Translations under genes and position numbers: made by a program
Assembly (NCBI GenBank): GCA_026708035.1
Contig: JAPOVQ010000035.1
Location: 186,001 to 250,000, forward strand
Length of the DNA: 64,000 nucleotides
Direction: 5' to 3'
Origin: Chloroflexota bacterium
GTDB taxonomy: Bacteria; Chloroflexota; UBA11872
Notes under the pieces: model-generated
Told to the model about the DNA's origin: nothing
The model's input: the letters and a program-made list of their open reading frames with translations, nothing else
The model's database searches: none
In this document: one piece after another, positions 1 through 64,000 of the stretch
Layout of the letters: every line of letters starts with the position of its first letter
Position numbering within the stretch: position 1 is the first letter of the stretch

Positions 1-873
1 GCGCAGCGCGAAGAGGTCGTCCTCGGTCATCGCCGCGATCTCCTCGATCGTCTCCACCCCGTGCCGCTTCAGGCAGTTCACCGCCCGATTTGAGAGCTTG
101 AGGTCTTCCAGCGGCTCGCCCGGCGCAACGCCCTGATCGGCCAGCAAATCGATCGCCGGCCCGGCCGCGACTTCGTCGCCGCCGATCATGCCGAACGAAG
201 TAACGAGCTGCTGGGCGGCGGCGCGCAGCGCGTCGTGCGGTCCCGTCGATCCATCGGTCCACACCTGCAGCACCAGCCGGTCGTGCTCGGTGTCCTGCCC
301 GACTTGGGCGTGCTCCACGTGATATTCGACCTTGGTCACCGGCGTGAACACGCGGTCGAGCGGGATCACGCCGATGGGCAACGACTTGGCGCCCTCCGAC
401 GGCACGTAGCCCACGCCCTGCTCGACGGTGAACTCGCAGCGCAGCAGACCTTCGCCAGGCAGTTCGCACAGGTAGTGGTCGGGATTGACGATCTCCACCC
501 CGCTCGGCAGCTCGATGTGGCCGGCGGTGATGACGCCGGGCCCGGTTTGCTCCAGCATGCACAGCGAAGGCTCGCGGTTGAACGACCGCAGCCGCACGCG
601 CTTGACGTTGAGCAGAAACTCGACGATGTCCTCGCGCATGAACTCAAGCGTGCTGAACTCGTGCAAGGCACCATCGATTCGCGCCGTGGCGATGGCCGCG
701 CCGGGCAGCGACGACAGCAAGGCGCGTCGGAGCGGCGTGCCGAGGGTGTGGGCGAACCCGGGCCGCAACGGCTCGATGTGAAACAAGCCGTAGTCGTCGC
801 CGAGTTCCTTCGACTCGACGGCGATCGGATCAGACTCGACCGGACTGGCGGCTTCCAACGATTCTAGTAACAC
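1..873 (-). CDS. rpoA: RNA polymerase alpha subunit (partial, 3' end outside window)
   Basis: RNA polymerase alpha subunit, which dimerises to nucleate assembly of beta and beta'. 291 codons are visible. The N-terminal assembly domain carries the conserved stretch EPLRPGFAHTLGTPLRR near residue 35, and the last residues (LSNRAVNCLKRHGVETI) open the C-terminal DNA-binding domain, so only about 40-60 residues are missing. The start is a GTG at 873, preceded by a GAGAGGA ribosome-binding site at 5-base spacing; no ATG lies nearby. It follows rpsD, as in the classical alpha operon, so rplQ is expected beyond the window edge. Identification is secure. Confidence 0.96.
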   Translation of the reverse strand, partial: MLLESLEAASPVESDPIAVESKELGDDYGLFHIEPLRPGFAHTLGTPLRRALLSSLPGAAIATARIDGALHEFSTLEFMREDIVEFLLNVKRVRLRSFNREPSLCMLEQTGPGVITAGHIELPSGVEIVNPDHYLCELPGEGLLRCEFTVEQGVGYVPSEGAKSLPIGVIPLDRVFTPVTKVEYHVEHAQVGQDTEHDRLVLQVWTDGSTGPHDALRAAAQQLVTSFGMIGGDEVAAGPAIDLLADQGVAPGEPLEDLKLSNRAVNCLKRHGVETIEEIAAMTEDDLFALR

Positions 874-930
874 AGGCGTCCTCTCGGGTGCGGCTGCTGC
901 AGGTCGCGCATGCGCCTCCGCACGAAGTCC

Positions 931-1563
931 CTAGCGGGAATAGAACTCAACGATGAGCTGCTCGTTCACAGTGGCGTCAATGTGGTCGCGTTCAGGCAGC
1001 GCCGTCACCACGCCGCTGAATTCATCTGGAGTCACGTGCACCCAAGCCGGACGCCCCATGGCGTCGGCCCGGGTCAGCGCGCCGGCGATCGCCTCGATCC
1101 GGCGGCTCTTCTCGCGCACCTGCACGTTGTCGCCAACCTTCAGAGTGGCCGACGGAATGGTGTGCTTGCGGCCATTCAGCACGATGTGGCCGTGGGTGAT
1201 CAGCTGGCGGGCCTGCGCCCGGCTGAGCGCGAATCCCATCCGATACACCACGTTGTCCACGCGCAGCTCCAACTCCTGCAGCAGGCGCTCGCCGCGCGAT
1301 CCGGCGCCGCGGCCCGCGCGCTTGAAGTAGCGGCGGAACTGTCGCTCCAGCACCCCGTAGAGGCGACGGGCCTTCTGTTTCTCACGCAATTGCACGGCAA
1401 ACTCGGTGGCCCGACGACGCGAGAGTCCGCGCGCGCCGGGACCGCCACGATCGCCGCGTCGCTCGATCGCGCATTTCGGCGTGTGGCATCGATCGCCCTT
1501 CAGGAAGAGCTTTTCGCCCTCGCGGCGGCAGAGCCGACAGACGGGACCGGTGTAGCGTGCCAT
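931..1563 (-). CDS. rpsD: 30S ribosomal protein S4
   Basis: Primary 16S rRNA-binding protein of the small subunit. The 210 residues match the family length. The N-terminus carries a zinc-type cysteine cluster (C9, C12, C26, C31 in CRLCRREG...CHTPKC), so this is the zinc-binding form. The S4 RNA-binding fold follows (RVDNVVYRMGFALSRAQARQ and the GHIVLNGRK segment). It lies between rpsK and rpoA; in other bacteria S4 is the autogenous repressor of this operon, but no leader target is visible here. Confidence 0.97.
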   Translation of the reverse strand: MARYTGPVCRLCRREGEKLFLKGDRCHTPKCAIERRGDRGGPGARGLSRRRATEFAVQLREKQKARRLYGVLERQFRRYFKRAGRGAGSRGERLLQELELRVDNVVYRMGFALSRAQARQLITHGHIVLNGRKHTIPSATLKVGDNVQVREKSRRIEAIAGALTRADAMGRPAWVHVTPDEFSGVVTALPERDHIDATVNEQLIVEFYSR

Positions 1564-1587
1564 GGGCGATTGTTCCTCGAATACGGC

Positions 1588-1977
1588 CTAGACGCGTCGG
1601 CGCTTCGGTGGGCGCGGACCGTTGTGGGGGATCGGCGTCACGTCGGAAATGCTCGTGATGTTGAGGCCGGACCCTTGCAGCGCGCGGATCGCCGCGTCGC
1701 GCCCGGAGCCCGGACCGCGAACGTAGACATCCAGGTCGCGCATGCCCATGTCCATGGCCTGCCGCGCCGCTTGATCGGCCGCCTGCTGCGCCGCGAAGGG
1801 CGTGCTCTTGCGCGACCCCCGGATGCCGACCGTTCCCCCGCTCACGCTGGTCAGCGTCTCGCCCTGGAGGTCCGTGATCGTGATGATCGTGTTGTTGAAA
1901 GTCGCGTGCACGTGGGCGGCCCCCTTGGGCACCGGCGTGCGGTCCCGGCGACGTGCGCGACTGGATCGTTCGGCCAT
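1588..1977 (-). CDS. rpsK: 30S ribosomal protein S11
   Basis: Small-subunit platform protein near the Shine-Dalgarno helix. 129 residues, typical length. The signature [16 protein letters not shown] (about residues 21-36) and the C-terminal [18 protein letters not shown] are canonical. The Arg-rich N-terminus (about 17 residues) is normal for the family. It starts one base after the rpsM stop codon. Confidence 0.97.
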
Positions 1978-1978
1978 G

Positions 1979-2362
1979 CTAACCCCGCTTGATCACGCGC
2001 TTGCGGATTCCCACCGCACGGCGTGGCCCTTTGCGTGACCGGGCGTTGGTTCGTGTGCGTTGGCCGCGCGCCGGCAGACCGACGCGATGGCGAATGCCGC
2101 GATAGCACCCAATCTCGCGCAGGCGCGCGAGATTGGTTTGTACCTCGCGACGCTTTTCACCCTCCACGCGCACGTGGCGGTCGATCTGGTCGCGAATCCG
2201 TCCCAGGTCGTCATTGGTCAAATCGATGACCCGCTTGGTCCCGGTCACGCCAGCGTCTGCCAGGATTCGGCGGCTGGACGTGCGCCCGATCCCGTAGATA
2301 TAGGTCAGCGCGATCTCGACGGGTTTCTCCCGCGGAATGTCTACTCCGGCGATGCGTGCCAT
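1979..2362 (-). CDS. rpsM: 30S ribosomal protein S13
   Basis: Head protein of the small subunit that contacts tRNA and the large subunit. 127 residues. Diagnostic motifs are [20 protein letters not shown] at the start, the [12 protein letters not shown] helix-hairpin-helix element, and the [17 protein letters not shown] tail. Situated between rpmJ and rpsK in the conserved order. Confidence 0.97.
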
Positions 2363-2374
2363 GGCGCTGCCTGT

Positions 2375-2488
2375 CTACCCTTGCCGCTGCTTGTGTTTCG
2401 GGTTCTCGCAGATCACGAGGACCCGGCCGCGACGACGAATGATGCGGCATTTGTCGCAACGCGGCTTCACGGATGCGCTGACTTTCAT
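2375..2488 (-). CDS. rpmJ: 50S ribosomal protein L36
   Basis: 37-codon gene found by translating the gap between infA and rpsM. The product begins [20 protein letters not shown] and ends [10 protein letters not shown], the canonical zinc-binding L36 with ligands C11, C14, C27 and H32. It sits 9 bases after infA and 12 bases before rpsM, its standard position. Because the Cys ligands are intact, this is the zinc-containing paralogue. Confidence 0.96.
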
Positions 2489-2497
2489 GCGACGGCC

Positions 2498-2827
2498 CTA
2501 CTCGACCCGATCGTGGCGCAGACGCCAGGTGATGCGTCCGCGCGTCAGGTCATAGGGGGATAGCTCCAGCTTCACCCGGTCGCCCACGCCCACGCGAATG
2601 AAGCGCAGCCGCATGCGGCCGGACAGGTGGGCCAAGATCGCCGGCGGCTCGTCTTCGTCCGAACCCGTGACCAGCCGCAGTGGCTTGCCGTTCGGCCCGA
2701 TGGGGCGCACCAGGAACATCGTGTTGGGCAGCGTGTCGACGACCTCGCCCTCGACCTCGATCATCGGCGACTTGCTCTTGCCGTTGGAGTCGGCCGTGCG
2801 GGCCTCGCGTGCCGATCGTTGGGCCAT
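2498..2827 (-). CDS. infA: translation initiation factor IF-1 with N-terminal extension and internal insertion
   Basis: IF-1 binds the 30S A site during initiation. The OB-fold core is clear: [20 protein letters not shown], then [20 protein letters not shown] and [15 protein letters not shown]. At 109 residues it is much longer than the usual 70-75. About 20 extra residues precede the core, and about 20 (roughly 42-63, including GSDEDEPP) are inserted between beta strands where other IF-1 proteins have a short turn. The ATG overlaps the map stop codon by one base (TGATG), so the long start is supported, although an internal ATG at residue 22 would remove only the extension. See findings. Confidence 0.93.
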
Positions 2828-3615
2828 CAGGCGCCCGCCCGTTCGGTGAGGACCATCGATCCCGACGCACCCACGACCACCGTGTGCTCGAAGTGCGCCG
2901 ACAGGCTGCCGTCGGCGCTGCGGGCGGTCCAGCCGTCGGCGTCGAAGCGCACGTCGGGACTGCCCACGTTCACCATGGGCTCGATGGCGAGCGCGGTGCC
3001 CACCTCGAGCACGGCGCCGGTGCCCGCCGTGCCGAAATTCGGCACCTGCGGCGGCTCGTGCATGGCCTTTCCAATTCCGTGTCCCACAAATCTCCTGACG
3101 ACCGAGAACCCGGCGCTCTCAACGAGGCGCTGCACGGCCGCGCCGACATCTCCCAGCCGATTTCCCGGTAGGGCGGCGGCGACTGCCGCGTCTAGCGCGT
3201 TGCGCGTGACGGCGATCAGACGCTCCGCCTCGTCGTCGACTTCGCCGACGGCAACGGTTACCGCCGAGTCGGAGTGCCATCCGTCAAGGATCGCTCCGCA
3301 ATCGACCCCAATGATATCGCCTTCCCGCAGCGCATTTCCACTGGGGATTCCATGCACGATGACATCGTTGGTCGAGGCGCAGATGCTGCCGGGAAAGGGC
3401 GCAACCCCGGGGGAGGCGGCCGGCACGCCCAGGAACGACGGCGTGCCTCCGTGATCGCGAATGTACTCGTCCGCCACCGTGTTGAGCTCGGTCGTCGTGA
3501 CGCCGGGCGCCACCGCCGCCTCGACCAAGGCCAACGCCCGCGCCAGCAAACGGCCCGATGCCCGCATCCCCTCGATCTGCTCGGGTGTTTTCACAACCAC
3601 TTTGCCCGCGTTCAT
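2827..3615 (-). CDS. map: methionine aminopeptidase, type I
   Basis: Removes the initiator methionine from nascent proteins in the cytoplasm. 262 residues, typical for type Ia. All five metal ligands are visible: D105 (GVDCG), D116 (HSDSA), H179 (GHGIG), E212 (AIEPM) and E243 (HFEHTV). It shares a 4-base ATGA overlap with the adk stop codon and a 1-base overlap with infA, so the three are probably translationally coupled. Confidence 0.97.
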
Positions 3616-4163
3616 GCAGGAATTGCCTCCAACGCGTCACCGATTCGCTGCGCCACGGTGTCGATGTCCGCGTCGCCGTCCACCCGAGCCACGAGGCCGC
3701 GCTCCGTGTAGTACTGAATCAGCGGCGCCGTCGTGGTCTGATAGACCTCCAGCCGATAACGCGCCGTCGCGTAGTCGTCGTCGTCTCGGCCGCGACTCAT
3801 CAGCCGACCGAGCGCGACCTCGTCGGGAAGATCCAAGACCAGCACCACGTGCACGCGCGCGGCATAGCTGGCGAGCACGCCGTCCAGCGCCTCCGCCTGC
3901 GCCAGGGTGCGCGGGAATCCGTCGAAGCAAATTCCGGAATTTCGCTGCCCGGCCACAAGACTCTCGACAAGCTGCATCACCAGATTGTCGGGCACGAGTC
4001 GGCCCGACTCGACGTAGTCGCGCACCTCCATCCCGACAGGCGCGCCCTCCTCGATCGCCTGGCGAAAGAGCCCGCCCGTTGACACATGGGGGATCTTGAG
4101 GCGCTGAACCAGCATCTCGGCTTGGGTGCCCTTGCCGGCGCCCGGCGGCCCGAGAAAAACCAT
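3612..4163 (-). CDS. adk: adenylate kinase
   Basis: Interconverts ATP + AMP and 2 ADP. The P-loop GPPGAGKGT lies at residues 5-13, with the AMP-binding STGGLFR and GFPRTLAQA motifs downstream. The LID region (SRGRDDDDYATARYR) is short and has no Cys, so this is the short, non-zinc form (183 residues). I chose ATG 4163 because family members start a few residues before the P-loop. A TTG at 4187 would add eight residues and begin just after the secY stop. Neither start has a strong ribosome-binding site. Confidence 0.93.
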   Translation of the reverse strand: MVFLGPPGAGKGTQAEMLVQRLKIPHVSTGGLFRQAIEEGAPVGMEVRDYVESGRLVPDNLVMQLVESLVAGQRNSGICFDGFPRTLAQAEALDGVLASYAARVHVVLVLDLPDEVALGRLMSRGRDDDDYATARYRLEVYQTTTAPLIQYYTERGLVARVDGDADIDTVAQRIGDALEAIPA

Positions 4164-4188
4164 GATCAACGGTGAGTGACTCGCCAAC

Positions 4189-5469
4189 CTACCGGATGAA
4201 TCCTTCGTAGTTGCGCATCAAGAGTTGGGCCTCGAGCTGCCGCATGGTGTCGAGCACGACGCCGACCACGATCAGCAATCCCGTGCTGCTGAGCGCCACG
4301 GCGTTGACGTTGGTCACCAGCTGCGCCAGGAAGGGAAGCACGGCGACGAACCCAAGGAACAGCGACCCTGCCACCGTCAGGCGATTCACCACGCGCATCA
4401 GGTACTGCTGCGTGGGACGGCCCGGCCGTATCCCCGGAATGAAGCCGCCATTCTTCTGCAGGTTCTCCGCCAGGTTCTGCTGTTGAAAGATGACCAAGGT
4501 GTAGAAGTAGGTGAAGGCGATCACCAGGAAGAACGTCGCAACCCAGTAGATGAAATTGCTGGGGCTCATGGCATTGGCAATGCCGCTGGCCAGGCCGGCC
4601 AACCAGGTGATGTCGGTGCCCTCGAAGTAGCTGGCAATGGTTCCCGGCAGCAGCATGAAGGAGAAGGCGAAGATCAGCGGAATCATTCCCGCCGAGTTCA
4701 CCTTGAGCGGAATGTGCGTGCTCTGGCCGCCGTACATACGATTGCCGCGCACGCGCTTGGCGTAGTGCACGGGGATGCGCCGTTGCGCCTCCTGTACAAA
4801 CACGATCGCGCTGATCATCGCCAGGCCAATCACCACCACTGCCAGGAATCCGCCGATGTTCTCCCCGGCGAACAGGGCCTGTCCCACGGCCTGCGGCGCC
4901 CCCGCCACGATGCCCGCAAAGATGATGATGGAGACGCCGTTGCCCACGCCGTTTTCCGTGATCAGCTCGCCGAGCCACAAGAGGAACATCGACCCGGCGG
5001 CCATGACGATCAGCATGGCCACGATCTCGGGGGCTCCCAGAGAGGGCGAGATCAAATCGGCCTGCGAGCTCCGCAGCAGCGTGATCTGGCCGAAGCCTTG
5101 CAGCATGGCGAACGGAACCGTGGCAATTCGCGTGTACTGTGCGATTTTCTTGCGTCCGCTCTCGCCTTCCTTGGAAAGCTCCTGCAACCGCGGAATCAGC
5201 GGCGTGAGGACCTGAAACGCAATCATCGCGGTGACGTAGGGATAGACGCCCAGGGCCACGATGGAAAAGTTTTCGAGCGCGCCGCCCGAAAGCAGATTCA
5301 GAAATCCGAGGAGCTGATTGCCCTCGAAGAACTCCTGCAGCCGATCCGTCGCCACCCCCGGCATGGGGATATGCGCCACGAGGCGAAAGAGCACCAGGAG
5401 GCCAATCGTGAACAGGATCTTCCGGCGCACATCCGGCAATCGGAACGCGGTGATGGCGGTCTGGATCAC
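4189..5469 (-). CDS. secY: preprotein translocase subunit SecY
   Basis: Channel-forming subunit of the Sec translocon in the inner membrane. 426 residues with about ten hydrophobic segments. Recognisable landmarks are DVRRKILFTIGLLVLFRL near the N-terminus, the plug-region GGALENFSIVALGVYPYVTA, the cytoplasmic loop RIPVHYAKRVRGNRMYGG, and the family ending LLMRNYEGFIR. It overlaps rplO by four bases and precedes adk, as in most spc operons. Confidence 0.97.
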   Translation of the reverse strand: MIQTAITAFRLPDVRRKILFTIGLLVLFRLVAHIPMPGVATDRLQEFFEGNQLLGFLNLLSGGALENFSIVALGVYPYVTAMIAFQVLTPLIPRLQELSKEGESGRKKIAQYTRIATVPFAMLQGFGQITLLRSSQADLISPSLGAPEIVAMLIVMAAGSMFLLWLGELITENGVGNGVSIIIFAGIVAGAPQAVGQALFAGENIGGFLAVVVIGLAMISAIVFVQEAQRRIPVHYAKRVRGNRMYGGQSTHIPLKVNSAGMIPLIFAFSFMLLPGTIASYFEGTDITWLAGLASGIANAMSPSNFIYWVATFFLVIAFTYFYTLVIFQQQNLAENLQKNGGFIPGIRPGRPTQQYLMRVVNRLTVAGSLFLGFVAVLPFLAQLVTNVNAVALSSTGLLIVVGVVLDTMRQLEAQLLMRNYEGFIR

Positions 5470-5912
5470 GCAGGAATTTCCTCGGCGGTGCCGCCGGCCT
5501 CCTCGATCTTCTTCTTGGCCGCAGCCGAAAACTTGGGTGCGCGAATCGTCAGCGCATGCGGCAATTCGCCGCCCGCCAGGATTTTGAACAGGCCGTCGTC
5601 GATGATGCCGCGGGCGCGCAGCTCATCGCCCCCCACCACGGACCCTTCGTCAAACTGAGCCAGACGGCCCAGGTTCACCGGCTGGTAGTCCGTCCGAAAT
5701 CGGTCGTTGGTGAATCCGCGGCGGGCCGGAAAGCGCCGCAGGAGCGGTGTTTGGCCGCCCTCGAATCCCGGCGTCGGCCCCGACCCGCTTCGCGCGCCCT
5801 GGCCCAACATGCCGCGACCGGAGGTCTTGCCGCGCCCGCTGCCTTCGCCGCGACCGACCCGTTGGCGACGTCGTCGCCGTCGCGACGTTCGAACAAGCTC
5901 GTGGGGCTTCAC
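5466..5912 (-). CDS. rplO: 50S ribosomal protein L15
   Basis: Large-subunit assembly protein. The Gly/Arg-rich N-terminus RVGRGEGSGRGKTSGRG (about residues 17-33) and the QTPLLRRFPARRGFTN motif are diagnostic. The start chosen is GTG 5912 (product beginning with MKPHEL), because family members begin this way and the longer upstream frame lies inside rpmD. A GGAG lies about 10 bases upstream. 148 residues. Confidence 0.95.
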   Translation of the reverse strand: MKPHELVRTSRRRRRRQRVGRGEGSGRGKTSGRGMLGQGARSGSGPTPGFEGGQTPLLRRFPARRGFTNDRFRTDYQPVNLGRLAQFDEGSVVGGDELRARGIIDDGLFKILAGGELPHALTIRAPKFSAAAKKKIEEAGGTAEEIPA

Positions 5913-5919
5913 GATTCGA

Positions 5920-6114
5920 TTACTCCGCGGCCTCACGGCGGCATTCGACGAGGTGTCCCACCACCACGAGCATGCCGTCGATCGCCGCCGACTGCTCGCG
6001 CTCGGCGGTCTTGCCAATCCGGCCCAGACCCAGCGCGCGCAGCGTTTCCTGCTGGCGACGCGTGGTGCCGATTGAACTCCGCACCTGCCGCAGATGCAGC
6101 TTCGCGCTAGCCAT
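5920..6114 (-). CDS. rpmD: 50S ribosomal protein L30
   Basis: 64-residue large-subunit protein. The product KLHLRQVRSSIGTTRRQQET...LGLGRIGK and the closing MLVVVGHLVECR match the L30 fold. It overlaps the end of rpsE by eight bases and precedes rplO by seven, the standard spc order. Confidence 0.95.
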   Translation of the reverse strand: MASAKLHLRQVRSSIGTTRRQQETLRALGLGRIGKTAEREQSAAIDGMLVVVGHLVECRREAAE

Positions 6115-6649
6115 CGCCGCCTGAATCGATCTGGGCCAGTCGCAGCGCCCGCTGCTCGCTCGGGTCGCTCAGCGCCTGCAGGGCTTCAACGGTTGCCTGA
6201 ACAACGTTGATGGCGTTCGACGAGCCGATGATCTTCGTGAGCACATTTCGCACACCGGCCAACTCCAACACGGCGCGCACGGCGCCGCCCGCGATCACGC
6301 CTGTCCCCGAGCCGGCCGGACGCAGGATGACCTTGGACGCGCGGAATCTTGCCTCCACGTAGTGCGGGATGGAGCCATCCTCGGTGAGCGGCACGTCGAA
6401 CATGCCGCGGCGCGCACGCTCCTGGCCCTTCTGAATGGCGTCCGCCACTTCGCGGGCCCGGCCGACGCTGACGCCGACCCGACCGTTGCGATCGCCCACC
6501 ACCACGATGGCGTTGAAGCCAAAGCGGCGCCCGCCCCGGACAACTTTCGATACACGCTTGATTCGCACCACGCGATCTTCGAATCGCTGGCGCTCGCCAT
6601 CAGCGTCCAGAAAGCTGGCTTGTCGTCGCCCGCGACCATCAAACTGCAT
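6107..6649 (-). CDS. rpsE: 30S ribosomal protein S5
   Basis: Small-subunit protein involved in accuracy and mRNA entry. 180 residues. The double-stranded-RNA-binding N-terminal domain shows RVVRIKRVSKVVRGGRRFGF and VVVGDRNGRVGVSVGRA; the C-terminal domain shows RPAGSGTGVIAGGAVRAVLE. Residues of the classical spectinomycin loop (KVVRGGRR) look unmutated. Confidence 0.97.
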   Translation of the reverse strand: MQFDGRGRRQASFLDADGERQRFEDRVVRIKRVSKVVRGGRRFGFNAIVVVGDRNGRVGVSVGRAREVADAIQKGQERARRGMFDVPLTEDGSIPHYVEARFRASKVILRPAGSGTGVIAGGAVRAVLELAGVRNVLTKIIGSSNAINVVQATVEALQALSDPSEQRALRLAQIDSGGDG

Positions 6650-6651
6650 GG

Positions 6652-7005
6652 TTAGAACTCCAGCCCATCGGCGCGCGCCGCGTCCGCCACGGCCTTCACG
6701 CGGCCGGCGTAGGCAAATCCGCCGCGATCGAATACCACGCGCGACACCTTCAGCGCCTTGGCGCGCTCGGCGATGGCGCGACCCACGCCGCTGGCCTGCT
6801 CCCGCCTCGAGCCCTCGCCCGCGTCCGAATCAAGCGTCGAGGCAGCGGCCAGCGTGACTCCGCGGGCGTCGTCGATCACCTGGGCGTAGGTGTGCTTCAA
6901 ACTGCGAAATACGGCCAAGCGCGGACGCTCCGCCGTGCCGCGAACCCGCATCCGGAGGCGTTGATGGCGCCGCAATCGGCTGGCGCGCCGTGAGTGCGTC
7001 GCCAT
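6652..7005 (-). CDS. rplR: 50S ribosomal protein L18
   Basis: Binds 5S rRNA in the central protuberance. 117 residues, typical. Recognised by [20 protein letters not shown] and the ending [20 protein letters not shown]. The rplF stop and the rplR start overlap by one base (TGATG). Confidence 0.97.
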
Positions 7006-7559
7006 CAGGCGGTCGCCAATCCGGCAGCGGTCTTGCCGGGCTTCTGCCGGACATACTCGCCGGCATAGCGGACGCCCTTGCCCTTGTAAGGATCGGCCGG
7101 ACGCACCGCGCGAATCTCGGCGGCAATCTGACCCACGGCCTCTTTGTCGATCCCCTCGACCACGATGCGCGTTGGGTCTGGCACCTGAATGTCCACGCCC
7201 TCCGGCGGCCTGATCACCTGCGGATGCGAGAACCCCAACTGCAAATCCAGAGCGCGGCCCTGGAGCGAGGCGCGGTATCCCGTGCCTTGAATCTCGAGGC
7301 GCTTCTGAAAGCCTTCAGTGACGCCCATCACCATATTTGCCAGTAGTTGACGCGTCAGGCCATGCAGCGCCCGCTGCTTGCGCTCGTCATTCGGTCGGGT
7401 CACCTGCACCATGCCATCGGCCGCGGTGATCGTCATCGACACGGGTAGGGCGCGCGCTAGCGAGCCCCGCGGCCCCTTGACTTCAACCGCGTTGCCGTCG
7501 CCGATGTTCACCGTCACCCCAGCGGGGATTGGTAGGGGAAGCTGGCCGATGCGTGACAT
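7005..7559 (-). CDS. rplF: 50S ribosomal protein L6
   Basis: Two-domain protein near the GTPase centre of the large subunit. 184 residues. Begins [19 protein letters not shown], contains KGPRGSLAR, and ends with the motif [21 protein letters not shown]. Placed between rpsH and rplR. Confidence 0.97.
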
Positions 7560-7567
7560 GACGTTGG

Positions 7568-7960
7568 CTACCAGACGAAGGCGAGCACTTCGCCACCGAG
7601 TCGGCGCCGTCGCGCCTCGCTGCCGGTCATCAGTCCACTGGACGTCGAGACCAGGGCCACGCCGATACCGCCCATCACGCGCGGGATCTCGCGGGCGCGG
7701 GTGTACACGCGCAGGCCCGGTCGGCTCACGCGCTTCGAGCCTCGCAGCAATGGCTCGTCGTTGGCGTCGTACCGCAGGTCGATTTCAAGTGACGCCCGCG
7801 GCGACTCTTCGACCACGGAAAAGCCGGCGATAAAGCCTTCAGCGCGCAGCAGCTCAGCGATACCTTCCTTGAGCCCGGAATGCGGCACCCGCACCTTGCG
7901 GTGGCGCGCCGTCACGGCGTTGCGCATCCGCGTCAGCATGTCGGCAATAGGGTCAGTCAT
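7568..7960 (-). CDS. rpsH: 30S ribosomal protein S8
   Basis: 16S rRNA-binding protein; in E. coli it represses the spc operon by binding near rplE. 130 residues. Motifs are MTDPIADMLTRMRNAVTARH, the SRPGLRVYTRAREIPRVMGG stretch and the STSSGLMTGSEARRRRLGGE ending. Confidence 0.97.
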   Translation of the reverse strand: MTDPIADMLTRMRNAVTARHRKVRVPHSGLKEGIAELLRAEGFIAGFSVVEESPRASLEIDLRYDANDEPLLRGSKRVSRPGLRVYTRAREIPRVMGGIGVALVSTSSGLMTGSEARRRRLGGEVLAFVW

Positions 7961-7966
7961 CGCGCC

Positions 7967-8206
7967 CTACCAGCTCGACTTCGTCACGCCGGGAATCTCA
8001 CCCTGTGCCGCCAGGGTGCGAAAACAGATTCGGCAGAGATCGAACCGCCGAATGAATGCCCGCGGTCGGCCGCATAGCACGCAGCGATTGCGATAGCGCA
8101 CCTTGTAGCGAAGCTTCCGGCCACGCAGCGATCGCTCGTCGAAGTTCGGCGAGTTGAACGCGTTTCGCTCGCGCTCCCATTTCACGATTTTGCACTTCTT
8201 GGCCAT
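7967..8206 (-). CDS. rpsN: 30S ribosomal protein S14, zinc-binding type with N-terminal insertion
   Basis: Small-subunit head protein. The zinc-binding C-terminal part is canonical ([20 protein letters not shown] with four Cys, then the [11 protein letters not shown] ending). The usual zinc form is about 61 residues; this one has 79 because about 18 residues (around [16 protein letters not shown]) lie between the MAKKCKI start and the KVRYRNRC segment. No internal start would restore the short form and keep the MAKK start. It is in the normal position between rplE and rpsH. Confidence 0.94.
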
Positions 8207-8214
8207 GCAGACTC

Positions 8215-8766
8215 CTAGATGGCTTCTTTGCGTTCGAACGGCAGACCGATGGCCTCCAGCAAGCGTCGCGCGTGCGCATCGGTCTGCGCGCTGGTGACCA
8301 TGGTGACTTCCAGACCACGGATTTGGTCGATCGAGTCGTAGTCGATTTCGGGAAAGACCAGCTGCTCGGGCAGGCCGATCGAGTAGTTGCCGCGTCCATC
8401 GAAGGCCCGCGGCGACAAACCGCGAAAGTCGCGCAGCCGCGGCAGCGCCAGGTTGATCAACCGGTCGACGAACTCATACATCCGCCGGCCGCGCAGTGTG
8501 GTCTTCACGCCCACGCGCTGGCCCGCGCGCAGGCGAAAGGCCGCCACGCTGCGCCGCGCCCGCGTCACGATCGGCCGCTGACCCGTGGCCGCGGCGATAT
8601 CGCGCACCGTGTGGTCCACGATCGCGTCGTTGCTCAGCGCCGCGCCGATGCCGACGTTCACCACGACCTTCTCCAGCCGCGGCACCTCGTGGAGGTTGCC
8701 GAGCCCAAGGTCCCGTTGCAATTCGGGGCGAATTGACTCTCGATATCGGTCAAGCAAGCGTGCCAT
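8215..8766 (-). CDS. rplE: 50S ribosomal protein L5
   Basis: Binds 5S rRNA and contacts P-site tRNA. The product from ATG 8766 begins [17 protein letters not shown], matching the family start, and is 183 residues. The ATG overlaps the rplX stop codon (TGATG). Signature segments are [32 protein letters not shown] and [21 protein letters not shown] longer in-frame start exists upstream but would lie wholly within rplX. Confidence 0.96.
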
Positions 8767-9098
8767 CACTCGTCCAGTGGTTCGTTGCAGCTCTTGCAGT
8801 GGCGGATTCGCGCCCCGCGACGACCCACGCGAATCCCAATTCGGGAACGCGCGCCGCAATGCGGGCAGACCAGCATGACGTTCGAGGCGTCGAGCGGGGC
8901 GTTGAACTCAATGATACCGGCCCGCTGACCAATGGCCCGCGGCTTGGTGTGCCGCTTGCGCACATTGATGGCTTCAACCACGAGCTGACCCGTTTCCGGC
9001 ACGACGCGTTCGATGGCGCCCTGGCGACCCTTGTCACGCCCGGTGAGCACCTCGACGGTGTCACCCTTGCGGAGCCGAAATCGGTGCGGGCCGGCCAT
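8766..9098 (-). CDS. rplX: 50S ribosomal protein L24
   Basis: Assembly initiator protein of the large subunit with a KOW motif (KGDTVEVLTGRDKGRQGAIE, residues 10-29). Later residues include INVRKRHTKP and a zinc-ribbon-like pair of CxxC motifs (CPHCGARSR and CKSC). 110 residues. Located between rplN and rplE. Confidence 0.96.
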   Translation of the reverse strand: MAGPHRFRLRKGDTVEVLTGRDKGRQGAIERVVPETGQLVVEAINVRKRHTKPRAIGQRAGIIEFNAPLDASNVMLVCPHCGARSRIGIRVGRRGARIRHCKSCNEPLDE

Positions 9099-9100
9099 GC

Positions 9101-9466
9101 TCAGAGCACCTCGGGCGCCAGCGACACGATGCGCATGAAGCGCCGCTCGCGGAGCTCTCGCGCCACGGGGCCGAAGATGCGCGTGCCGCGCGGCGCCGTG
9201 CCGTCCAAGACGACGGCCGCGTTATCGTCAAAGCGAATTCGCGATCCGTCGACGCGTCGGTATTCCTTCGCGACGCGCACGACCACCGCCTGCACCACGC
9301 TGCCCTTCGGCACGGGGCTATTGGGCGCGGCTTGCTTGACGCTGGCCACCACGATGTCGCCCACGCCGGCGTACTTGCGGCCGGAACCGCCGAGCACGCG
9401 GATGCACATGATTTCGCGCGCGCCGCTGTTGTCGGCGACCTTGAGCCGGCTCTGTTGTTGAACCAT
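9101..9466 (-). CDS. rplN: 50S ribosomal protein L14
   Basis: Large-subunit protein at the subunit interface. The start at ATG 9466 gives [20 protein letters not shown] and 121 residues, the family norm. Internal signatures are [20 protein letters not shown] and [21 protein letters not shown] longer in-frame start lies inside rpsQ and is rejected. Confidence 0.97.
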
Positions 9467-9470
9467 GGAG

Positions 9471-9926
9471 CTAGCGAGATTCACTTTCCGATGCGTCGGC
9501 CTCGACATCCGCCTCGACTTCAGCCGCTGCGTCGGTGGTCGCCTCGGCATCAGCTTCGGCATCGGCGGATGCGCTAACGGACGCCTCGATTTCTTCTTCA
9601 GGCTCGGCGTCCGCCACCTGCGCGGCCTCGCTGGCGGCCTCCACCGCTGCCTGCTCTTCCTCGGTGAGGGTGGCGCGATTCACGATGCGCGTGAGCCGCC
9701 AGCGTTTGCGGCGGCTATAGGGCCGCGACGAAACAATCTCCACCACGTCACCGACATCGCACGCGTTTTCGGCGTCGTGCGCCAGCAGTTTGCGTCGAAC
9801 GCGAACCGGCTTGCGGTACAGCGGGTGGCGACGCACGGCCTCCACCCGGACCGAGATTGTCTTGTCGGAGCGATTGCTCACCACGGTCCCGACGCGCCGC
9901 TGGCGTCGTTGATTGTCCGGAACCAT
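9471..9926 (-). CDS. rpsQ: 30S ribosomal protein S17 with long acidic C-terminal tail
   Basis: 16S rRNA-binding OB-fold protein. Residues 1-84 are a normal S17 ([20 protein letters not shown]...RRHPLYRKP...[20 protein letters not shown]). After this come about 67 residues rich in Ala, Glu and Asp with almost no positive charge, ending at residue 151, whereas most S17 proteins end near 85-90. The tail is in frame and ends four bases before rplN. The start is ATG 9926, overlapping the rpmC stop (TGATG). See findings. Confidence 0.94.
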
Positions 9927-10147
9927 CACGCGTCCTCTTCCACGGCAACGGCGCCAACAAGCTCGCGCTCACGCTGCACGGTCATGATCTGCGCGACGTC
10001 GCGCCGCAACTCACGCAGCCGCGAGGTCGCGGTGAGCTGGAGGGTCGCATGCTGCAGACGCAGGCGGAACAGCTCTTCCTTCGCCTCTCGGCGTCGGGTC
10101 TCCAAGGCATCGGGATCAAGCGCCCGAATCTCTGCCAGATCAGCCAA
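9926..10147 (-). CDS. rpmC: 50S ribosomal protein L29
   Basis: Two-helix protein at the peptide exit tunnel. The product starts (as Met) [20 protein letters not shown] and includes [16 protein letters not shown], an L29 signature. The start is a TTG at 10147, four bases after a GAGGTG ribosome-binding site and overlapping the end of rplP by eight bases. An upstream in-frame ATG at 10255 lies inside rplP and is unlikely. 73 residues. Confidence 0.92.
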
Positions 10148-10565
10148 CGACCACCTCGCGATTTCGGGTGATGACGCGGGTCGCCACGGAGATCTTGTGC
10201 GACGCGAGTCGCATGGCCTCTCGGCCGAGTTCCTCATCGATGCCCGCGATTTCAAACAGCACGCGACCGGGCTTCACCACGGCCACCCAATGGTCCACGT
10301 TGCCCTTGCCGCTCCCCATGCGCGTCTCGGCCGGCTTGGCGCTGACCGGCTTGTCGGGAAAGAGCCGAATCCACACCTGGCCGCCGCGGTGGATGGCGTG
10401 GGTGATGGCGCGCCGCGCCGCCTCGATCTCTCGGCTGTCAACCCAGCCTGCGCTGAGCGCCTGCAGCCCGACTTCTCCGAACTGCAAGTCATTGCCGCGC
10501 GCGGCGCGGCCGCGCCGCCGGCCGCGGTGAGCCTTGCGGAACTTGGTTCGCCTGGGCATCAACAT
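10140..10565 (-). CDS. rplP: 50S ribosomal protein L16
   Basis: Core large-subunit protein near the A-site tRNA. 141 residues beginning [20 protein letters not shown], with the [11 protein letters not shown]-like segment ([20 protein letters not shown]) and [20 protein letters not shown]. Standard place between rpsC and rpmC. Confidence 0.97.
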
Positions 10566-10569
10566 GACG

Positions 10570-11319
10570 CTAGTTGCCTCTCGGGGCGCGTCGACCGCCC
10601 ATCCCGGTCCGGCCGACGCGGCCGGCCAGCATATCCGCGGTGTCGCTCAGCGCGTCGCGGCGATGGATCCACGCCTTGACGCCGATGCGCCCCTGCGCCG
10701 TGCGAGCTTCGGTGAAGCCGTAGTCAATGTCGGCGTCGAGCGTCTGCAGCGGCACCGTGCCGCTGAGCTCGAACTCGGTCCGCGCCATCTCTCGCCCGCC
10801 CAGGCGGCCGCTCACCATGACCTTCACGCCCAGGGCGCCGGCGCGCATGCTGCGCTCGGCGGTGACCTTCATGGCCCGCCGGAAGGACACTCGGCGCTCC
10901 AGCTGCTCGGCCACGTTGCGCGCCACCAGGAACGCGTCCAACTCGGGCTGACCTATTTCCTGAACGTCGACGACGGTGCGTTTCTTGGTGTGCAACTCCA
11001 GCAAGCGCTGGATTTCCTCACGGTTGCTTCCCCCGCGGCCAATCACGATGCCCGGTCGCGCTGTGTGAATGATCACGCGCAGCTGGCTGACCTGGCGCTC
11101 GATCTCAATGCGCGAGACGCCGGCGCCGAATCCGCGCCGCCGTCCGCCGCGACGCTGATCGCGCCGTCCGGGCGGGTTGTCGAGGAACTGCCGCACGATC
11201 TTGCGGATCTGAAAATCCTCGGCCAGCAGCGCCGTGTAGTCGCGGTCGGCGTACCACGTGCTGAGCCAGCGCTTGGTGTACCCGAGGCGATAGGCGATTG
11301 GGTGAACTTTTCGGCCCAT
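10570..11319 (-). CDS. rpsC: 30S ribosomal protein S3
   Basis: Small-subunit protein at the mRNA entry site. 249 residues. Begins [20 protein letters not shown]; the KH domain shows [17 protein letters not shown]; the C-terminal domain shows [20 protein letters not shown] basic linker around residues 55-70 ([11 protein letters not shown]) is slightly longer than in E. coli. Confidence 0.96.
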
Positions 11320-11321
11320 GC

Positions 11322-11660
11322 TTATTCGCTTTCGTCGTCCACGACGACGGTGATGTGGGCGGACCGCTTCCGATAGAACCCCGGGCGCCCGCGAGCTTTC
11401 GCGCGATAGCGCTTCAGCGAAGGCCCTTGATCGACGCGCACGTCCCGCACGATCAGGCTTTCCCGCTCTAGGCCGTAGTTGTGCTCGGCATTCGCCAATG
11501 CCGATTTCAGCACCTTGGCAATCTCGAACGCCGCGCGCTGGGGCAGGTGCGCCAGCGTTGCCAAGGCAACCTCCGGGCGCAATCCCCGAACCTCATTGGC
11601 CACCAGGCGCGCGCGTCGTGGCGCCATGCGCACGTACTTGGCCGTTGCCCAGACTTGCAT
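11322..11660 (-). CDS. rplV: 50S ribosomal protein L22
   Basis: Lines the peptide exit tunnel and is a site of macrolide-resistance changes in other bacteria. The start at ATG 11660 gives MQVWATAKYVRMAPRRARLV and 112 residues. The ending KARGRPGFYRKRSAHITVVV corresponds to the tunnel hairpin region. A longer frame upstream lies within rpsS and is rejected. Confidence 0.96.
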   Translation of the reverse strand: MQVWATAKYVRMAPRRARLVANEVRGLRPEVALATLAHLPQRAAFEIAKVLKSALANAEHNYGLERESLIVRDVRVDQGPSLKRYRAKARGRPGFYRKRSAHITVVVDDESE

Positions 11661-11664
11661 GCGC

Positions 11665-11961
11665 CTAGCGTGCTCCCTGCTGCTGCGCCGCCACGCGCGA
11701 CCCCGCCTGGCTGTGGCTGCGATAGGTGCGAGTGGGCGCAAATTCGCCGAGGCGATGGCCCACCATGTTTTCCGTGACGTACACCGGCACATGGCGTCGA
11801 CCGTCATGCACGGCGATGGTGAGCCCAACCATTTCCGGATGGATCACGCTTGCCCGGCTCCAGGTGCGAATGACCTGCTTTTGCCGGCTGCGGCTCGCTT
11901 CGGCCACGCGCTTCTCCAGCTTGGGGTCGATGTACCAGCCTTTTTTCGAGCTTCGTGACAT
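11665..11961 (-). CDS. rpsS: 30S ribosomal protein S19
   Basis: Head protein of the small subunit. 98 residues with [10 protein letters not shown], the [20 protein letters not shown] core, and [19 protein letters not shown]. Located between rplB and rplV. Confidence 0.97.
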
Positions 11962-11967
11962 GCTGCC

Positions 11968-12798
11968 CTATCTCCTGCGGCGTCGAATGATATAGCGATC
12001 GCTGCGGCGCCGCCCGAGGCGGGTCCGTCGCCCATGGGCCGGCTTGCCCCACGGCGTCTTCGGGCCGGGGAGTCCCACTGGGGCCTTCCCTTCGCCGCCG
12101 CCGTGCGGATGATCGCGCGGCGTCATGGCCGAGCCCCGCACCTGCGGCCGGCGGCGGCGCCAGCGAATGCGCCCGGCCTTGCCGGCCGATTGGTTGCTGT
12201 GATCCTGGTTCCCGACGCGGCCCACGGTGGCCATGCCGGCCAGCGGGACCTGCCGCATTTCGCCCGACGGCAGCCGCAGCGTGGCCAGGCCGCGGTCCTT
12301 GGCCATCAGCTGTCCGCCCATGCCGGCGCTGCGAATCAGCTTGGCCCCGCCACCGGGCACCAGCTCGACCGCGTGCACCTCGGTCCCGGCCGGCATGTCC
12401 GCCAAGCGCATGGCATTGCCGACGCGCGGCTCGGCCTTTGGCCCCGAGACGACCTCGGCGCCAACCCGCAGGCCCTGCGGCGCCAGGATGTAGCGCTTCT
12501 CGCCGTCGGCATACACCAGCAGTGCGATGTGAGCCGATCGATTCGGGTCATATTCGATGCTCGCGATAGTTGCGGGCACGCCCGGCTTGTTGCGGCGCCA
12601 GTCAATCACGCGATAGCGGCGCTTGGCCCCGCCGCCGCGGTGTCGCACCGTGATGCGGCCCTGGTTGTTGCGTCCGGCTCGTTCGGTCAGCGGTCGCAAC
12701 AGCGGCTTGTGCGGCTTGGACTCGGTCACTTCCTCGTGATCGACCGACACGTAGCCCCGGCGCCCCGGAGAGGTCGGATCGTAGGTGCGAAGTCCCAT
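11968..12798 (-). CDS. rplB: 50S ribosomal protein L2
   Basis: Essential for subunit association and peptidyl transfer. 276 residues. Signatures are [20 protein letters not shown], the GDVV-like [14 protein letters not shown] segment, and the highly conserved [20 protein letters not shown] near residue 227, whose His is the functional H229-type residue. Confidence 0.97.
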
Positions 12799-12800
12799 GC

Positions 12801-13088
12801 CTAGGTTCCTGGATAGATGTCGATGGCGTGCCCCTCGGCGAGCGTCACGATGGCCCTGCGCTTGGAGGATCGGTAGCCGGTGAACCGCCCGAATCGCCGC
12901 GGTTTGCCGCGAAGATTCATGACATTCACGCCGGTCACGTCCACGCGGAACAGGGCCTCAACGGCTTCCCGAATCATGTGTTTGGACGCCGTGGGATGCA
13001 CTTCGAACACGTACTTGCGATCTTCCACGAGCGTGGTCGACTTTTCGGTCACCACTGGTCGAATCACGATGTCGGCGGGATCAGCCAT
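12801..13088 (-). CDS. rplW: 50S ribosomal protein L23
   Basis: Docking site for signal recognition particle and trigger factor at the tunnel exit. The start at ATG 13088 ([20 protein letters not shown]) gives 95 residues and overlaps the end of rplD by eight bases. [20 protein letters not shown] and [15 protein letters not shown] are typical. Confidence 0.96.
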
Positions 13089-13686
13089 TGCGAACTCCCC
13101 GCAGGACCTCGAGCGCGGCGTCGGTCGCCACGACGTGATCGGCTGCGGCAACATCCATGAATCCCACGGCATCGGCGCGCTCCACCGTCACGCCCGGAAT
13201 GTTGCGTGAGGATCGCCGGAGCGCCTCGGGCGGCTCGGCATCGAGCAGCAGCAATCGTCCGGCCAATCCGGCGTCGGCCAGCCAGGCTGCGCGTTCCTTG
13301 GTCTTTGGCGAATCTCCCCAGGCTTCGACGCGATGCACGCGATCGGCCTGCGCCTTTTGCGCCAACAGACTGCGCAGCGCCTCGCGCCGCTCGCGACGAC
13401 TGAGCCGGCGCCGCACGGTGCGCGGACGGGGTCCAAAGGTTACCGCGCCGCCCCGCCGTTGTCCGGCGGACGCGCTGCCGGCGCGCGCGCGTCCCACGCC
13501 CTTCTGGCGGTAGAGCTTTTGCGCGCTCGCCGTTACCTCGCCACGTGTCTGCGTGCTGCTCGTGCTTTGCCGACGGCGCTGCGCGCCGACGATGGCCGCC
13601 CGACGCAGAAGCTCGTCCCGCGCTCCGGGATCGCCGAACAAGTCGGTGTCGACGGGCGCGACCGGCGCCGTGTCATTGGCAGCCAT
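13081..13686 (-). CDS. rplD: 50S ribosomal protein L4
   Basis: Large-subunit assembly protein and, in E. coli, repressor of the S10 operon. 201 residues from ATG 13686, which overlaps the rplC stop (TGATG). The conserved loop is recognisable but divergent: [20 protein letters not shown] instead of the usual GGGRKPWRQKGTGR, followed by [20 protein letters not shown]. The first 35 residues are weakly conserved. Confidence 0.94.
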
Positions 13687-14324
13687 CAATCCCGGCTCCC
13701 ATGTCGCGATGTCGGACGTACCACGAGGATCCCCTTGCGCGGACCAGGCACGGCGCCGCGCAACACGATGTAGTTCTTCTCCGCGTCCACGTGCTCCACC
13801 CGCAGGCGCTTGGCGGTCACGCGCTTGCCGCCCATGCGGCCGGCCATGCGCATGCCCTTGAACACGCGACTCGGGCTAGTACCCGCGCCCACCGATCCGG
13901 GAGCCCGCAGCCGGTCCGACTGGCCGTGCGTGCGCGGCCCACCCCGAAAGTTGTGACGCCGCACGACGCCGGCAAAGCCTTTGCCCTTCGAGATGCCCGT
14001 CACGTCAACCAGGTCGCCGGGCGCAAACATGTCGGCCCGCACCTCAGCGCCCACGTCGAGGTCAGGCGCGCTGTCCAGGCGAAATTCGCGCAGCACGCGG
14101 TAGGCCGGCGCATCCTGCAGGTGTCCTCGCTCCGCTCGCGAAAGCCGCGAATCGCGGGTCGCGTCGAATCCCAGTTGCAGCGCGATGTAGCCATCGCGCT
14201 CCACCGTCCGCACGTCGGTCACCGTACATGGGCCGGCCTCGATCAATGTCACGCCAAAGGCGTGCCCAGCGTCGTCGAAGCGTTGGGTCATGCCGAGCTT
14301 GCGCCCAAGGATTCCAGTGGCCAT
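13686..14324 (-). CDS. rplC: 50S ribosomal protein L3
   Basis: Organises the peptidyl-transferase centre. 212 residues beginning MATGILGRKLGMTQRFDDAG. The long loop is conserved: GKGFAGVVRRHNFRGGPRTH and SPSRVFKGMRMAGRMGGKRV. First of the large-subunit genes after rpsJ. Confidence 0.97.
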   Translation of the reverse strand: MATGILGRKLGMTQRFDDAGHAFGVTLIEAGPCTVTDVRTVERDGYIALQLGFDATRDSRLSRAERGHLQDAPAYRVLREFRLDSAPDLDVGAEVRADMFAPGDLVDVTGISKGKGFAGVVRRHNFRGGPRTHGQSDRLRAPGSVGAGTSPSRVFKGMRMAGRMGGKRVTAKRLRVEHVDAEKNYIVLRGAVPGPRKGILVVRPTSRHGSRD

Positions 14325-14328
14325 GCCG

Positions 14329-14718
14329 CTAGGACTTCAGCTCGATGTCGACACCGGCGGCAAGCTGCAGCCGCAGCAGCTCGTCCATCGTCTGCTGCGT
14401 CGGGTCGATCACGTCGATGAGGCGCTTATGGGTGCGCATCTCGAACTGCTCACGCGAATCCTTGTCGATGAAGGGCGATCGGATGACCGTCCACTTTTTC
14501 TTCTGCGTGGGAAGCGGAATCGGGCCGCGCACGTCCGCCCCGGTGCGATCCGCCGCCTCGATGATGCGTCGGGCGGCATCGTCGAGGACCTTGTGATCGT
14601 AGGCCTTGAGGCGAATGCGAATCCGCTGCCGCGGGGCCTGTCGCCGGGCGCGCCCGCTGGTCGGCCGCCCGGCCGACGGTTCGGACGGAGTGTCGGCGGG
14701 TGCGCGTGCCTCGGCCAT
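14329..14718 (-). CDS. rpsJ: 30S ribosomal protein S10 with N-terminal extension
   Basis: Small-subunit protein, also NusE in transcription antitermination. The core ([60 protein letters not shown]) is canonical. The chosen ATG 14718 adds about 28 Ala/Pro/Ser/Arg-rich residues before the core, making 129 residues against the usual 100-105. It begins five bases after the tuf stop. There is no Met nearer the core. Confidence 0.95.
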
Positions 14719-14723
14719 CGCAG

Positions 14724-15926
14724 CTAGTTGACGATCTTCGTCACGACGCCGGCGCCAACCGTCACGCCGCCTTCGCGAATGGCGAAGTGCACACCATCCT
14801 CGAGGGCCACGGGCGCGCCGAGCGTCACCGTCATCTCGATGTTGTCGCCGGGCACGCACATCTCCGTGCCTTCCGGCAGATTGACCTCACCGGTCACGTC
14901 GGTGGTGTGGATATAGAACTGCGGGCGATATCCGTTGAAGAACGGGGTGTGGCGCCCGCCCTCGTCCTTGGTCAAGACGTAGACATTCGCCATGAACTCC
15001 GTATGCGGTGTAATCGACCCGGGAGCGGCCAAAACCATGCCGCGCTCGACCTCGTGCCGCTCGATCCCGCGGAGCAAGCAGCCGACGTTGTCGCCGGCCA
15101 CGCCCTCGTCAAGGGTCTTGCGGAACATCTCGACGCCCGTGCACACCCGACGGTCCACCAGGTCGCGCATGCCGACGATGTCGACTTCCTCGCCGGGCGT
15201 GATCACGCCGCGCTCGACCCGGCCCGTCACCACCGTTCCACGCCCCTTGATGCCGAAGACATCCTCGATGGGCATGAGGAACGGCTCGTCGACCGGGCGC
15301 TGCGGCTCCTCGAAGTACGTGTCGATGGTCTCGACCAACTCGAGAATCGGCGCGAACTCGGGAGCGTCCGGATCGGTGTTCTCGGATTCCAGCGCGTGGA
15401 GGGCGCTGCCGCGCACGATCGGCACGTCGTCGCCCGGAAACTCATACTTGTTCAGGAGGTCGCGCAACTCGAGCTCCACCAGCTCCAGCAGCTCCTCGTC
15501 GTCCACCATGTCGACCTTGTTCAAGTAGACGACGATCGCGCCCACCTCGACCTGCCGTGCCAGCAGCACGTGCTCGAAGGTCTGCGGCATGGGGCCGTCG
15601 GGCGCGCTCACCACCAGGATGGCGCCGTCCATCTGCGCCGCGCCGGTGATCATGTTCTTGATGTAGTCGCGGTGGCCCGGCGCGTCGATGTGCGCGTAGT
15701 GCCGGCTATCGCTCTCGTACTCGACGTGAGCGATCGAAATCGTAATGCCACGCTCGCGCTCTTCGGGCGCCTTGTCGATGGCGTCGAACGCCTCAAACTG
15801 CGCCAAGCCCTTCAGCGACAGCACTTTGGTCATGGCTGCCGTGAGCGTGGTCTTGCCATGGTCGACATGGCCGATGGTGCCGACGTTGACGTGCGGTTTC
15901 GTGCGTTCGAACTTGACTCGTCCCAT
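14724..15926 (-). CDS. tuf: elongation factor Tu
   Basis: GTPase that delivers aminoacyl-tRNA. 400 residues in three domains. G1 is GHVDHGKT (residues 19-26), G4 is NKVD (136-139), G5 is SALHAL. The G3 region reads DAPGHRDY (81-88) instead of the usual DCPGHADY, with the catalytic His kept at 85. The PQTREH motif reads PQTFEH. It lies 41 bases after fusA and five before rpsJ, as in the str operon. Confidence 0.97.
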
Positions 15927-15967
15927 TCGCTGCGTGCTCCTGATGCGCTGGCCATGCGGCCCCGCGC

Positions 15968-18037
15968 CTAGACTCCTGTCAGAACTTCCTGTCCCGTCCC
16001 GGCCCCCGGCCGGACGGCGTAATGTGAAAACTCCATCGAAAACGTACCCCGGCCCTGAGTGGCCGAGCGTAACGCACTAGCGTACCCAAACATTGTGGCC
16101 AGCGGTACTTCGGCGCGAATAACGCTCGACCCGCCCCTCGGCTCGGTCCCCTGAACTTCGCCCCGCTTGGACAACAAGCCCGCCAGCACGTCGCCCACGT
16201 ACTCGTCGGGAATCACGACGTCGACGGCCATCACCGGCTCGAGAACTGCGGTTCCCGATCGCCGCAGGGCCTCTTCCACCGCCCACGATCCGGCGATTTC
16301 AAAGGCAAGCTCGGATGAATCCACCTCGTGGAACGATCCGTCGACGATGCGAATTCGCACGTCAATGACCTGAAAGCCCTGCAGTCCCCCGGTCAGCGCG
16401 CGCCGCGCCCCGCGTTCCGCGGCCGGCAAGAAGCCGACCGGAATGGCGCCGCCCACAATGCGCGACTCGATCTCGACGCCAGCGCCCGGCTCCAGCGGCT
16501 CGAGCTCGACGACCACGTGGCCATACTGCCCGCGCCCGCCCGTCTGGCGAATGAAGCGGCCCGGCGCCTGGACGGCCCGCAAGGGGCGTTCGCGATAGGC
16601 CACCTGCGGGCGGCCCACGTTGGCGCCGACGCGGAACTCGCGCAGCAGGCGGTCCACAATCACTTCGAGGTGCAGCTCGCCCATGCCGGCGATCAGCGTC
16701 TGGCCGGTTTCCTCGTCGGCTCGCACCTGGAAGGTTGGGTCTTCATCGCCGAGCTTGCCCAACGCCGTGATGATGCGATCTTGGTCCGCGCGGCTCTTGG
16801 GTTCGATGGCGATCGTCACGACCGGGTCGGGGAACGTAATCGACTCCAGCAGCACGGGATGCGCCGGGTCGGCCAGCGTGTCGCCGGTGCTCACGTCGCG
16901 CATGCCGACGGCGGCGACGATGTCGCCGGGCACGATGGGATCCTTGATCTCCTCGCGCTTGTCGGCGTGCATGCGGAGCACCCGGCTCAGGCGTTGCCGC
17001 TTGCCCGTCCCGACGTTGAGAACCGTCGTGCCGGGCTCGATCCGCCCGGAGTAGACCCGGAAATATGCCAGCTTGCCCGAATGCGGATCCGCCACCATCT
17101 TGAACGCCAGCGCCGCAAACGGCGCGTCTTCCGATGCCCCGCGCTCGAGCGTTTCGTCGGTCGCGGGATCAATGCCGCGAACGGGCGGCACGTCCAGTGG
17201 CGAGGGCAAATAGCGCGCCACGGCGTCGAGCACCGGCTCGATGCCCCGGTTGCGCAACGCGCTGCCAAACAGGACTGGCACAAGCAGCGAATCGATGGTG
17301 CCGCGTCGCAGCGCGGCGATCATCGACCCTGCGTCGACCTCTTCGTCGTTGAGGTAAAGCTCGGCGATGTGATCGTCGAATTCACTCAGCGCTTCCAGCA
17401 ATTGCAACCGCGCGACGACCGCCACTTCGGCCAGATCGTCCGGAATGGCCTCGACCGACGGCTGGGCGGCGCCGTCACCGGCCCACACGATGGCCTGCAT
17501 CTCGATGAGATCGACCACGCCGCGAAACTCCTGCTCGCGGCCAACGGGAAGTTGCACTGGAACCGGATTCGCCCCCAGCCGCTCACGGATCGAGCGGACC
17601 GCCGCGTCGGGGTCGGCCCCAACGCGATCCATCTTGTTGATCAAGGCCACGCGCGGCACGTCGTACTTGTCGGCCTGACGCCAGACGGTTTCTGACTGCG
17701 ACTCCACGCCGTGCACGGCATCGAAGACCACCAGCCCGCCGTCGAGGACGCGCAGCGAACGCTCGACCTCGGCCGTGAAGTCCACGTGCCCAGGCGTGTC
17801 GATGATGTTAATGCGCCGGTCCTGCCAATAGCAGGTGGTGGCCGCCGCGACGATGGTGATGCCGCGCTCGCGTTCCTGCGCCATCCAGTCCATTTGGGTC
17901 GTGCCGTCGTCGATGACGCCAATGCGATGGATGCGCCCCGTGTAAAAGAGGATGCGCTCGGTCGTAGTGGTCTTGCCGGCATCGATGTGGGCGATGATGC
18001 CGATGTTGCGAGTTTGCGCGATGTCAGCTTCGGACAT
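15968..18037 (-). CDS. fusA: elongation factor G
   Basis: Translocation GTPase. 689 residues, full length. G1 [12 protein letters not shown] (16-27), switch [15 protein letters not shown]3 DTPGHVDF, G4 NKMD. Domain IV contains [15 protein letters not shown] and the [11 protein letters not shown] element, which differs from the usual GGAIPKEYIPA. Located between rpsG and tuf. Confidence 0.97.
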
Positions 18038-18054
18038 GGTGCTTCGGGCTCGGG

Positions 18055-18525
18055 CTAAAACGCGTAGATGGCGAAGGCGCGATTCGCCTCGGCCATGCGA
18101 TGCATCTCTTCACGGCGGCGCACCGCTCCGCCCTGTCCGGAAGCTGCATCAAGAAGTTCAAAGGCCAGGCGCTCGCGCATCGAGCGACCGGATCGCGCCC
18201 GTGCGGAGCTGATGAGCCAGCGCACGGCCAGGGAGTATCGGCGGTCGCCGCGAATCTCGACCGGCACCTGATAGGTCGCACCGCCAACCCGGCGCGGCTT
18301 GACTTCGATCTGCGGCATGACGTTGCGAATGGCCTCTTCGAAGGCGTCCAGCGCCGGCGTCCCGCCCCGCTCCTCGACGAGGTCGAAGGCGCCGTAGACG
18401 ATGGCCTGCGCCTTGGCCTTGTAGCCGTGGCGCATCAGCTTGTTGATGAAGCGCTCCACCGTCCGGTTGTTGTATTTCGGATCGGGGGCGGTCATTCGCC
18501 GCTCGGGGCGCTTCCGACGAGGCAT
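18055..18525 (-). CDS. rpsG: 30S ribosomal protein S7
   Basis: Nucleates assembly of the small-subunit head. 156 residues beginning [10 protein letters not shown]. Core signatures are [40 protein letters not shown] and the ending [19 protein letters not shown]. In E. coli S7 represses the str operon. Confidence 0.97.
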
Positions 18526-18619
18526 GGTTGCTAGATCTCCTGGTTAGTGGGGTTGGCCGCGGGTTTCAGTCAGCCGTAGGCGGTGAGGGGCCGACGATTG
18601 CTCCACGGGAGAGCTACCC

Positions 18620-19033
18620 CTATGCGCCGCGCCTGGTGCCGTACTTTGACCGCCCTTGCTTGCGATTCTCGACGCCCGTGGCATCCAGAGGTCCTCGTAC
18701 GACGTGGTAACGCACGCCGGGCAGGTCCTTGACGCGTCCGCCGCGAATCAGGACGACCGAGTGCTCCTGGAGTTGGTGACCTTCACCCGGAATGTAGGCC
18801 GTGACCTCCATCCCGTTCGACAACCGAACCCGCGCCACCTTCCGCAGCGCCGAGTTCGGCTTGCGCGGCGTGACGGTGCGCACCAGCGTGCACACGCCGC
18901 GCTTTTGGGGCGCCCCGCGCGTGCGCACCATGCGCCGCCGCAGCCCGTTATAGGCGAAGTGCAGCGCAGGCGCCGTCACTTTGCGCCGTGACTTGCGCCG
19001 ACCCTTGCGAACAAGCTGGTTTATCGTTGGCAC
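18620..19033 (-). CDS. rpsL: 30S ribosomal protein S12
   Basis: Decoding-centre protein. The 137 residues start at GTG 19033 (product [13 protein letters not shown]), preceded by a GGTGG. The conserved loop reads [12 protein letters not shown]: Arg57 occupies the position of E. coli Lys42, where Lys-to-Arg gives streptomycin resistance in other bacteria. The second loop [13 protein letters not shown] keeps its Lys. The N-terminal insertion of about 13 residues is of the common Gram-positive type. A 94-base gap separates it from rpsG. Confidence 0.96.
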
Positions 19034-19065
19034 ACGACCACCAAGGTCTGTCGAATTAGGGGCAC

Positions 19066-19092
19066 GACAAAACAGGACGCGCTTCGGCGTCC
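19066..19092 (-). terminator. possible intrinsic terminator after rpoC
   Basis: On the minus strand, 14 bases after the rpoC stop, GGACGC and GCGTCC pair across a six-base loop and are followed by TGTTTTGT. The stem is short (6 bp, all but one G-C), so termination may be partial, dividing rpoBC from the rpsL group. Confidence 0.45.
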
Positions 19093-19105
19093 ACCCGGCA
19101 CGCTA

Positions 19106-23632
<4,527 letters not shown>

Positions 23633-23646
23633 GCTCGTTTTGCCTC

Positions 23647-27105
<3,459 letters not shown>

Positions 27106-27123
27106 GGAGCCTCAGCTTCTCAG

Positions 27124-27143
27124 GTCCGGCGAATGTGCCGGAC
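27124..27143 (-). promoter_or_regulatory. hairpin just upstream of the rpoB ribosome-binding site
   Basis: GTCCGGC and GCCGGAC form a perfect 7-bp stem with a 6-base loop, 18 bases before the rpoB start. In the mRNA it would sit directly 5' of the CTGAGG ribosome-binding site. It could stabilise the 5' end or influence translation; the function is not known. Confidence 0.4.
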
Positions 27144-27336
27144 GTATACCGTCGTGAATCCAATCGGCCCGGGTCCAAGACGAGCAAGCGCGCGCCGGGC
27201 CTTGATGCACGCTCGCGGTGCAGGGTCGACATCCACGTCCCATCAGACGCAATCGCCCAACGTTCGCTAATGGCCTCGCCTTGTCAGTCGCAAATCCAAC
27301 ACCCCGAATTGGGAATTATCTGAAGACAGCACAAAA

Positions 27337-27367
27337 CACCCAGAGCGGCCTGAAAACCGCCTGGGTG
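27337..27367 (-). terminator. terminator or attenuator hairpin upstream of rpoB
   Basis: Minus-strand stem of CACCCAG+GCGG against CCGC+CTGGGTG, one bulged base, 8-base loop, followed at once by TTTTGT. This is a good intrinsic-terminator shape in a GC-rich genome. It is 389 bases beyond the HIT stop and 231 bases before rpoB, so it either ends the upstream operon, ends a small RNA, or attenuates rpoBC. Confidence 0.55.
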
Positions 27368-27427
27368 ATAGACCTATTCGATTCGCCCTAGCGCAAGCTG
27401 GGCGCAAAATCCCCGCACGTCACCATA

Positions 27428-27455
27428 AGCTTAGCAGGCCGCCAATGGCCGTCAA
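27428..27455 (-). promoter_or_regulatory. candidate sigma-70-type promoter upstream of rpoB
   Basis: TTGACG (27455-27450) and TAAGCT (27433-27428) are separated by 16 bases on the minus strand. The -35 is a 5/6 match and the -10 only 3/6. Transcription would begin about 60 bases before the terminator-like hairpin at 27367. Confidence 0.35.
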
Positions 27456-27526
27456 AGGTCGTCCGACCTGGGCAGTTGGCGACTGTAAGTTCGTCTTTCC
27501 CGCGCAGGGAGACTCTTGCGCCCCCC

Positions 27527-27687
27527 GGTGTGGATTGGAGAGCGGGCCCGATCCCCTCTCCCTCGATGGGACAGGATTAGGGTGAGGGTGATCCGAGGCT
27601 TGGCCCCGGTGTGGTTTGGAGAGCGGGTCCGATCCCCTCTCCCTCGATGGGAGAGGGTGAGGGTGAGGGTGATCCGAGGCTTGGCCG
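27527..27687. repeat. two tandem copies of an ~81-base palindromic repeat
   Basis: Copies at about 27527-27607 and 27608-27687 share GGAGAGCGGG, CCCCTCTCCCTCGATGGG, GGGTGAGGGTGATCCGAGG and CTTGGCC. In the second copy CCCTCTCCC (27635-27643) and GGGAGAGGG (27649-27657) form a perfect 9-bp hairpin; in the first the right arm is degraded. A third diverged copy lies at 49051-49120. Confidence 0.8.
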
Positions 27688-27755
27688 TGGGATGTCGATC
27701 TCATTTTGCGGAGGCCTCCCAAGGCTGGCATCCATCCCCTTAGGCCAATGCCCGC

Positions 27756-28130
27756 CTACCCAAGCTCCCCCTGAAGCTGCCGGCCACCGAGCACGTGCAG
27801 GTGCACGTGGCCCACGGACTGCGCCCCGTGGCGTCCGTGATTCACGGCCACCCGATAGCCCGACGCATGCACGCCTTCCATCCGCGCCACCGTCGCGGCG
27901 GCGGTGAGCAGGCGTCCTGCCAGGTCGGGATCGTCCCGCAGGCCGTCAAGACCCGACACGTGCCGACGCGGCACAACCAGGACGTGCACGGGGGCCTGGG
28001 GCGCGATGTCGCGAAATGCGAACACCGCGTCGTCCGCATAGACCTGATCCGACGGGATGCCCCCCGCCACGATCTTGCAGAACAAACAGTCGGCGACAGC
28101 GTCTGCCAAACCTGTCCCATTTGCCGTCAT
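27756..28130 (-). CDS. HIT-family nucleotide-binding protein
   Basis: Histidine-triad hydrolase of the HinT type, acting on nucleoside phosphoramidates or similar adducts in the cytoplasm. 124 residues. CLFCKIVAGGIPSDQVY begins the fold, and the active-site triad is HVHLHVLGG at about residues 108-116, with VNHGRHGAQSVGH before it. Third after dnaJ and prmA on the same strand, 122 bases from prmA across a palindromic repeat. The exact substrate cannot be read from the sequence. Confidence 0.92.
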   Translation of the reverse strand: MTANGTGLADAVADCLFCKIVAGGIPSDQVYADDAVFAFRDIAPQAPVHVLVVPRRHVSGLDGLRDDPDLAGRLLTAAATVARMEGVHASGYRVAVNHGRHGAQSVGHVHLHVLGGRQLQGELG

Positions 28131-28173
28131 GGTGCGGCTCCCATTGGTCGAGACTCTGGCGTGACCCGTCCGT

Positions 28174-28222
28174 CATTCCCGCGAAGCCTGTCCCCGCGTA
28201 GGCGGGGAGCGGGATTCCATCC
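28174..28222. repeat. REP-like palindromic repeat, copy 1
   Basis: Nested inverted repeat: an outer TCCCGC/GCGGGA pair encloses an inner CCCCGC/GCGGGG pair. Six differences in 49 bases separate it from the copy at 58318-58366. It lies between prmA and the HIT gene. Confidence 0.7.
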
Positions 28223-28252
28223 GTCGGTCAACCGAAAAGCCCACTCATCTAT

Positions 28253-29146
28253 TCAAGAGTCTCCCGCCGGCGGCACGCTGAGGTTAAGGCATTCCCACCC
28301 ATCCCGGCACAACACGCTCTCGACATCGAGTCCATGGTGGGCAACCGCCTCCTGCATCTCGGCGCTCCTGGCCGACGTGATGCCCCCCAGGATCACGCGA
28401 CCGTCTCGGCGCACGGCGGCGCGGTAGTGGTCGAGACTGCGCAGGTGCGTGTCAGCCACAATGTTGGCCACCACGATGTCCGCCGCGTCGCAACTGTGGA
28501 GCGGCAGCCGTCCCTGCACCACCGACACCCGGTCGCCACAACCGTTCTTGGCCACGTTGGCCCGCGCCGTCCGCACAGCGTCCGCATCGGTGTCGACGGC
28601 GCGCACGCGCCGCGCACCGCTCAGGGCCGCGACGATCGCCAGGACACCGGAGCCCGTGCCCACGTCGATGACGTCGTGCCCGGGACCGACCGCTCCCTCG
28701 AGGACCTCTACCGCCAGTTGCGTGGTTGGATGCAGCCCGGTGCCGAACGCCATGCCGGGATCGAGCCGAATCACCTGGCGGTCTCCGTCTGGCGCATCCG
28801 TCCACGAAGGCGCGATCACGAAGCAGCGGCCGACGGTGAACGGGCGGTAGAACGCTCGCCATTCGTTCAGGTATTGCTCGGGTCGCACCCACCGGACGTG
28901 CGGCGTTCGCAGGGTCGAGGCGCCGGTGGCGCCGAGATGCCACAGCGCGCGCTCGAGGGCCTCACGCGTCGACTGGCACTCCGGACCGTCGGCGACGTAG
29001 GCCCGTACGGTCACCTGGCCATGCGCGTCGTCCGCCGAGTGCTCCACGGCCAGCGCCGGTCCCACCCACCGACCGAGCTCGATTCGCACGTCGTCGGCGT
29101 CCGAAGGATCGACATTGACCGAGATCTCGAGCCAGCGCTGGCTCAC
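28253..29146 (-). CDS. prmA: ribosomal protein L11 methyltransferase
   Basis: SAM-dependent methyltransferase predicted to trimethylate ribosomal protein L11. 297 residues, normal length. The N-terminal substrate-recognition domain (MSQRWLEISVNVDPSDADDV) is followed by the catalytic domain with LDPGMAFGTGLHPTTQLAVE, motif I DVGTGSGVLAIVAA, and the catalytic-loop region VVANIVADT. The ATG overlaps the dnaJ stop by four bases. The dnaJ-prmA pairing is common in bacteria and supports the call. Confidence 0.93.
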   Translation of the reverse strand: MSQRWLEISVNVDPSDADDVRIELGRWVGPALAVEHSADDAHGQVTVRAYVADGPECQSTREALERALWHLGATGASTLRTPHVRWVRPEQYLNEWRAFYRPFTVGRCFVIAPSWTDAPDGDRQVIRLDPGMAFGTGLHPTTQLAVEVLEGAVGPGHDVIDVGTGSGVLAIVAALSGARRVRAVDTDADAVRTARANVAKNGCGDRVSVVQGRLPLHSCDAADIVVANIVADTHLRSLDHYRAAVRRDGRVILGGITSARSAEMQEAVAHHGLDVESVLCRDGWECLNLSVPPAGDS

Positions 29147-30249
29147 CGAAATGCGGCGCGTGCCTTCTCGACGAAGCTTCGGCCATCGGCATCGCGCCCG
29201 GCGGGCAGCGACTCCCGCAGCTGTTCCAGCACCTGCCGCTGGTCCGACGACAGCTTCTTGGGAACCACCACCTTGACCGTGATGCGCTGATCGCCCCGTC
29301 CCGATCCGCGATACCGCGGCACGCCGCGGCCGCGCAGCTTGAGCACCGTGCCGGGCTGCGTGCCGGCCGGGACCGTCACGGTTTCCTCACCGTCGACCGT
29401 CGGAATCTCCACCGTGCTCCCAAGGGCGGCTTCGGCGATGTTGAGCGCGAGATCGCTCACGATGTCGTCGCCCTCCCGCTCGAGCTGCGGATGAGGCTCG
29501 ACCTCAATCGCGACATAGAGATCTCCCGGCGTGCCGCGATTTCTGCCGTGATCGCCGGCGCCCGAGAGACGCAACTCGGTGCCGGGCGCCAACCCGGCGG
29601 GAATCTCAATTTCCCGGCTCATGGCACGGCGCTCCAGCCCGGTGCCGCGGCACCCGGAGCACGGCTCCGTGATCTCGCGCCCCTCGCCGTGGCAGCGCGG
29701 ACACGTCGCGACATTCACGAACTGTCCGAAGAGCGATTGCTGAGTCCGTTGCACCTGCCCGGCGCCTCGACACATCCGGCAAGTTGTCGGCTTGGTGCCC
29801 GGCTCGGCGCCATCGCCCCCGCAGGCGCCGCACGGCTCGTGGCGCTCGTAGTCGACCACCTTCGTCGCGCCGAACACCGACTCGATGAAGTCCATCGCCA
29901 CGACGGCGCGAAGATCGCCGCCGCGATGCTCCGTTCTGCGGGTGCGCGAGGTGCCGCGCCCGAAGAACGCGTCGAAGATGTCACCGACGCCGGCGAAGTC
30001 GTCGACCCCGGCCCCGAATCCGCCGCGCGCGTCGGCGTGTCCGAAGCGGTCATACATCTGCCGCTTCTCCGCGTCGCGCAACACCTCGTAGGCCTCGTTG
30101 ATCTGCTTGAACTTGGCGTCGGCATCCGGCGCCTTGCTGACGTCCGGGTGGTATTCACGCGCCAGCTTGCGGAAGGCACGGCGAATCTCGGCTTCGGAGG
30201 CGTCTCGACCGACCCCCAGCACGTCGTAGTAGTCGGGCTTGCTGCTCAC
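29143..30249 (-). CDS. dnaJ: molecular chaperone DnaJ
   Basis: Hsp40 co-chaperone that stimulates DnaK ATPase. 368 residues. J domain at 1-70 with the HPD tripeptide (REYHPDVSK). A short Gly/Phe region (GGFGAGVDDFAGVGDIF) follows, then four zinc-binding repeats (CGACGGDG, CRMCRGAG, CPRCHGEG, CSGCRGTG) and a C-terminal substrate-binding domain. It follows grpE by 20 bases. dnaK is not in the window. Confidence 0.97.
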   Translation of the reverse strand: MSSKPDYYDVLGVGRDASEAEIRRAFRKLAREYHPDVSKAPDADAKFKQINEAYEVLRDAEKRQMYDRFGHADARGGFGAGVDDFAGVGDIFDAFFGRGTSRTRRTEHRGGDLRAVVAMDFIESVFGATKVVDYERHEPCGACGGDGAEPGTKPTTCRMCRGAGQVQRTQQSLFGQFVNVATCPRCHGEGREITEPCSGCRGTGLERRAMSREIEIPAGLAPGTELRLSGAGDHGRNRGTPGDLYVAIEVEPHPQLEREGDDIVSDLALNIAEAALGSTVEIPTVDGEETVTVPAGTQPGTVLKLRGRGVPRYRGSGRGDQRITVKVVVPKKLSSDQRQVLEQLRESLPAGRDADGRSFVEKARAAFR

Positions 30250-30269
30250 TGGCGCGCCACCGTTCGCCG

Positions 30270-30944
30270 TTAGCCCACGCCGCCGTCGGCCGGTTTCGCG
30301 TCATCCGAGGCCGTCGACTCGGCCTCCGACTCCAGGCTGGCCGCCGGCGCCGATTTGACGAGCGTCGGACGCAACACCCGGTCGTGCATGCGATAACCGC
30401 GCTGCAGCTGCTCGGCCACCGCCATCGGACCGTCGCCGTCGTCCGACATCACCACCTCGTGGATCGCGGTGTCGATGGCGTCGCCGCGTTTGCACTCGAT
30501 CGGCGTGACGCCGTGCGCTTCCAGCGCGCCCAGCAGCTGAGCCTGCGTCAGCGCGATCCCGTCCACCCAGCTCAGCAACCGCAGTTCGCTCGGCAGCGAC
30601 TGAAACGCGCGTTCGAATCCGTCAATCACCCGCAAGATGTCGAACGCGATCGCCATGTTGGCGAACGAGGCGCGTTCCCGCGCGTCGGCCTCAGTGCGTC
30701 GCCGGTAGTTGGCGAAGTCGGCCTGCACCCGCGTGAGTCGATTGAGAAGATCCCGATGTCGCCGTTCGAGATCGGGCGCCTCGTCGGTCGACGGCTCGGA
30801 CGATCCCGCATCGGCCTCTGGCTGATCCGCGGAGCCCGACGCCGCACGGCGATCGGTCACGCGAATGGTCGGACGATCGTCGTCGTCGACCCGTGGCGCC
30901 TGGTCGTCCGGCGCCTCAGATTCACGAGGTTCGGCTTCCGCCAT
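30270..30944 (-). CDS. grpE: nucleotide exchange factor GrpE
   Basis: Exchange factor for DnaK. 224 residues from ATG 30944, which has GGAGAA about nine bases upstream; longer in-frame starts run into the NHL gene. The acidic, low-complexity N-terminus (to about residue 65) is typical. The core has LNRLTRVQADFANYRRRTEA, then FERAFQSLP, and the beta domain closes with GYRMHDRVLRPTLVKSA. No HrcA-type CIRCE repeat was seen upstream. Confidence 0.95.
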   Translation of the reverse strand: MAEAEPRESEAPDDQAPRVDDDDRPTIRVTDRRAASGSADQPEADAGSSEPSTDEAPDLERRHRDLLNRLTRVQADFANYRRRTEADARERASFANMAIAFDILRVIDGFERAFQSLPSELRLLSWVDGIALTQAQLLGALEAHGVTPIECKRGDAIDTAIHEVVMSDDGDGPMAVAEQLQRGYRMHDRVLRPTLVKSAPAASLESEAESTASDDAKPADGGVG

Positions 30945-31010
30945 GCCTATCGGTTCTCCCCAGTGCTTCCGTGGGCCGCGGCCCCCGGGCCCAGTGCCTT
31001 CAGCCGAGGC

Positions 31011-31016
31011 ATTATC
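31011..31016 (-). promoter_or_regulatory. possible -10 element for grpE
   Basis: GATAAT on the minus strand, 67 bases before the grpE start and a 5/6 match to the -10 consensus. No good -35 hexamer lies at 16-18 bases, so this is a weak call. It is the only AT-rich element in the 151-base gap between the NHL gene and grpE. Confidence 0.3.
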
Positions 31017-31095
31017 CATGCCCGCGCGTAGCGGAGTTGTGAATTTCCGCGTCCGCAGTCGAGCCATGCACCTCGGCGACCGGCGCCGACGACCG

Positions 31096-33888
31096 CTAGC
31101 CGCCGTCCCGTTGAATTCTGACGTCACCTGGCACGACGACAAAATCGGCCCGGCTCACGGACTGCGAACCGACAAGAACCTCGACGCTCCATTGCCCCGC
31201 GGCGGCGGTTGGCGGAAGGAAGAACCAAAAGCCATACGTCGCTCGCGGCGAGGCTTGCACCGGATCGGTGAGAAAGCGGCCGATCTCACGATCTCCCTCG
31301 TTCCAGCGAATGCCGAGGCGTGTGCCGTCGGCGATGTCGGTGAATTCGATGGAAATACTCACCCGCTCGCCGGGGTGGAATTGGAGCGTTGGCTCCACCG
31401 CACGTTGGGCAGAGTCGAGATCGAGCGCCAGCGTCACGGATTCGATGTTGGCCGATTCGTTCGCGGCGGGCTCGATCGTCGGCGTCGGAGTCGGCGTCTC
31501 CTCCTCGGCAGCCTCCGGTGTCGCTTCCGCCTCACCGGCCGGCGATGGCGCGGGCTCCGCGGGCAGCGGCTGTCCGGGCGGGGCAATGCGCCACACGATG
31601 CCGCGTCCCTCGAGCAAATAGATGCTGCCGTCATTGGCGATTGCGATATCGATGGCGGTGAACAGCGGAATTTCGCCGGCCGGTCCACCCGGCTGTCCCG
31701 AACCCGTCGGGTCGCCGGCGATCACGCGCGCGGCGCCACCGCCAACGGCCGTCACCGTCCCCGCTCCGCTTTCGACCACGTAGAACCCACCGGCAGCGTC
31801 TGCCGCGAGCCCAATGGGAGCCTCGATGCGGACCGACCCCGCCGGTCCCGTGTCGGGCGCGGTGGTGTCCGACGAGCCGGCGGCAAGCTCGATAGTTCCA
31901 TCGCGGCGCAAGCGGCGCACGACACCCGCTTGCAGCTGCGAGATCAGCACGTCGCCGCCGGCGTCGACCACCGCGCGCTGGGGAAAACCGACCGCTGCCG
32001 CCGTGCCGGGTCCGCCGTCGCCGCCCGAGCCGAAGTTGCCGGTGCCGGCAATGGTGACGATGGTTCCATCGCGTTCCACGCGGCGCACCCGATGATCCGG
32101 CGCGTCGACCACGTACAGCCGTCCCGACGGATCCAGCGCCACGCCAACCGGCTCGGTGAGTGACGCGAAGGCCGCCGGGCCGCCGTCGCCGCCTGAGCCC
32201 GGAGCGCTGACGCCGACCATCGTGCCGATCACGCCTTGGGGAGTAACCCGCCGCACGCGGAAGTTGCCGGCGTCGGCAATGTAGAGCGCGCCTTGCGCGT
32301 CGACGGTGACGTGGTGCGGGCGATTCAGCTGCGCCGCCGTCGCCAGGCCGCCGTCGCCCGAGAATCCCGGACTCCCGTTCCCCGCCACGGTCCGCACGGT
32401 GCCGTCAAGCTCGATGCGCCGAATGCGGTGGTTGCCGGTGTCGGCCACGAGCACGCGCCCGGCACTGTCCACGGCAATGCCGCGAGGCGTGGTGAACTGG
32501 GCGTCCGCCCGCGAGCCTCCTTCGCCGTCGTAGCCCGGTTCGCCGCGGCCCGCGAACACCTCGGCAATCAGCTCCGCGGCAACCGGCGGCGGCAGCGCCT
32601 GGGACGGAGCCGGCGGCTGATACGGCGGGGCCGCCGGCGCTTCGGGCTCGGCGGGAATCTGGGCAATGGGAACCAGCGCCCGCAGCCGGCGCGTGCCCTG
32701 CTCGACCACGAGCAATTCGCCGCGCGTGGTCACCGTCACGTCGGCCGGCAGCTCCAACCGGGTGTCAACGGCCAGGCGGCCGGATGCCGATGGCTGTTGA
32801 ATGTCACCGGCGATCGTGGTGATGCCGCCGCTGGGGTCAATGCGTCGGACGCGCCGGTTGTTCCAATCCGCGACAAACACGTTGCCGTCGGTATCGACGG
32901 CCACGGCTTGAGGCCCGTGAAGCTGGGCGCTCACCGCCGAGCCGCCATCGCCCCCCATCCCAGGCTCGCCGGTGCCGGCGAGCGTGTGGATGGCCGCGAC
33001 GCTGCTCTGACCGGATACGCGACGAATCCGGTTCCCGCCAAGCTCGGCAATGAGGATGTTGGCAAATGCGTCGACATCCACATCGACGGGCTGATTCAAC
33101 TGCGCGTTTGCGGCGGCGCCACCGTCCCCCGCGCTGCCGGCGATGCCGGTGCCCGCCATGGTTGTCACCACGCCGTCCGGGCCGATGCGTCGCACGCGGT
33201 GCGCCGCGCGTTCGGCAATGAACAGCGTGCCCTCGCCGTCCAGCGCCATGCCGGCGTTGCCCGCCAGGCGGGCCAGGCTCGCCGGTCCTCCGTCGCCCTC
33301 GATCCCCGGCTGCCCGTCGCCAATCACCGTCGTGATCGTGCCGTCGATCGCCACCCGTCGAACTCGGTGCAACTCGGCGATGAGCAGTACTCCGGCGCCG
33401 TCAACCAGCAGCCGGGTCGGCTCGGTGAGCTCGGCCTGCATCGCTGGACCACCGTCACCGGCGGATCCGCGAATGCCCGTGCCGGCCACGGTCTGAATCA
33501 CGCCGTCGGCGCCGATGCGCCGCACGCGATTCGCCTGAGGGTCCGAGATATAGACCCGGCCCTGAGGATCCACCGTCACGCCGCCGATGCTTCGGAACTG
33601 CGCCAGCGCGGCCGGCTGCCCATCGCCGGCATCGCCGAAGTTGCCGCTGCCGGCAAGATCAATGACCACCAGCGGGAGTTGCACGGCCGGCGGCAAGCTC
33701 GACACGGCCAGCGGGAGATATGGCGTCGCGACTGGCGGATCGGTCCGCGCAGGCTCCGCAGTCTGCACCGGATCTTGGCCGTCGCCGAACCCACCGATAT
33801 CGCATCCCGTTGCCGCAATGGCAGCCATGGCCCCCACGAGCAACTGCCGCCGCGTCAACCGACGCCTTTGCCGGTTCCTACGCGACAT
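31096..33888 (-). CDS. Tat-exported lipoprotein with two NHL-repeat beta-propellers
   Basis: 930 residues of unknown function. The N-terminus has a twin-arginine motif (TRRQLLVGA) and a lipobox ending at C29, so a folded lipoprotein on the outer face of the membrane is predicted. Two sets of about six NHL repeats follow (recurring AGTGxxGxxGDGG, then VAVDxxGxxxVAD and RVRRI), split by a Pro/Ala-rich linker near residue 425. They are consistent with two six-bladed propellers. After a Thr/Pro/Glu linker (about residue 765) comes a beta-rich C-terminal domain. NHL propellers usually bind proteins, RNA or ligands. It overlaps the glycan cluster gene upstream by 11 bases, suggesting a surface role. 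Confidence 0.85.
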   Translation of the reverse strand: MSRRNRQRRRLTRRQLLVGAMAAIAATGCDIGGFGDGQDPVQTAEPARTDPPVATPYLPLAVSSLPPAVQLPLVVIDLAGSGNFGDAGDGQPAALAQFRSIGGVTVDPQGRVYISDPQANRVRRIGADGVIQTVAGTGIRGSAGDGGPAMQAELTEPTRLLVDGAGVLLIAELHRVRRVAIDGTITTVIGDGQPGIEGDGGPASLARLAGNAGMALDGEGTLFIAERAAHRVRRIGPDGVVTTMAGTGIAGSAGDGGAAANAQLNQPVDVDVDAFANILIAELGGNRIRRVSGQSSVAAIHTLAGTGEPGMGGDGGSAVSAQLHGPQAVAVDTDGNVFVADWNNRRVRRIDPSGGITTIAGDIQQPSASGRLAVDTRLELPADVTVTTRGELLVVEQGTRRLRALVPIAQIPAEPEAPAAPPYQPPAPSQALPPPVAAELIAEVFAGRGEPGYDGEGGSRADAQFTTPRGIAVDSAGRVLVADTGNHRIRRIELDGTVRTVAGNGSPGFSGDGGLATAAQLNRPHHVTVDAQGALYIADAGNFRVRRVTPQGVIGTMVGVSAPGSGGDGGPAAFASLTEPVGVALDPSGRLYVVDAPDHRVRRVERDGTIVTIAGTGNFGSGGDGGPGTAAAVGFPQRAVVDAGGDVLISQLQAGVVRRLRRDGTIELAAGSSDTTAPDTGPAGSVRIEAPIGLAADAAGGFYVVESGAGTVTAVGGGAARVIAGDPTGSGQPGGPAGEIPLFTAIDIAIANDGSIYLLEGRGIVWRIAPPGQPLPAEPAPSPAGEAEATPEAAEEETPTPTPTIEPAANESANIESVTLALDLDSAQRAVEPTLQFHPGERVSISIEFTDIADGTRLGIRWNEGDREIGRFLTDPVQASPRATYGFWFFLPPTAAAGQWSVEVLVGSQSVSRADFVVVPGDVRIQRDGG

Positions 33889-35287
33889 CGCCCCGCATCA
33901 CAATTCGCAGCGTGCGCATCAGAATTCGAAGATCGAACAGCAAGGACCAGTTTTCCACGTAGTACAGGTCATATCGCGTACGCTCGTCGATTGACGAATT
34001 GCCGCGCAACCCATTGACCTGTGCCCAACCGGTCATCCCGGCGCGCTCACGGTGACGGACCATATAGCGAGAATACTCGCGCTCGAACTGGCGCACGTAG
34101 GACGTCCGCTCGGGCCGTGGGCCCACAAGGCTCATGTCCCCACGTATCACGTTGATCAGCTGCGGCAGTTCATCGATCCAGTAGCGCCGGAGCCAGCGAC
34201 CAACGCGAGTGATCCGCGGATCGTTCGCAACGGTCCATGTCTGGCCGCTGAGTTCCGCGTCGCGGTGCATCGTCCGAAACTTGACGATCGGAAATCGCCG
34301 CTGATCGCGACCGACGCGCTGCTGGACGTAGAACACGGGCCCGGCAGAGTCCAAGCGGATGGCGAGCGCGACCAGCACCATCGGAACCGACAAGACGACC
34401 ATTCCGAACATCGCGCCCGCGAGGTCCAGCGAGCGCTTGGTGAATCGGCGCAGCCCCTGGAGCCGAACGTCGTTGACGGCCATCAACGGCAGCCCGCGAA
34501 TCCCGCCCGTGGTCACCGGCGACACCATCAGCTGGAACAAGTCCGGCAGCAGCCACACGTCGGTAAACGACGCCTCGGTCTGCTCAAGAATGCCCAGCAG
34601 CGCGTCGTGCGAAAGCGACGGGATAGCCACCACCACCTTGTCGACCTGGTGCTCGCTCAGCACGCCCGCCAGCGAGTCCACGCGACCCAGCACCGGCACT
34701 TGCTGGCCGCCGGCGGTCACCGAAGTGGCAAAGTCGTCCACAAAGCCGACCACCCGGAATCGCCGCGTGCGCTCGTCAAACAGCCGCGCCAGCACCTCGG
34801 TGCCCTCGGTTCCAGCCCCGACCACGATGACGCGCGTGATCCCGATGCCGAAGCGATTCAGCGCCTGCCGCACCCCGATGAGCAGTGATCGTCCGACAAC
34901 CACCAGCACGATGCCGGCCAGCCACATGTACGCCACGAGCAGGCGCACGAATTCGAGTCGATCCTGGATCACGAAAAACGTGGCGGCCACCGTGAGCAGC
35001 GCGCCGACGGTGACCGCCCCGGCCGTTCGCACAACCCGATCCAGCGGACCTGCCGTGCGATGCCGCGTGTACAGGCCGAGGGCGAGCCCAGCCAGGACGC
35101 TCGCAACCGTGAAGGTGAGGTTGACCGGCACGAAGAAGAGAAACCGGTTCGACGCCACTTCGGGCCCCCACCCCAACCGGAATCGCACGACGTACGCGAT
35201 GGCGGTGGCCGCGAGCAACGCCGCAACGTCCAAGGCCACCGTTCCCGTGGCCTCGAGTCCCTCCCAGTTGCGTCGAACCCAGGTCAA
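33878..35287 (-). CDS. polyprenyl-phosphate sugar-1-phosphate transferase (undecaprenyl-phosphate glycosyltransferase)
   Basis: Initiating enzyme of surface polysaccharide assembly: transfers a sugar phosphate from a nucleotide sugar to a lipid carrier. Four N-terminal membrane segments precede a Rossmann-like CoA-binding region (RVIVVGAGTEGTEVLARL, about residue 155), a fifth membrane helix near residue 295, and the catalytic bacterial sugar-transferase domain (FYVQQRVGRDQRRFPIVKFR, LPQLINVIRGDMSLVGPRPE, RAGMTGWAQVNG). The start is taken as TTG 35287, overlapping the upstream stop by four bases; a longer start at 35398 would overlap that gene. 469 residues. Confidence 0.92.
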   Translation of the reverse strand: MTWVRRNWEGLEATGTVALDVAALLAATAIAYVVRFRLGWGPEVASNRFLFFVPVNLTFTVASVLAGLALGLYTRHRTAGPLDRVVRTAGAVTVGALLTVAATFFVIQDRLEFVRLLVAYMWLAGIVLVVVGRSLLIGVRQALNRFGIGITRVIVVGAGTEGTEVLARLFDERTRRFRVVGFVDDFATSVTAGGQQVPVLGRVDSLAGVLSEHQVDKVVVAIPSLSHDALLGILEQTEASFTDVWLLPDLFQLMVSPVTTGGIRGLPLMAVNDVRLQGLRRFTKRSLDLAGAMFGMVVLSVPMVLVALAIRLDSAGPVFYVQQRVGRDQRRFPIVKFRTMHRDAELSGQTWTVANDPRITRVGRWLRRYWIDELPQLINVIRGDMSLVGPRPERTSYVRQFEREYSRYMVRHRERAGMTGWAQVNGLRGNSSIDERTRYDLYYVENWSLLFDLRILMRTLRIVMRGDVA

Positions 35288-36174
35288 CTCACTGCCCCCT
35301 TGCGCCGACCCAGCGCCAACATTTGGCGAGCGACTTGGCGGGCAACGGCGCCAAGCGCTAGGACGACGATCGCGGCGGTGACGACCGCCCGCAGCCAAAC
35401 ACCGTCACGTTGCCGGTGCTTCCGATAGTAAAGCCAAATGGCTCGATAGAATTCCACTCGCGCACGGACGGCGCGCTGCCGCGTTGATTGCCGCTTGAGG
35501 TGCCGCACCACCACCGACGGCACGAAGAGGGTCGGCCAGCCGGCCTGTCGAATGCGATATCCGAGGTCGAGGTCTTCGCCGTAGGTGAAGAACTGCGGGT
35601 CGAAGCCGCCGACCCGGCGAAAGGCCTCGGCGCGCACCAGCATGCACGCGCCGGAAACCGCGTCCACCATTGCTTCGCGTCTGGAGGAAGGCGCAACGTT
35701 ATAGGGCCGCACACCGCGCGGCGGCAGGCGGCGAGGCCAGCGGAGCAAGCGCAATGCCGCGGAGGCAGGCGTCGGAAACGAGCGGCACGCCGCCGGGTCC
35801 AACGATCCATCGGCCAGCTCGAGCCGCGGCCCCAGGATGCCCAGCGCGGGATCGGCATCGCCGCGCTCCACCAGGCGCCGGAGTCCGAGCGGCGTGAACT
35901 CCGTATCGGGATTGAGGAACAGCAACCACCGTCCCCGTGCGCGCGAAGCGGCAAGATTGTTGCCCCGGCCGAATCCCAGCTCGCGGCTGCCCCGAATCGC
36001 CTGCACGTCCGGCCGGGACACGATGCTGTCCCAGGTGCCGTAGCCGGAGCCGTTGTCCACCACCAAGACCTCCGCCGACAGCCCGCCGGTCGAGTCCGGG
36101 ATAGTCGCCAGGCATCGCTGCAAGAGGTCGGGCACGTTGTACGTGACGATGATGATCGAGACATCCACGGTCAT
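35284..36174 (-). CDS. family 2 glycosyltransferase (rhamnosyltransferase-like)
   Basis: 296-residue GT-A fold enzyme. VSIIIVTYN at the N-terminus, the nucleotide-binding DNGSGYGT stretch, the DXD-type FLNPDTEF near residue 90, and the acceptor-site GEDLDLGYRI near residue 200 resemble dTDP-rhamnosyltransferases. A membrane-associated C-terminal hydrophobic segment (about 265-282) follows. Part of the surface-glycan operon. The sugar is not certain, but the nearby RmlD-like gene makes rhamnose plausible. Confidence 0.88.
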   Translation of the reverse strand: MTVDVSIIIVTYNVPDLLQRCLATIPDSTGGLSAEVLVVDNGSGYGTWDSIVSRPDVQAIRGSRELGFGRGNNLAASRARGRWLLFLNPDTEFTPLGLRRLVERGDADPALGILGPRLELADGSLDPAACRSFPTPASAALRLLRWPRRLPPRGVRPYNVAPSSRREAMVDAVSGACMLVRAEAFRRVGGFDPQFFTYGEDLDLGYRIRQAGWPTLFVPSVVVRHLKRQSTRQRAVRARVEFYRAIWLYYRKHRQRDGVWLRAVVTAAIVVLALGAVARQVARQMLALGRRKGAVS

Positions 36175-36178
36175 CGTC

Positions 36179-37105
36179 CTAGCCCCTCAGCCGACGCCAA
36201 CAGCCCGCCGCATAGCCCAGCATTTTGGCCGCGTCGCCAACCACCCGCACGAGCGGGACGAGAGCCGGTGCAGCCGATCCACCGCCGGGCATTGCCCGCG
36301 CCCGCGCGATCGGTCGGCCCAGGTATCGATAGCCCAGGAACGCGAGCAGCGCGATGCGGCCCCACGATGGCCGCCGTACCAGGGATAGACCCACGGCGTA
36401 GGCCGCGAAGCGCGCGGCGTGGCGTTTCCCGAGCATGCCGGCCCGGCCATCGCCCGACGCGTAGTGAAAATACTGGCGGAAGAATGCCGGCAGGCTCGAA
36501 CGCGGTCGATTCCAAACGTCGGCGCCCGGAGCGTGAACAAACCAACCGCCCTCGGCCCAGATCCTCCGATCGAGCCACAGATCCTCGCCGTAGTCGAGCC
36601 ACTCGGGAAAACCGCCGACTTGATCAAACCATTGCCGTCGCAGCAGCACCGACCCACCGCTCGGCGGATAGTGCGCCGGATCGATCTCCCGCGCGAACGG
36701 AAGCCCCACGGCGCCAATGGCCGTTTCGACGGCGTTGCCGGGCGCGGCCAGGATGTAGCCAAACGCCCCGGCGGCGAGCGGCGCCCGCTCCGCGGCATCC
36801 ACCAGCGCCCCAAGCCAATCCGGCGACCGGACGATTCCCGCATCGGTGAAGGCGATCAGGTCGGACGTCACCGAGCGCGCCGCCAGGTTTCGACCGGCCG
36901 AAATGTTGCTGCCGGGCGCGGCGATGACCTGCACGCCCTCCATGCCGGCCAGGGACTCCCGCAGAATCTCGACAGTCCCGTCGCTCGATCCACCGTCGAC
37001 GATGACGAGTTCGTCAGGTGTCCGGCGCTGCGACCGAAGACTCTCGGCCAATGCTTGGGCGTCGCGGGCCTCGTTGAGGACCGTCGCGCACACCGCCACC
37101 GTCAT
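36179..37105 (-). CDS. family 2 glycosyltransferase
   Basis: 308 residues from ATG 37105, which overlaps the upstream stop codon (ATGA). N-terminal VAVCATVLNEA, nucleotide-binding IVDGGSSDGTVEIL, the DXD-like AFTDAGIVRSPDWL and the catalytic-region GEDLWLDRRIWAEGG mark a GT2 enzyme. Hydrophobic stretches near the C-terminus suggest membrane association. Acceptor and donor are unknown. Confidence 0.87.
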   Translation of the reverse strand: MTVAVCATVLNEARDAQALAESLRSQRRTPDELVIVDGGSSDGTVEILRESLAGMEGVQVIAAPGSNISAGRNLAARSVTSDLIAFTDAGIVRSPDWLGALVDAAERAPLAAGAFGYILAAPGNAVETAIGAVGLPFAREIDPAHYPPSGGSVLLRRQWFDQVGGFPEWLDYGEDLWLDRRIWAEGGWFVHAPGADVWNRPRSSLPAFFRQYFHYASGDGRAGMLGKRHAARFAAYAVGLSLVRRPSWGRIALLAFLGYRYLGRPIARARAMPGGGSAAPALVPLVRVVGDAAKMLGYAAGCWRRLRG

Positions 37106-38310
37106 CCCGCGCCTCCATCCTGTCCCCAATCCCGCAGGTCGCCGTGGACGTCCACCAGCGCCTTTCCCACAAGCGGCGGTGCATGGTGCTCGGCGACGTA
37201 AGCGTGGCCGCTTCGCCCCATCTCGCGCCGTCGCTCGTGGCCCTGCAGCAGATCGGCAATGGCGTCGGCAAACGCCGCGGCCGAGTCCGCCGCGGCAATG
37301 CCGGCCAGTGACCGCGCCAGCCCCGCAAGCCCCTTGGCTTGAACCACAACGGGGCGCGCCTGGGCGAGGGATTGCAGCACCTTCAGCGGCGCCCCCGACC
37401 CCACCGGCGCGGGCGAGGTGCTGAGCCAGGCTTCCCGCTGCTCCGCCTCGAAGTCATCAACCAGCCCGCCCACGCTGCAGCGCGCCGGGGCAATCGCGCG
37501 CAGGCTCAGCGACCCCGGACCCACCACTCGCAGCTCGGCCTCCGGCACGCGTCGCAGCACCGCGGGCCACACGGTGCCAAACAGCCACTCGGCCCCAAGG
37601 ATGTTCGGGCGGTAGGCGAAATTGGCGGCCAGCAGCACGCGCGGCAGTTCGGACTCGCAGTCGGCGCCGGGCGGCTCCGCCGGCGCCGGAACCGGGTGTG
37701 GAATCGCCGCGACCGAGCGATTGCCGAGCGTCGCCAGCGACGCGGCGTCGGCCGCCGACGAGGCGACCACGGCATCAGCCGCACCTACGACCCACCGCTC
37801 GACGCCATGCAGCAGCGCCGCCTGCCGCCGCGAGTGCCAGGCGCGTGCGCCGCGCGCGAGATTGGCGAGTTGGCTCTGAATGCGCCATTCCACGTTGTGT
37901 GCGTCAAAGACCACGGGCGGCCGTCGCCGCTCACCTTCGGTGGAGGCAGCCACGTCGTGCACGATGTGCGCCAGCTGCAAGCCTTCCACCTGCACCGCCT
38001 CGACACCGCCCGCGACAAGGCGCTGCTGCACGGCGGCTCGAAGCTCCGGCGTGCGGTGGCGAAACACAAGATCAGGCGCAGGTCCGACGGCGGCGTTGGC
38101 CAGACGTCGCCACAATGGCGCCCGCCGCAGGCGGATGGCGGTTGTGCTGCGCGCATTCGGGTGCGGGCGCACACGCTCGCGCGCGCCGGCGAGGGTGATC
38201 ACGTCAACGTCGTACTCCTCGGCGAGCGTCGTGATGAACGCGCTGTTGCGCACCGCCGCGCCATGCGTCGGCGGCCACGGGACCGACGGCGTGACGACGA
38301 GGACGCTCAC
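37102..38310 (-). CDS. family 4-like glycosyltransferase
   Basis: 402 residues from GTG 38310 (VSVLVVTPSVPWPPTHGAAV), sharing a GTGA overlap with the next gene. The N-terminal Rossmann domain has the VVFDAHNVEWR motif seen in GT4 enzymes; the C-terminal part shows LPRVLLAANFAYRPNILGAE and the donor-binding region SGAPLKVLQSLAQARPVVVQ. The Glu that usually ends the EX7E motif is not obvious, so the activity is less sure than the fold. Confidence 0.82.
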   Translation of the reverse strand: MSVLVVTPSVPWPPTHGAAVRNSAFITTLAEEYDVDVITLAGARERVRPHPNARSTTAIRLRRAPLWRRLANAAVGPAPDLVFRHRTPELRAAVQQRLVAGGVEAVQVEGLQLAHIVHDVAASTEGERRRPPVVFDAHNVEWRIQSQLANLARGARAWHSRRQAALLHGVERWVVGAADAVVASSAADAASLATLGNRSVAAIPHPVPAPAEPPGADCESELPRVLLAANFAYRPNILGAEWLFGTVWPAVLRRVPEAELRVVGPGSLSLRAIAPARCSVGGLVDDFEAEQREAWLSTSPAPVGSGAPLKVLQSLAQARPVVVQAKGLAGLARSLAGIAAADSAAAFADAIADLLQGHERRREMGRSGHAYVAEHHAPPLVGKALVDVHGDLRDWGQDGGAG

Positions 38311-39368
38311 GTGAGGCGGTCGTAAACCGACAGGGTGGCCGCGGCGGCCCGCGCCCAGGAAAACCCGGCGGCTCGCTCGCGTCCGGCCGATCGCAGTTTC
38401 GCGCGCAGCGACGGATCGCCCACGACCTGGTCGATTGCGTCCGTCAGCGCCACGGGATCCTGCGGGTCCACGTACAGCGCCGCATCGGCCGCCACTTCCC
38501 GCAGGGCGCCAATGTCGGAAATGACGCAGGGCGTCCCGGCCCGCATGGCCTCGAGCACCGGCAACCCAAACCCTTCGTCGAGCGATGGCTGCAGCAACAG
38601 GCTCGCATGTCGATAGAGCACTCCCAGCATCGCGTCCGACACCGAGCCGATGAACCGCACCCGTGCCTGACGATCCAACATCCTCACGGTTCTCACGATA
38701 TCGACGCCTTGATAGCCAAGGGCGCCCGCCACCAGCAGCGGCATGGCGCGCGCGGCCTTGGAGCGCACCCACGCGCTCGCGGCATGCACGTGGTTCTTGC
38801 GTGGTTGCACTGTTCCCACCATCAGGGCGTAGCCCTTGCCGGTCGGATTCGAATCGCAGCCCGCATGCAGCGGGGTCGCTGGCGCCGCGTGAACGACGCT
38901 GACACGGTCCTGAGGGATGAGATTCCGCTCCAGGAGCTGATCGCGAACGTGCGCCGACAAGGTGATCACGTGCGCCGCCCTGGACAGTCGCCGAATGGCA
39001 GTGCCATAGAACTCGAGGCTCGATGGGTCGTACGCCGATGGGTGGGTCAGGAAGGAAACGTCCATGACCGTCACTGCGCTCGGCGTCCGCACGCCGGGCG
39101 GCAGGGCGTGGTCGGGAAAATGCGCCGCGTCGAATGTCCGTAGCCCCCAGGCCAGCGTCGCCCGTTCCAAGCGATGCCGTGCCGGCGCCGGCGCGGATCG
39201 GACCGGCAGCGCGGCGCCACGGTGGCGCCGGTCGCGCGGATCGAGCAGAAGCATGACGTCGAGTCTGGGATCGCCTAGCTCGGCGATGGCCTGCTGGAGC
39301 TCCCAGATATACCGGCCGATCCCCGCGCGGTCGCGATGCAGCATCCGGCCGTCGAGAGCGACGCGCAC
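38307..39368 (-). CDS. family 4 glycosyltransferase (mannosyl/rhamnosyl type)
   Basis: 353 residues from GTG 39368, one base after the upstream stop. VRVALDGRMLHRDRAGIGRY is a typical GT4 N-terminus. The C-terminal domain has GTVQPRKNHVHAASAWV and the EX7E-type catalytic motif in LQPSLDEGFGLPVLEAMRAG. It resembles enzymes that build O-antigen and capsule chains. Confidence 0.9.
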   Translation of the reverse strand: MRVALDGRMLHRDRAGIGRYIWELQQAIAELGDPRLDVMLLLDPRDRRHRGAALPVRSAPAPARHRLERATLAWGLRTFDAAHFPDHALPPGVRTPSAVTVMDVSFLTHPSAYDPSSLEFYGTAIRRLSRAAHVITLSAHVRDQLLERNLIPQDRVSVVHAAPATPLHAGCDSNPTGKGYALMVGTVQPRKNHVHAASAWVRSKAARAMPLLVAGALGYQGVDIVRTVRMLDRQARVRFIGSVSDAMLGVLYRHASLLLQPSLDEGFGLPVLEAMRAGTPCVISDIGALREVAADAALYVDPQDPVALTDAIDQVVGDPSLRAKLRSAGRERAAGFSWARAAAATLSVYDRLT

Positions 39369-39369
39369 G

Positions 39370-40740
39370 TCAGGGGCTGCGCCGAACGACGACCAGCGTG
39401 GCGCCGACAAGGACGCCGCCCAGCACGGCCAGGTGCTGGAAGCTCGCCAAGTGGTGGTCGACCAGGGAGGCCGCGAGCAGCGCCGCCAGCCCCGCCGCGC
39501 ACGCGCGCGCCATCGGGTCGCGTCGTACGACACGGACGGCCCGCGCCGTCGTGGCAACGACCACGCCCAGCGCGCTTGCCGCCGCAAGCACGCCGGCGCG
39601 CTCCGCGATCCATAGCCACGTATTCGATACACCGACAAAAACGTCCGCGTCAGGCGAAGCGCCGTAGCCCACGCCAAACCAGGGATACCGACCAATCACG
39701 CGGGCCGCCTCCTGCAGTTCGCCCAGCCGCAGGGCGTCGGAAAGGTCGCGCTGCACCACTGCCGCACGCATCGCCTCCCCCAGCCCCCCCGGCCACGGCA
39801 CGATCAGCCCAAGCGCACCGGCCAGCGCGAGCCCGGCGCCCAATCGCGGGCGTGTGCTCGCGATGACGTAAAGCGCCGCCACCGCGGCGCCCACCCAGGA
39901 GCCCCTCGACAGCGTGAGCATGAGCGCCGCCGCGATCAGACCAATGGCCGTCGCCTGGAGCGCGAACCGACGCGCCGACCCGGTGCAACCAACCATCGCG
40001 AACGGCAGCGCCATGGCCAGCGTGACGCCCAGAACGTTCGGATCCACGAGCAGTCCCGTGGCGCGCGGCGTGACCTCGTCGGGCAGGAACCGCTGAATGT
40101 CGGCTGCGGGATAGCCGGCCGGAGACAGCGCCTCCAGGAACCGGATGCCAACGTCCCCGGCCAGGTGCAGCGCCACGGCCAGCGCGGCCTGGACCGCCGC
40201 GGCGCCAACGATCACCAGTTGTCCATGGCGCCTGATTGACGACCGCGGCAGCCACATCACAACCAGTAGCGGGACCGCCGCGGCCATCGCCAGCTTGAGG
40301 CCCGTCTGCAGCGCCTCGAAATCCCGCTCGATGGGCCAGGCAATCCCCGTGGCCAGGAGAACGAGCAGCAGGTAGAGAGCCTGGACGATCAGGATGCGGT
40401 CTCGGGAGAGCGTTCGGCTGCCCCGGACCATGGCCAGCGCCGTGGCGCCGATCAGGAGGGCCAAGAGCACCGCGATCACGGGCGGTTGAGCGCCCACGCG
40501 CACCGGCACGATCACGAACGGCGCCACGATCGCCAGGGCCAGCAGTCCGCCCAGCCCCAACGCGGGCCGTCGGACGACCGCGAGGGCGCCAACCAGCAAC
40601 ACGCCACCGGCCATCGCCGCCGACGGCTGCAGCCGCGCGGCCATCCATCCGGCAAGTCCGGCGGCGAGCGCAACTGCCGGCGTCAACGCCCATCGCGCCG
40701 ATACTCGTCGGGCGGCCGATCCTAGTCCAGCAGCGACCAC
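39370..40740 (-). CDS. O-antigen ligase/polymerase-like membrane protein
   Basis: 456 residues with about 11-12 hydrophobic helices. The large periplasmic loop (GIRFLEALSPAGYPAADIQRF to the DPNVLG helix) and the downstream IGRYPWFGVGYGASPDADVF motif are typical of the Wzy/WaaL family, which joins or extends glycan units outside the membrane. The start is GTG 40740, overlapping the upstream gene by 19 bases. Whether it acts as polymerase or ligase cannot be told. Confidence 0.85.
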   Translation of the reverse strand: MVAAGLGSAARRVSARWALTPAVALAAGLAGWMAARLQPSAAMAGGVLLVGALAVVRRPALGLGGLLALAIVAPFVIVPVRVGAQPPVIAVLLALLIGATALAMVRGSRTLSRDRILIVQALYLLLVLLATGIAWPIERDFEALQTGLKLAMAAAVPLLVVMWLPRSSIRRHGQLVIVGAAAVQAALAVALHLAGDVGIRFLEALSPAGYPAADIQRFLPDEVTPRATGLLVDPNVLGVTLAMALPFAMVGCTGSARRFALQATAIGLIAAALMLTLSRGSWVGAAVAALYVIASTRPRLGAGLALAGALGLIVPWPGGLGEAMRAAVVQRDLSDALRLGELQEAARVIGRYPWFGVGYGASPDADVFVGVSNTWLWIAERAGVLAAASALGVVVATTARAVRVVRRDPMARACAAGLAALLAASLVDHHLASFQHLAVLGGVLVGATLVVVRRSP

Positions 40741-41669
40741 ACGTATGCCTCACTCACCGTTCGGGTTCGCTGGCGACGTCGACGCTTGCGCAAGGCGCGG
40801 CCCAGCTGCGGAATCGCCGCCAGCTGGCCGTTCAGGGTTGCCCGCGCCGCGCGACCCTGAAAATTGCGCAGCGCGTCGAGCGCGATTTGCCCCTGGGCTC
40901 GCAGCATGGACCACCACCGGCGGCGCATCACGAATCCCGGAACGTTCATCACCGTGACCAGCGGTCGGTTTCGCCCGACCAGAAAACTCTCGAACTCGCT
41001 GGTGGCGCTCGCGCCCCGCCGATGCCGCACGCGCGCCGTCGGCACGTAGCGGCACCGGTGGCCGGCGAGCTGCGCCCGCCAGCTCAGGTCCACGTCCTCG
41101 CAGTACATCATGAGGTCTTCGTCCAGCCCGCCAATCGCATCGAACAGCGACTTCCGGTAGGCCGCGGCGGCGGCGCACGCGCCAAACACTTCGCGCGGCT
41201 CGTCAAACTCCGCGCCGTCCCGCTCCCACACGCCGCGATTGCCCGGCAACCCGCTGGCCGTGAAGAAGTCGCCGGCGGCGTGCAATCGGTCCGGCGTCGC
41301 ATAGAGCAGAATCCGCGAGGCCAACATGCTGGCGTCCGGATGCTCGTCAAAAGTTCGTTCCAGCTCGCCCAGCCACTCGGGCTCCGGCACTGCGTCGTTG
41401 TTGAGGAACGCGAGGCGCTCGGCGCGGGCAACGGCCAGTCCCTGGTTGATCGCGTGCGCCAGCCCGCGTCGCTGGGCAAGCTCGACGGAGACCACGTCAG
41501 GTCGGTGCTGCCGCAGCCAGAGGCACGTGTCGTCGTCGGACGCGTCGTCGACCACGATGGTCTCGAAGTCCCGCAGCGTTTGCCGGCTCAGCCCGTCCAG
41601 CGCCTCGGCCAGGAGGTGCCGTCCGTTCCACGTCGGGATGACGATGCTCCAACGCGGCGCGTCAGCCAC
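40722..41669 (-). CDS. family 2 glycosyltransferase
   Basis: 315 residues from GTG 41669. WSIVIPTWNGRHLLAEALDG, VVDDASDDDTCLWL, the DXD-type FLNNDAVPEPEW and the YCEDVDLSWRAQLAGHRC catalytic region mark the rhamnosyltransferase-like GT2 group. The C-terminus is basic and has no clear membrane helix. It overlaps rmlD by eight bases. Confidence 0.88.
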   Translation of the reverse strand: MADAPRWSIVIPTWNGRHLLAEALDGLSRQTLRDFETIVVDDASDDDTCLWLRQHRPDVVSVELAQRRGLAHAINQGLAVARAERLAFLNNDAVPEPEWLGELERTFDEHPDASMLASRILLYATPDRLHAAGDFFTASGLPGNRGVWERDGAEFDEPREVFGACAAAAAYRKSLFDAIGGLDEDLMMYCEDVDLSWRAQLAGHRCRYVPTARVRHRRGASATSEFESFLVGRNRPLVTVMNVPGFVMRRRWWSMLRAQGQIALDALRNFQGRAARATLNGQLAAIPQLGRALRKRRRRQRTRTVSEAYVWSLLD

Positions 41670-42525
41670 GATCAGCCACCCACTGCCGCACGAATTCCTC
41701 CAGCGCGTCGTGCCAGGGCCTCAGCGTGAGCCCCACCGCTCGCGCCATCTCGTTCGCCAGCTCGCTGTTCGCCGGCAGGCGCGCCTCGCGCTGGAAGTCC
41801 TCGGCCGAGATCTCGTCCAGCTCCACGTCGTCACGTCCGGCGGCGCGCAGCACCGCGGTCGCCCAGCCATACCAGCTGGTCGCGCCTTCGTTGACGAGGT
41901 GGTGCACGCCATACGCCTGCGTATCGATGAGTCGAAGAATGGCAGCCGCCAGGTCGCCCGCAGACGTTGGGTTGGCAACCTGGTCGCCCACGTAACGCAC
42001 GTTGGACGCGTCGTCGGCCAACTCCAGCAGCCGGGCCACGAAGCCTCGGTTCCACCGGCTATACACCCATCCCGAGCGCACGACATAGAGGCGGTCCAAG
42101 GCTTGGCGGGCGGCGCGTTCGCCGCCGAGCTTGCTCACGCCGTAGGCGTTGATCGGGCCGGGTTCGTCGTATTCCCGGTATGGCCCCAGCTTGTCGCCGC
42201 CGAATACGTAGCTGGTGCTCAGATACACCATCTCCGCACCGGCGCGGGCGACCGCGCGGGCCACGTTCCAGGCGCCCACCACGTTCACCCGCTGCGCCGC
42301 GCCGCGATCGCGCTCGCAGGCCTCGGGATCGGTCATCGCCGCGGCATGAATCACCACGTTGGGCTTGATCTCGCCCAGCGCGCGGTCCATCGCCGCGCCG
42401 CTCGTCACGTCCAGTGCGCTGCGACCCAGCGCCGTCACGTTGGCCTCATCGAGCTGCCGCGCAATCTCGATGCCGATCTGGCCGCCGCCGCCGGTGATGA
42501 GGATGCGCGGCGGACGGCTAGCCAT
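41662..42525 (-). CDS. rfbD: dTDP-4-dehydrorhamnose reductase-like protein (SDR family)
   Basis: Predicted to make the last step of dTDP-L-rhamnose synthesis. 287 residues from ATG 42525. Rossmann motif ITGGGGQIGIEIARQL, the cofactor-region HAAAMTDPEACERD, the catalytic YLSTSYVFGG and YGVSKLGGE (Tyr-X3-Lys), and the C-terminal LPANSELANEMARAVGLTL fit RmlD/SAM-synthesis-factor proteins. The other rml genes (A, B, C) are not in the window. Confidence 0.86.
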   Translation of the reverse strand: MASRPPRILITGGGGQIGIEIARQLDEANVTALGRSALDVTSGAAMDRALGEIKPNVVIHAAAMTDPEACERDRGAAQRVNVVGAWNVARAVARAGAEMVYLSTSYVFGGDKLGPYREYDEPGPINAYGVSKLGGERAARQALDRLYVVRSGWVYSRWNRGFVARLLELADDASNVRYVGDQVANPTSAGDLAAAILRLIDTQAYGVHHLVNEGATSWYGWATAVLRAAGRDDVELDEISAEDFQREARLPANSELANEMARAVGLTLRPWHDALEEFVRQWVADRG

Positions 42526-42730
42526 CGAACTCGGGATCGTCACTCCGGCTGAACGTGAGCGCCACGCTGAGTCCCGCAATGGCAATCGCGACGGCGCTCA
42601 GCCCGATGTATTGCCAGACGTCGAGCTCGCGACCCAGGGACACGACAAGAACCAATGCGACGAAGACGGCGGACATTGCGGCCCAGGCCACAAGGCGCGG
42701 ATGCCGCGACGCCTGGCGAAGAAGCTTCAT
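42518..42730 (-). CDS. small two-helix membrane protein of unknown function
   Basis: About 70 residues from ATG 42730 (an ATG at 42766 would add 12). Two hydrophobic segments (AWAAMSAVFVALVLVVSL and IGLSAVAIAIAGLSVALTF) frame a short charged loop, and the C-terminus is acidic. Not recognised as a known family. It overlaps rmlD by eight bases and is divergent from miaB, so it probably heads the glycan operon. The start is uncertain. Confidence 0.65.
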   Translation of the reverse strand: MKLLRQASRHPRLVAWAAMSAVFVALVLVVSLGRELDVWQYIGLSAVAIAIAGLSVALTFSRSDDPEFDG

Positions 42731-42832
42731 GGGCGAATCTCGGGAATCATCGCCGGCCGACGACATTGCCAGCGTATGATGCAGGGTGTCTTGCGGCGAC
42801 GGTGCGTCGCGACATTCTCCCCCAGGTCGGGT

Positions 42833-44167
42833 ATGCCTGCCACCAATTCTGGCCATCGGTTCTTCATTTGGACGATCGGGTGCCAGATGAACAAGGCCGA
42901 CGGCGAGCGAATCTCACGCGACCTGATGAGCGCCGGGCACGCGCCGGCCCACAGCCTGGCGGACGCAACCGCCGTGGTGGTAAACGGCTGCGCCGTGCGC
43001 GAAAACGCGGACCGCAAAGTCTGGGGCATGCTGGGCCTGCTGCAAGGCGCCAAGCGGCGGCGGCCCGAGCTGCTGGTCGGACTCACCGGCTGCACCGTTC
43101 ACGCCGACCGCACCGAGCTCGAGCCGCATCTCCGGCCGGTCGACGTGCTGTTCGATTCGCTGAATACCGAGCCCATGCTCGCCCGCATGTCACGGCAGAT
43201 CCCCGGCACCGAGGCGTACGAGGACGTTGAGGCCGCGCCGCCTCCCGGCGTAGGCGCCGTCTCGCGTTATGTCAACGTCATCTACGGCTGTGACAAGCGG
43301 TGCACCTACTGCATCGTGCCGTTTCGGCGCGGCGCCCAGCGCAGTCGCCCGCTCGACGAGATCGTCGACGAGGCGCGGCAATGGGTCGACGAGGGCGCGC
43401 GCGAAATCGTCCTCGTCGGCCAAATCGTCAACGCCTACGGGTTCGACCTCAACGGACACCGCCTGCCCGACGCCTTGGCGGCCGTCGACGCGCTTCCCGG
43501 CGTGGAGCGCGTGCGGTTCGTCACCGCCCATCCGCAATTCATGACCGAGCCGCTCGCCCTGGCCATGCGCGACCTGCCGAGCGTCTGCGAGGAAATCAAC
43601 TTGCCGGTGCAATCCGGCGACGACGCCGTGTTGCGGCGCATGGCGCGCGGCTACAGCGTGTCGCACTACCGCGAGACGATCGGCATGTTGCGGTCGATCG
43701 TGCCCGGCGTCGCCGTCACCACTGACGTCATCGTGGGCTTCTGCGGCGAAACCGAGTCGCAGTTCGAGAACTCGCGCGACCTCGTCGCCGATCTGAGGTT
43801 CGACCAGGTCCACGTCGCCGCCTTCAGCCCGCGGCACGGCACCGTGGCCGACCAGTGGGCCGACGACATTCCCCAAGACGAGAAACTGCGGCGGCTGCAC
43901 GAGATCGAACGCGTGCAAACGCCCATCGCGCGGGAGATCAACAGCGCCCTGGTTGGCTCGGTCGAGGACGTGCTGCTGGAGTCGCTGGAAAGCGGCAAGG
44001 CGCCGGGACGCCCGCCCACCTGGCGCGGTCGAACCCGCTCGAACAAGCTGGTGTTCAGCGCCGACCAGGCGGGCTTGGCCGCCGGCGACACCGTGCCCAT
44101 TCAGCTGACGGATGCGACCCCGTGGTCACTCCGCGGGGCCGTGCAGCCGGCCGCGGTGCCCGTCTAG
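42833..44167 (+). CDS. miaB: tRNA-2-methylthio-N6-dimethylallyladenosine synthase
   Basis: Radical-SAM methylthiotransferase that modifies A37 of tRNAs. 444 residues. The three N-terminal cluster cysteines (TIGCQMN, NGCAVRENAD, LTGCTVHAD) and the radical-SAM motif CDKRCTYC are intact; a TRAM-like domain closes the protein. The ATG at 42833 gives the canonical start (HRFFIWTIGCQMN follows). Its closeness to MiaB rather than RimO or MtaB rests on VRENADRKVWGMLG and the motif order. Confidence 0.92.
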   Translation: MPATNSGHRFFIWTIGCQMNKADGERISRDLMSAGHAPAHSLADATAVVVNGCAVRENADRKVWGMLGLLQGAKRRRPELLVGLTGCTVHADRTELEPHLRPVDVLFDSLNTEPMLARMSRQIPGTEAYEDVEAAPPPGVGAVSRYVNVIYGCDKRCTYCIVPFRRGAQRSRPLDEIVDEARQWVDEGAREIVLVGQIVNAYGFDLNGHRLPDALAAVDALPGVERVRFVTAHPQFMTEPLALAMRDLPSVCEEINLPVQSGDDAVLRRMARGYSVSHYRETIGMLRSIVPGVAVTTDVIVGFCGETESQFENSRDLVADLRFDQVHVAAFSPRHGTVADQWADDIPQDEKLRRLHEIERVQTPIAREINSALVGSVEDVLLESLESGKAPGRPPTWRGRTRSNKLVFSADQAGLAAGDTVPIQLTDATPWSLRGAVQPAAVPV

Positions 44168-44172
44168 CGGCT

Positions 44173-45975
44173 ATGGAATCCACCGCTGGCCGTCGCGTAC
44201 TGACGCGGCGGATGGCTCTGGCGGCCATCATGCTTGGGGGCGGCGCCGTCGCCTGCGGGGAGATGCAGCCCCGACCACTCGCCGGCCGCTTGCGGCCCTA
44301 CTGGGAACCCGCGCTCGAGGTCGCGACGGGATCGCTCGACGTGCTGCGGACGCTGGCGATTAATTCCAACGCCTTTGCCCGCGGCTCCCTGTCGGCCGAC
44401 CAATTCGTGCTGAGCGTCGAGGCGCAATGGCCGTCGATTTCCGCGCTATCCCAACAGGTCATCCCGCTGGGCCCGGCGCCGGACGATCAGGCAACCCACC
44501 TGGACCTGGTCGCCGTGGTGGACGCCCTGGTCGAAATTGGCCCGACCGTCCGCGGCTACCGCGAGACCGAGCAGCCCGAACGACTGATGCACCTGGTGAC
44601 CTTGCAGCAACGGGTGCGCGAGCGACTTGGCGCATTCATCGAGGGCATCGGGCCGGGACTGGCCCAGGATGGGCTGCGGGCGCGGCTGGAGGCCATCGGG
44701 GAGTCAACCATCGAGGCCTGGCGCCTGCGCAAGCGCGCCGTGCTGGTCGGCCCCTACCAGGACGAGGCCGCCGCGCGCGCCTCGCTGGCCCACATCGTCG
44801 ACGACCTCCGCCTCTCGCGCGCCAACCCCGGGTGGGTCGAGGTCGGCCGCTTCGGCGACGACGCCGCCGCCGACGCCGTCGCGGGCGAGTGGCTGGCTCG
44901 CGGCGTCCAGGTCCGCGTCGAGGACGTCACGGATCTCACCTTCAACGTGACCACCATTCGTGCGCCCGAGCGTCAATCCTGGCGCGAGCTGCTGTGGCTG
45001 GAACGGCTGGACTTCGACCCCAAGGATTTGGCCGCCTCGGAGCTCGGGGAGCAGGTCGTGGCCGTGGCTCGCTCGGGCAAGGTGGCGTCATTCGGAGCGG
45101 ACGGCGGCCTGCGCTGGGCACGCGACATGCGCATGCCTCTGGCGCACGTATCCATGCAAAGGCACGGCGACCTCCTGGCCATTCACGGGTTCGACGTGCA
45201 ACTGCTCGATGCCGTTGGGAATCAGGTATGGCCGGCTCCATTCCGCCCGGACAATCAGCTCCTCGAGCAGGCGCTCTTTGACGACGAGGGCGCCCGGCTC
45301 GTGGTTCGCAGCACGAACGCCAGCGGCGTCGGACGGGTGTTCGCCTTCACTCGGCAGGGCCCGGATTGGGGCCCCACCAAGAGCTACATCTCGGCCGCAT
45401 CGATCGATCTGGATAAGCGAAGCGGAGCCGTGGCCGTGGGGTCATCCAATCGTGGCGAGAACCAGGTCGTGCTGATCCGACCCGACGGGAATCTTGAGCA
45501 ACGCTTCGGCGTCGACGGCGACATCCTGCAGGTCATCTTCACGCAGGAAGGGGACCAGGTCATCACCCTCACCAGCACTGGTCTGCAGGTATTCGAGGCC
45601 GAGAGCGCCAATATCCGGACCCAACTGCGCTTTCCGGCCACCGCCGCCGCGCGCGCCCCGCGCGACGACATCCTCATTCTCGCCGGGGAGGCCGGCGTCG
45701 GCTCGTTCACGCTCGACGGCACCGAAGTCTGGTTTGCGCCGCGCGTGCGCGCCCGCGCCGTCTATCCCATGGACGACTACGTGGCGGCGCTGGTGGACGA
45801 CATGACCATCACCGTCATCCGCTCCGACGGCGCAGTGCTCGGCGACGCCACCACGCTCGCCGCCATCCGCGGCGTCGCGGTTGCCCCGCGCCTCAACCGG
45901 CTATTCGCCGTCAGCGCCGAGCGCCAGCTCCAAGCCTGGCAACTTCCGCCGGTCACGAGCCCGCCGCAGGGCTAG
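44173..45975 (+). CDS. lipoprotein with SPOR-like region and beta-propeller-like domain
   Basis: 600 residues, unknown function. A signal peptide with lipobox (GGGAVAC, C28) predicts a membrane-anchored lipoprotein. Residues about 30-190 are mostly helical. A segment around 191-260 (VLVGPYQDEAAARASLAHIV, later GWVEVGRFGDDAAADAVAGE and GVQVRVEDV) resembles the SPOR fold that binds denuded peptidoglycan. Residues about 275-595 repeat short beta motifs (VVAVARSGKVASFGADGGLR, VLIRPDGNLEQRFGVDGD, YVAALVDDMTITVIRSDGAV), like a PQQ-type propeller. It starts five bases after miaB. Confidence 0.75.
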   Translation: MESTAGRRVLTRRMALAAIMLGGGAVACGEMQPRPLAGRLRPYWEPALEVATGSLDVLRTLAINSNAFARGSLSADQFVLSVEAQWPSISALSQQVIPLGPAPDDQATHLDLVAVVDALVEIGPTVRGYRETEQPERLMHLVTLQQRVRERLGAFIEGIGPGLAQDGLRARLEAIGESTIEAWRLRKRAVLVGPYQDEAAARASLAHIVDDLRLSRANPGWVEVGRFGDDAAADAVAGEWLARGVQVRVEDVTDLTFNVTTIRAPERQSWRELLWLERLDFDPKDLAASELGEQVVAVARSGKVASFGADGGLRWARDMRMPLAHVSMQRHGDLLAIHGFDVQLLDAVGNQVWPAPFRPDNQLLEQALFDDEGARLVVRSTNASGVGRVFAFTRQGPDWGPTKSYISAASIDLDKRSGAVAVGSSNRGENQVVLIRPDGNLEQRFGVDGDILQVIFTQEGDQVITLTSTGLQVFEAESANIRTQLRFPATAAARAPRDDILILAGEAGVGSFTLDGTEVWFAPRVRARAVYPMDDYVAALVDDMTITVIRSDGAVLGDATTLAAIRGVAVAPRLNRLFAVSAERQLQAWQLPPVTSPPQG

Positions 45976-46029
45976 GCCGCCAACCTCCGCCAACCGCAAG
46001 CGCGCGTCGACGTTCCGCGCTCGACCTGC

Positions 46030-46878
46030 CTACCCGTCGGAGTCCGTAGCCCCCTTGCCCCCAATGGCGCCCAGCAGCCGGGTGAACTCCAGCGGGAAGA
46101 TGAACTTCGAGGACGGGCTCTCACCAAGCGACTTGAGCGTGTCCAGGTACTGCAGGCTCATGGTGTTCGGGTCCACCTGCTGCGCGATCACGAAAATCCG
46201 TTCGAGTGCTTCGCTGAATCCCTGCGCGCGGAGCACGGCGGCCTGCTGGTCGCCTTCGGCGGACAGAATCTCGGCCTGCCGAGCGCCTTCGGCCTTGAGA
46301 ATTGCCGCTTGCTTTTCACCTTCGGCAACCGTGATGTTCGACTGCCGCGTACCGTCGGCTTCCAGAATCACGGCGCGGCGCAGCCGCTCCGCCGACATCT
46401 GGCGATTCATGGCTTCCTGAATCTCTCGCGGCGGGTCGATCTCCCGAATTTCGACGTTGGTGACCTTGATGCCCCACCGCGCGGTCTCGGCATCGAGCTT
46501 CACCCGAATCGATTCGTTGATGCGCTCCCGCTGCGAGAGCACGTCGTCCAGGTCGATGTCGCCAACCACCGCCCGCAGCGTCGTGGTCGCCAGGCCGACG
46601 ACCGCCGCGCGGTAGTCCTCGACCTCCAGCACGGCCCGCTGCGCCTGGTTGATGTCCACGCGCATGTACACCAGGAAGTCGATGTCGATCGAGGCGTTGT
46701 CCTTGGTGATGTTGGTCTGCCGCGGAATGTCCAGCACCTCGGTGCGCGTCTCCACGCGGCGAATCTGGTGCAGGATCGGAATCGCGAAGACGATGCCGGG
46801 CCCCAACATGCCCTCGAACCGCCCGAAGCGAAACCGGGCGATCCGCTGGTAGTCACGCACGAAGTTGATAATGGCCAT
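46030..46878 (-). CDS. stomatin/SPFH-domain (band 7) protein
   Basis: 282-residue membrane-associated scaffold protein. No long N-terminal helix is evident; the SPFH domain begins near residue 20 (GRFEGMLGPGIVFAIPILHQ) and contains VEVLDIPRQTNITKDNASI and VVGDIDLDDVLSQRERI. A coiled coil of alternating Ala/Glu (KQAAILKAEGARQAEILSAE) follows. It sits just after nfeD on the same strand, a pairing known as the stomatin operon. Confidence 0.92.
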   Translation of the reverse strand: MAIINFVRDYQRIARFRFGRFEGMLGPGIVFAIPILHQIRRVETRTEVLDIPRQTNITKDNASIDIDFLVYMRVDINQAQRAVLEVEDYRAAVVGLATTTLRAVVGDIDLDDVLSQRERINESIRVKLDAETARWGIKVTNVEIREIDPPREIQEAMNRQMSAERLRRAVILEADGTRQSNITVAEGEKQAAILKAEGARQAEILSAEGDQQAAVLRAQGFSEALERIFVIAQQVDPNTMSLQYLDTLKSLGESPSSKFIFPLEFTRLLGAIGGKGATDSDG

Positions 46879-46891
46879 GGTGAAGCCTCCT

Positions 46892-48292
46892 TCAGCTCGT
46901 CACCGTCGGCGCCTCTGACGCTGACTCTTGCAAGATATCGACCCTCAGTCGCAAACCTTCGACATCCCGCACCATAACGCGCTCGCCCACATCCGCGTGG
47001 CGCCCCGCCGGCAGCTCCGCTTCCCAGCGCTCGCCGGCAAGCCGCACTTCGCCGCGCGGATCGAGCGTGTGCGTCACTTCCGCCAGCCGGCCGACAAGCG
47101 CGGCCTGAGATGCAGGGCTTACGTACGAGGACGTGGCTCGCACGCGGTCCGACCGAAGCGCCCAGGCTATGACCGCGATTACCGCCGCGAACACGCCGCC
47201 GAGCAGCCCGATCAACCACGGGTTCACGCCGATCTCGATCTCCGGAATACCTATCTCCGGCACTCGAAACGCATCGCCCACAAGCAGAAACGCCCCAGCG
47301 ACGAACGCCGCAACGGCACTGGCTCCGAACAGACCGAAGCCGACCGCCTGAACCTCCAGCGCCGCCAGCCCCAAGGCGCCGAGAATCAGCACCACGCCCA
47401 GCCAGTTCACCGGAAGCTGTCCCAGCCCGGTGAACGCCAGGGCGAGGGCCACCACCCCCACGATCCCCGGCACGCCGAGTCCGGGCGCCGAGAACTCGAC
47501 GAGCAAGCCGAATCCACCGACGAACAGGAGCAGTAGCGCCAGGGTGGGATTCGCCAGCACGGACAGTAAACGCTCCACGCCGGTCGGATCGAGCTCGCGC
47601 ACCTGGAGTCCGGACACGTTGACCTGTTGCATACCCCTTGTGGTCTCGACCTCCGCGCCGTCCGCCTGCCGCAGGAGATCTTCGAGGTCCTCAGCGAGGA
47701 AGTCGATGATGCCCGCGTCTTCAGCCTCGCCCGCGGAGTAGGACTTCGCCTGCGTCACCGTGGCTTCGAGCGCAGCCGCGTCCCGACCGCGCTGCTCGGC
47801 GATGCTGCGAATAAAGGCCTGCGTGTCCTCGCTGACCTTCTCCGCCAGGGTCGCCGGCACGTCTTCACCACCGGCCGTGACCGGCGACGCGGCGCCGATG
47901 TTGGTGCCGGGCGCCATCACCGCGAAGTGAGCGGCCGCGGCGACGAAGGTGCCGGCAGACGCGGCCTGCGAGCCTGCGGGCGACACGTAAACCGCCACCG
48001 GCACGCGGGACTCGAGAATGAGCCCCACCATGTCCCGGGTGCTGTCGGCCAGCCCGCCCGGCGTGTTGAGCCGCACCACCAGCAACGCGGCGTCCGTGTC
48101 CCACGCCTCGTCGAGCACCCGCTCGAGGTAGCGTGTGGCGACGATGTCGATGGGGCCGTCGATGGTCGCGACCGCGACGTACGACGACTGCGCGCCTGCC
48201 GCTGAATAGATGTTTGCCAGCGCCAGCCACGCAACGCCAAGTACGAACATGGCGCCGATACACCAGCGTCTGAGCAGCTGCTGTCGAGCCAT
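46892..48292 (-). CDS. NfeD-family membrane serine protease (long form)
   Basis: 466 residues. A signal sequence (1-34) precedes a ClpP-class periplasmic protease domain (LNTPGGLADSTRDMVGLILE, ASAGTFVAAAAHFAVMAPGT with Ser112 as likely nucleophile). Four to five hydrophobic helices span about 250-370, followed by the NfeD OB-like domain (AALVGRLAEVTHTLDPRGEV). The residue matching the catalytic Lys of the archaeal prototype appears to be Arg162 (AFIRSIAEQRGRD). The partner SPFH gene follows by 14 bases. The start is ATG 48292. Confidence 0.9.
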   Translation of the reverse strand: MARQQLLRRWCIGAMFVLGVAWLALANIYSAAGAQSSYVAVATIDGPIDIVATRYLERVLDEAWDTDAALLVVRLNTPGGLADSTRDMVGLILESRVPVAVYVSPAGSQAASAGTFVAAAAHFAVMAPGTNIGAASPVTAGGEDVPATLAEKVSEDTQAFIRSIAEQRGRDAAALEATVTQAKSYSAGEAEDAGIIDFLAEDLEDLLRQADGAEVETTRGMQQVNVSGLQVRELDPTGVERLLSVLANPTLALLLLFVGGFGLLVEFSAPGLGVPGIVGVVALALAFTGLGQLPVNWLGVVLILGALGLAALEVQAVGFGLFGASAVAAFVAGAFLLVGDAFRVPEIGIPEIEIGVNPWLIGLLGGVFAAVIAVIAWALRSDRVRATSSYVSPASQAALVGRLAEVTHTLDPRGEVRLAGERWEAELPAGRHADVGERVMVRDVEGLRLRVDILQESASEAPTVTS

Positions 48293-48386
48293 TGGGCACC
48301 CTCCGCGCCGTCGACGCAATCTCGGCCGCGCCCTCCGCCACCGTCGGCTCAAGTATGCGCTATTCGCCCACGACGCTCTGGTCGAA

Positions 48387-48905
48387 TCACTCCGGTTCAG
48401 ACCACGCTTGCCCGCGCGGGCCGTAGACGCGAAACGTCTCGGGACCGTATGGCGCCGGCGCGAAGTCGTCGTTCCGCGCCAGCCGTGTGTACGTCCCGTC
48501 GAGCACCGGCAGCGCAATCTCGGGCACCAGCGAGACGAATTTGTCAGGCGTGCCCCGCAGGTCGGCGGCGCCGAACACGCCCACCGCATCGGCCTCCGAG
48601 GAAACCGCGCGTGGACGGCCTCGCACGTGCCGCATTTCAAAGATCACAAAGGTGTTCAACTCGTCGGCATCGACGCGGTGACGCACGGCCACTATGCCCT
48701 CCGGCTCGGCCTCGATCCCCGCCTCCTCCCACACTTCGCGCACCAGCGCCGCCTCGAGCGATTCGCCGGGATCGACCTTGCCACCGGGGAACATGAACCT
48801 GCCGCGATGCCGGCTGTAGGTCAGCCGCACCAGCACGATGCCGTCGCCGGAACGCACCACGCCGCCAACGGCAATCACCGCGCGATGACCGGAACGTCGA
48901 GCCAT
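48387..48905 (-). CDS. Nudix hydrolase
   Basis: 172 residues from ATG 48905. The Nudix box GGKVDPGESLEAALVREVWE plus EAGIE is complete (GX5EX7REUXEEXGU), so pyrophosphate hydrolysis is expected. The substrate is unknown; the C-terminal part (GPETFRVYGPRG) is not diagnostic. It precedes nfeD by 94 bases on the same strand. Confidence 0.88.
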   Translation of the reverse strand: MARRSGHRAVIAVGGVVRSGDGIVLVRLTYSRHRGRFMFPGGKVDPGESLEAALVREVWEEAGIEAEPEGIVAVRHRVDADELNTFVIFEMRHVRGRPRAVSSEADAVGVFGAADLRGTPDKFVSLVPEIALPVLDGTYTRLARNDDFAPAPYGPETFRVYGPRGQAWSEPE

Positions 48906-49262
48906 GGCCCTAAGCCTAACGAGCCGTGGAACAATCGGATGCGCAGGCAGTGGCCTGCATCGAGTCCGTCGTTCCCGCGAGTGGAGCCCCGGGCGAGATC
49001 TCTCCGTCATTCCCGCCAAGGGAGACCCTTGCGTAAACGTTCCGAAGTAGATTGGAGAGCACGTCCGGTCCCCTCTCCTTTGATGGGAGAGGGCTAGGGT
49101 GAGGGTGATTCGAAGCTTGGGCGCGGCTCACACCCCGAATCTGATCGGTCTGTGCAACGGATTCCGGAAGCGGGGCCGCTGGGCACCGGCTACCGACCGT
49201 CGTTGTTGCCTGGCACTCCCGTAGGCCACAATCAGCCGCCTCGCCGCCAATGGTTATTGCCC
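48906..49262. other. intergenic region between divergent Nudix and CocE genes
   Basis: No gene is evident. It holds fragments of the dispersed TCCCGC repeat (about 48971-49035) and a diverged copy of the palindromic repeat (49051-49120, listed separately). No clear promoter was found for either flanking gene. The CocE frame is open back to 49152, but that part has no family similarity. Confidence 0.6.
49051..49120. repeat. third, diverged copy of the CCCTCTCC palindromic repeat
   Basis: Begins ATTGGAGAGC and ends with GCTTGG, like the copies near 27527-27687, including GGGTGAGGGTGAT. CCCTCTCC and GGAGAGGG can still pair, with a 7-base loop. Two copies plus this one indicate a dispersed family. 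Confidence 0.65.
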
Positions 49263-51158
49263 ATGCCTGATGCAGCGGCGCCGTTCCAAGGCTCGCACCG
49301 CGCCTACGACTCGATTGTTAGTCCAAACGTCCTCATTCCCGCCCGCGACGGCGTGCCGCTGGCCGCCGACGTCTACCTGCCCGCGCGCAACGGCGAGGCG
49401 GTGGAGGGAGCATTCCCTGCCATCGTCGAGCGCACGCCCTATCTCAAGGACGGCACGAACTACGCCCGGCGCGGCCATTGGTATGCCCGTCGCGGCTACG
49501 CCACGGTCATCAACGACGTCCGCGGGCGCGGGCAATCGTCCGGCGAGTGGTATCCCTTTGCACTGGAGGCGCCCGACGGCTACGACGTGGTCGAATGGGT
49601 GGCCGCGCAGCCGTGGTGCAACGGGCGCGTGGGCACCATGGGCGCCAGCTACGCCGGGTCGGACCAGAGCGCGCTGGCCACGCTCAATCCGCCGCACCTC
49701 GCCTGCCAGGTCGTCGGGCAGGGCACCAGCAACTATCACGTGTCGTCGCTGCGGCAGGGCGGCGCCCTGGAGCAACGCTTCATCCGCTACGCCTTTCGCA
49801 TGGCGCGCACCAGCCGCGAAGCCCTGGCCGACCCCGACCTGAAGCGCACCTTCGACGCCGCCGATCTCCAGATCCCGGAGCTATTCGGTCCACCGCTGCG
49901 ATTCCGTCCCGGACGCACCGCCCTGCGCTTGCTGCCCACCTATGAGCAATGGGCCTGGGACATCCTGACCCGCGGCGTCTACGACGAGTACTGGATGCAG
50001 CGCGGCTACACCATCGACCGCTATTGGGATGAGCACTCCGATGTTCCGGTGCTCTTCCAGAGCGGCTGGTACGACACCTATCCACGCGGCGCGATTGCCA
50101 ATTTCCTCGCCCTCGGCGAGCGCAAGTCGAGTCCCATGCGCCTGGTCATGGGTCCCTGGCGGCATGGCGAGGGAACGGTCGAGGAGAGCACCGCCGGCGA
50201 CGTCCAGCTCGGCATCGACGCCGCCGTGCCCGCCTACGACGACATGCGGCTGCGCTTCTTCGACGAGCACTTGAAGGGGCTCGACACCGGATTGCGCGGC
50301 GCGCCGCCGGTTCGCTACTTCGTCATGGGCGGCCACGAGGGGCGTCCACCCGCCGATCTCGAGTCCACGCTTTGGCACGGCGGTCGTTGGGAGAGCGCCG
50401 CCACATGGCCCCCGCCGGAATACCGGGAGCAGGCGCTCTATTTCCACCCGGACGGTTCCCTCCAGGCTCAAGCGCCCACCGCCAGGCACGAGCCGACGCG
50501 ATACACCTACGACCCGCACGATCCGGTGCTCACCGCCGGCGGATCGATCAGCGCCTCGGAGGACATACTGCCGTCCGGGGGCTTCGATCAACGCGGTCAG
50601 CCCGGCCGCTTCTTTGGACACCACGACACGCTGTCCCTGGCCTCGCGTCCCGACGTGCTGTCGTTCGAGACGCCGCCCCTGGACTCCGACATCGAGATCG
50701 CCGGTCCCGTGGAGGTGCGGCTGTTCGCGGCGAGCACGGCGGTCGACACCGACTTTACCGCCAAGCTGCTCGACGTCTACCCGCACGACCGCGACGCGCC
50801 CGGCAGCACGCCGGGCGGCTACGAGCTGAATCTCTGCGACAGCATCATCCGCGCGCGCTTCCGCAACGGATTCGAGTCGGAGGAGTTCCTCACGCCGGGC
50901 GAGATCTGCGAGTTCCGGATCATCCTGTATCCCACCGCAAATCGCTTCGCCCGCGGGCATCGCATTCGGGTTGACATCTCGTCGAGCAACTACCCGCGCT
51001 TCGACGCCAATCCCAATACCGGCGAGCCGCTGGGGCACGCCCGCCGCGTCAAAACGGCGGACCAGTCAATCTTCCACGACGCCAGTTGGCCGAGCCGCCT
51101 GCTCATCCACGCACGCACCGATTCACCCGTCGCGTCCTCAGGCGATTCCGGGCGCTGA
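49263..51158 (+). CDS. CocE/NonD family alpha/beta hydrolase
   Basis: Predicted esterase/acyl-peptidase of the X-Pro dipeptidyl-peptidase class. 631 residues from ATG 49263; the frame continues upstream to 49152 without family similarity. The Ser nucleophile is Ser129 in GASYAG; the acid is likely the Asp in SGWYDTYPRG and the base the His in GPWRHGEG. The C-terminal beta-sandwich begins near residue 450 (PGRFFGHHDTLSLAS). The natural substrate is unknown; cocaine esterase is only the name-giving relative. Confidence 0.9.
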   Translation: MPDAAAPFQGSHRAYDSIVSPNVLIPARDGVPLAADVYLPARNGEAVEGAFPAIVERTPYLKDGTNYARRGHWYARRGYATVINDVRGRGQSSGEWYPFALEAPDGYDVVEWVAAQPWCNGRVGTMGASYAGSDQSALATLNPPHLACQVVGQGTSNYHVSSLRQGGALEQRFIRYAFRMARTSREALADPDLKRTFDAADLQIPELFGPPLRFRPGRTALRLLPTYEQWAWDILTRGVYDEYWMQRGYTIDRYWDEHSDVPVLFQSGWYDTYPRGAIANFLALGERKSSPMRLVMGPWRHGEGTVEESTAGDVQLGIDAAVPAYDDMRLRFFDEHLKGLDTGLRGAPPVRYFVMGGHEGRPPADLESTLWHGGRWESAATWPPPEYREQALYFHPDGSLQAQAPTARHEPTRYTYDPHDPVLTAGGSISASEDILPSGGFDQRGQPGRFFGHHDTLSLASRPDVLSFETPPLDSDIEIAGPVEVRLFAASTAVDTDFTAKLLDVYPHDRDAPGSTPGGYELNLCDSIIRARFRNGFESEEFLTPGEICEFRIILYPTANRFARGHRIRVDISSSNYPRFDANPNTGEPLGHARRVKTADQSIFHDASWPSRLLIHARTDSPVASSGDSGR

Positions 51159-51161
51159 GGC

Positions 51162-51710
51162 GTGAACCGCACATTCGGCGGCACGACCGTTGCGTGCGTC
51201 CGCGGCGACATCACGGAGCAGGAGGTCGACGCGATCGTCAACGCGGCCAACGCGCAGCTTGCCGGCGGCGGGGGCGTAGACGGCGCCATTCATCGGGCCG
51301 GCGGACGCTCAATCATGGCGGAGTGCCGCGCCATCGGCGGCTGCCCCACGGGCCAGGCCGTGCGCACCGGGGCCGGCGACCTGCCCGCCGAGCACGTCAT
51401 CCACGCGGTTGGGCCGATCTGGCGGGGCGGCGAGCACGGCGAACCCGACCTGCTCGCCTCGGCCTACCAGTCGAGCCTCGAGGCCGCCGCCCAATCCGGC
51501 GCGCGCACGATTGCCTTTCCCTCCATCAGCACCGGCGCCTACGGCTACCCCAAAGCGAGCGCCGCGGCCATCGCCATGGCCAGCGTGGCCGCACACGCGC
51601 CAATGCTCGAGTTCGCCGAAGTCCGCTTCGTGCTCTTCAGCGACGCCGACTTGCAGGTCTATCGGCAGGCGCTACATCAAGTCGCGGCGTCCGACGCGGG
51701 TGGCCGTTAG
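51162..51710 (+). CDS. macro-domain protein (O-acetyl-ADP-ribose deacetylase-like)
   Basis: 182 residues starting at GTG 51162 after a GAGGC. Macro-domain signatures are VDAIVNAANAQLAGGGGVDG, GQAVRTGAGDLPAEHVIHAV and the FPSISTGAYGYPKASAA loop. The active-site Asn-Asn-Gly-Asp pattern of MacroD enzymes is mostly present (NAAN, GGGVDGAI). It is predicted to bind or hydrolyse ADP-ribose derivatives. Its 3' end overlaps the convergent PhyH-like gene by four bases. Confidence 0.9.
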   Translation: MNRTFGGTTVACVRGDITEQEVDAIVNAANAQLAGGGGVDGAIHRAGGRSIMAECRAIGGCPTGQAVRTGAGDLPAEHVIHAVGPIWRGGEHGEPDLLASAYQSSLEAAAQSGARTIAFPSISTGAYGYPKASAAAIAMASVAAHAPMLEFAEVRFVLFSDADLQVYRQALHQVAASDAGGR

Positions 51711-52462
51711 GACAGCGTCGGCGGCCCCATGCGTCGCGGGTCTCTCGTTGGCGGCTGCAAGATCCGTTCCTGGGCTTCGGTCAGACCCTCCACGCCCGCG
51801 CCGTCCGGATAGGGCATCCACCAGGCCATTGGGCGCGGGCTGTATTTGTAGAAGATCGTGCGGCGTTCGGCCGCGCCGTGCCATGGCAGCGGTCCGTGCG
51901 TCAGCGCTTCGGTGAAGAACACCGCCGTTCCCGCAGGCCCGGTCACTCGCTCGACGAATGGCTGCGCCTCTTCGAGGTCCTTCCAGTCGGCAGGGAAGGG
52001 CAAGTTGCTCTTGTGGCTGCCGGGCACGCAGGCAAAGCCGCCGTCGCCGGGATTCACGTCCATCAAATTGATGGCCACCACGCACAGGCCGTTGTAGAAC
52101 CGGCCGTCGGCGAACTCAAAGTACTGCGCCGAGTCATACGGCACGCGCCCGCCGTGCAGCGTGGCGCCAATGGGACTTAGACCGCCACGAATTATGTCAA
52201 GGTAGGTGTGGTCCAGGCGCACGTGCGGCCCCACCATGTCGACCACAAACGGCAGCAGCTTGGGATGATCGATCAGGTCGCGGTAGGGCGCGCCCCACGC
52301 CAGCAGTTCCAAGAAGCGATGCGATGACCAGTCCTGGTCCGGCAGACTCGCGATCTGCTCGTCGAGAACGTCGTTAAGCGCCTCCACCTCCGCGGCGTCC
52401 AGCGCGTTCGGGACTGCCAGAAACCCCTGCAGGTCGAAGAGATACCGCTCGTGCTCAGTCAT
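51707..52462 (-). CDS. phytanoyl-CoA dioxygenase (PhyH) family protein
   Basis: 251 residues from ATG 52462. The family signature DVNPGDGGFACVPGSHKSN (about residues 145-163) and the C-terminal HGPLPWHGAAERRTIFYKYS, carrying the distal His and the 2-oxoglutarate Arg, are clear. The proximal HxD iron motif is not obvious; the only nearby residues are in TLHGGRVPYDSAQ. It is therefore a probable 2-oxoglutarate/iron oxygenase with an uncertain first iron ligand. It lies after the ABC transporter genes, and its role may be tied to their substrate. Confidence 0.82.
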   Translation of the reverse strand: MTEHERYLFDLQGFLAVPNALDAAEVEALNDVLDEQIASLPDQDWSSHRFLELLAWGAPYRDLIDHPKLLPFVVDMVGPHVRLDHTYLDIIRGGLSPIGATLHGGRVPYDSAQYFEFADGRFYNGLCVVAINLMDVNPGDGGFACVPGSHKSNLPFPADWKDLEEAQPFVERVTGPAGTAVFFTEALTHGPLPWHGAAERRTIFYKYSPRPMAWWMPYPDGAGVEGLTEAQERILQPPTRDPRRMGPPTLS

Positions 52463-52564
52463 TGAACGATTCACCCGGCATCTGCCGCGGCCCATGCTGG
52501 CACATCCAGCCACCGGGGGGACAGATTGCGACCGCCGGATTCCCGAAAGACCGGTCGTGGGGCG

Positions 52565-53557
52565 CTAGGATCCCGTCGTTTCGAGACGCACTCGCGGGTC
52601 GATATATGTATAGAGCACGTCGACGAGCAGGTTGGCCACGGCGTAGATGACCGCGGACAGCAGCACCAGGCCCTGCACCACCGGATAGTCGCGGTCGATG
52701 ATGGCGTCGATCAGCCGCAGTCCCAGTCCCTGGCGGTGGAACACGGCCTCGATGATCACCGCGCCGGCCAGCAGGCCGCCGAACTCGAGGCCGATGACGG
52801 TGACCACGGGAATCAGCGCGTTGCGCAGGGCGTGCCCCATCACGACCACGCGCTCGCGCAGCCCTTTCGACCGCGCCGTGCGCACGTAGTCGCGCGAGAG
52901 CACATCCAGCATCGATGAGCGGGTGAGTCGCGCCAGGATGGCGGATGCCGCGGTGCCCAGGGTGAGCGCCGGCAGGATCAGCTCCTTGCCGTAGCCGTTG
53001 GATACCGCCGGCAGCATGCCCACGCCGTCGTCCGTCTGCCATTTGATGGCGAATACCAGGATCAGGAGCAAGCCAACGAAGAAGGGCGGGAACGAGATGC
53101 CCAGGATGGCGAACATTTGCGCGCCATAGTCGACGAACGTGTGGCGTTTGATGGCCGAGATCACGCCCGCTCCGACGCCGATGGTGATCGCCACGGCCAT
53201 GCTCGCCATCGTCAGCGCAAACGTCGCCGGCCAGTGACTCGCAATCATGTCCACGACGGGGCGTCGGTAGGCGATCGACGTCCCCAGGTCGCCACGCACC
53301 ACGTCCCAGACGTAGAGCACGAATTGGTGCGGCGGCGACTTATCCAGGTTGTAGCTTTCCCGCAGCTTCTCGAGCGCCTTGCGGCTGACTTCGCCGCCCT
53401 CGCGGCTGGTCGCGCCTGAGCCGCCGATCTCGCCCGACTGGAAGAATATCTCGATCGGGTCGCCCGGAATCAGCCGCATGAGCACAAACACCACGATCAG
53501 CACGCCGAACAGGACGGGGATCATGTAAAGGACGCGGCGGATGATGTACCCAACCAT
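52565..53557 (-). CDS. dipeptide/oligopeptide-type ABC transporter permease (DppB-like)
   Basis: 330 residues with six membrane helices. The first helix is IPVLFGVLIVVFVLMRLIPG; the periplasmic loop has LDKSPPHQFVLYVWDVVRGD; the cytoplasmic EAA coupling loop is DYVRTARSKGLRERVVVMGH followed by ALRNALIPV. Together with the upstream substrate-binding protein and DppC-like permease it forms an importer, but no ATPase gene is adjacent. Confidence 0.93.
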   Translation of the reverse strand: MVGYIIRRVLYMIPVLFGVLIVVFVLMRLIPGDPIEIFFQSGEIGGSGATSREGGEVSRKALEKLRESYNLDKSPPHQFVLYVWDVVRGDLGTSIAYRRPVVDMIASHWPATFALTMASMAVAITIGVGAGVISAIKRHTFVDYGAQMFAILGISFPPFFVGLLLILVFAIKWQTDDGVGMLPAVSNGYGKELILPALTLGTAASAILARLTRSSMLDVLSRDYVRTARSKGLRERVVVMGHALRNALIPVVTVIGLEFGGLLAGAVIIEAVFHRQGLGLRLIDAIIDRDYPVVQGLVLLSAVIYAVANLLVDVLYTYIDPRVRLETTGS

Positions 53558-53588
53558 GGCTACGTCATTCTAGGGGAGGATTCGGACG

Positions 53589-53626
53589 GCAGGCGCCCGA
53601 CCGCCACAAGACGGTCGGGCGCCTGC
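53589..53626 (-). terminator. strong 15-bp hairpin between substrate-binding protein and permease genes
   Basis: GCAGGCGCCCGACCG (53589-53603) is matched perfectly by 53612-53626, with an 8-base loop. It lies 16 bases after the substrate-binding protein stop and has no U-tract. Such a structure is often used to stabilise the abundant binding-protein message or to attenuate the permease; it is not a standard intrinsic terminator. Confidence 0.5.
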
Positions 53627-53642
53627 TGCATTCCGAGAGTCG

Positions 53643-55634
53643 CTACTCCTGGGTGCTGTAGAACTGCCCGTAGCTGGGCAGGTAGTCAATACCCAAGTGC
53701 AGCACGCCGCCGATGCGGTCCGGGTTGGACAGCCACGGCAGGTAGTCGTGCACCAACGGGATGGCAACCGCGTTCTCCATCAGGTAGAGCTCGGCTTCCT
53801 CCCAGATGGCCCGCTGCTCGTCCGGATCGAAGCTGGCCCGCGCGGCGTCCAGCAGACCGTCGATCTTCGCGCCTTCCGTCGCGGTGGCCGGAACGCCGTC
53901 CCACTCGAAGAACGAGTAGGCGCGGCCCGGTCGACCGTAGAAGGAAGTGTGGAAGCGGTCGTACAGCACGTCGCCGTTCGGACCCGCCACGCCGATCCAC
54001 GTGGTGTGGAAGGCGCCGTCCTGGGCCTGCTCGCGGTGCGTGGCCTCATCCATCTTCGGGATGTTCACCTGGATGCCCAGGCTCCGCTCGACGTCCAGCT
54101 TGAACAGCTCGACCACGGGGTCGCCGCGGTCGGGGTAGCTGATCTCGAGCTTGCGGCCGTCCGGCGCGTATCGGAAGCCGTCGTCGCCCATGGCGTAGCC
54201 GGCCTCGTCAAGCAGCGCGCTGCCCTTGGCCGGGTCATACGTGTAGAGCTGGCCGGCCTCGGCGCTGCGGCCGACGGTGCCCGGCACCAGCAGGTTGCTG
54301 ATGTTGGTCGGAGCCGTGCCGCCGTTCGCGCGCACCGTCACGGTTCGCCGGTCGACGCCGAACAGCAGCGCCTTGCGCACCGCCAGGTCGTCCAGCGGCC
54401 AGAGCTGCGTGTGCAGGGGCATGTACTGCCCCATGCCCGGCGCCGCAAAGCCGATGACGTGGTACTTCGGGTTCTCGGACACCCGCTTGTAGTCGGCGAA
54501 TGACCAGTTCAACAGGATGTCGACTTCGCCCGCCTCGAAGGCCTGGGCGTTGTCGGTCATGTTGAAGCCGAAGATCTGCGACCGCATGCGGTCGGGATAC
54601 GCCGGACCCTGGTTCGGCAGGTACGACGGGCCCCAGGCCCAGTTGTCGAACCGCTCGCCGACGATCTTCACGTCGTCTTCCCACTCGAGGAACTTGTAGG
54701 GACCGGTGCCGACCGCGTGGCGGTCGAGATCCTCGCCCATCTCCGTGATGGCCTTTGGCGAGGCGAACACCACGTGCTGGTGAGCGATGAACTTCAGGAA
54801 GAACGCCTGCGGCTGGTCCGTGTGGAACCGAAGCGTGAAGTCGTTGACTTTCTCGATGCCCGTAATGCCGGCGATGTCGCGAACGACGTGGCCGCGCGGC
54901 AGCTCTTCGTCGAGGAATCGGTCGAAGTTGAAGATCGCGGCGTCCGCGTCAAACGGCGTGTCGTCGTGGAAGGACACGTCGTTCCGCAGCGGCACCGTCC
55001 AGCTCAGCTTGTCATCCGAAACCTCGGGCAGGTCGGAAGCCAGCGTCGGCAGGATCGCGTTGCCCGGGCCGTAGTTGTACAGCAGTTCGTAGAACATGTT
55101 CGCCGGCTCGGCGGTGCGTCCGCCCCACGTCGCCGGGTCGAAGTTCGTCGGGTTGCCGAAGGTCATGTAGCTGACCTCGCCGCCAACCTTGGGGTCCCAC
55201 GGCTTCAGACCGATGTTGACCGCCGAGTCGAGGTTGTGGATGTCGATGCCCGGCGCGCGCTCGGCGGCCTGCTCGACGATCTTCTCGACCACCCGCTCGA
55301 CGACCTTCTGGACTTCAACCTCACGGATCACGTCGCGGGTGACGACCTTCTCGACCTCGACCTCTTTGACCGTCTCGACCGGGACTTCCTTGATCACCTC
55401 TTTGGTGACGACCGTCTCGACCGGGACTTCCTTGATCACCTCTTTGGTGACCACCGTCTCGACCGGGACTTCCTTCACCACTTCCTTGACTTCGGTGACC
55501 GTGACCGTGACCGTCTTCTCGACGACCTCGGCCTCGCCGCACGCGGCCAGAGCGGCTACTCCAACACCGCCCGCCAGCGCCGCCGCCCCACCGCGGAGCA
55601 GCTTGCGACGACTCAATGACTTACTCGGACCCAT
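53643..55634 (-). CDS. ABC transporter substrate-binding lipoprotein (DppA/OppA family)
   Basis: 663 residues from ATG 55634, which lies 7 bases after a GGAGGGG; an ATG two codons earlier has no room for that site. A twin-arginine signal (SRRKLLRG) and lipobox at C32 predict a Tat lipoprotein. Residues about 37-130 are a Val/Glu/Lys-rich spacer with three repeats of VETVVTKEVIKEVP. The periplasmic binding domain (SBP family 5) includes NPTNFDPATWGG and LSWTVPLRNDVSFHDDTP. The ligand is unknown. Confidence 0.9.
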   Translation of the reverse strand: MGPSKSLSRRKLLRGGAAALAGGVGVAALAACGEAEVVEKTVTVTVTEVKEVVKEVPVETVVTKEVIKEVPVETVVTKEVIKEVPVETVKEVEVEKVVTRDVIREVEVQKVVERVVEKIVEQAAERAPGIDIHNLDSAVNIGLKPWDPKVGGEVSYMTFGNPTNFDPATWGGRTAEPANMFYELLYNYGPGNAILPTLASDLPEVSDDKLSWTVPLRNDVSFHDDTPFDADAAIFNFDRFLDEELPRGHVVRDIAGITGIEKVNDFTLRFHTDQPQAFFLKFIAHQHVVFASPKAITEMGEDLDRHAVGTGPYKFLEWEDDVKIVGERFDNWAWGPSYLPNQGPAYPDRMRSQIFGFNMTDNAQAFEAGEVDILLNWSFADYKRVSENPKYHVIGFAAPGMGQYMPLHTQLWPLDDLAVRKALLFGVDRRTVTVRANGGTAPTNISNLLVPGTVGRSAEAGQLYTYDPAKGSALLDEAGYAMGDDGFRYAPDGRKLEISYPDRGDPVVELFKLDVERSLGIQVNIPKMDEATHREQAQDGAFHTTWIGVAGPNGDVLYDRFHTSFYGRPGRAYSFFEWDGVPATATEGAKIDGLLDAARASFDPDEQRAIWEEAELYLMENAVAIPLVHDYLPWLSNPDRIGGVLHLGIDYLPSYGQFYSTQE
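55370..55475 (-). repeat. in-gene tandem repeat encoding the Val/Glu/Lys spacer
   Basis: A 42-base unit (14 codons) is present as two near-identical copies plus a partial third. Shared words include CGTCTCGACCGGGACTTCCT on the plus strand. Repeat-number change would alter spacer length in the substrate-binding protein without shifting the frame. Confidence 0.75.
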
Positions 55635-55745
55635 AGACATTCCCCTCCCATTTGGGGTGATCGTGCAGGCACGCGGCGCGCATACTACACGACTCTTGTG
55701 AAACAGGCACACGTATTTCCTGTTACCGGTACGAACTACACGCGC

Positions 55746-56663
55746 TCAGTGCGACCACGCCCCAGCTTGCGGATCGAGCGCCTCGCGCAGCCCATCTCCC
55801 AGCAGATTGATCGACAGCACCGTGATGGCGATGGCCAACCCGTTGAAGGTGGAGATCCACCACGACGACCGCAGCAAATGCCGGCTCGATGACAGCTCCA
55901 AGCCCCACTCGGGCGACGGGCGCTCGGCGCCCAGGCCCAGGAAGCTCAAGCCCGCGGCGGCCAGGATGGCCCCGCCCAGACCCAGCGTGGCCATGATCAG
56001 AATTGGGCTAACGATGTTTGGCAGAATGTGACGCAGCATGATGCGGGCGTCGGACATGCCCACGGCGCGCGCCGCCCGCACGTACACCAGCTCCCGCGCG
56101 GCGAGCGTCGTCGAACGCACCACGCGCGCATAGAACGGGATACCGGCCACTCCCAGCGCAATCATGGCGTTGTTGAGGCCAGACCCAAGAGCGGCAACCA
56201 CCGTCATCGCCAGCAGCAATCCCGGGAACGCCAGCATCACGTCAATGAACCGGCTGATGACCATGTCCACCCAGCGCCCGAAATAGCCCGCCGACAACCC
56301 AATCAGCGTCCCGGCGATAGCCGAAATCGTCACCGCGGAGAACCCGACGCGAAGCGAAATCCGCGAGCCACGCACGATGCGGCTGAACACGTCGCGCCCG
56401 ATGTCGTCGGTGCCTAGCGGGTGGCCCTCCGAACCCGGAGGCAGCTCGGCCGCCATGATGTCGAAGTGGTTCTCCGGTTCGGTCGCAATGACATCGGCAA
56501 AGATCGCCGCCAGCGAAATGATGATCAGAATGCCCAGCCCCCCGAGGGCGGCCTTGTTCCGGCGCAGCCGCCGCCACGCCATCGTCCACTCGCTGCGCGG
56601 TTTCGGCGCGGCGGCGGCCTCGAGCCCGGTCTCGCCCTCAGCCAGCGTATTGGTGGCCAACAT
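55746..56663 (-). CDS. dipeptide/oligopeptide-type ABC transporter permease (DppC-like)
   Basis: 305 residues from ATG 56663, which follows GGAGAG at very short spacing; the nearby TTG 56660 has better spacing. The N-terminal WTMAWRRLRRNKAALGG, the HPLGTDDIGRDVFSRIVRGS motif, six helices, and the EAA loop VYVRAARAVGMSDARIMLRH mark DppC. It is complete, unlike the two paralogues to its right. 111 bases separate it from the substrate-binding protein start. Confidence 0.92.
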   Translation of the reverse strand: MLATNTLAEGETGLEAAAAPKPRSEWTMAWRRLRRNKAALGGLGILIIISLAAIFADVIATEPENHFDIMAAELPPGSEGHPLGTDDIGRDVFSRIVRGSRISLRVGFSAVTISAIAGTLIGLSAGYFGRWVDMVISRFIDVMLAFPGLLLAMTVVAALGSGLNNAMIALGVAGIPFYARVVRSTTLAARELVYVRAARAVGMSDARIMLRHILPNIVSPILIMATLGLGGAILAAAGLSFLGLGAERPSPEWGLELSSSRHLLRSSWWISTFNGLAIAITVLSINLLGDGLREALDPQAGAWSH

Positions 56664-56756
56664 CTCTCCTTCGCGTGAAATCCCGACCAAATCGCAGCAG
56701 TCGCTGCGGCCGCCTTGAGCGGTCGCCCGCCAACGCTACCACTCCGGCCATGCCAG

Positions 56757-56790
56757 CCCGACGCACGATGCGGACCGTGCGTGCGTCGGG
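56757..56790. repeat. inverted repeat upstream of dppC
   Basis: CCCGACGCAC (56757-56766) and GTGCGTCGGG (56781-56790) form a perfect 10-bp stem around a 14-base loop, about 95 bases before the dppC start. It might be a protein-binding site or an mRNA leader structure. Confidence 0.45.
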
Positions 56791-56860
56791 CCGCGCAGTG
56801 CGCAAACCGGCGCAGCGTCCCAAATCGCGTGTCACCCGCGCAAGCGCACCGCCGGCCAAA

Positions 56861-56890
56861 TTGACACGACGGCGCGCCACGGCTTACGTT
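56861..56890 (+). promoter_or_regulatory. possible promoter for the plus-strand dppC fragment
   Basis: A perfect TTGACA (56861-56866) is followed 18 bases later by TACGTT (56885-56890), a weak -10. It faces the fragment starting at 57042. The -35 is strong for such a GC-rich sequence. Confidence 0.35.
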
Positions 56891-57041
56891 CCGCCTTGAG
56901 GTGACGGCTCGTCTCCGGCGAGTCGATCGGATGCATCTCGCTTATCGGTGCATCCGTGGCGTTGCCCGGCCCGAGCCACCTGGAACCATTGACGGTCTCC
57001 GAGGCGGAGCCCACCTCGCGCAGACAGGCGGGGGAGCGGGT

Positions 57042-57587
57042 GTGTCGACGGACGCCCTAAGAGAGCCGACCAGCGCGACAGCGCAAGACCCACTCGAACT
57101 GCGTCCGCCGCGCAGCGAGTTGCAGATGTCCTATCGCCGCTTTTGGCGCCACAAAGCGGCCGTCGTCGGCCTCACGATCCTCATCATCATCAGCATCGGC
57201 GCGATATTCGCGGATGTCATCGCCATCGAGCCCGAAGCGACGTTCTATAGCTTCGATGAGCTCCAGACCAAGAAATGGCTGCCTCCGCTGACCGACGGCC
57301 ACCTGCTGGGCACCGACGACATCGGGCGTGACGTGTTCAGCCGCGTCGTCCGCGGCTCACGCGTGTCGCTGCGTGTTGGGTTCTTCGCAGTGGGCATCGC
57401 CAGCATCGCCGGCACGCTATTCGGTCTCGCCGCTGGCTACTTCGGCGGCTGGATCGACCAGATGGTCAGCCGAGCCATCGACGTGATGCTGGCCTTCCCG
57501 GACTTGCTGCTGGCGATTGCGATTCTGGCGGCGCTCGGCCCTAGTCTCGTGAACGCCATGGTGGCCCTCGGGCTGGCGGGGATTCCC
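57042..57587 (+). pseudogene. dppC-like permease fragment A (3' half missing)
   Basis: Starts at GTG 57042 after a GGGAG at 5-base spacing. It encodes a normal DppC N-terminal half: SYRRFWRHKAAVVGLTILII, GHLLGTDDIGRDVFSRVVRG, and helices down to ALGLAGIP. Homology stops at 57587; the frame then runs 44 codons into antisense of fragment B and stops at 57719. The coupling (EAA) loop and last helices are gone, so the product cannot be a working permease. It is fused tail to tail with fragment B. Confidence 0.85.
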
Positions 57588-58093
57588 AGCGCGATCATGG
57601 CGTTGTTCAGCCCGGGACCCAGTCCCGCCACGATGGTGATGGCCAGCAGCAGGCTGGGAAACGCCAGCATGATGTCCAGCACGCGGCTGATCAGCATGTC
57701 CGGCCAGCGGCCGAAGTAGCCGGCGACCAATCCCAGAATGGACCCGAAAAACGCCCCAATGGCAACCGCCGTAAACCCGATGCGCAAGGAGATGCGCGCC
57801 CCTCGCACCACGCGGCTGAACACGTCGCGTCCGATATCGTCCGTGCCGAAGAGGTGGCCGTCCGTGCCCGGCGGCAACAGCGCTCCCGGAACGTTGTAGT
57901 AGTCCAGTCCTTCAGTAGCAATCACGTCGGCGAAAATCGCCCCGGTCGCCATCACGATGAGCACCGCGCCGCCAACCAGAGCGCCCTTGTTCCGGTAGAG
58001 ACGCCGCCAGGCCAGCGACCATTCGCTGCGCGGCTTGGCCTGCACGGCGCCCTGGAGCGCCGAATCGCCCGCCACCCGTGACTCCAAGCTCAA
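57585..58093 (-). pseudogene. dppC-like permease fragment B (3' half missing)
   Basis: Minus-strand paralogue. The start is uncertain (TTG 58093 gives LSLESRVAGDSALQ as the beginning; upstream frame is open to 58183). KPRSEWSLAWRRLYRNKGAL, GHLFGTDDIGRDVFSRVVRG and NAMIALG are conserved. Homology ends at 57585, at the same family position where fragment A ends, with four shared bases (TCCC on the plus strand). The frame continues antisense into A and stops at 57437. About 110 residues, including the EAA loop, are missing. Confidence 0.85.
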
Positions 58094-58615
58094 CGACCGC
58101 CCCCGGTCCCGGTACAGATGCGCATCGCAGCGCGGACATCCAGGTCGACCGACAGCAGAGCCGGCCCGATCCAGAACGAGCAATCAACCGGGCGGCCGCC
58201 GCTGTCGATTGAACCTAAACTGCCCGACCAAGAAGCGTCAATCCCGCGACGAGTCCGGTAGTGGGTCACCTCGAGCCCGGCGCCCCCGCGAAGGGAGCCC
58301 CTGCGCAACCCCTCCGTCATACCCGCGGAGCCCGTCCCCGCGCAGGCGGGGAGCGGGAATCCACCCTTCATTGAACCCGGGAGCGGATTGGGTTCGCCCG
58401 GTCATCCTCAAGCATGGCCAGGTTTCGCAAGGGTCTCTCAATGGGGAGGGATATGAGGGAGCAAGTGATGCACGGCATCGCCGGATGCCTGCGAATGGAA
58501 GCGGAGTGCCGCCGGCCAGACACCCACGCCCGTCATGCGCGATACTGTCGCACCAGCCGCGCAGGGACGCCACCGGAGTTGCCGTGAAAGTCGACCACCA
58601 GCGCCCGAGCCACTC
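58094..58615. other. intergenic region with dispersed repeats
   Basis: No gene was found. It contains a REP-like palindrome (58318-58366) and related repeat fragments from about 58285 to 58440. No clear promoter for the downstream TIM-barrel gene was seen. Confidence 0.6.
58318..58366. repeat. REP-like palindromic repeat, copy 2
   Basis: Same nested structure as 28174-28222 (an outer CCCGC/GCGGG and an inner CCCCGC/GCGGGG), six base differences in 49. The flanking sequence is different, so the repeat and not a larger duplication is shared. Confidence 0.7.
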
Positions 58616-59563
58616 GTGAAGCTCTGCATTTCCATCGCGTGCTACCGCTGGGCGTTCCAGCCGTCGATTCGGCGCGATGGCCCCGACTACCGCGCGGGCG
58701 GCGGGCCGCTAGCCTACTTGCAGTCATTCTCAGACCCACCGCCGGAAGACAACCGCTTCTTCTGGATGTGCGACAAGACGGCCGAGCTGGGACTCCAGGG
58801 CCTCTACGCACACCCAGGCGAATACGTCGACGACCGGGCCGGGGCCGAAGCCATGCGCCGCAAGGTCGACGACCGCGGATTGATCTGGAACGGCGGGCTC
58901 ACGGTCAACATGGCCGCCACCGACGAGGAGTGGGAGAGCTTCGAGTACGACAACGCCGTGCGCCAGCTCGAGCTCAACCATTGGGCCGGCCTCAACATCG
59001 CCACCATGACTCACCGGCTGCCCAACGTGCACAACCACTTCTCGACCGACCCGCCCATCGACGAGCAGATGGCGCGCGCCGCCAAGCATCTCCCCGCGCT
59101 CACGCCCGTGGCCGAGGAGCTTGGCGTGATCATGGCCTGGGAAAACCACATGGACTACCGCGTCTCCGAGGTGGCCGGGGTCGTCAACGAGATCGACTCA
59201 CCCTGGCTGCGGATCACCCTCGACACCTCCAACCCGTTTCCGAGTCTCGAGGATCCGCTGGAGGGCGCGCGCATCGCCGCCCGCAACGTCGTGGCGGTGC
59301 ACTTCAAGGACTTTCGCGCCCAACCGCTGCGCGAAACCTGGGAGCCGCACTTCCACTACTCGCCCGTGGGCCACGGCGACTCGCCCATCGGCGAGATTCT
59401 CGCGCTGCTCCAGGCCGAGGCGCCCGATCCGGACAACCTGCTGGCCAACATCGAAATCTCGCCGCCGCCGCAGCACGACCCGGAAGCCTGGGTGCTCGAG
59501 AGCAAGCGCTGGCTGCTCGAAGAGCAGGGCCAGTACTTCGAGCCCCATCTGACCGTCCAATGA
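58616..59563 (+). CDS. TIM-barrel sugar isomerase/epimerase-like protein (xylose isomerase-like fold), first copy
   Basis: 315 residues from GTG 58616. A (beta/alpha)8 protein with a likely metal site formed by E176 (AWENHMDYR), D203 (TLDTSN), H229 (VHFKDF) and a late Glu (NIEISPPP). Most relatives isomerise or epimerise sugars or sugar acids; the substrate is unknown. It overlaps the second copy by four bases (ATGA), so the two are translationally coupled. Confidence 0.85.
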   Translation: MKLCISIACYRWAFQPSIRRDGPDYRAGGGPLAYLQSFSDPPPEDNRFFWMCDKTAELGLQGLYAHPGEYVDDRAGAEAMRRKVDDRGLIWNGGLTVNMAATDEEWESFEYDNAVRQLELNHWAGLNIATMTHRLPNVHNHFSTDPPIDEQMARAAKHLPALTPVAEELGVIMAWENHMDYRVSEVAGVVNEIDSPWLRITLDTSNPFPSLEDPLEGARIAARNVVAVHFKDFRAQPLRETWEPHFHYSPVGHGDSPIGEILALLQAEAPDPDNLLANIEISPPPQHDPEAWVLESKRWLLEEQGQYFEPHLTVQ

Positions 59564-60576
59564 AGCTCGGACTCTCGCACGAGACCTACCGCTGGGTCGC
59601 GTTTCCGTGGATGCGGTCCGACGACCCGGAGTTTGTCGGCGAGATGCAAGCGCCCATCTACCTGCGCGGCATCGCCCCTCCGCCGGCGGGGGAGTTGCCG
59701 ATTGATTGGATGGTCGACCGCGTGGTGGCGCATGGACTCTCGTCGCTGGCCATGGAATGCGGTTGGTTCCAGGACACGGACCGCGCCCACGCGTTTCGCG
59801 ACCGGATGACCGAGCGCAACCTCACCTATCTCGCGTCCGCATCCGTCGACCTGGCCGCGGCGCCCGACGAGTGGGGAAGCGGGACGTTCGACCCGGCCAG
59901 GGGAAGTCGCCGCATGCCGACCTTCGATATGTCTCAGGCGACCGCCATGCGCACCGGCTGGACCGGCGGCGCGCCCTTCGACATCGCGCTGCGCGCCATG
60001 GAGCTGGCGCGGGCCGCGGGCGCGCGCGTCCTCAGCCTGGTGCACGGGCAGCCCGGCCGCCCGAACCACTACACCAAGGACCCAAACATCGACGAGCAGA
60101 TCGACCGGATGATCCGCAACCTCGGCACGCTGCTGCCCATTGCCGACGAAATGGGCTTGACGCTCGCCACCGAGAACCACATGGACTACCGCTGCTCGGA
60201 GTTCGCCTTGGTCCATGAGGGCCTGGGCTCGACGACCCTGCGCCACGTGTTCGACTTCGCCGACTCCATGGCCGTGAACGAAGACCCGCTCGACGGCGTC
60301 CGCCACGTGGCCCGCCACACCGTCGGCACGCACCTGCGCGACATGCGGGCGCAGCCCATCACCCGGGTGGCCACCGGCGCGTTCTATCACGCACCCATCG
60401 GCCTCGGCAGCGTGCCGATTCAGACGATGCTCGCCATCTTGCAGGCCGAGGCGCCCAATCCCGAGGACCTGCATCACTACGTCGAGGTCGTCCCGCGGCC
60501 CGACTACGACACCGAGCACTGGCTCACCGCCAGCCTGGACTGGCTGCGCACCGAGTGCGCGGCCTACTGGAGCTAG
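59560..60576 (+). CDS. TIM-barrel sugar isomerase/epimerase-like protein, second copy
   Basis: 338 residues from ATG 59560. Paralogue of the preceding gene, sharing ENHMDYR, DPNIDEQIDRM-type (DPPIDEQMARA in copy 1), the metal His (GTHLRDMRAQP) and the QAEAPNPEDL segment. Metal ligands Glu, Asp, His and a late Glu (YVEVVPRPD) are retained. The pair may act on consecutive substrates or form a hetero-oligomer; this is inference. Confidence 0.85.
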   Translation: MKLGLSHETYRWVAFPWMRSDDPEFVGEMQAPIYLRGIAPPPAGELPIDWMVDRVVAHGLSSLAMECGWFQDTDRAHAFRDRMTERNLTYLASASVDLAAAPDEWGSGTFDPARGSRRMPTFDMSQATAMRTGWTGGAPFDIALRAMELARAAGARVLSLVHGQPGRPNHYTKDPNIDEQIDRMIRNLGTLLPIADEMGLTLATENHMDYRCSEFALVHEGLGSTTLRHVFDFADSMAVNEDPLDGVRHVARHTVGTHLRDMRAQPITRVATGAFYHAPIGLGSVPIQTMLAILQAEAPNPEDLHHYVEVVPRPDYDTEHWLTASLDWLRTECAAYWS

Positions 60577-60668
60577 CCGCTCCGAGCTCCTGACCCGGCG
60601 GCCGCCATCCGCTGAGCCAGTTCCGGAGTACGCTGCCTTCACAAGCGCTGCTCGCGCCGAGGGTGACC

Positions 60669-62255
60669 ATGGACTACGACGCAATCATCGTCGGTTGTGG
60701 CCACAACGGCCTCGTGGCCGCGTTCTACCTGGCGCGGGCCGGAGTGCGGGTGCTGGCGTTGGAGCAGGGCCCCAAGGTCGGCGGCGCGGCCACCACCGAC
60801 GAGCTTTCGCCCGGATACCACTTCTCAACCTGCGCCCACAGCTTCGTGCTGTTCCATCCGCAAATCCTGGACGACATGCGGCTCGTGGAGCTCGGCTTGC
60901 GCGTGTTTCGCCGCGACCCGCCGCAGTTCCACCCATTTGCCGACGGGGAGTATCTGCTCGCCTGGAACGACCTGGAGCGGACGAGGGAATCGATCGCCCG
61001 GATCTCACGTCACGATGCCGAAGCCTATAATGATTATGTCAAGTTTTGGCAGCGCGCGGCAGAGCTCTTCGATCCCTACCTCCTCACGCCCCCGCCCTCG
61101 CTGGGCGAGTTTCTCCGCGCCGCCGAGAACGGTCCCCATGGGTCCGTCGCGCATACCCTCGTCACCGGCACCCGACGTCAGCTCCTCGACGACTATTTCG
61201 AGTCGCCGCGCGTCAAGGCATCGTTCGGCACCACCTTCGACGTCGGGACTACCGACAACGCGGGCGGATTGCTTTACTTCGCCTTCGCCGCCGCTCTTTC
61301 GTCGCGGCTGGGCCAACGCGGGCTAGTGGGATTCCCCCGCGGTGGCATGGGCGCGGTCACGCAACTGCTGCGCCAAGCTGCTGAACTCGCGGGCGCGGAA
61401 GTGCGCACCTCGGCGCCCGTCGACAGCGTGCATGTGGCCGACGGACGCGCCCGCGGCGTCGTTCTCGTCGACGGAACCGTCGTGACCGCCCGAGCCGTGC
61501 TCTCCAACGCCGACCCGCAACGCACGCTCGCCCACCTGGTCCCGCCGGAGCACCTGCCGGAGCCATTCCTCCGCTCGGTGCGCCGTCTGCGCATGAACGC
61601 GGGCTACCTGAAGCTCCACTGCGCCACCACGGGCTTGCCGGACTGGCGCGCCCTACCCGGCGACGGTCCGCAGCATGGCGCCAACGTGCGCATCTGCGAA
61701 TCGCTCGACCACATCGACCGGGCCTGGAACCAGGCGCGCGCCGGTCACATGCCCACCGAACCCGTCCTCGGGCTAGTCTGCCCCTCGGTCTACGACCGCT
61801 CGGCCGCGCCTCCCGGCCGCCACACGATTTCAATCTGGGTCGAGTACGCACCCGTGGGACTCCCGCCAGCCGCCTGGAAGGCCCAGCGGGCTCAAATCGC
61901 CGACGCGCTGATCGACCAGGTCGCGCGCTACGCCCCTAACTTCCCTGATCTGGTGCTGGACACGTACCTCCACGGACCGCCCGAAATCGAGGCCCGCGCC
62001 GGCATCACGCACGGCAACATGCATCACGTCGACATGACCATCGATCAGATGCTGGGGGCGCGCCCGCTGCCCGGCTGCGCCGCCTACCGGACGCCGCTCG
62101 GCGGGCTCTATCTGTGTGGGTCGGGGTGTCATCCCGGAGGCGGGGTCAGCGGCGTGCCCGGCCACAACGCCGCCGGGACCGTGATCCGAGACTTGAACGG
62201 GGTTCCGGCGGCACTCCCACCACGCGCTACCATCGGCGCCGCGCGGCCCGCGTAG
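60669..62255 (+). CDS. FAD-dependent oxidoreductase, phytoene desaturase/PYROXD2-like
   Basis: 528 residues from ATG 60669, with a GAGG six bases upstream; GTG 60663 is less likely. The N-terminal FAD-binding motif is AIIVGCGHNGLVAAFYLARA, followed by EQGPKVGGAATT. The C-terminal ending CGSGCHPGGGVSGVPGHNAA is the typical closing motif of CrtI-type oxidoreductases. No carotenoid genes are near, so a role in carotenoid synthesis is not indicated. Confidence 0.88.
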   Translation: MDYDAIIVGCGHNGLVAAFYLARAGVRVLALEQGPKVGGAATTDELSPGYHFSTCAHSFVLFHPQILDDMRLVELGLRVFRRDPPQFHPFADGEYLLAWNDLERTRESIARISRHDAEAYNDYVKFWQRAAELFDPYLLTPPPSLGEFLRAAENGPHGSVAHTLVTGTRRQLLDDYFESPRVKASFGTTFDVGTTDNAGGLLYFAFAAALSSRLGQRGLVGFPRGGMGAVTQLLRQAAELAGAEVRTSAPVDSVHVADGRARGVVLVDGTVVTARAVLSNADPQRTLAHLVPPEHLPEPFLRSVRRLRMNAGYLKLHCATTGLPDWRALPGDGPQHGANVRICESLDHIDRAWNQARAGHMPTEPVLGLVCPSVYDRSAAPPGRHTISIWVEYAPVGLPPAAWKAQRAQIADALIDQVARYAPNFPDLVLDTYLHGPPEIEARAGITHGNMHHVDMTIDQMLGARPLPGCAAYRTPLGGLYLCGSGCHPGGGVSGVPGHNAAGTVIRDLNGVPAALPPRATIGAARPA

Positions 62256-62285
62256 TCAGACCCTTATGAGAGGCAGAGGCCTGTG

Positions 62286-63584
62286 ATGTCCAAGGCCACG
62301 ACGTCGTCCGAGCAACTCCTGGGAAGAGCCAAGCGTGTGCTGACCGCCGGAGCGTTGGGGCGGTTCAGCATTCCGGACGAGGTCAGCGTGGTATTCGAGT
62401 CCGGCTCCGGCAGCCGTTTGCGCACCGTCGACGGCGATGAGTACATCGACTATCTCCTCGGCTCCGGCCCCGTCCTTCTCGGCCATGCGCATCCGGACGT
62501 GGAAGCGGCCGTGCAAGCCCAGCTGAGCCGCGGCACGACCTATTTTTTCCTCAACGTGCCGGCGATCGAGCTGGCCGAGCGTCTGATCGACGCCGTCCCC
62601 TGCGCCGACCAACTGCGCTACACCAGCACCGGTACCGAGTCCACCCACCTGGCGCTGCGCGGCGCGCGGGCCTACACCGGCCGATCCAAGATCCTCAAGT
62701 TCGAAGGCGCCTGGCACGGCATGCACGACTACGCGCTGTGGGGCACGGTGCCGACCGATGCCAGCGACTATCCGCACTCCGAACCCGACTCGGCGGGGAT
62801 TCCGAGCGTCCTGGGCGACGAGGTGCTCGTGGCCCCGTTCAACGAGCTCGAGATCACGCGGCAGCTCATTGAATCGCACGCCGACGACCTCGCCGCTGTG
62901 ATCGTGGAGCCGCTGCAGCGCGTGCTCAAGCCCGAGCCCGGCTTCCTCGAAGGCCTCCGCGAGCTCACCGCCCGCCTCAGCATCGTGCTCATCTTCGACG
63001 AGATTGTCACCGGGTTTCGCATCGCCTGGGGCGGGGCCCAGGAGCGCTACGGCGTGATGCCCGACATGGCCACCTATGGCAAGGCCATGGCCGGGGCGTT
63101 CCCGCTGGCGGCAATCATGGGCCGTGCCGACGTCATGGACGTATACGCGCGCCAATCACGCTCGACGCGCGACGTGGCTTGGGCCAGCGGCACGTTCAGC
63201 GGAAACCCAGTCGCCGCCGCCGCCGGTGTCGCCGCCCTCGATGTCCTTTCAGCCGACGGCGTCTACGACCGCCTCCAAGCCACCGGGTCGCGACTGCGAC
63301 GGGGCATTGAAGACTTGGGCCGCAAGCACGGCGTCCCCACGCAAGCGTTGGGGGAAGACCCCGTCTTCGGCGTCCGGTTCATGGAAAACGCCCACCCGAA
63401 GACCTGGATGGACCTGCAAGATCACGACGGCGACTTCGGCCATCGCTGGAGCGTCGAGTGCATCCGAGGCGGCCTGCTGCTCAATCCCAACGAAAAGTGG
63501 TACGTCTCGATCGCCCACGACGACGCCGACCTCGACCGCACGTTCGAGATTCTCGATGGGGCGTTCCGGCGGGCGCTCGGCTAG
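62286..63584 (+). CDS. class III aminotransferase, glutamate-1-semialdehyde aminomutase-like
   Basis: 432 residues from ATG 62286 (an AGAGG precedes). PLP enzyme: the Schiff-base Lys is likely K266 (ATYGKAMAG), with the pyridine-N Asp D238 (LIFDEIVTGFR). STGTESTHLALRGARAYTGR and FEGAWHGMHDYALWG resemble glutamate-1-semialdehyde aminomutase (HemL). Haem genes are absent here and the catabolic neighbours suggest another amino-sugar or beta-amino-acid substrate; HemL is the closest fold match only. Confidence 0.85.
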   Translation: MSKATTSSEQLLGRAKRVLTAGALGRFSIPDEVSVVFESGSGSRLRTVDGDEYIDYLLGSGPVLLGHAHPDVEAAVQAQLSRGTTYFFLNVPAIELAERLIDAVPCADQLRYTSTGTESTHLALRGARAYTGRSKILKFEGAWHGMHDYALWGTVPTDASDYPHSEPDSAGIPSVLGDEVLVAPFNELEITRQLIESHADDLAAVIVEPLQRVLKPEPGFLEGLRELTARLSIVLIFDEIVTGFRIAWGGAQERYGVMPDMATYGKAMAGAFPLAAIMGRADVMDVYARQSRSTRDVAWASGTFSGNPVAAAAGVAALDVLSADGVYDRLQATGSRLRRGIEDLGRKHGVPTQALGEDPVFGVRFMENAHPKTWMDLQDHDGDFGHRWSVECIRGGLLLNPNEKWYVSIAHDDADLDRTFEILDGAFRRALG

Positions 63585-63787
63585 CAGAGGCGCCGAGTCG
63601 GCGGCATATATACGCCGCAAATGCCGTAAAGAATCTCACCCAAGCTTGCCTCGAATTGGCTTGGAGCCGTACCATGCTTCCGGTCTGCCGGGGGCGACAA
63701 ACACGGAACCCCTAAATGCGTGTTCGAGCACGCGACATGCGTATGCGGTGGGCATTGAGGTCCGCCGTTACGGCTCAGGAGCGGCTG

Positions 63788-64000
63788 ATGCGTTGGAAGC
63801 TGGGGTTGATCCTCATGATGGTGGCGGTCTTCGTCGTCGCCGTCGCGGCATGCGGCGAGGACGCCGAGGAAATGGTGGAAGAGGAGCCGATGGTCAGTCG
63901 CCTCGCCACCGTACAGGAGCGCGGACACGTCATCTGCGCCAGCCGTAACGACGTTCCCGGCTACGGCTCGCTTGACGCCAACGGCCGCAACGTCGGGTTT
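63788..64000 (+). CDS. substrate-binding lipoprotein of an amino-acid-type ABC transporter (partial)
   Basis: 71 codons visible, cut by the window edge. The start is ATG 63788, six bases after an AGGAG. A hydrophobic signal segment with lipobox ends at C22 (VAVAACGED). The acidic spacer is followed by ATVQERGHVICASRNDVPGY and DANGRNVGF, the opening of the periplasmic amino-acid-binding (SBP family 3) fold. Transport genes are expected to the right. Confidence 0.8.
   Translation, partial: MRWKLGLILMMVAVFVVAVAACGEDAEEMVEEEPMVSRLATVQERGHVICASRNDVPGYGSLDANGRNVGF

Follow-up and report, generated by a model that had tools for sequence, protein, structure and literature searches.

A tail-to-tail pair of dppC stubs in a Chloroflexota genome, the probable scar of a ~14-kb deletion

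Two dppC stubs and their joint

The window analyzed here is a stretch of 64,000 nucleotides, bases 186001-250000 of contig C35, from a 3.46-Mb genome (G000) that is 96% complete, is divided among 36 contigs, and has the look of a metagenome bin; its relatives by protein search are Chloroflexi/Chloroflexota MAGs. We compared it with 18 other genomes of the family, comprising five congeners (G001-G005) and 13 further members, the window's own species being represented by one genome. Two truncated permease genes meet tail to tail in the window, between a third transporter operon on one side and a sugar-isomerase-like gene on the other (Table 1).

Table 1. Genes and features around the joint of the two dppC stubs (window coordinates)
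Feature	Position	Strand	Remarks
dppB permease, third operon	52565..53557	-	
Solute-binding protein SBP_bac_5, third operon	53643..55643	-	
Intact dppC, first gene of third operon (dppC, SBP, dppB)	55746..56690	-	Full BPD_transp_1 and OppC_N; same place in congeners
dppC-A stub, 5' part of an OppC/DppC-type permease, without its 3' half	57042..57587	+	OppC_N and partial BPD_transp_1
Probable deletion joint, CCC common to both partners	57585..57587	.	Window aligned to A and B of the five congeners and C10
dppC-B stub, 5' part of a second OppC/DppC-type permease	57585..58093	-	OppC_N and partial BPD_transp_1
Sugar-isomerase-like gene, right flank of the cassette	58620..59563	+	Colinear in congeners; function from inspection of the translation only

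The first-pass annotation of this DNA had read the two truncated frames as fragments of different DppC paralogues with an intact dppC close by, and both claims are borne out. Each stub matches OppC_N and the start of BPD_transp_1 in Pfam, the latter domain being incomplete in both (only about the first 50-73 of its 184 positions are matched), and the intact gene beside them carries both domains in full. The A stub shares about 85-96% identity with the 5' half of the whole genes in the five congeners and on a second contig of the same genome, C10; the B stub is 82-94% identical to the whole genes in congeners. Compared with each other, the stubs are 67% identical over 292 bp in inverted orientation, and they are therefore paralogues rather than one a copy of the other. 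Full-length homologues of A and of B stand at separate places on C10 and in every congener. Lying tail to tail, the leftover 5' halves form a quasi-palindrome whose two arms are about 290 bp each.

In the third operon, a run of EVxVEKVVxKEVIKEVPVE-like repeats (window 55262-55605) follows the lipoprotein signal of the solute-binding proteins, and stretches of this kind match many loci per genome across the genus.

By aligning six A and six B copies, we found that the window tracks A through GGGGATTCCC and tracks B from CCCAGCGCG, with CCC in both. An overlap of four bases, TCCC, had been proposed at this point; its CCC is indeed common to the two partners, but the T is derived from A, as all six B copies (every congener and C10) read C at that position. 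The related proposal that both genes break at the same family residue is nearly correct, but A keeps ALGLAGIP and B ends after ALG, so that, counted along dppC, the gene is cut 13-16 nt later in A than in B. Although CCC is the certain extent of sharing at the joint, eight of ten bases are alike when B of three congeners is taken. Sharing of 3 bp is little above chance (by our own estimate, 3 or more would be shared about 5% of the time), and an offset of 13-16 nt has a chance of about 3-4% if both breaks fall at random within two dppC genes of about 910 bp. The small offset fits a pairing of inverted dppC paralogues and is suggestive of it, short of proof.

Gene order in the congeners and a second cassette

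All five congeners carry A (+) and B (-) on one contig, oriented as in the window, both whole and facing each other across an interior of 12,454-14,158 bp. The window is colinear with these genomes over ~45.5-57.59 kb and ~57.58-72 kb, at 82-94% identity, and the sole gap falls at the joint; for each congener taken singly, colinearity starts at about 46 kb and reaches at least 68 kb. Because both flanks are colinear and the only jump is at the joint, the window is the ancestral locus minus its interior, and the pattern is that of an interstitial deletion: colinear flanks on both sides, with a segment that is present in the outgroups and absent here at the locus. The interior of G004 opens with the remainder of dppC-A, followed by an SBP_bac_5 protein, dppB, a mandelate-racemase-type enzyme, and a GH32 glycosidase, and it continues with two related proteins without a Pfam match and then, on the other strand, the dppB, SBP, and dppC of operon B. 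These alignments give directly the ancestral order and the position and extent of what is gone. Each of the two operons thereby lacks the 3' half of its dppC, its solute-binding protein, and its dppB permease in the window, and the glycosidase, the racemase-type enzyme, and the two unnamed paralogues are missing as well. The stubs lie tail to tail because the operons are convergent.

The joint is unique among the compared genomes, as no match spanning it turned up when the 18 other family members were searched. The stubs, moreover, are little decayed: their dN/dS against the congeners, 0.05-0.13, falls in the range seen when intact copies are compared, which argues that the loss is recent and that little time has passed without constraint.

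G000 holds a second cassette at C10:102510-122225, in which dppC, SBP, and dppB are full length in both operons (six of six transporter genes); no second cassette at such identity occurs in the five congeners. We rejected the possibility that this is the missing interior of C35, since its A and B ends match the stubs at 89-91% identity, the DNA on its left is unrelated to the C35 locus, and its interior spans 18.3 kb. Elsewhere in G000, two stretches to the left of the cassette find only paralogues or short repeats and nothing duplicated at strain level, and their orthologous counterparts in several congeners are about 90-94% identical, a combination that disfavors C10 as a contig from a foreign strain. 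Judged from these sequences, C10 is probably native to the genome, the less likely alternative being a mis-binned contig from a congener.

Several other features mark this contig. A DDE transposase (IS-like) is inserted within the racemase gene of the cassette, unrelated DNA lies mid-cassette, and a gene for an N6/N4 DNA methylase with an HNH domain adjoins the cassette on the left. The start of the isomerase-like gene occurs in two fragments, C10:117162-117453 (= window 58634-58926) and C10:122289-122402 (= window 58597-58710), the latter cut by other sequence near the contig end. A repeat of ~140 bp, 76% identical, is found at C10:102351-102489, just outside the left cassette edge, and at C10:117000-117138, just before the isomerase fragment; it occurs once in G003.

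Origin of the joint

We read the joint as very probably the recent scar of one ~14-kb deletion that runs from mid dppC-A to mid dppC-B. The first-pass annotation had entertained a genuine rearrangement disrupting two transporters, and the absence of an interior that five congeners retain supports this. It had also raised the prospect of a chimeric assembly joint. With an assembly or library chimera, the 14 kb would still be present in the chromosome, and the contig would be misjoined at the two dppC genes. A bin-like genome in 36 contigs, stubs without decay, and the presence of inverted paralogues would all suit such an artifact, but we consider it unlikely, given that assemblers work with k-mers much longer than an overlap of 3 bases. 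Since so few bases would not let a de Bruijn assembler make the connection, reads bearing the joint must presumably have existed and dominated; a chimera formed in the library is a minor possibility. Both sides of C35, furthermore, are each in their expected place, and when the initial 3 kb of the interior was searched across the whole genome, the only close match was the diverged C10 cassette in its other context, with no C35-type copy elsewhere in the bin.

A fold-back inversion was another earlier suggestion. A fold-back or inversion event that brought together two paralogues once located elsewhere in the genome would account for stubs that are mutually inverted and 67% identical. The inverted layout is ancestral, however, with A on the plus strand and B on the minus strand at the same locus in five congeners; nothing in the window is inverted, no flank is reversed, and the interior alone is gone from an otherwise conserved order and orientation. 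Synteny with the five congeners thus leads us to reject this origin, which is very improbable. We give hardly more credence to the idea that the stubs are retained for a function, for example in the form of truncated proteins or of a fused ORF of 225 aa. Their dN/dS is low and the ORF at 57042-57719 is open through the joint, but the low dN/dS would be inherited from before the deletion, the part of the ORF past the joint is antisense to dppC-B, and the permease core is cut.

The lineage carried at this locus convergent ABC transporter operons of dipeptide/oligopeptide type, dppC-SBP-dppB facing dppB-SBP-dppC, around sugar-enzyme genes, an arrangement that the five congeners retain; if the joint is a deletion scar, a single event of ~14 kb took everything from the middle of one dppC to the middle of the other. 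The deletion may have arisen between two short stretches of similar sequence, GGGGATTCCC in A and GGCRATCCCC in B, as DNA was replicated or repaired, and the inverted dppC paralogues may have assisted by pairing. We found no Ku gene in the 96%-complete G000 (PF02735; the control was positive in Bacillus subtilis), which makes classical bacterial NHEJ unlikely. We therefore tentatively favor replication slippage, template switching, or another Ku-independent route between short similar sequences, and template switching across the inverted paralogues is a possible form of it. The second cassette on C10, with its six full-length transporter genes, probably made the loss tolerable and may have done so through redundancy. 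We doubt strongly that a wider rule applies, namely that convergent paralogous transporter operons are deletion hot spots in the genus, where paired inverted paralogues guide template switching, so that the intervening block is removed and quasi-palindromic scars are left.

Comparison with known deletions and cluster losses

Even where a genome is fragmented, an odd tail-to-tail gene fusion can be genuine, and it becomes readable as a deletion once congeners are available. For this species, one uptake cassette has very probably been lost at its ancestral locus, with a second copy elsewhere as a backup. Genome changes of this kind are ordinary, and the general biological interest of this one is small.

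In bacteria, slipped mispairing and hairpin-stimulated deletion are known forms of deletion in which short direct similarity lies between inverted repeats (e.g., Dasgupta 1987; Sinden 1991; both listed among the references of PMC7999016). The present joint resembles these deletions in its few shared bases and in breaks that fall at nearly matching spots of an inverted pair. It differs from them in that the loop is 14 kb, the arms here are only 67% alike, and a stable hairpin is not evident. The locus also resembles the lineage-specific loss of a redundant cluster, in that one species lost what five sisters keep while holding a second copy; unlike the redundant partner in such cases, however, this second copy is no recent duplicate, being about 10% diverged and carrying an IS-type transposase insertion.
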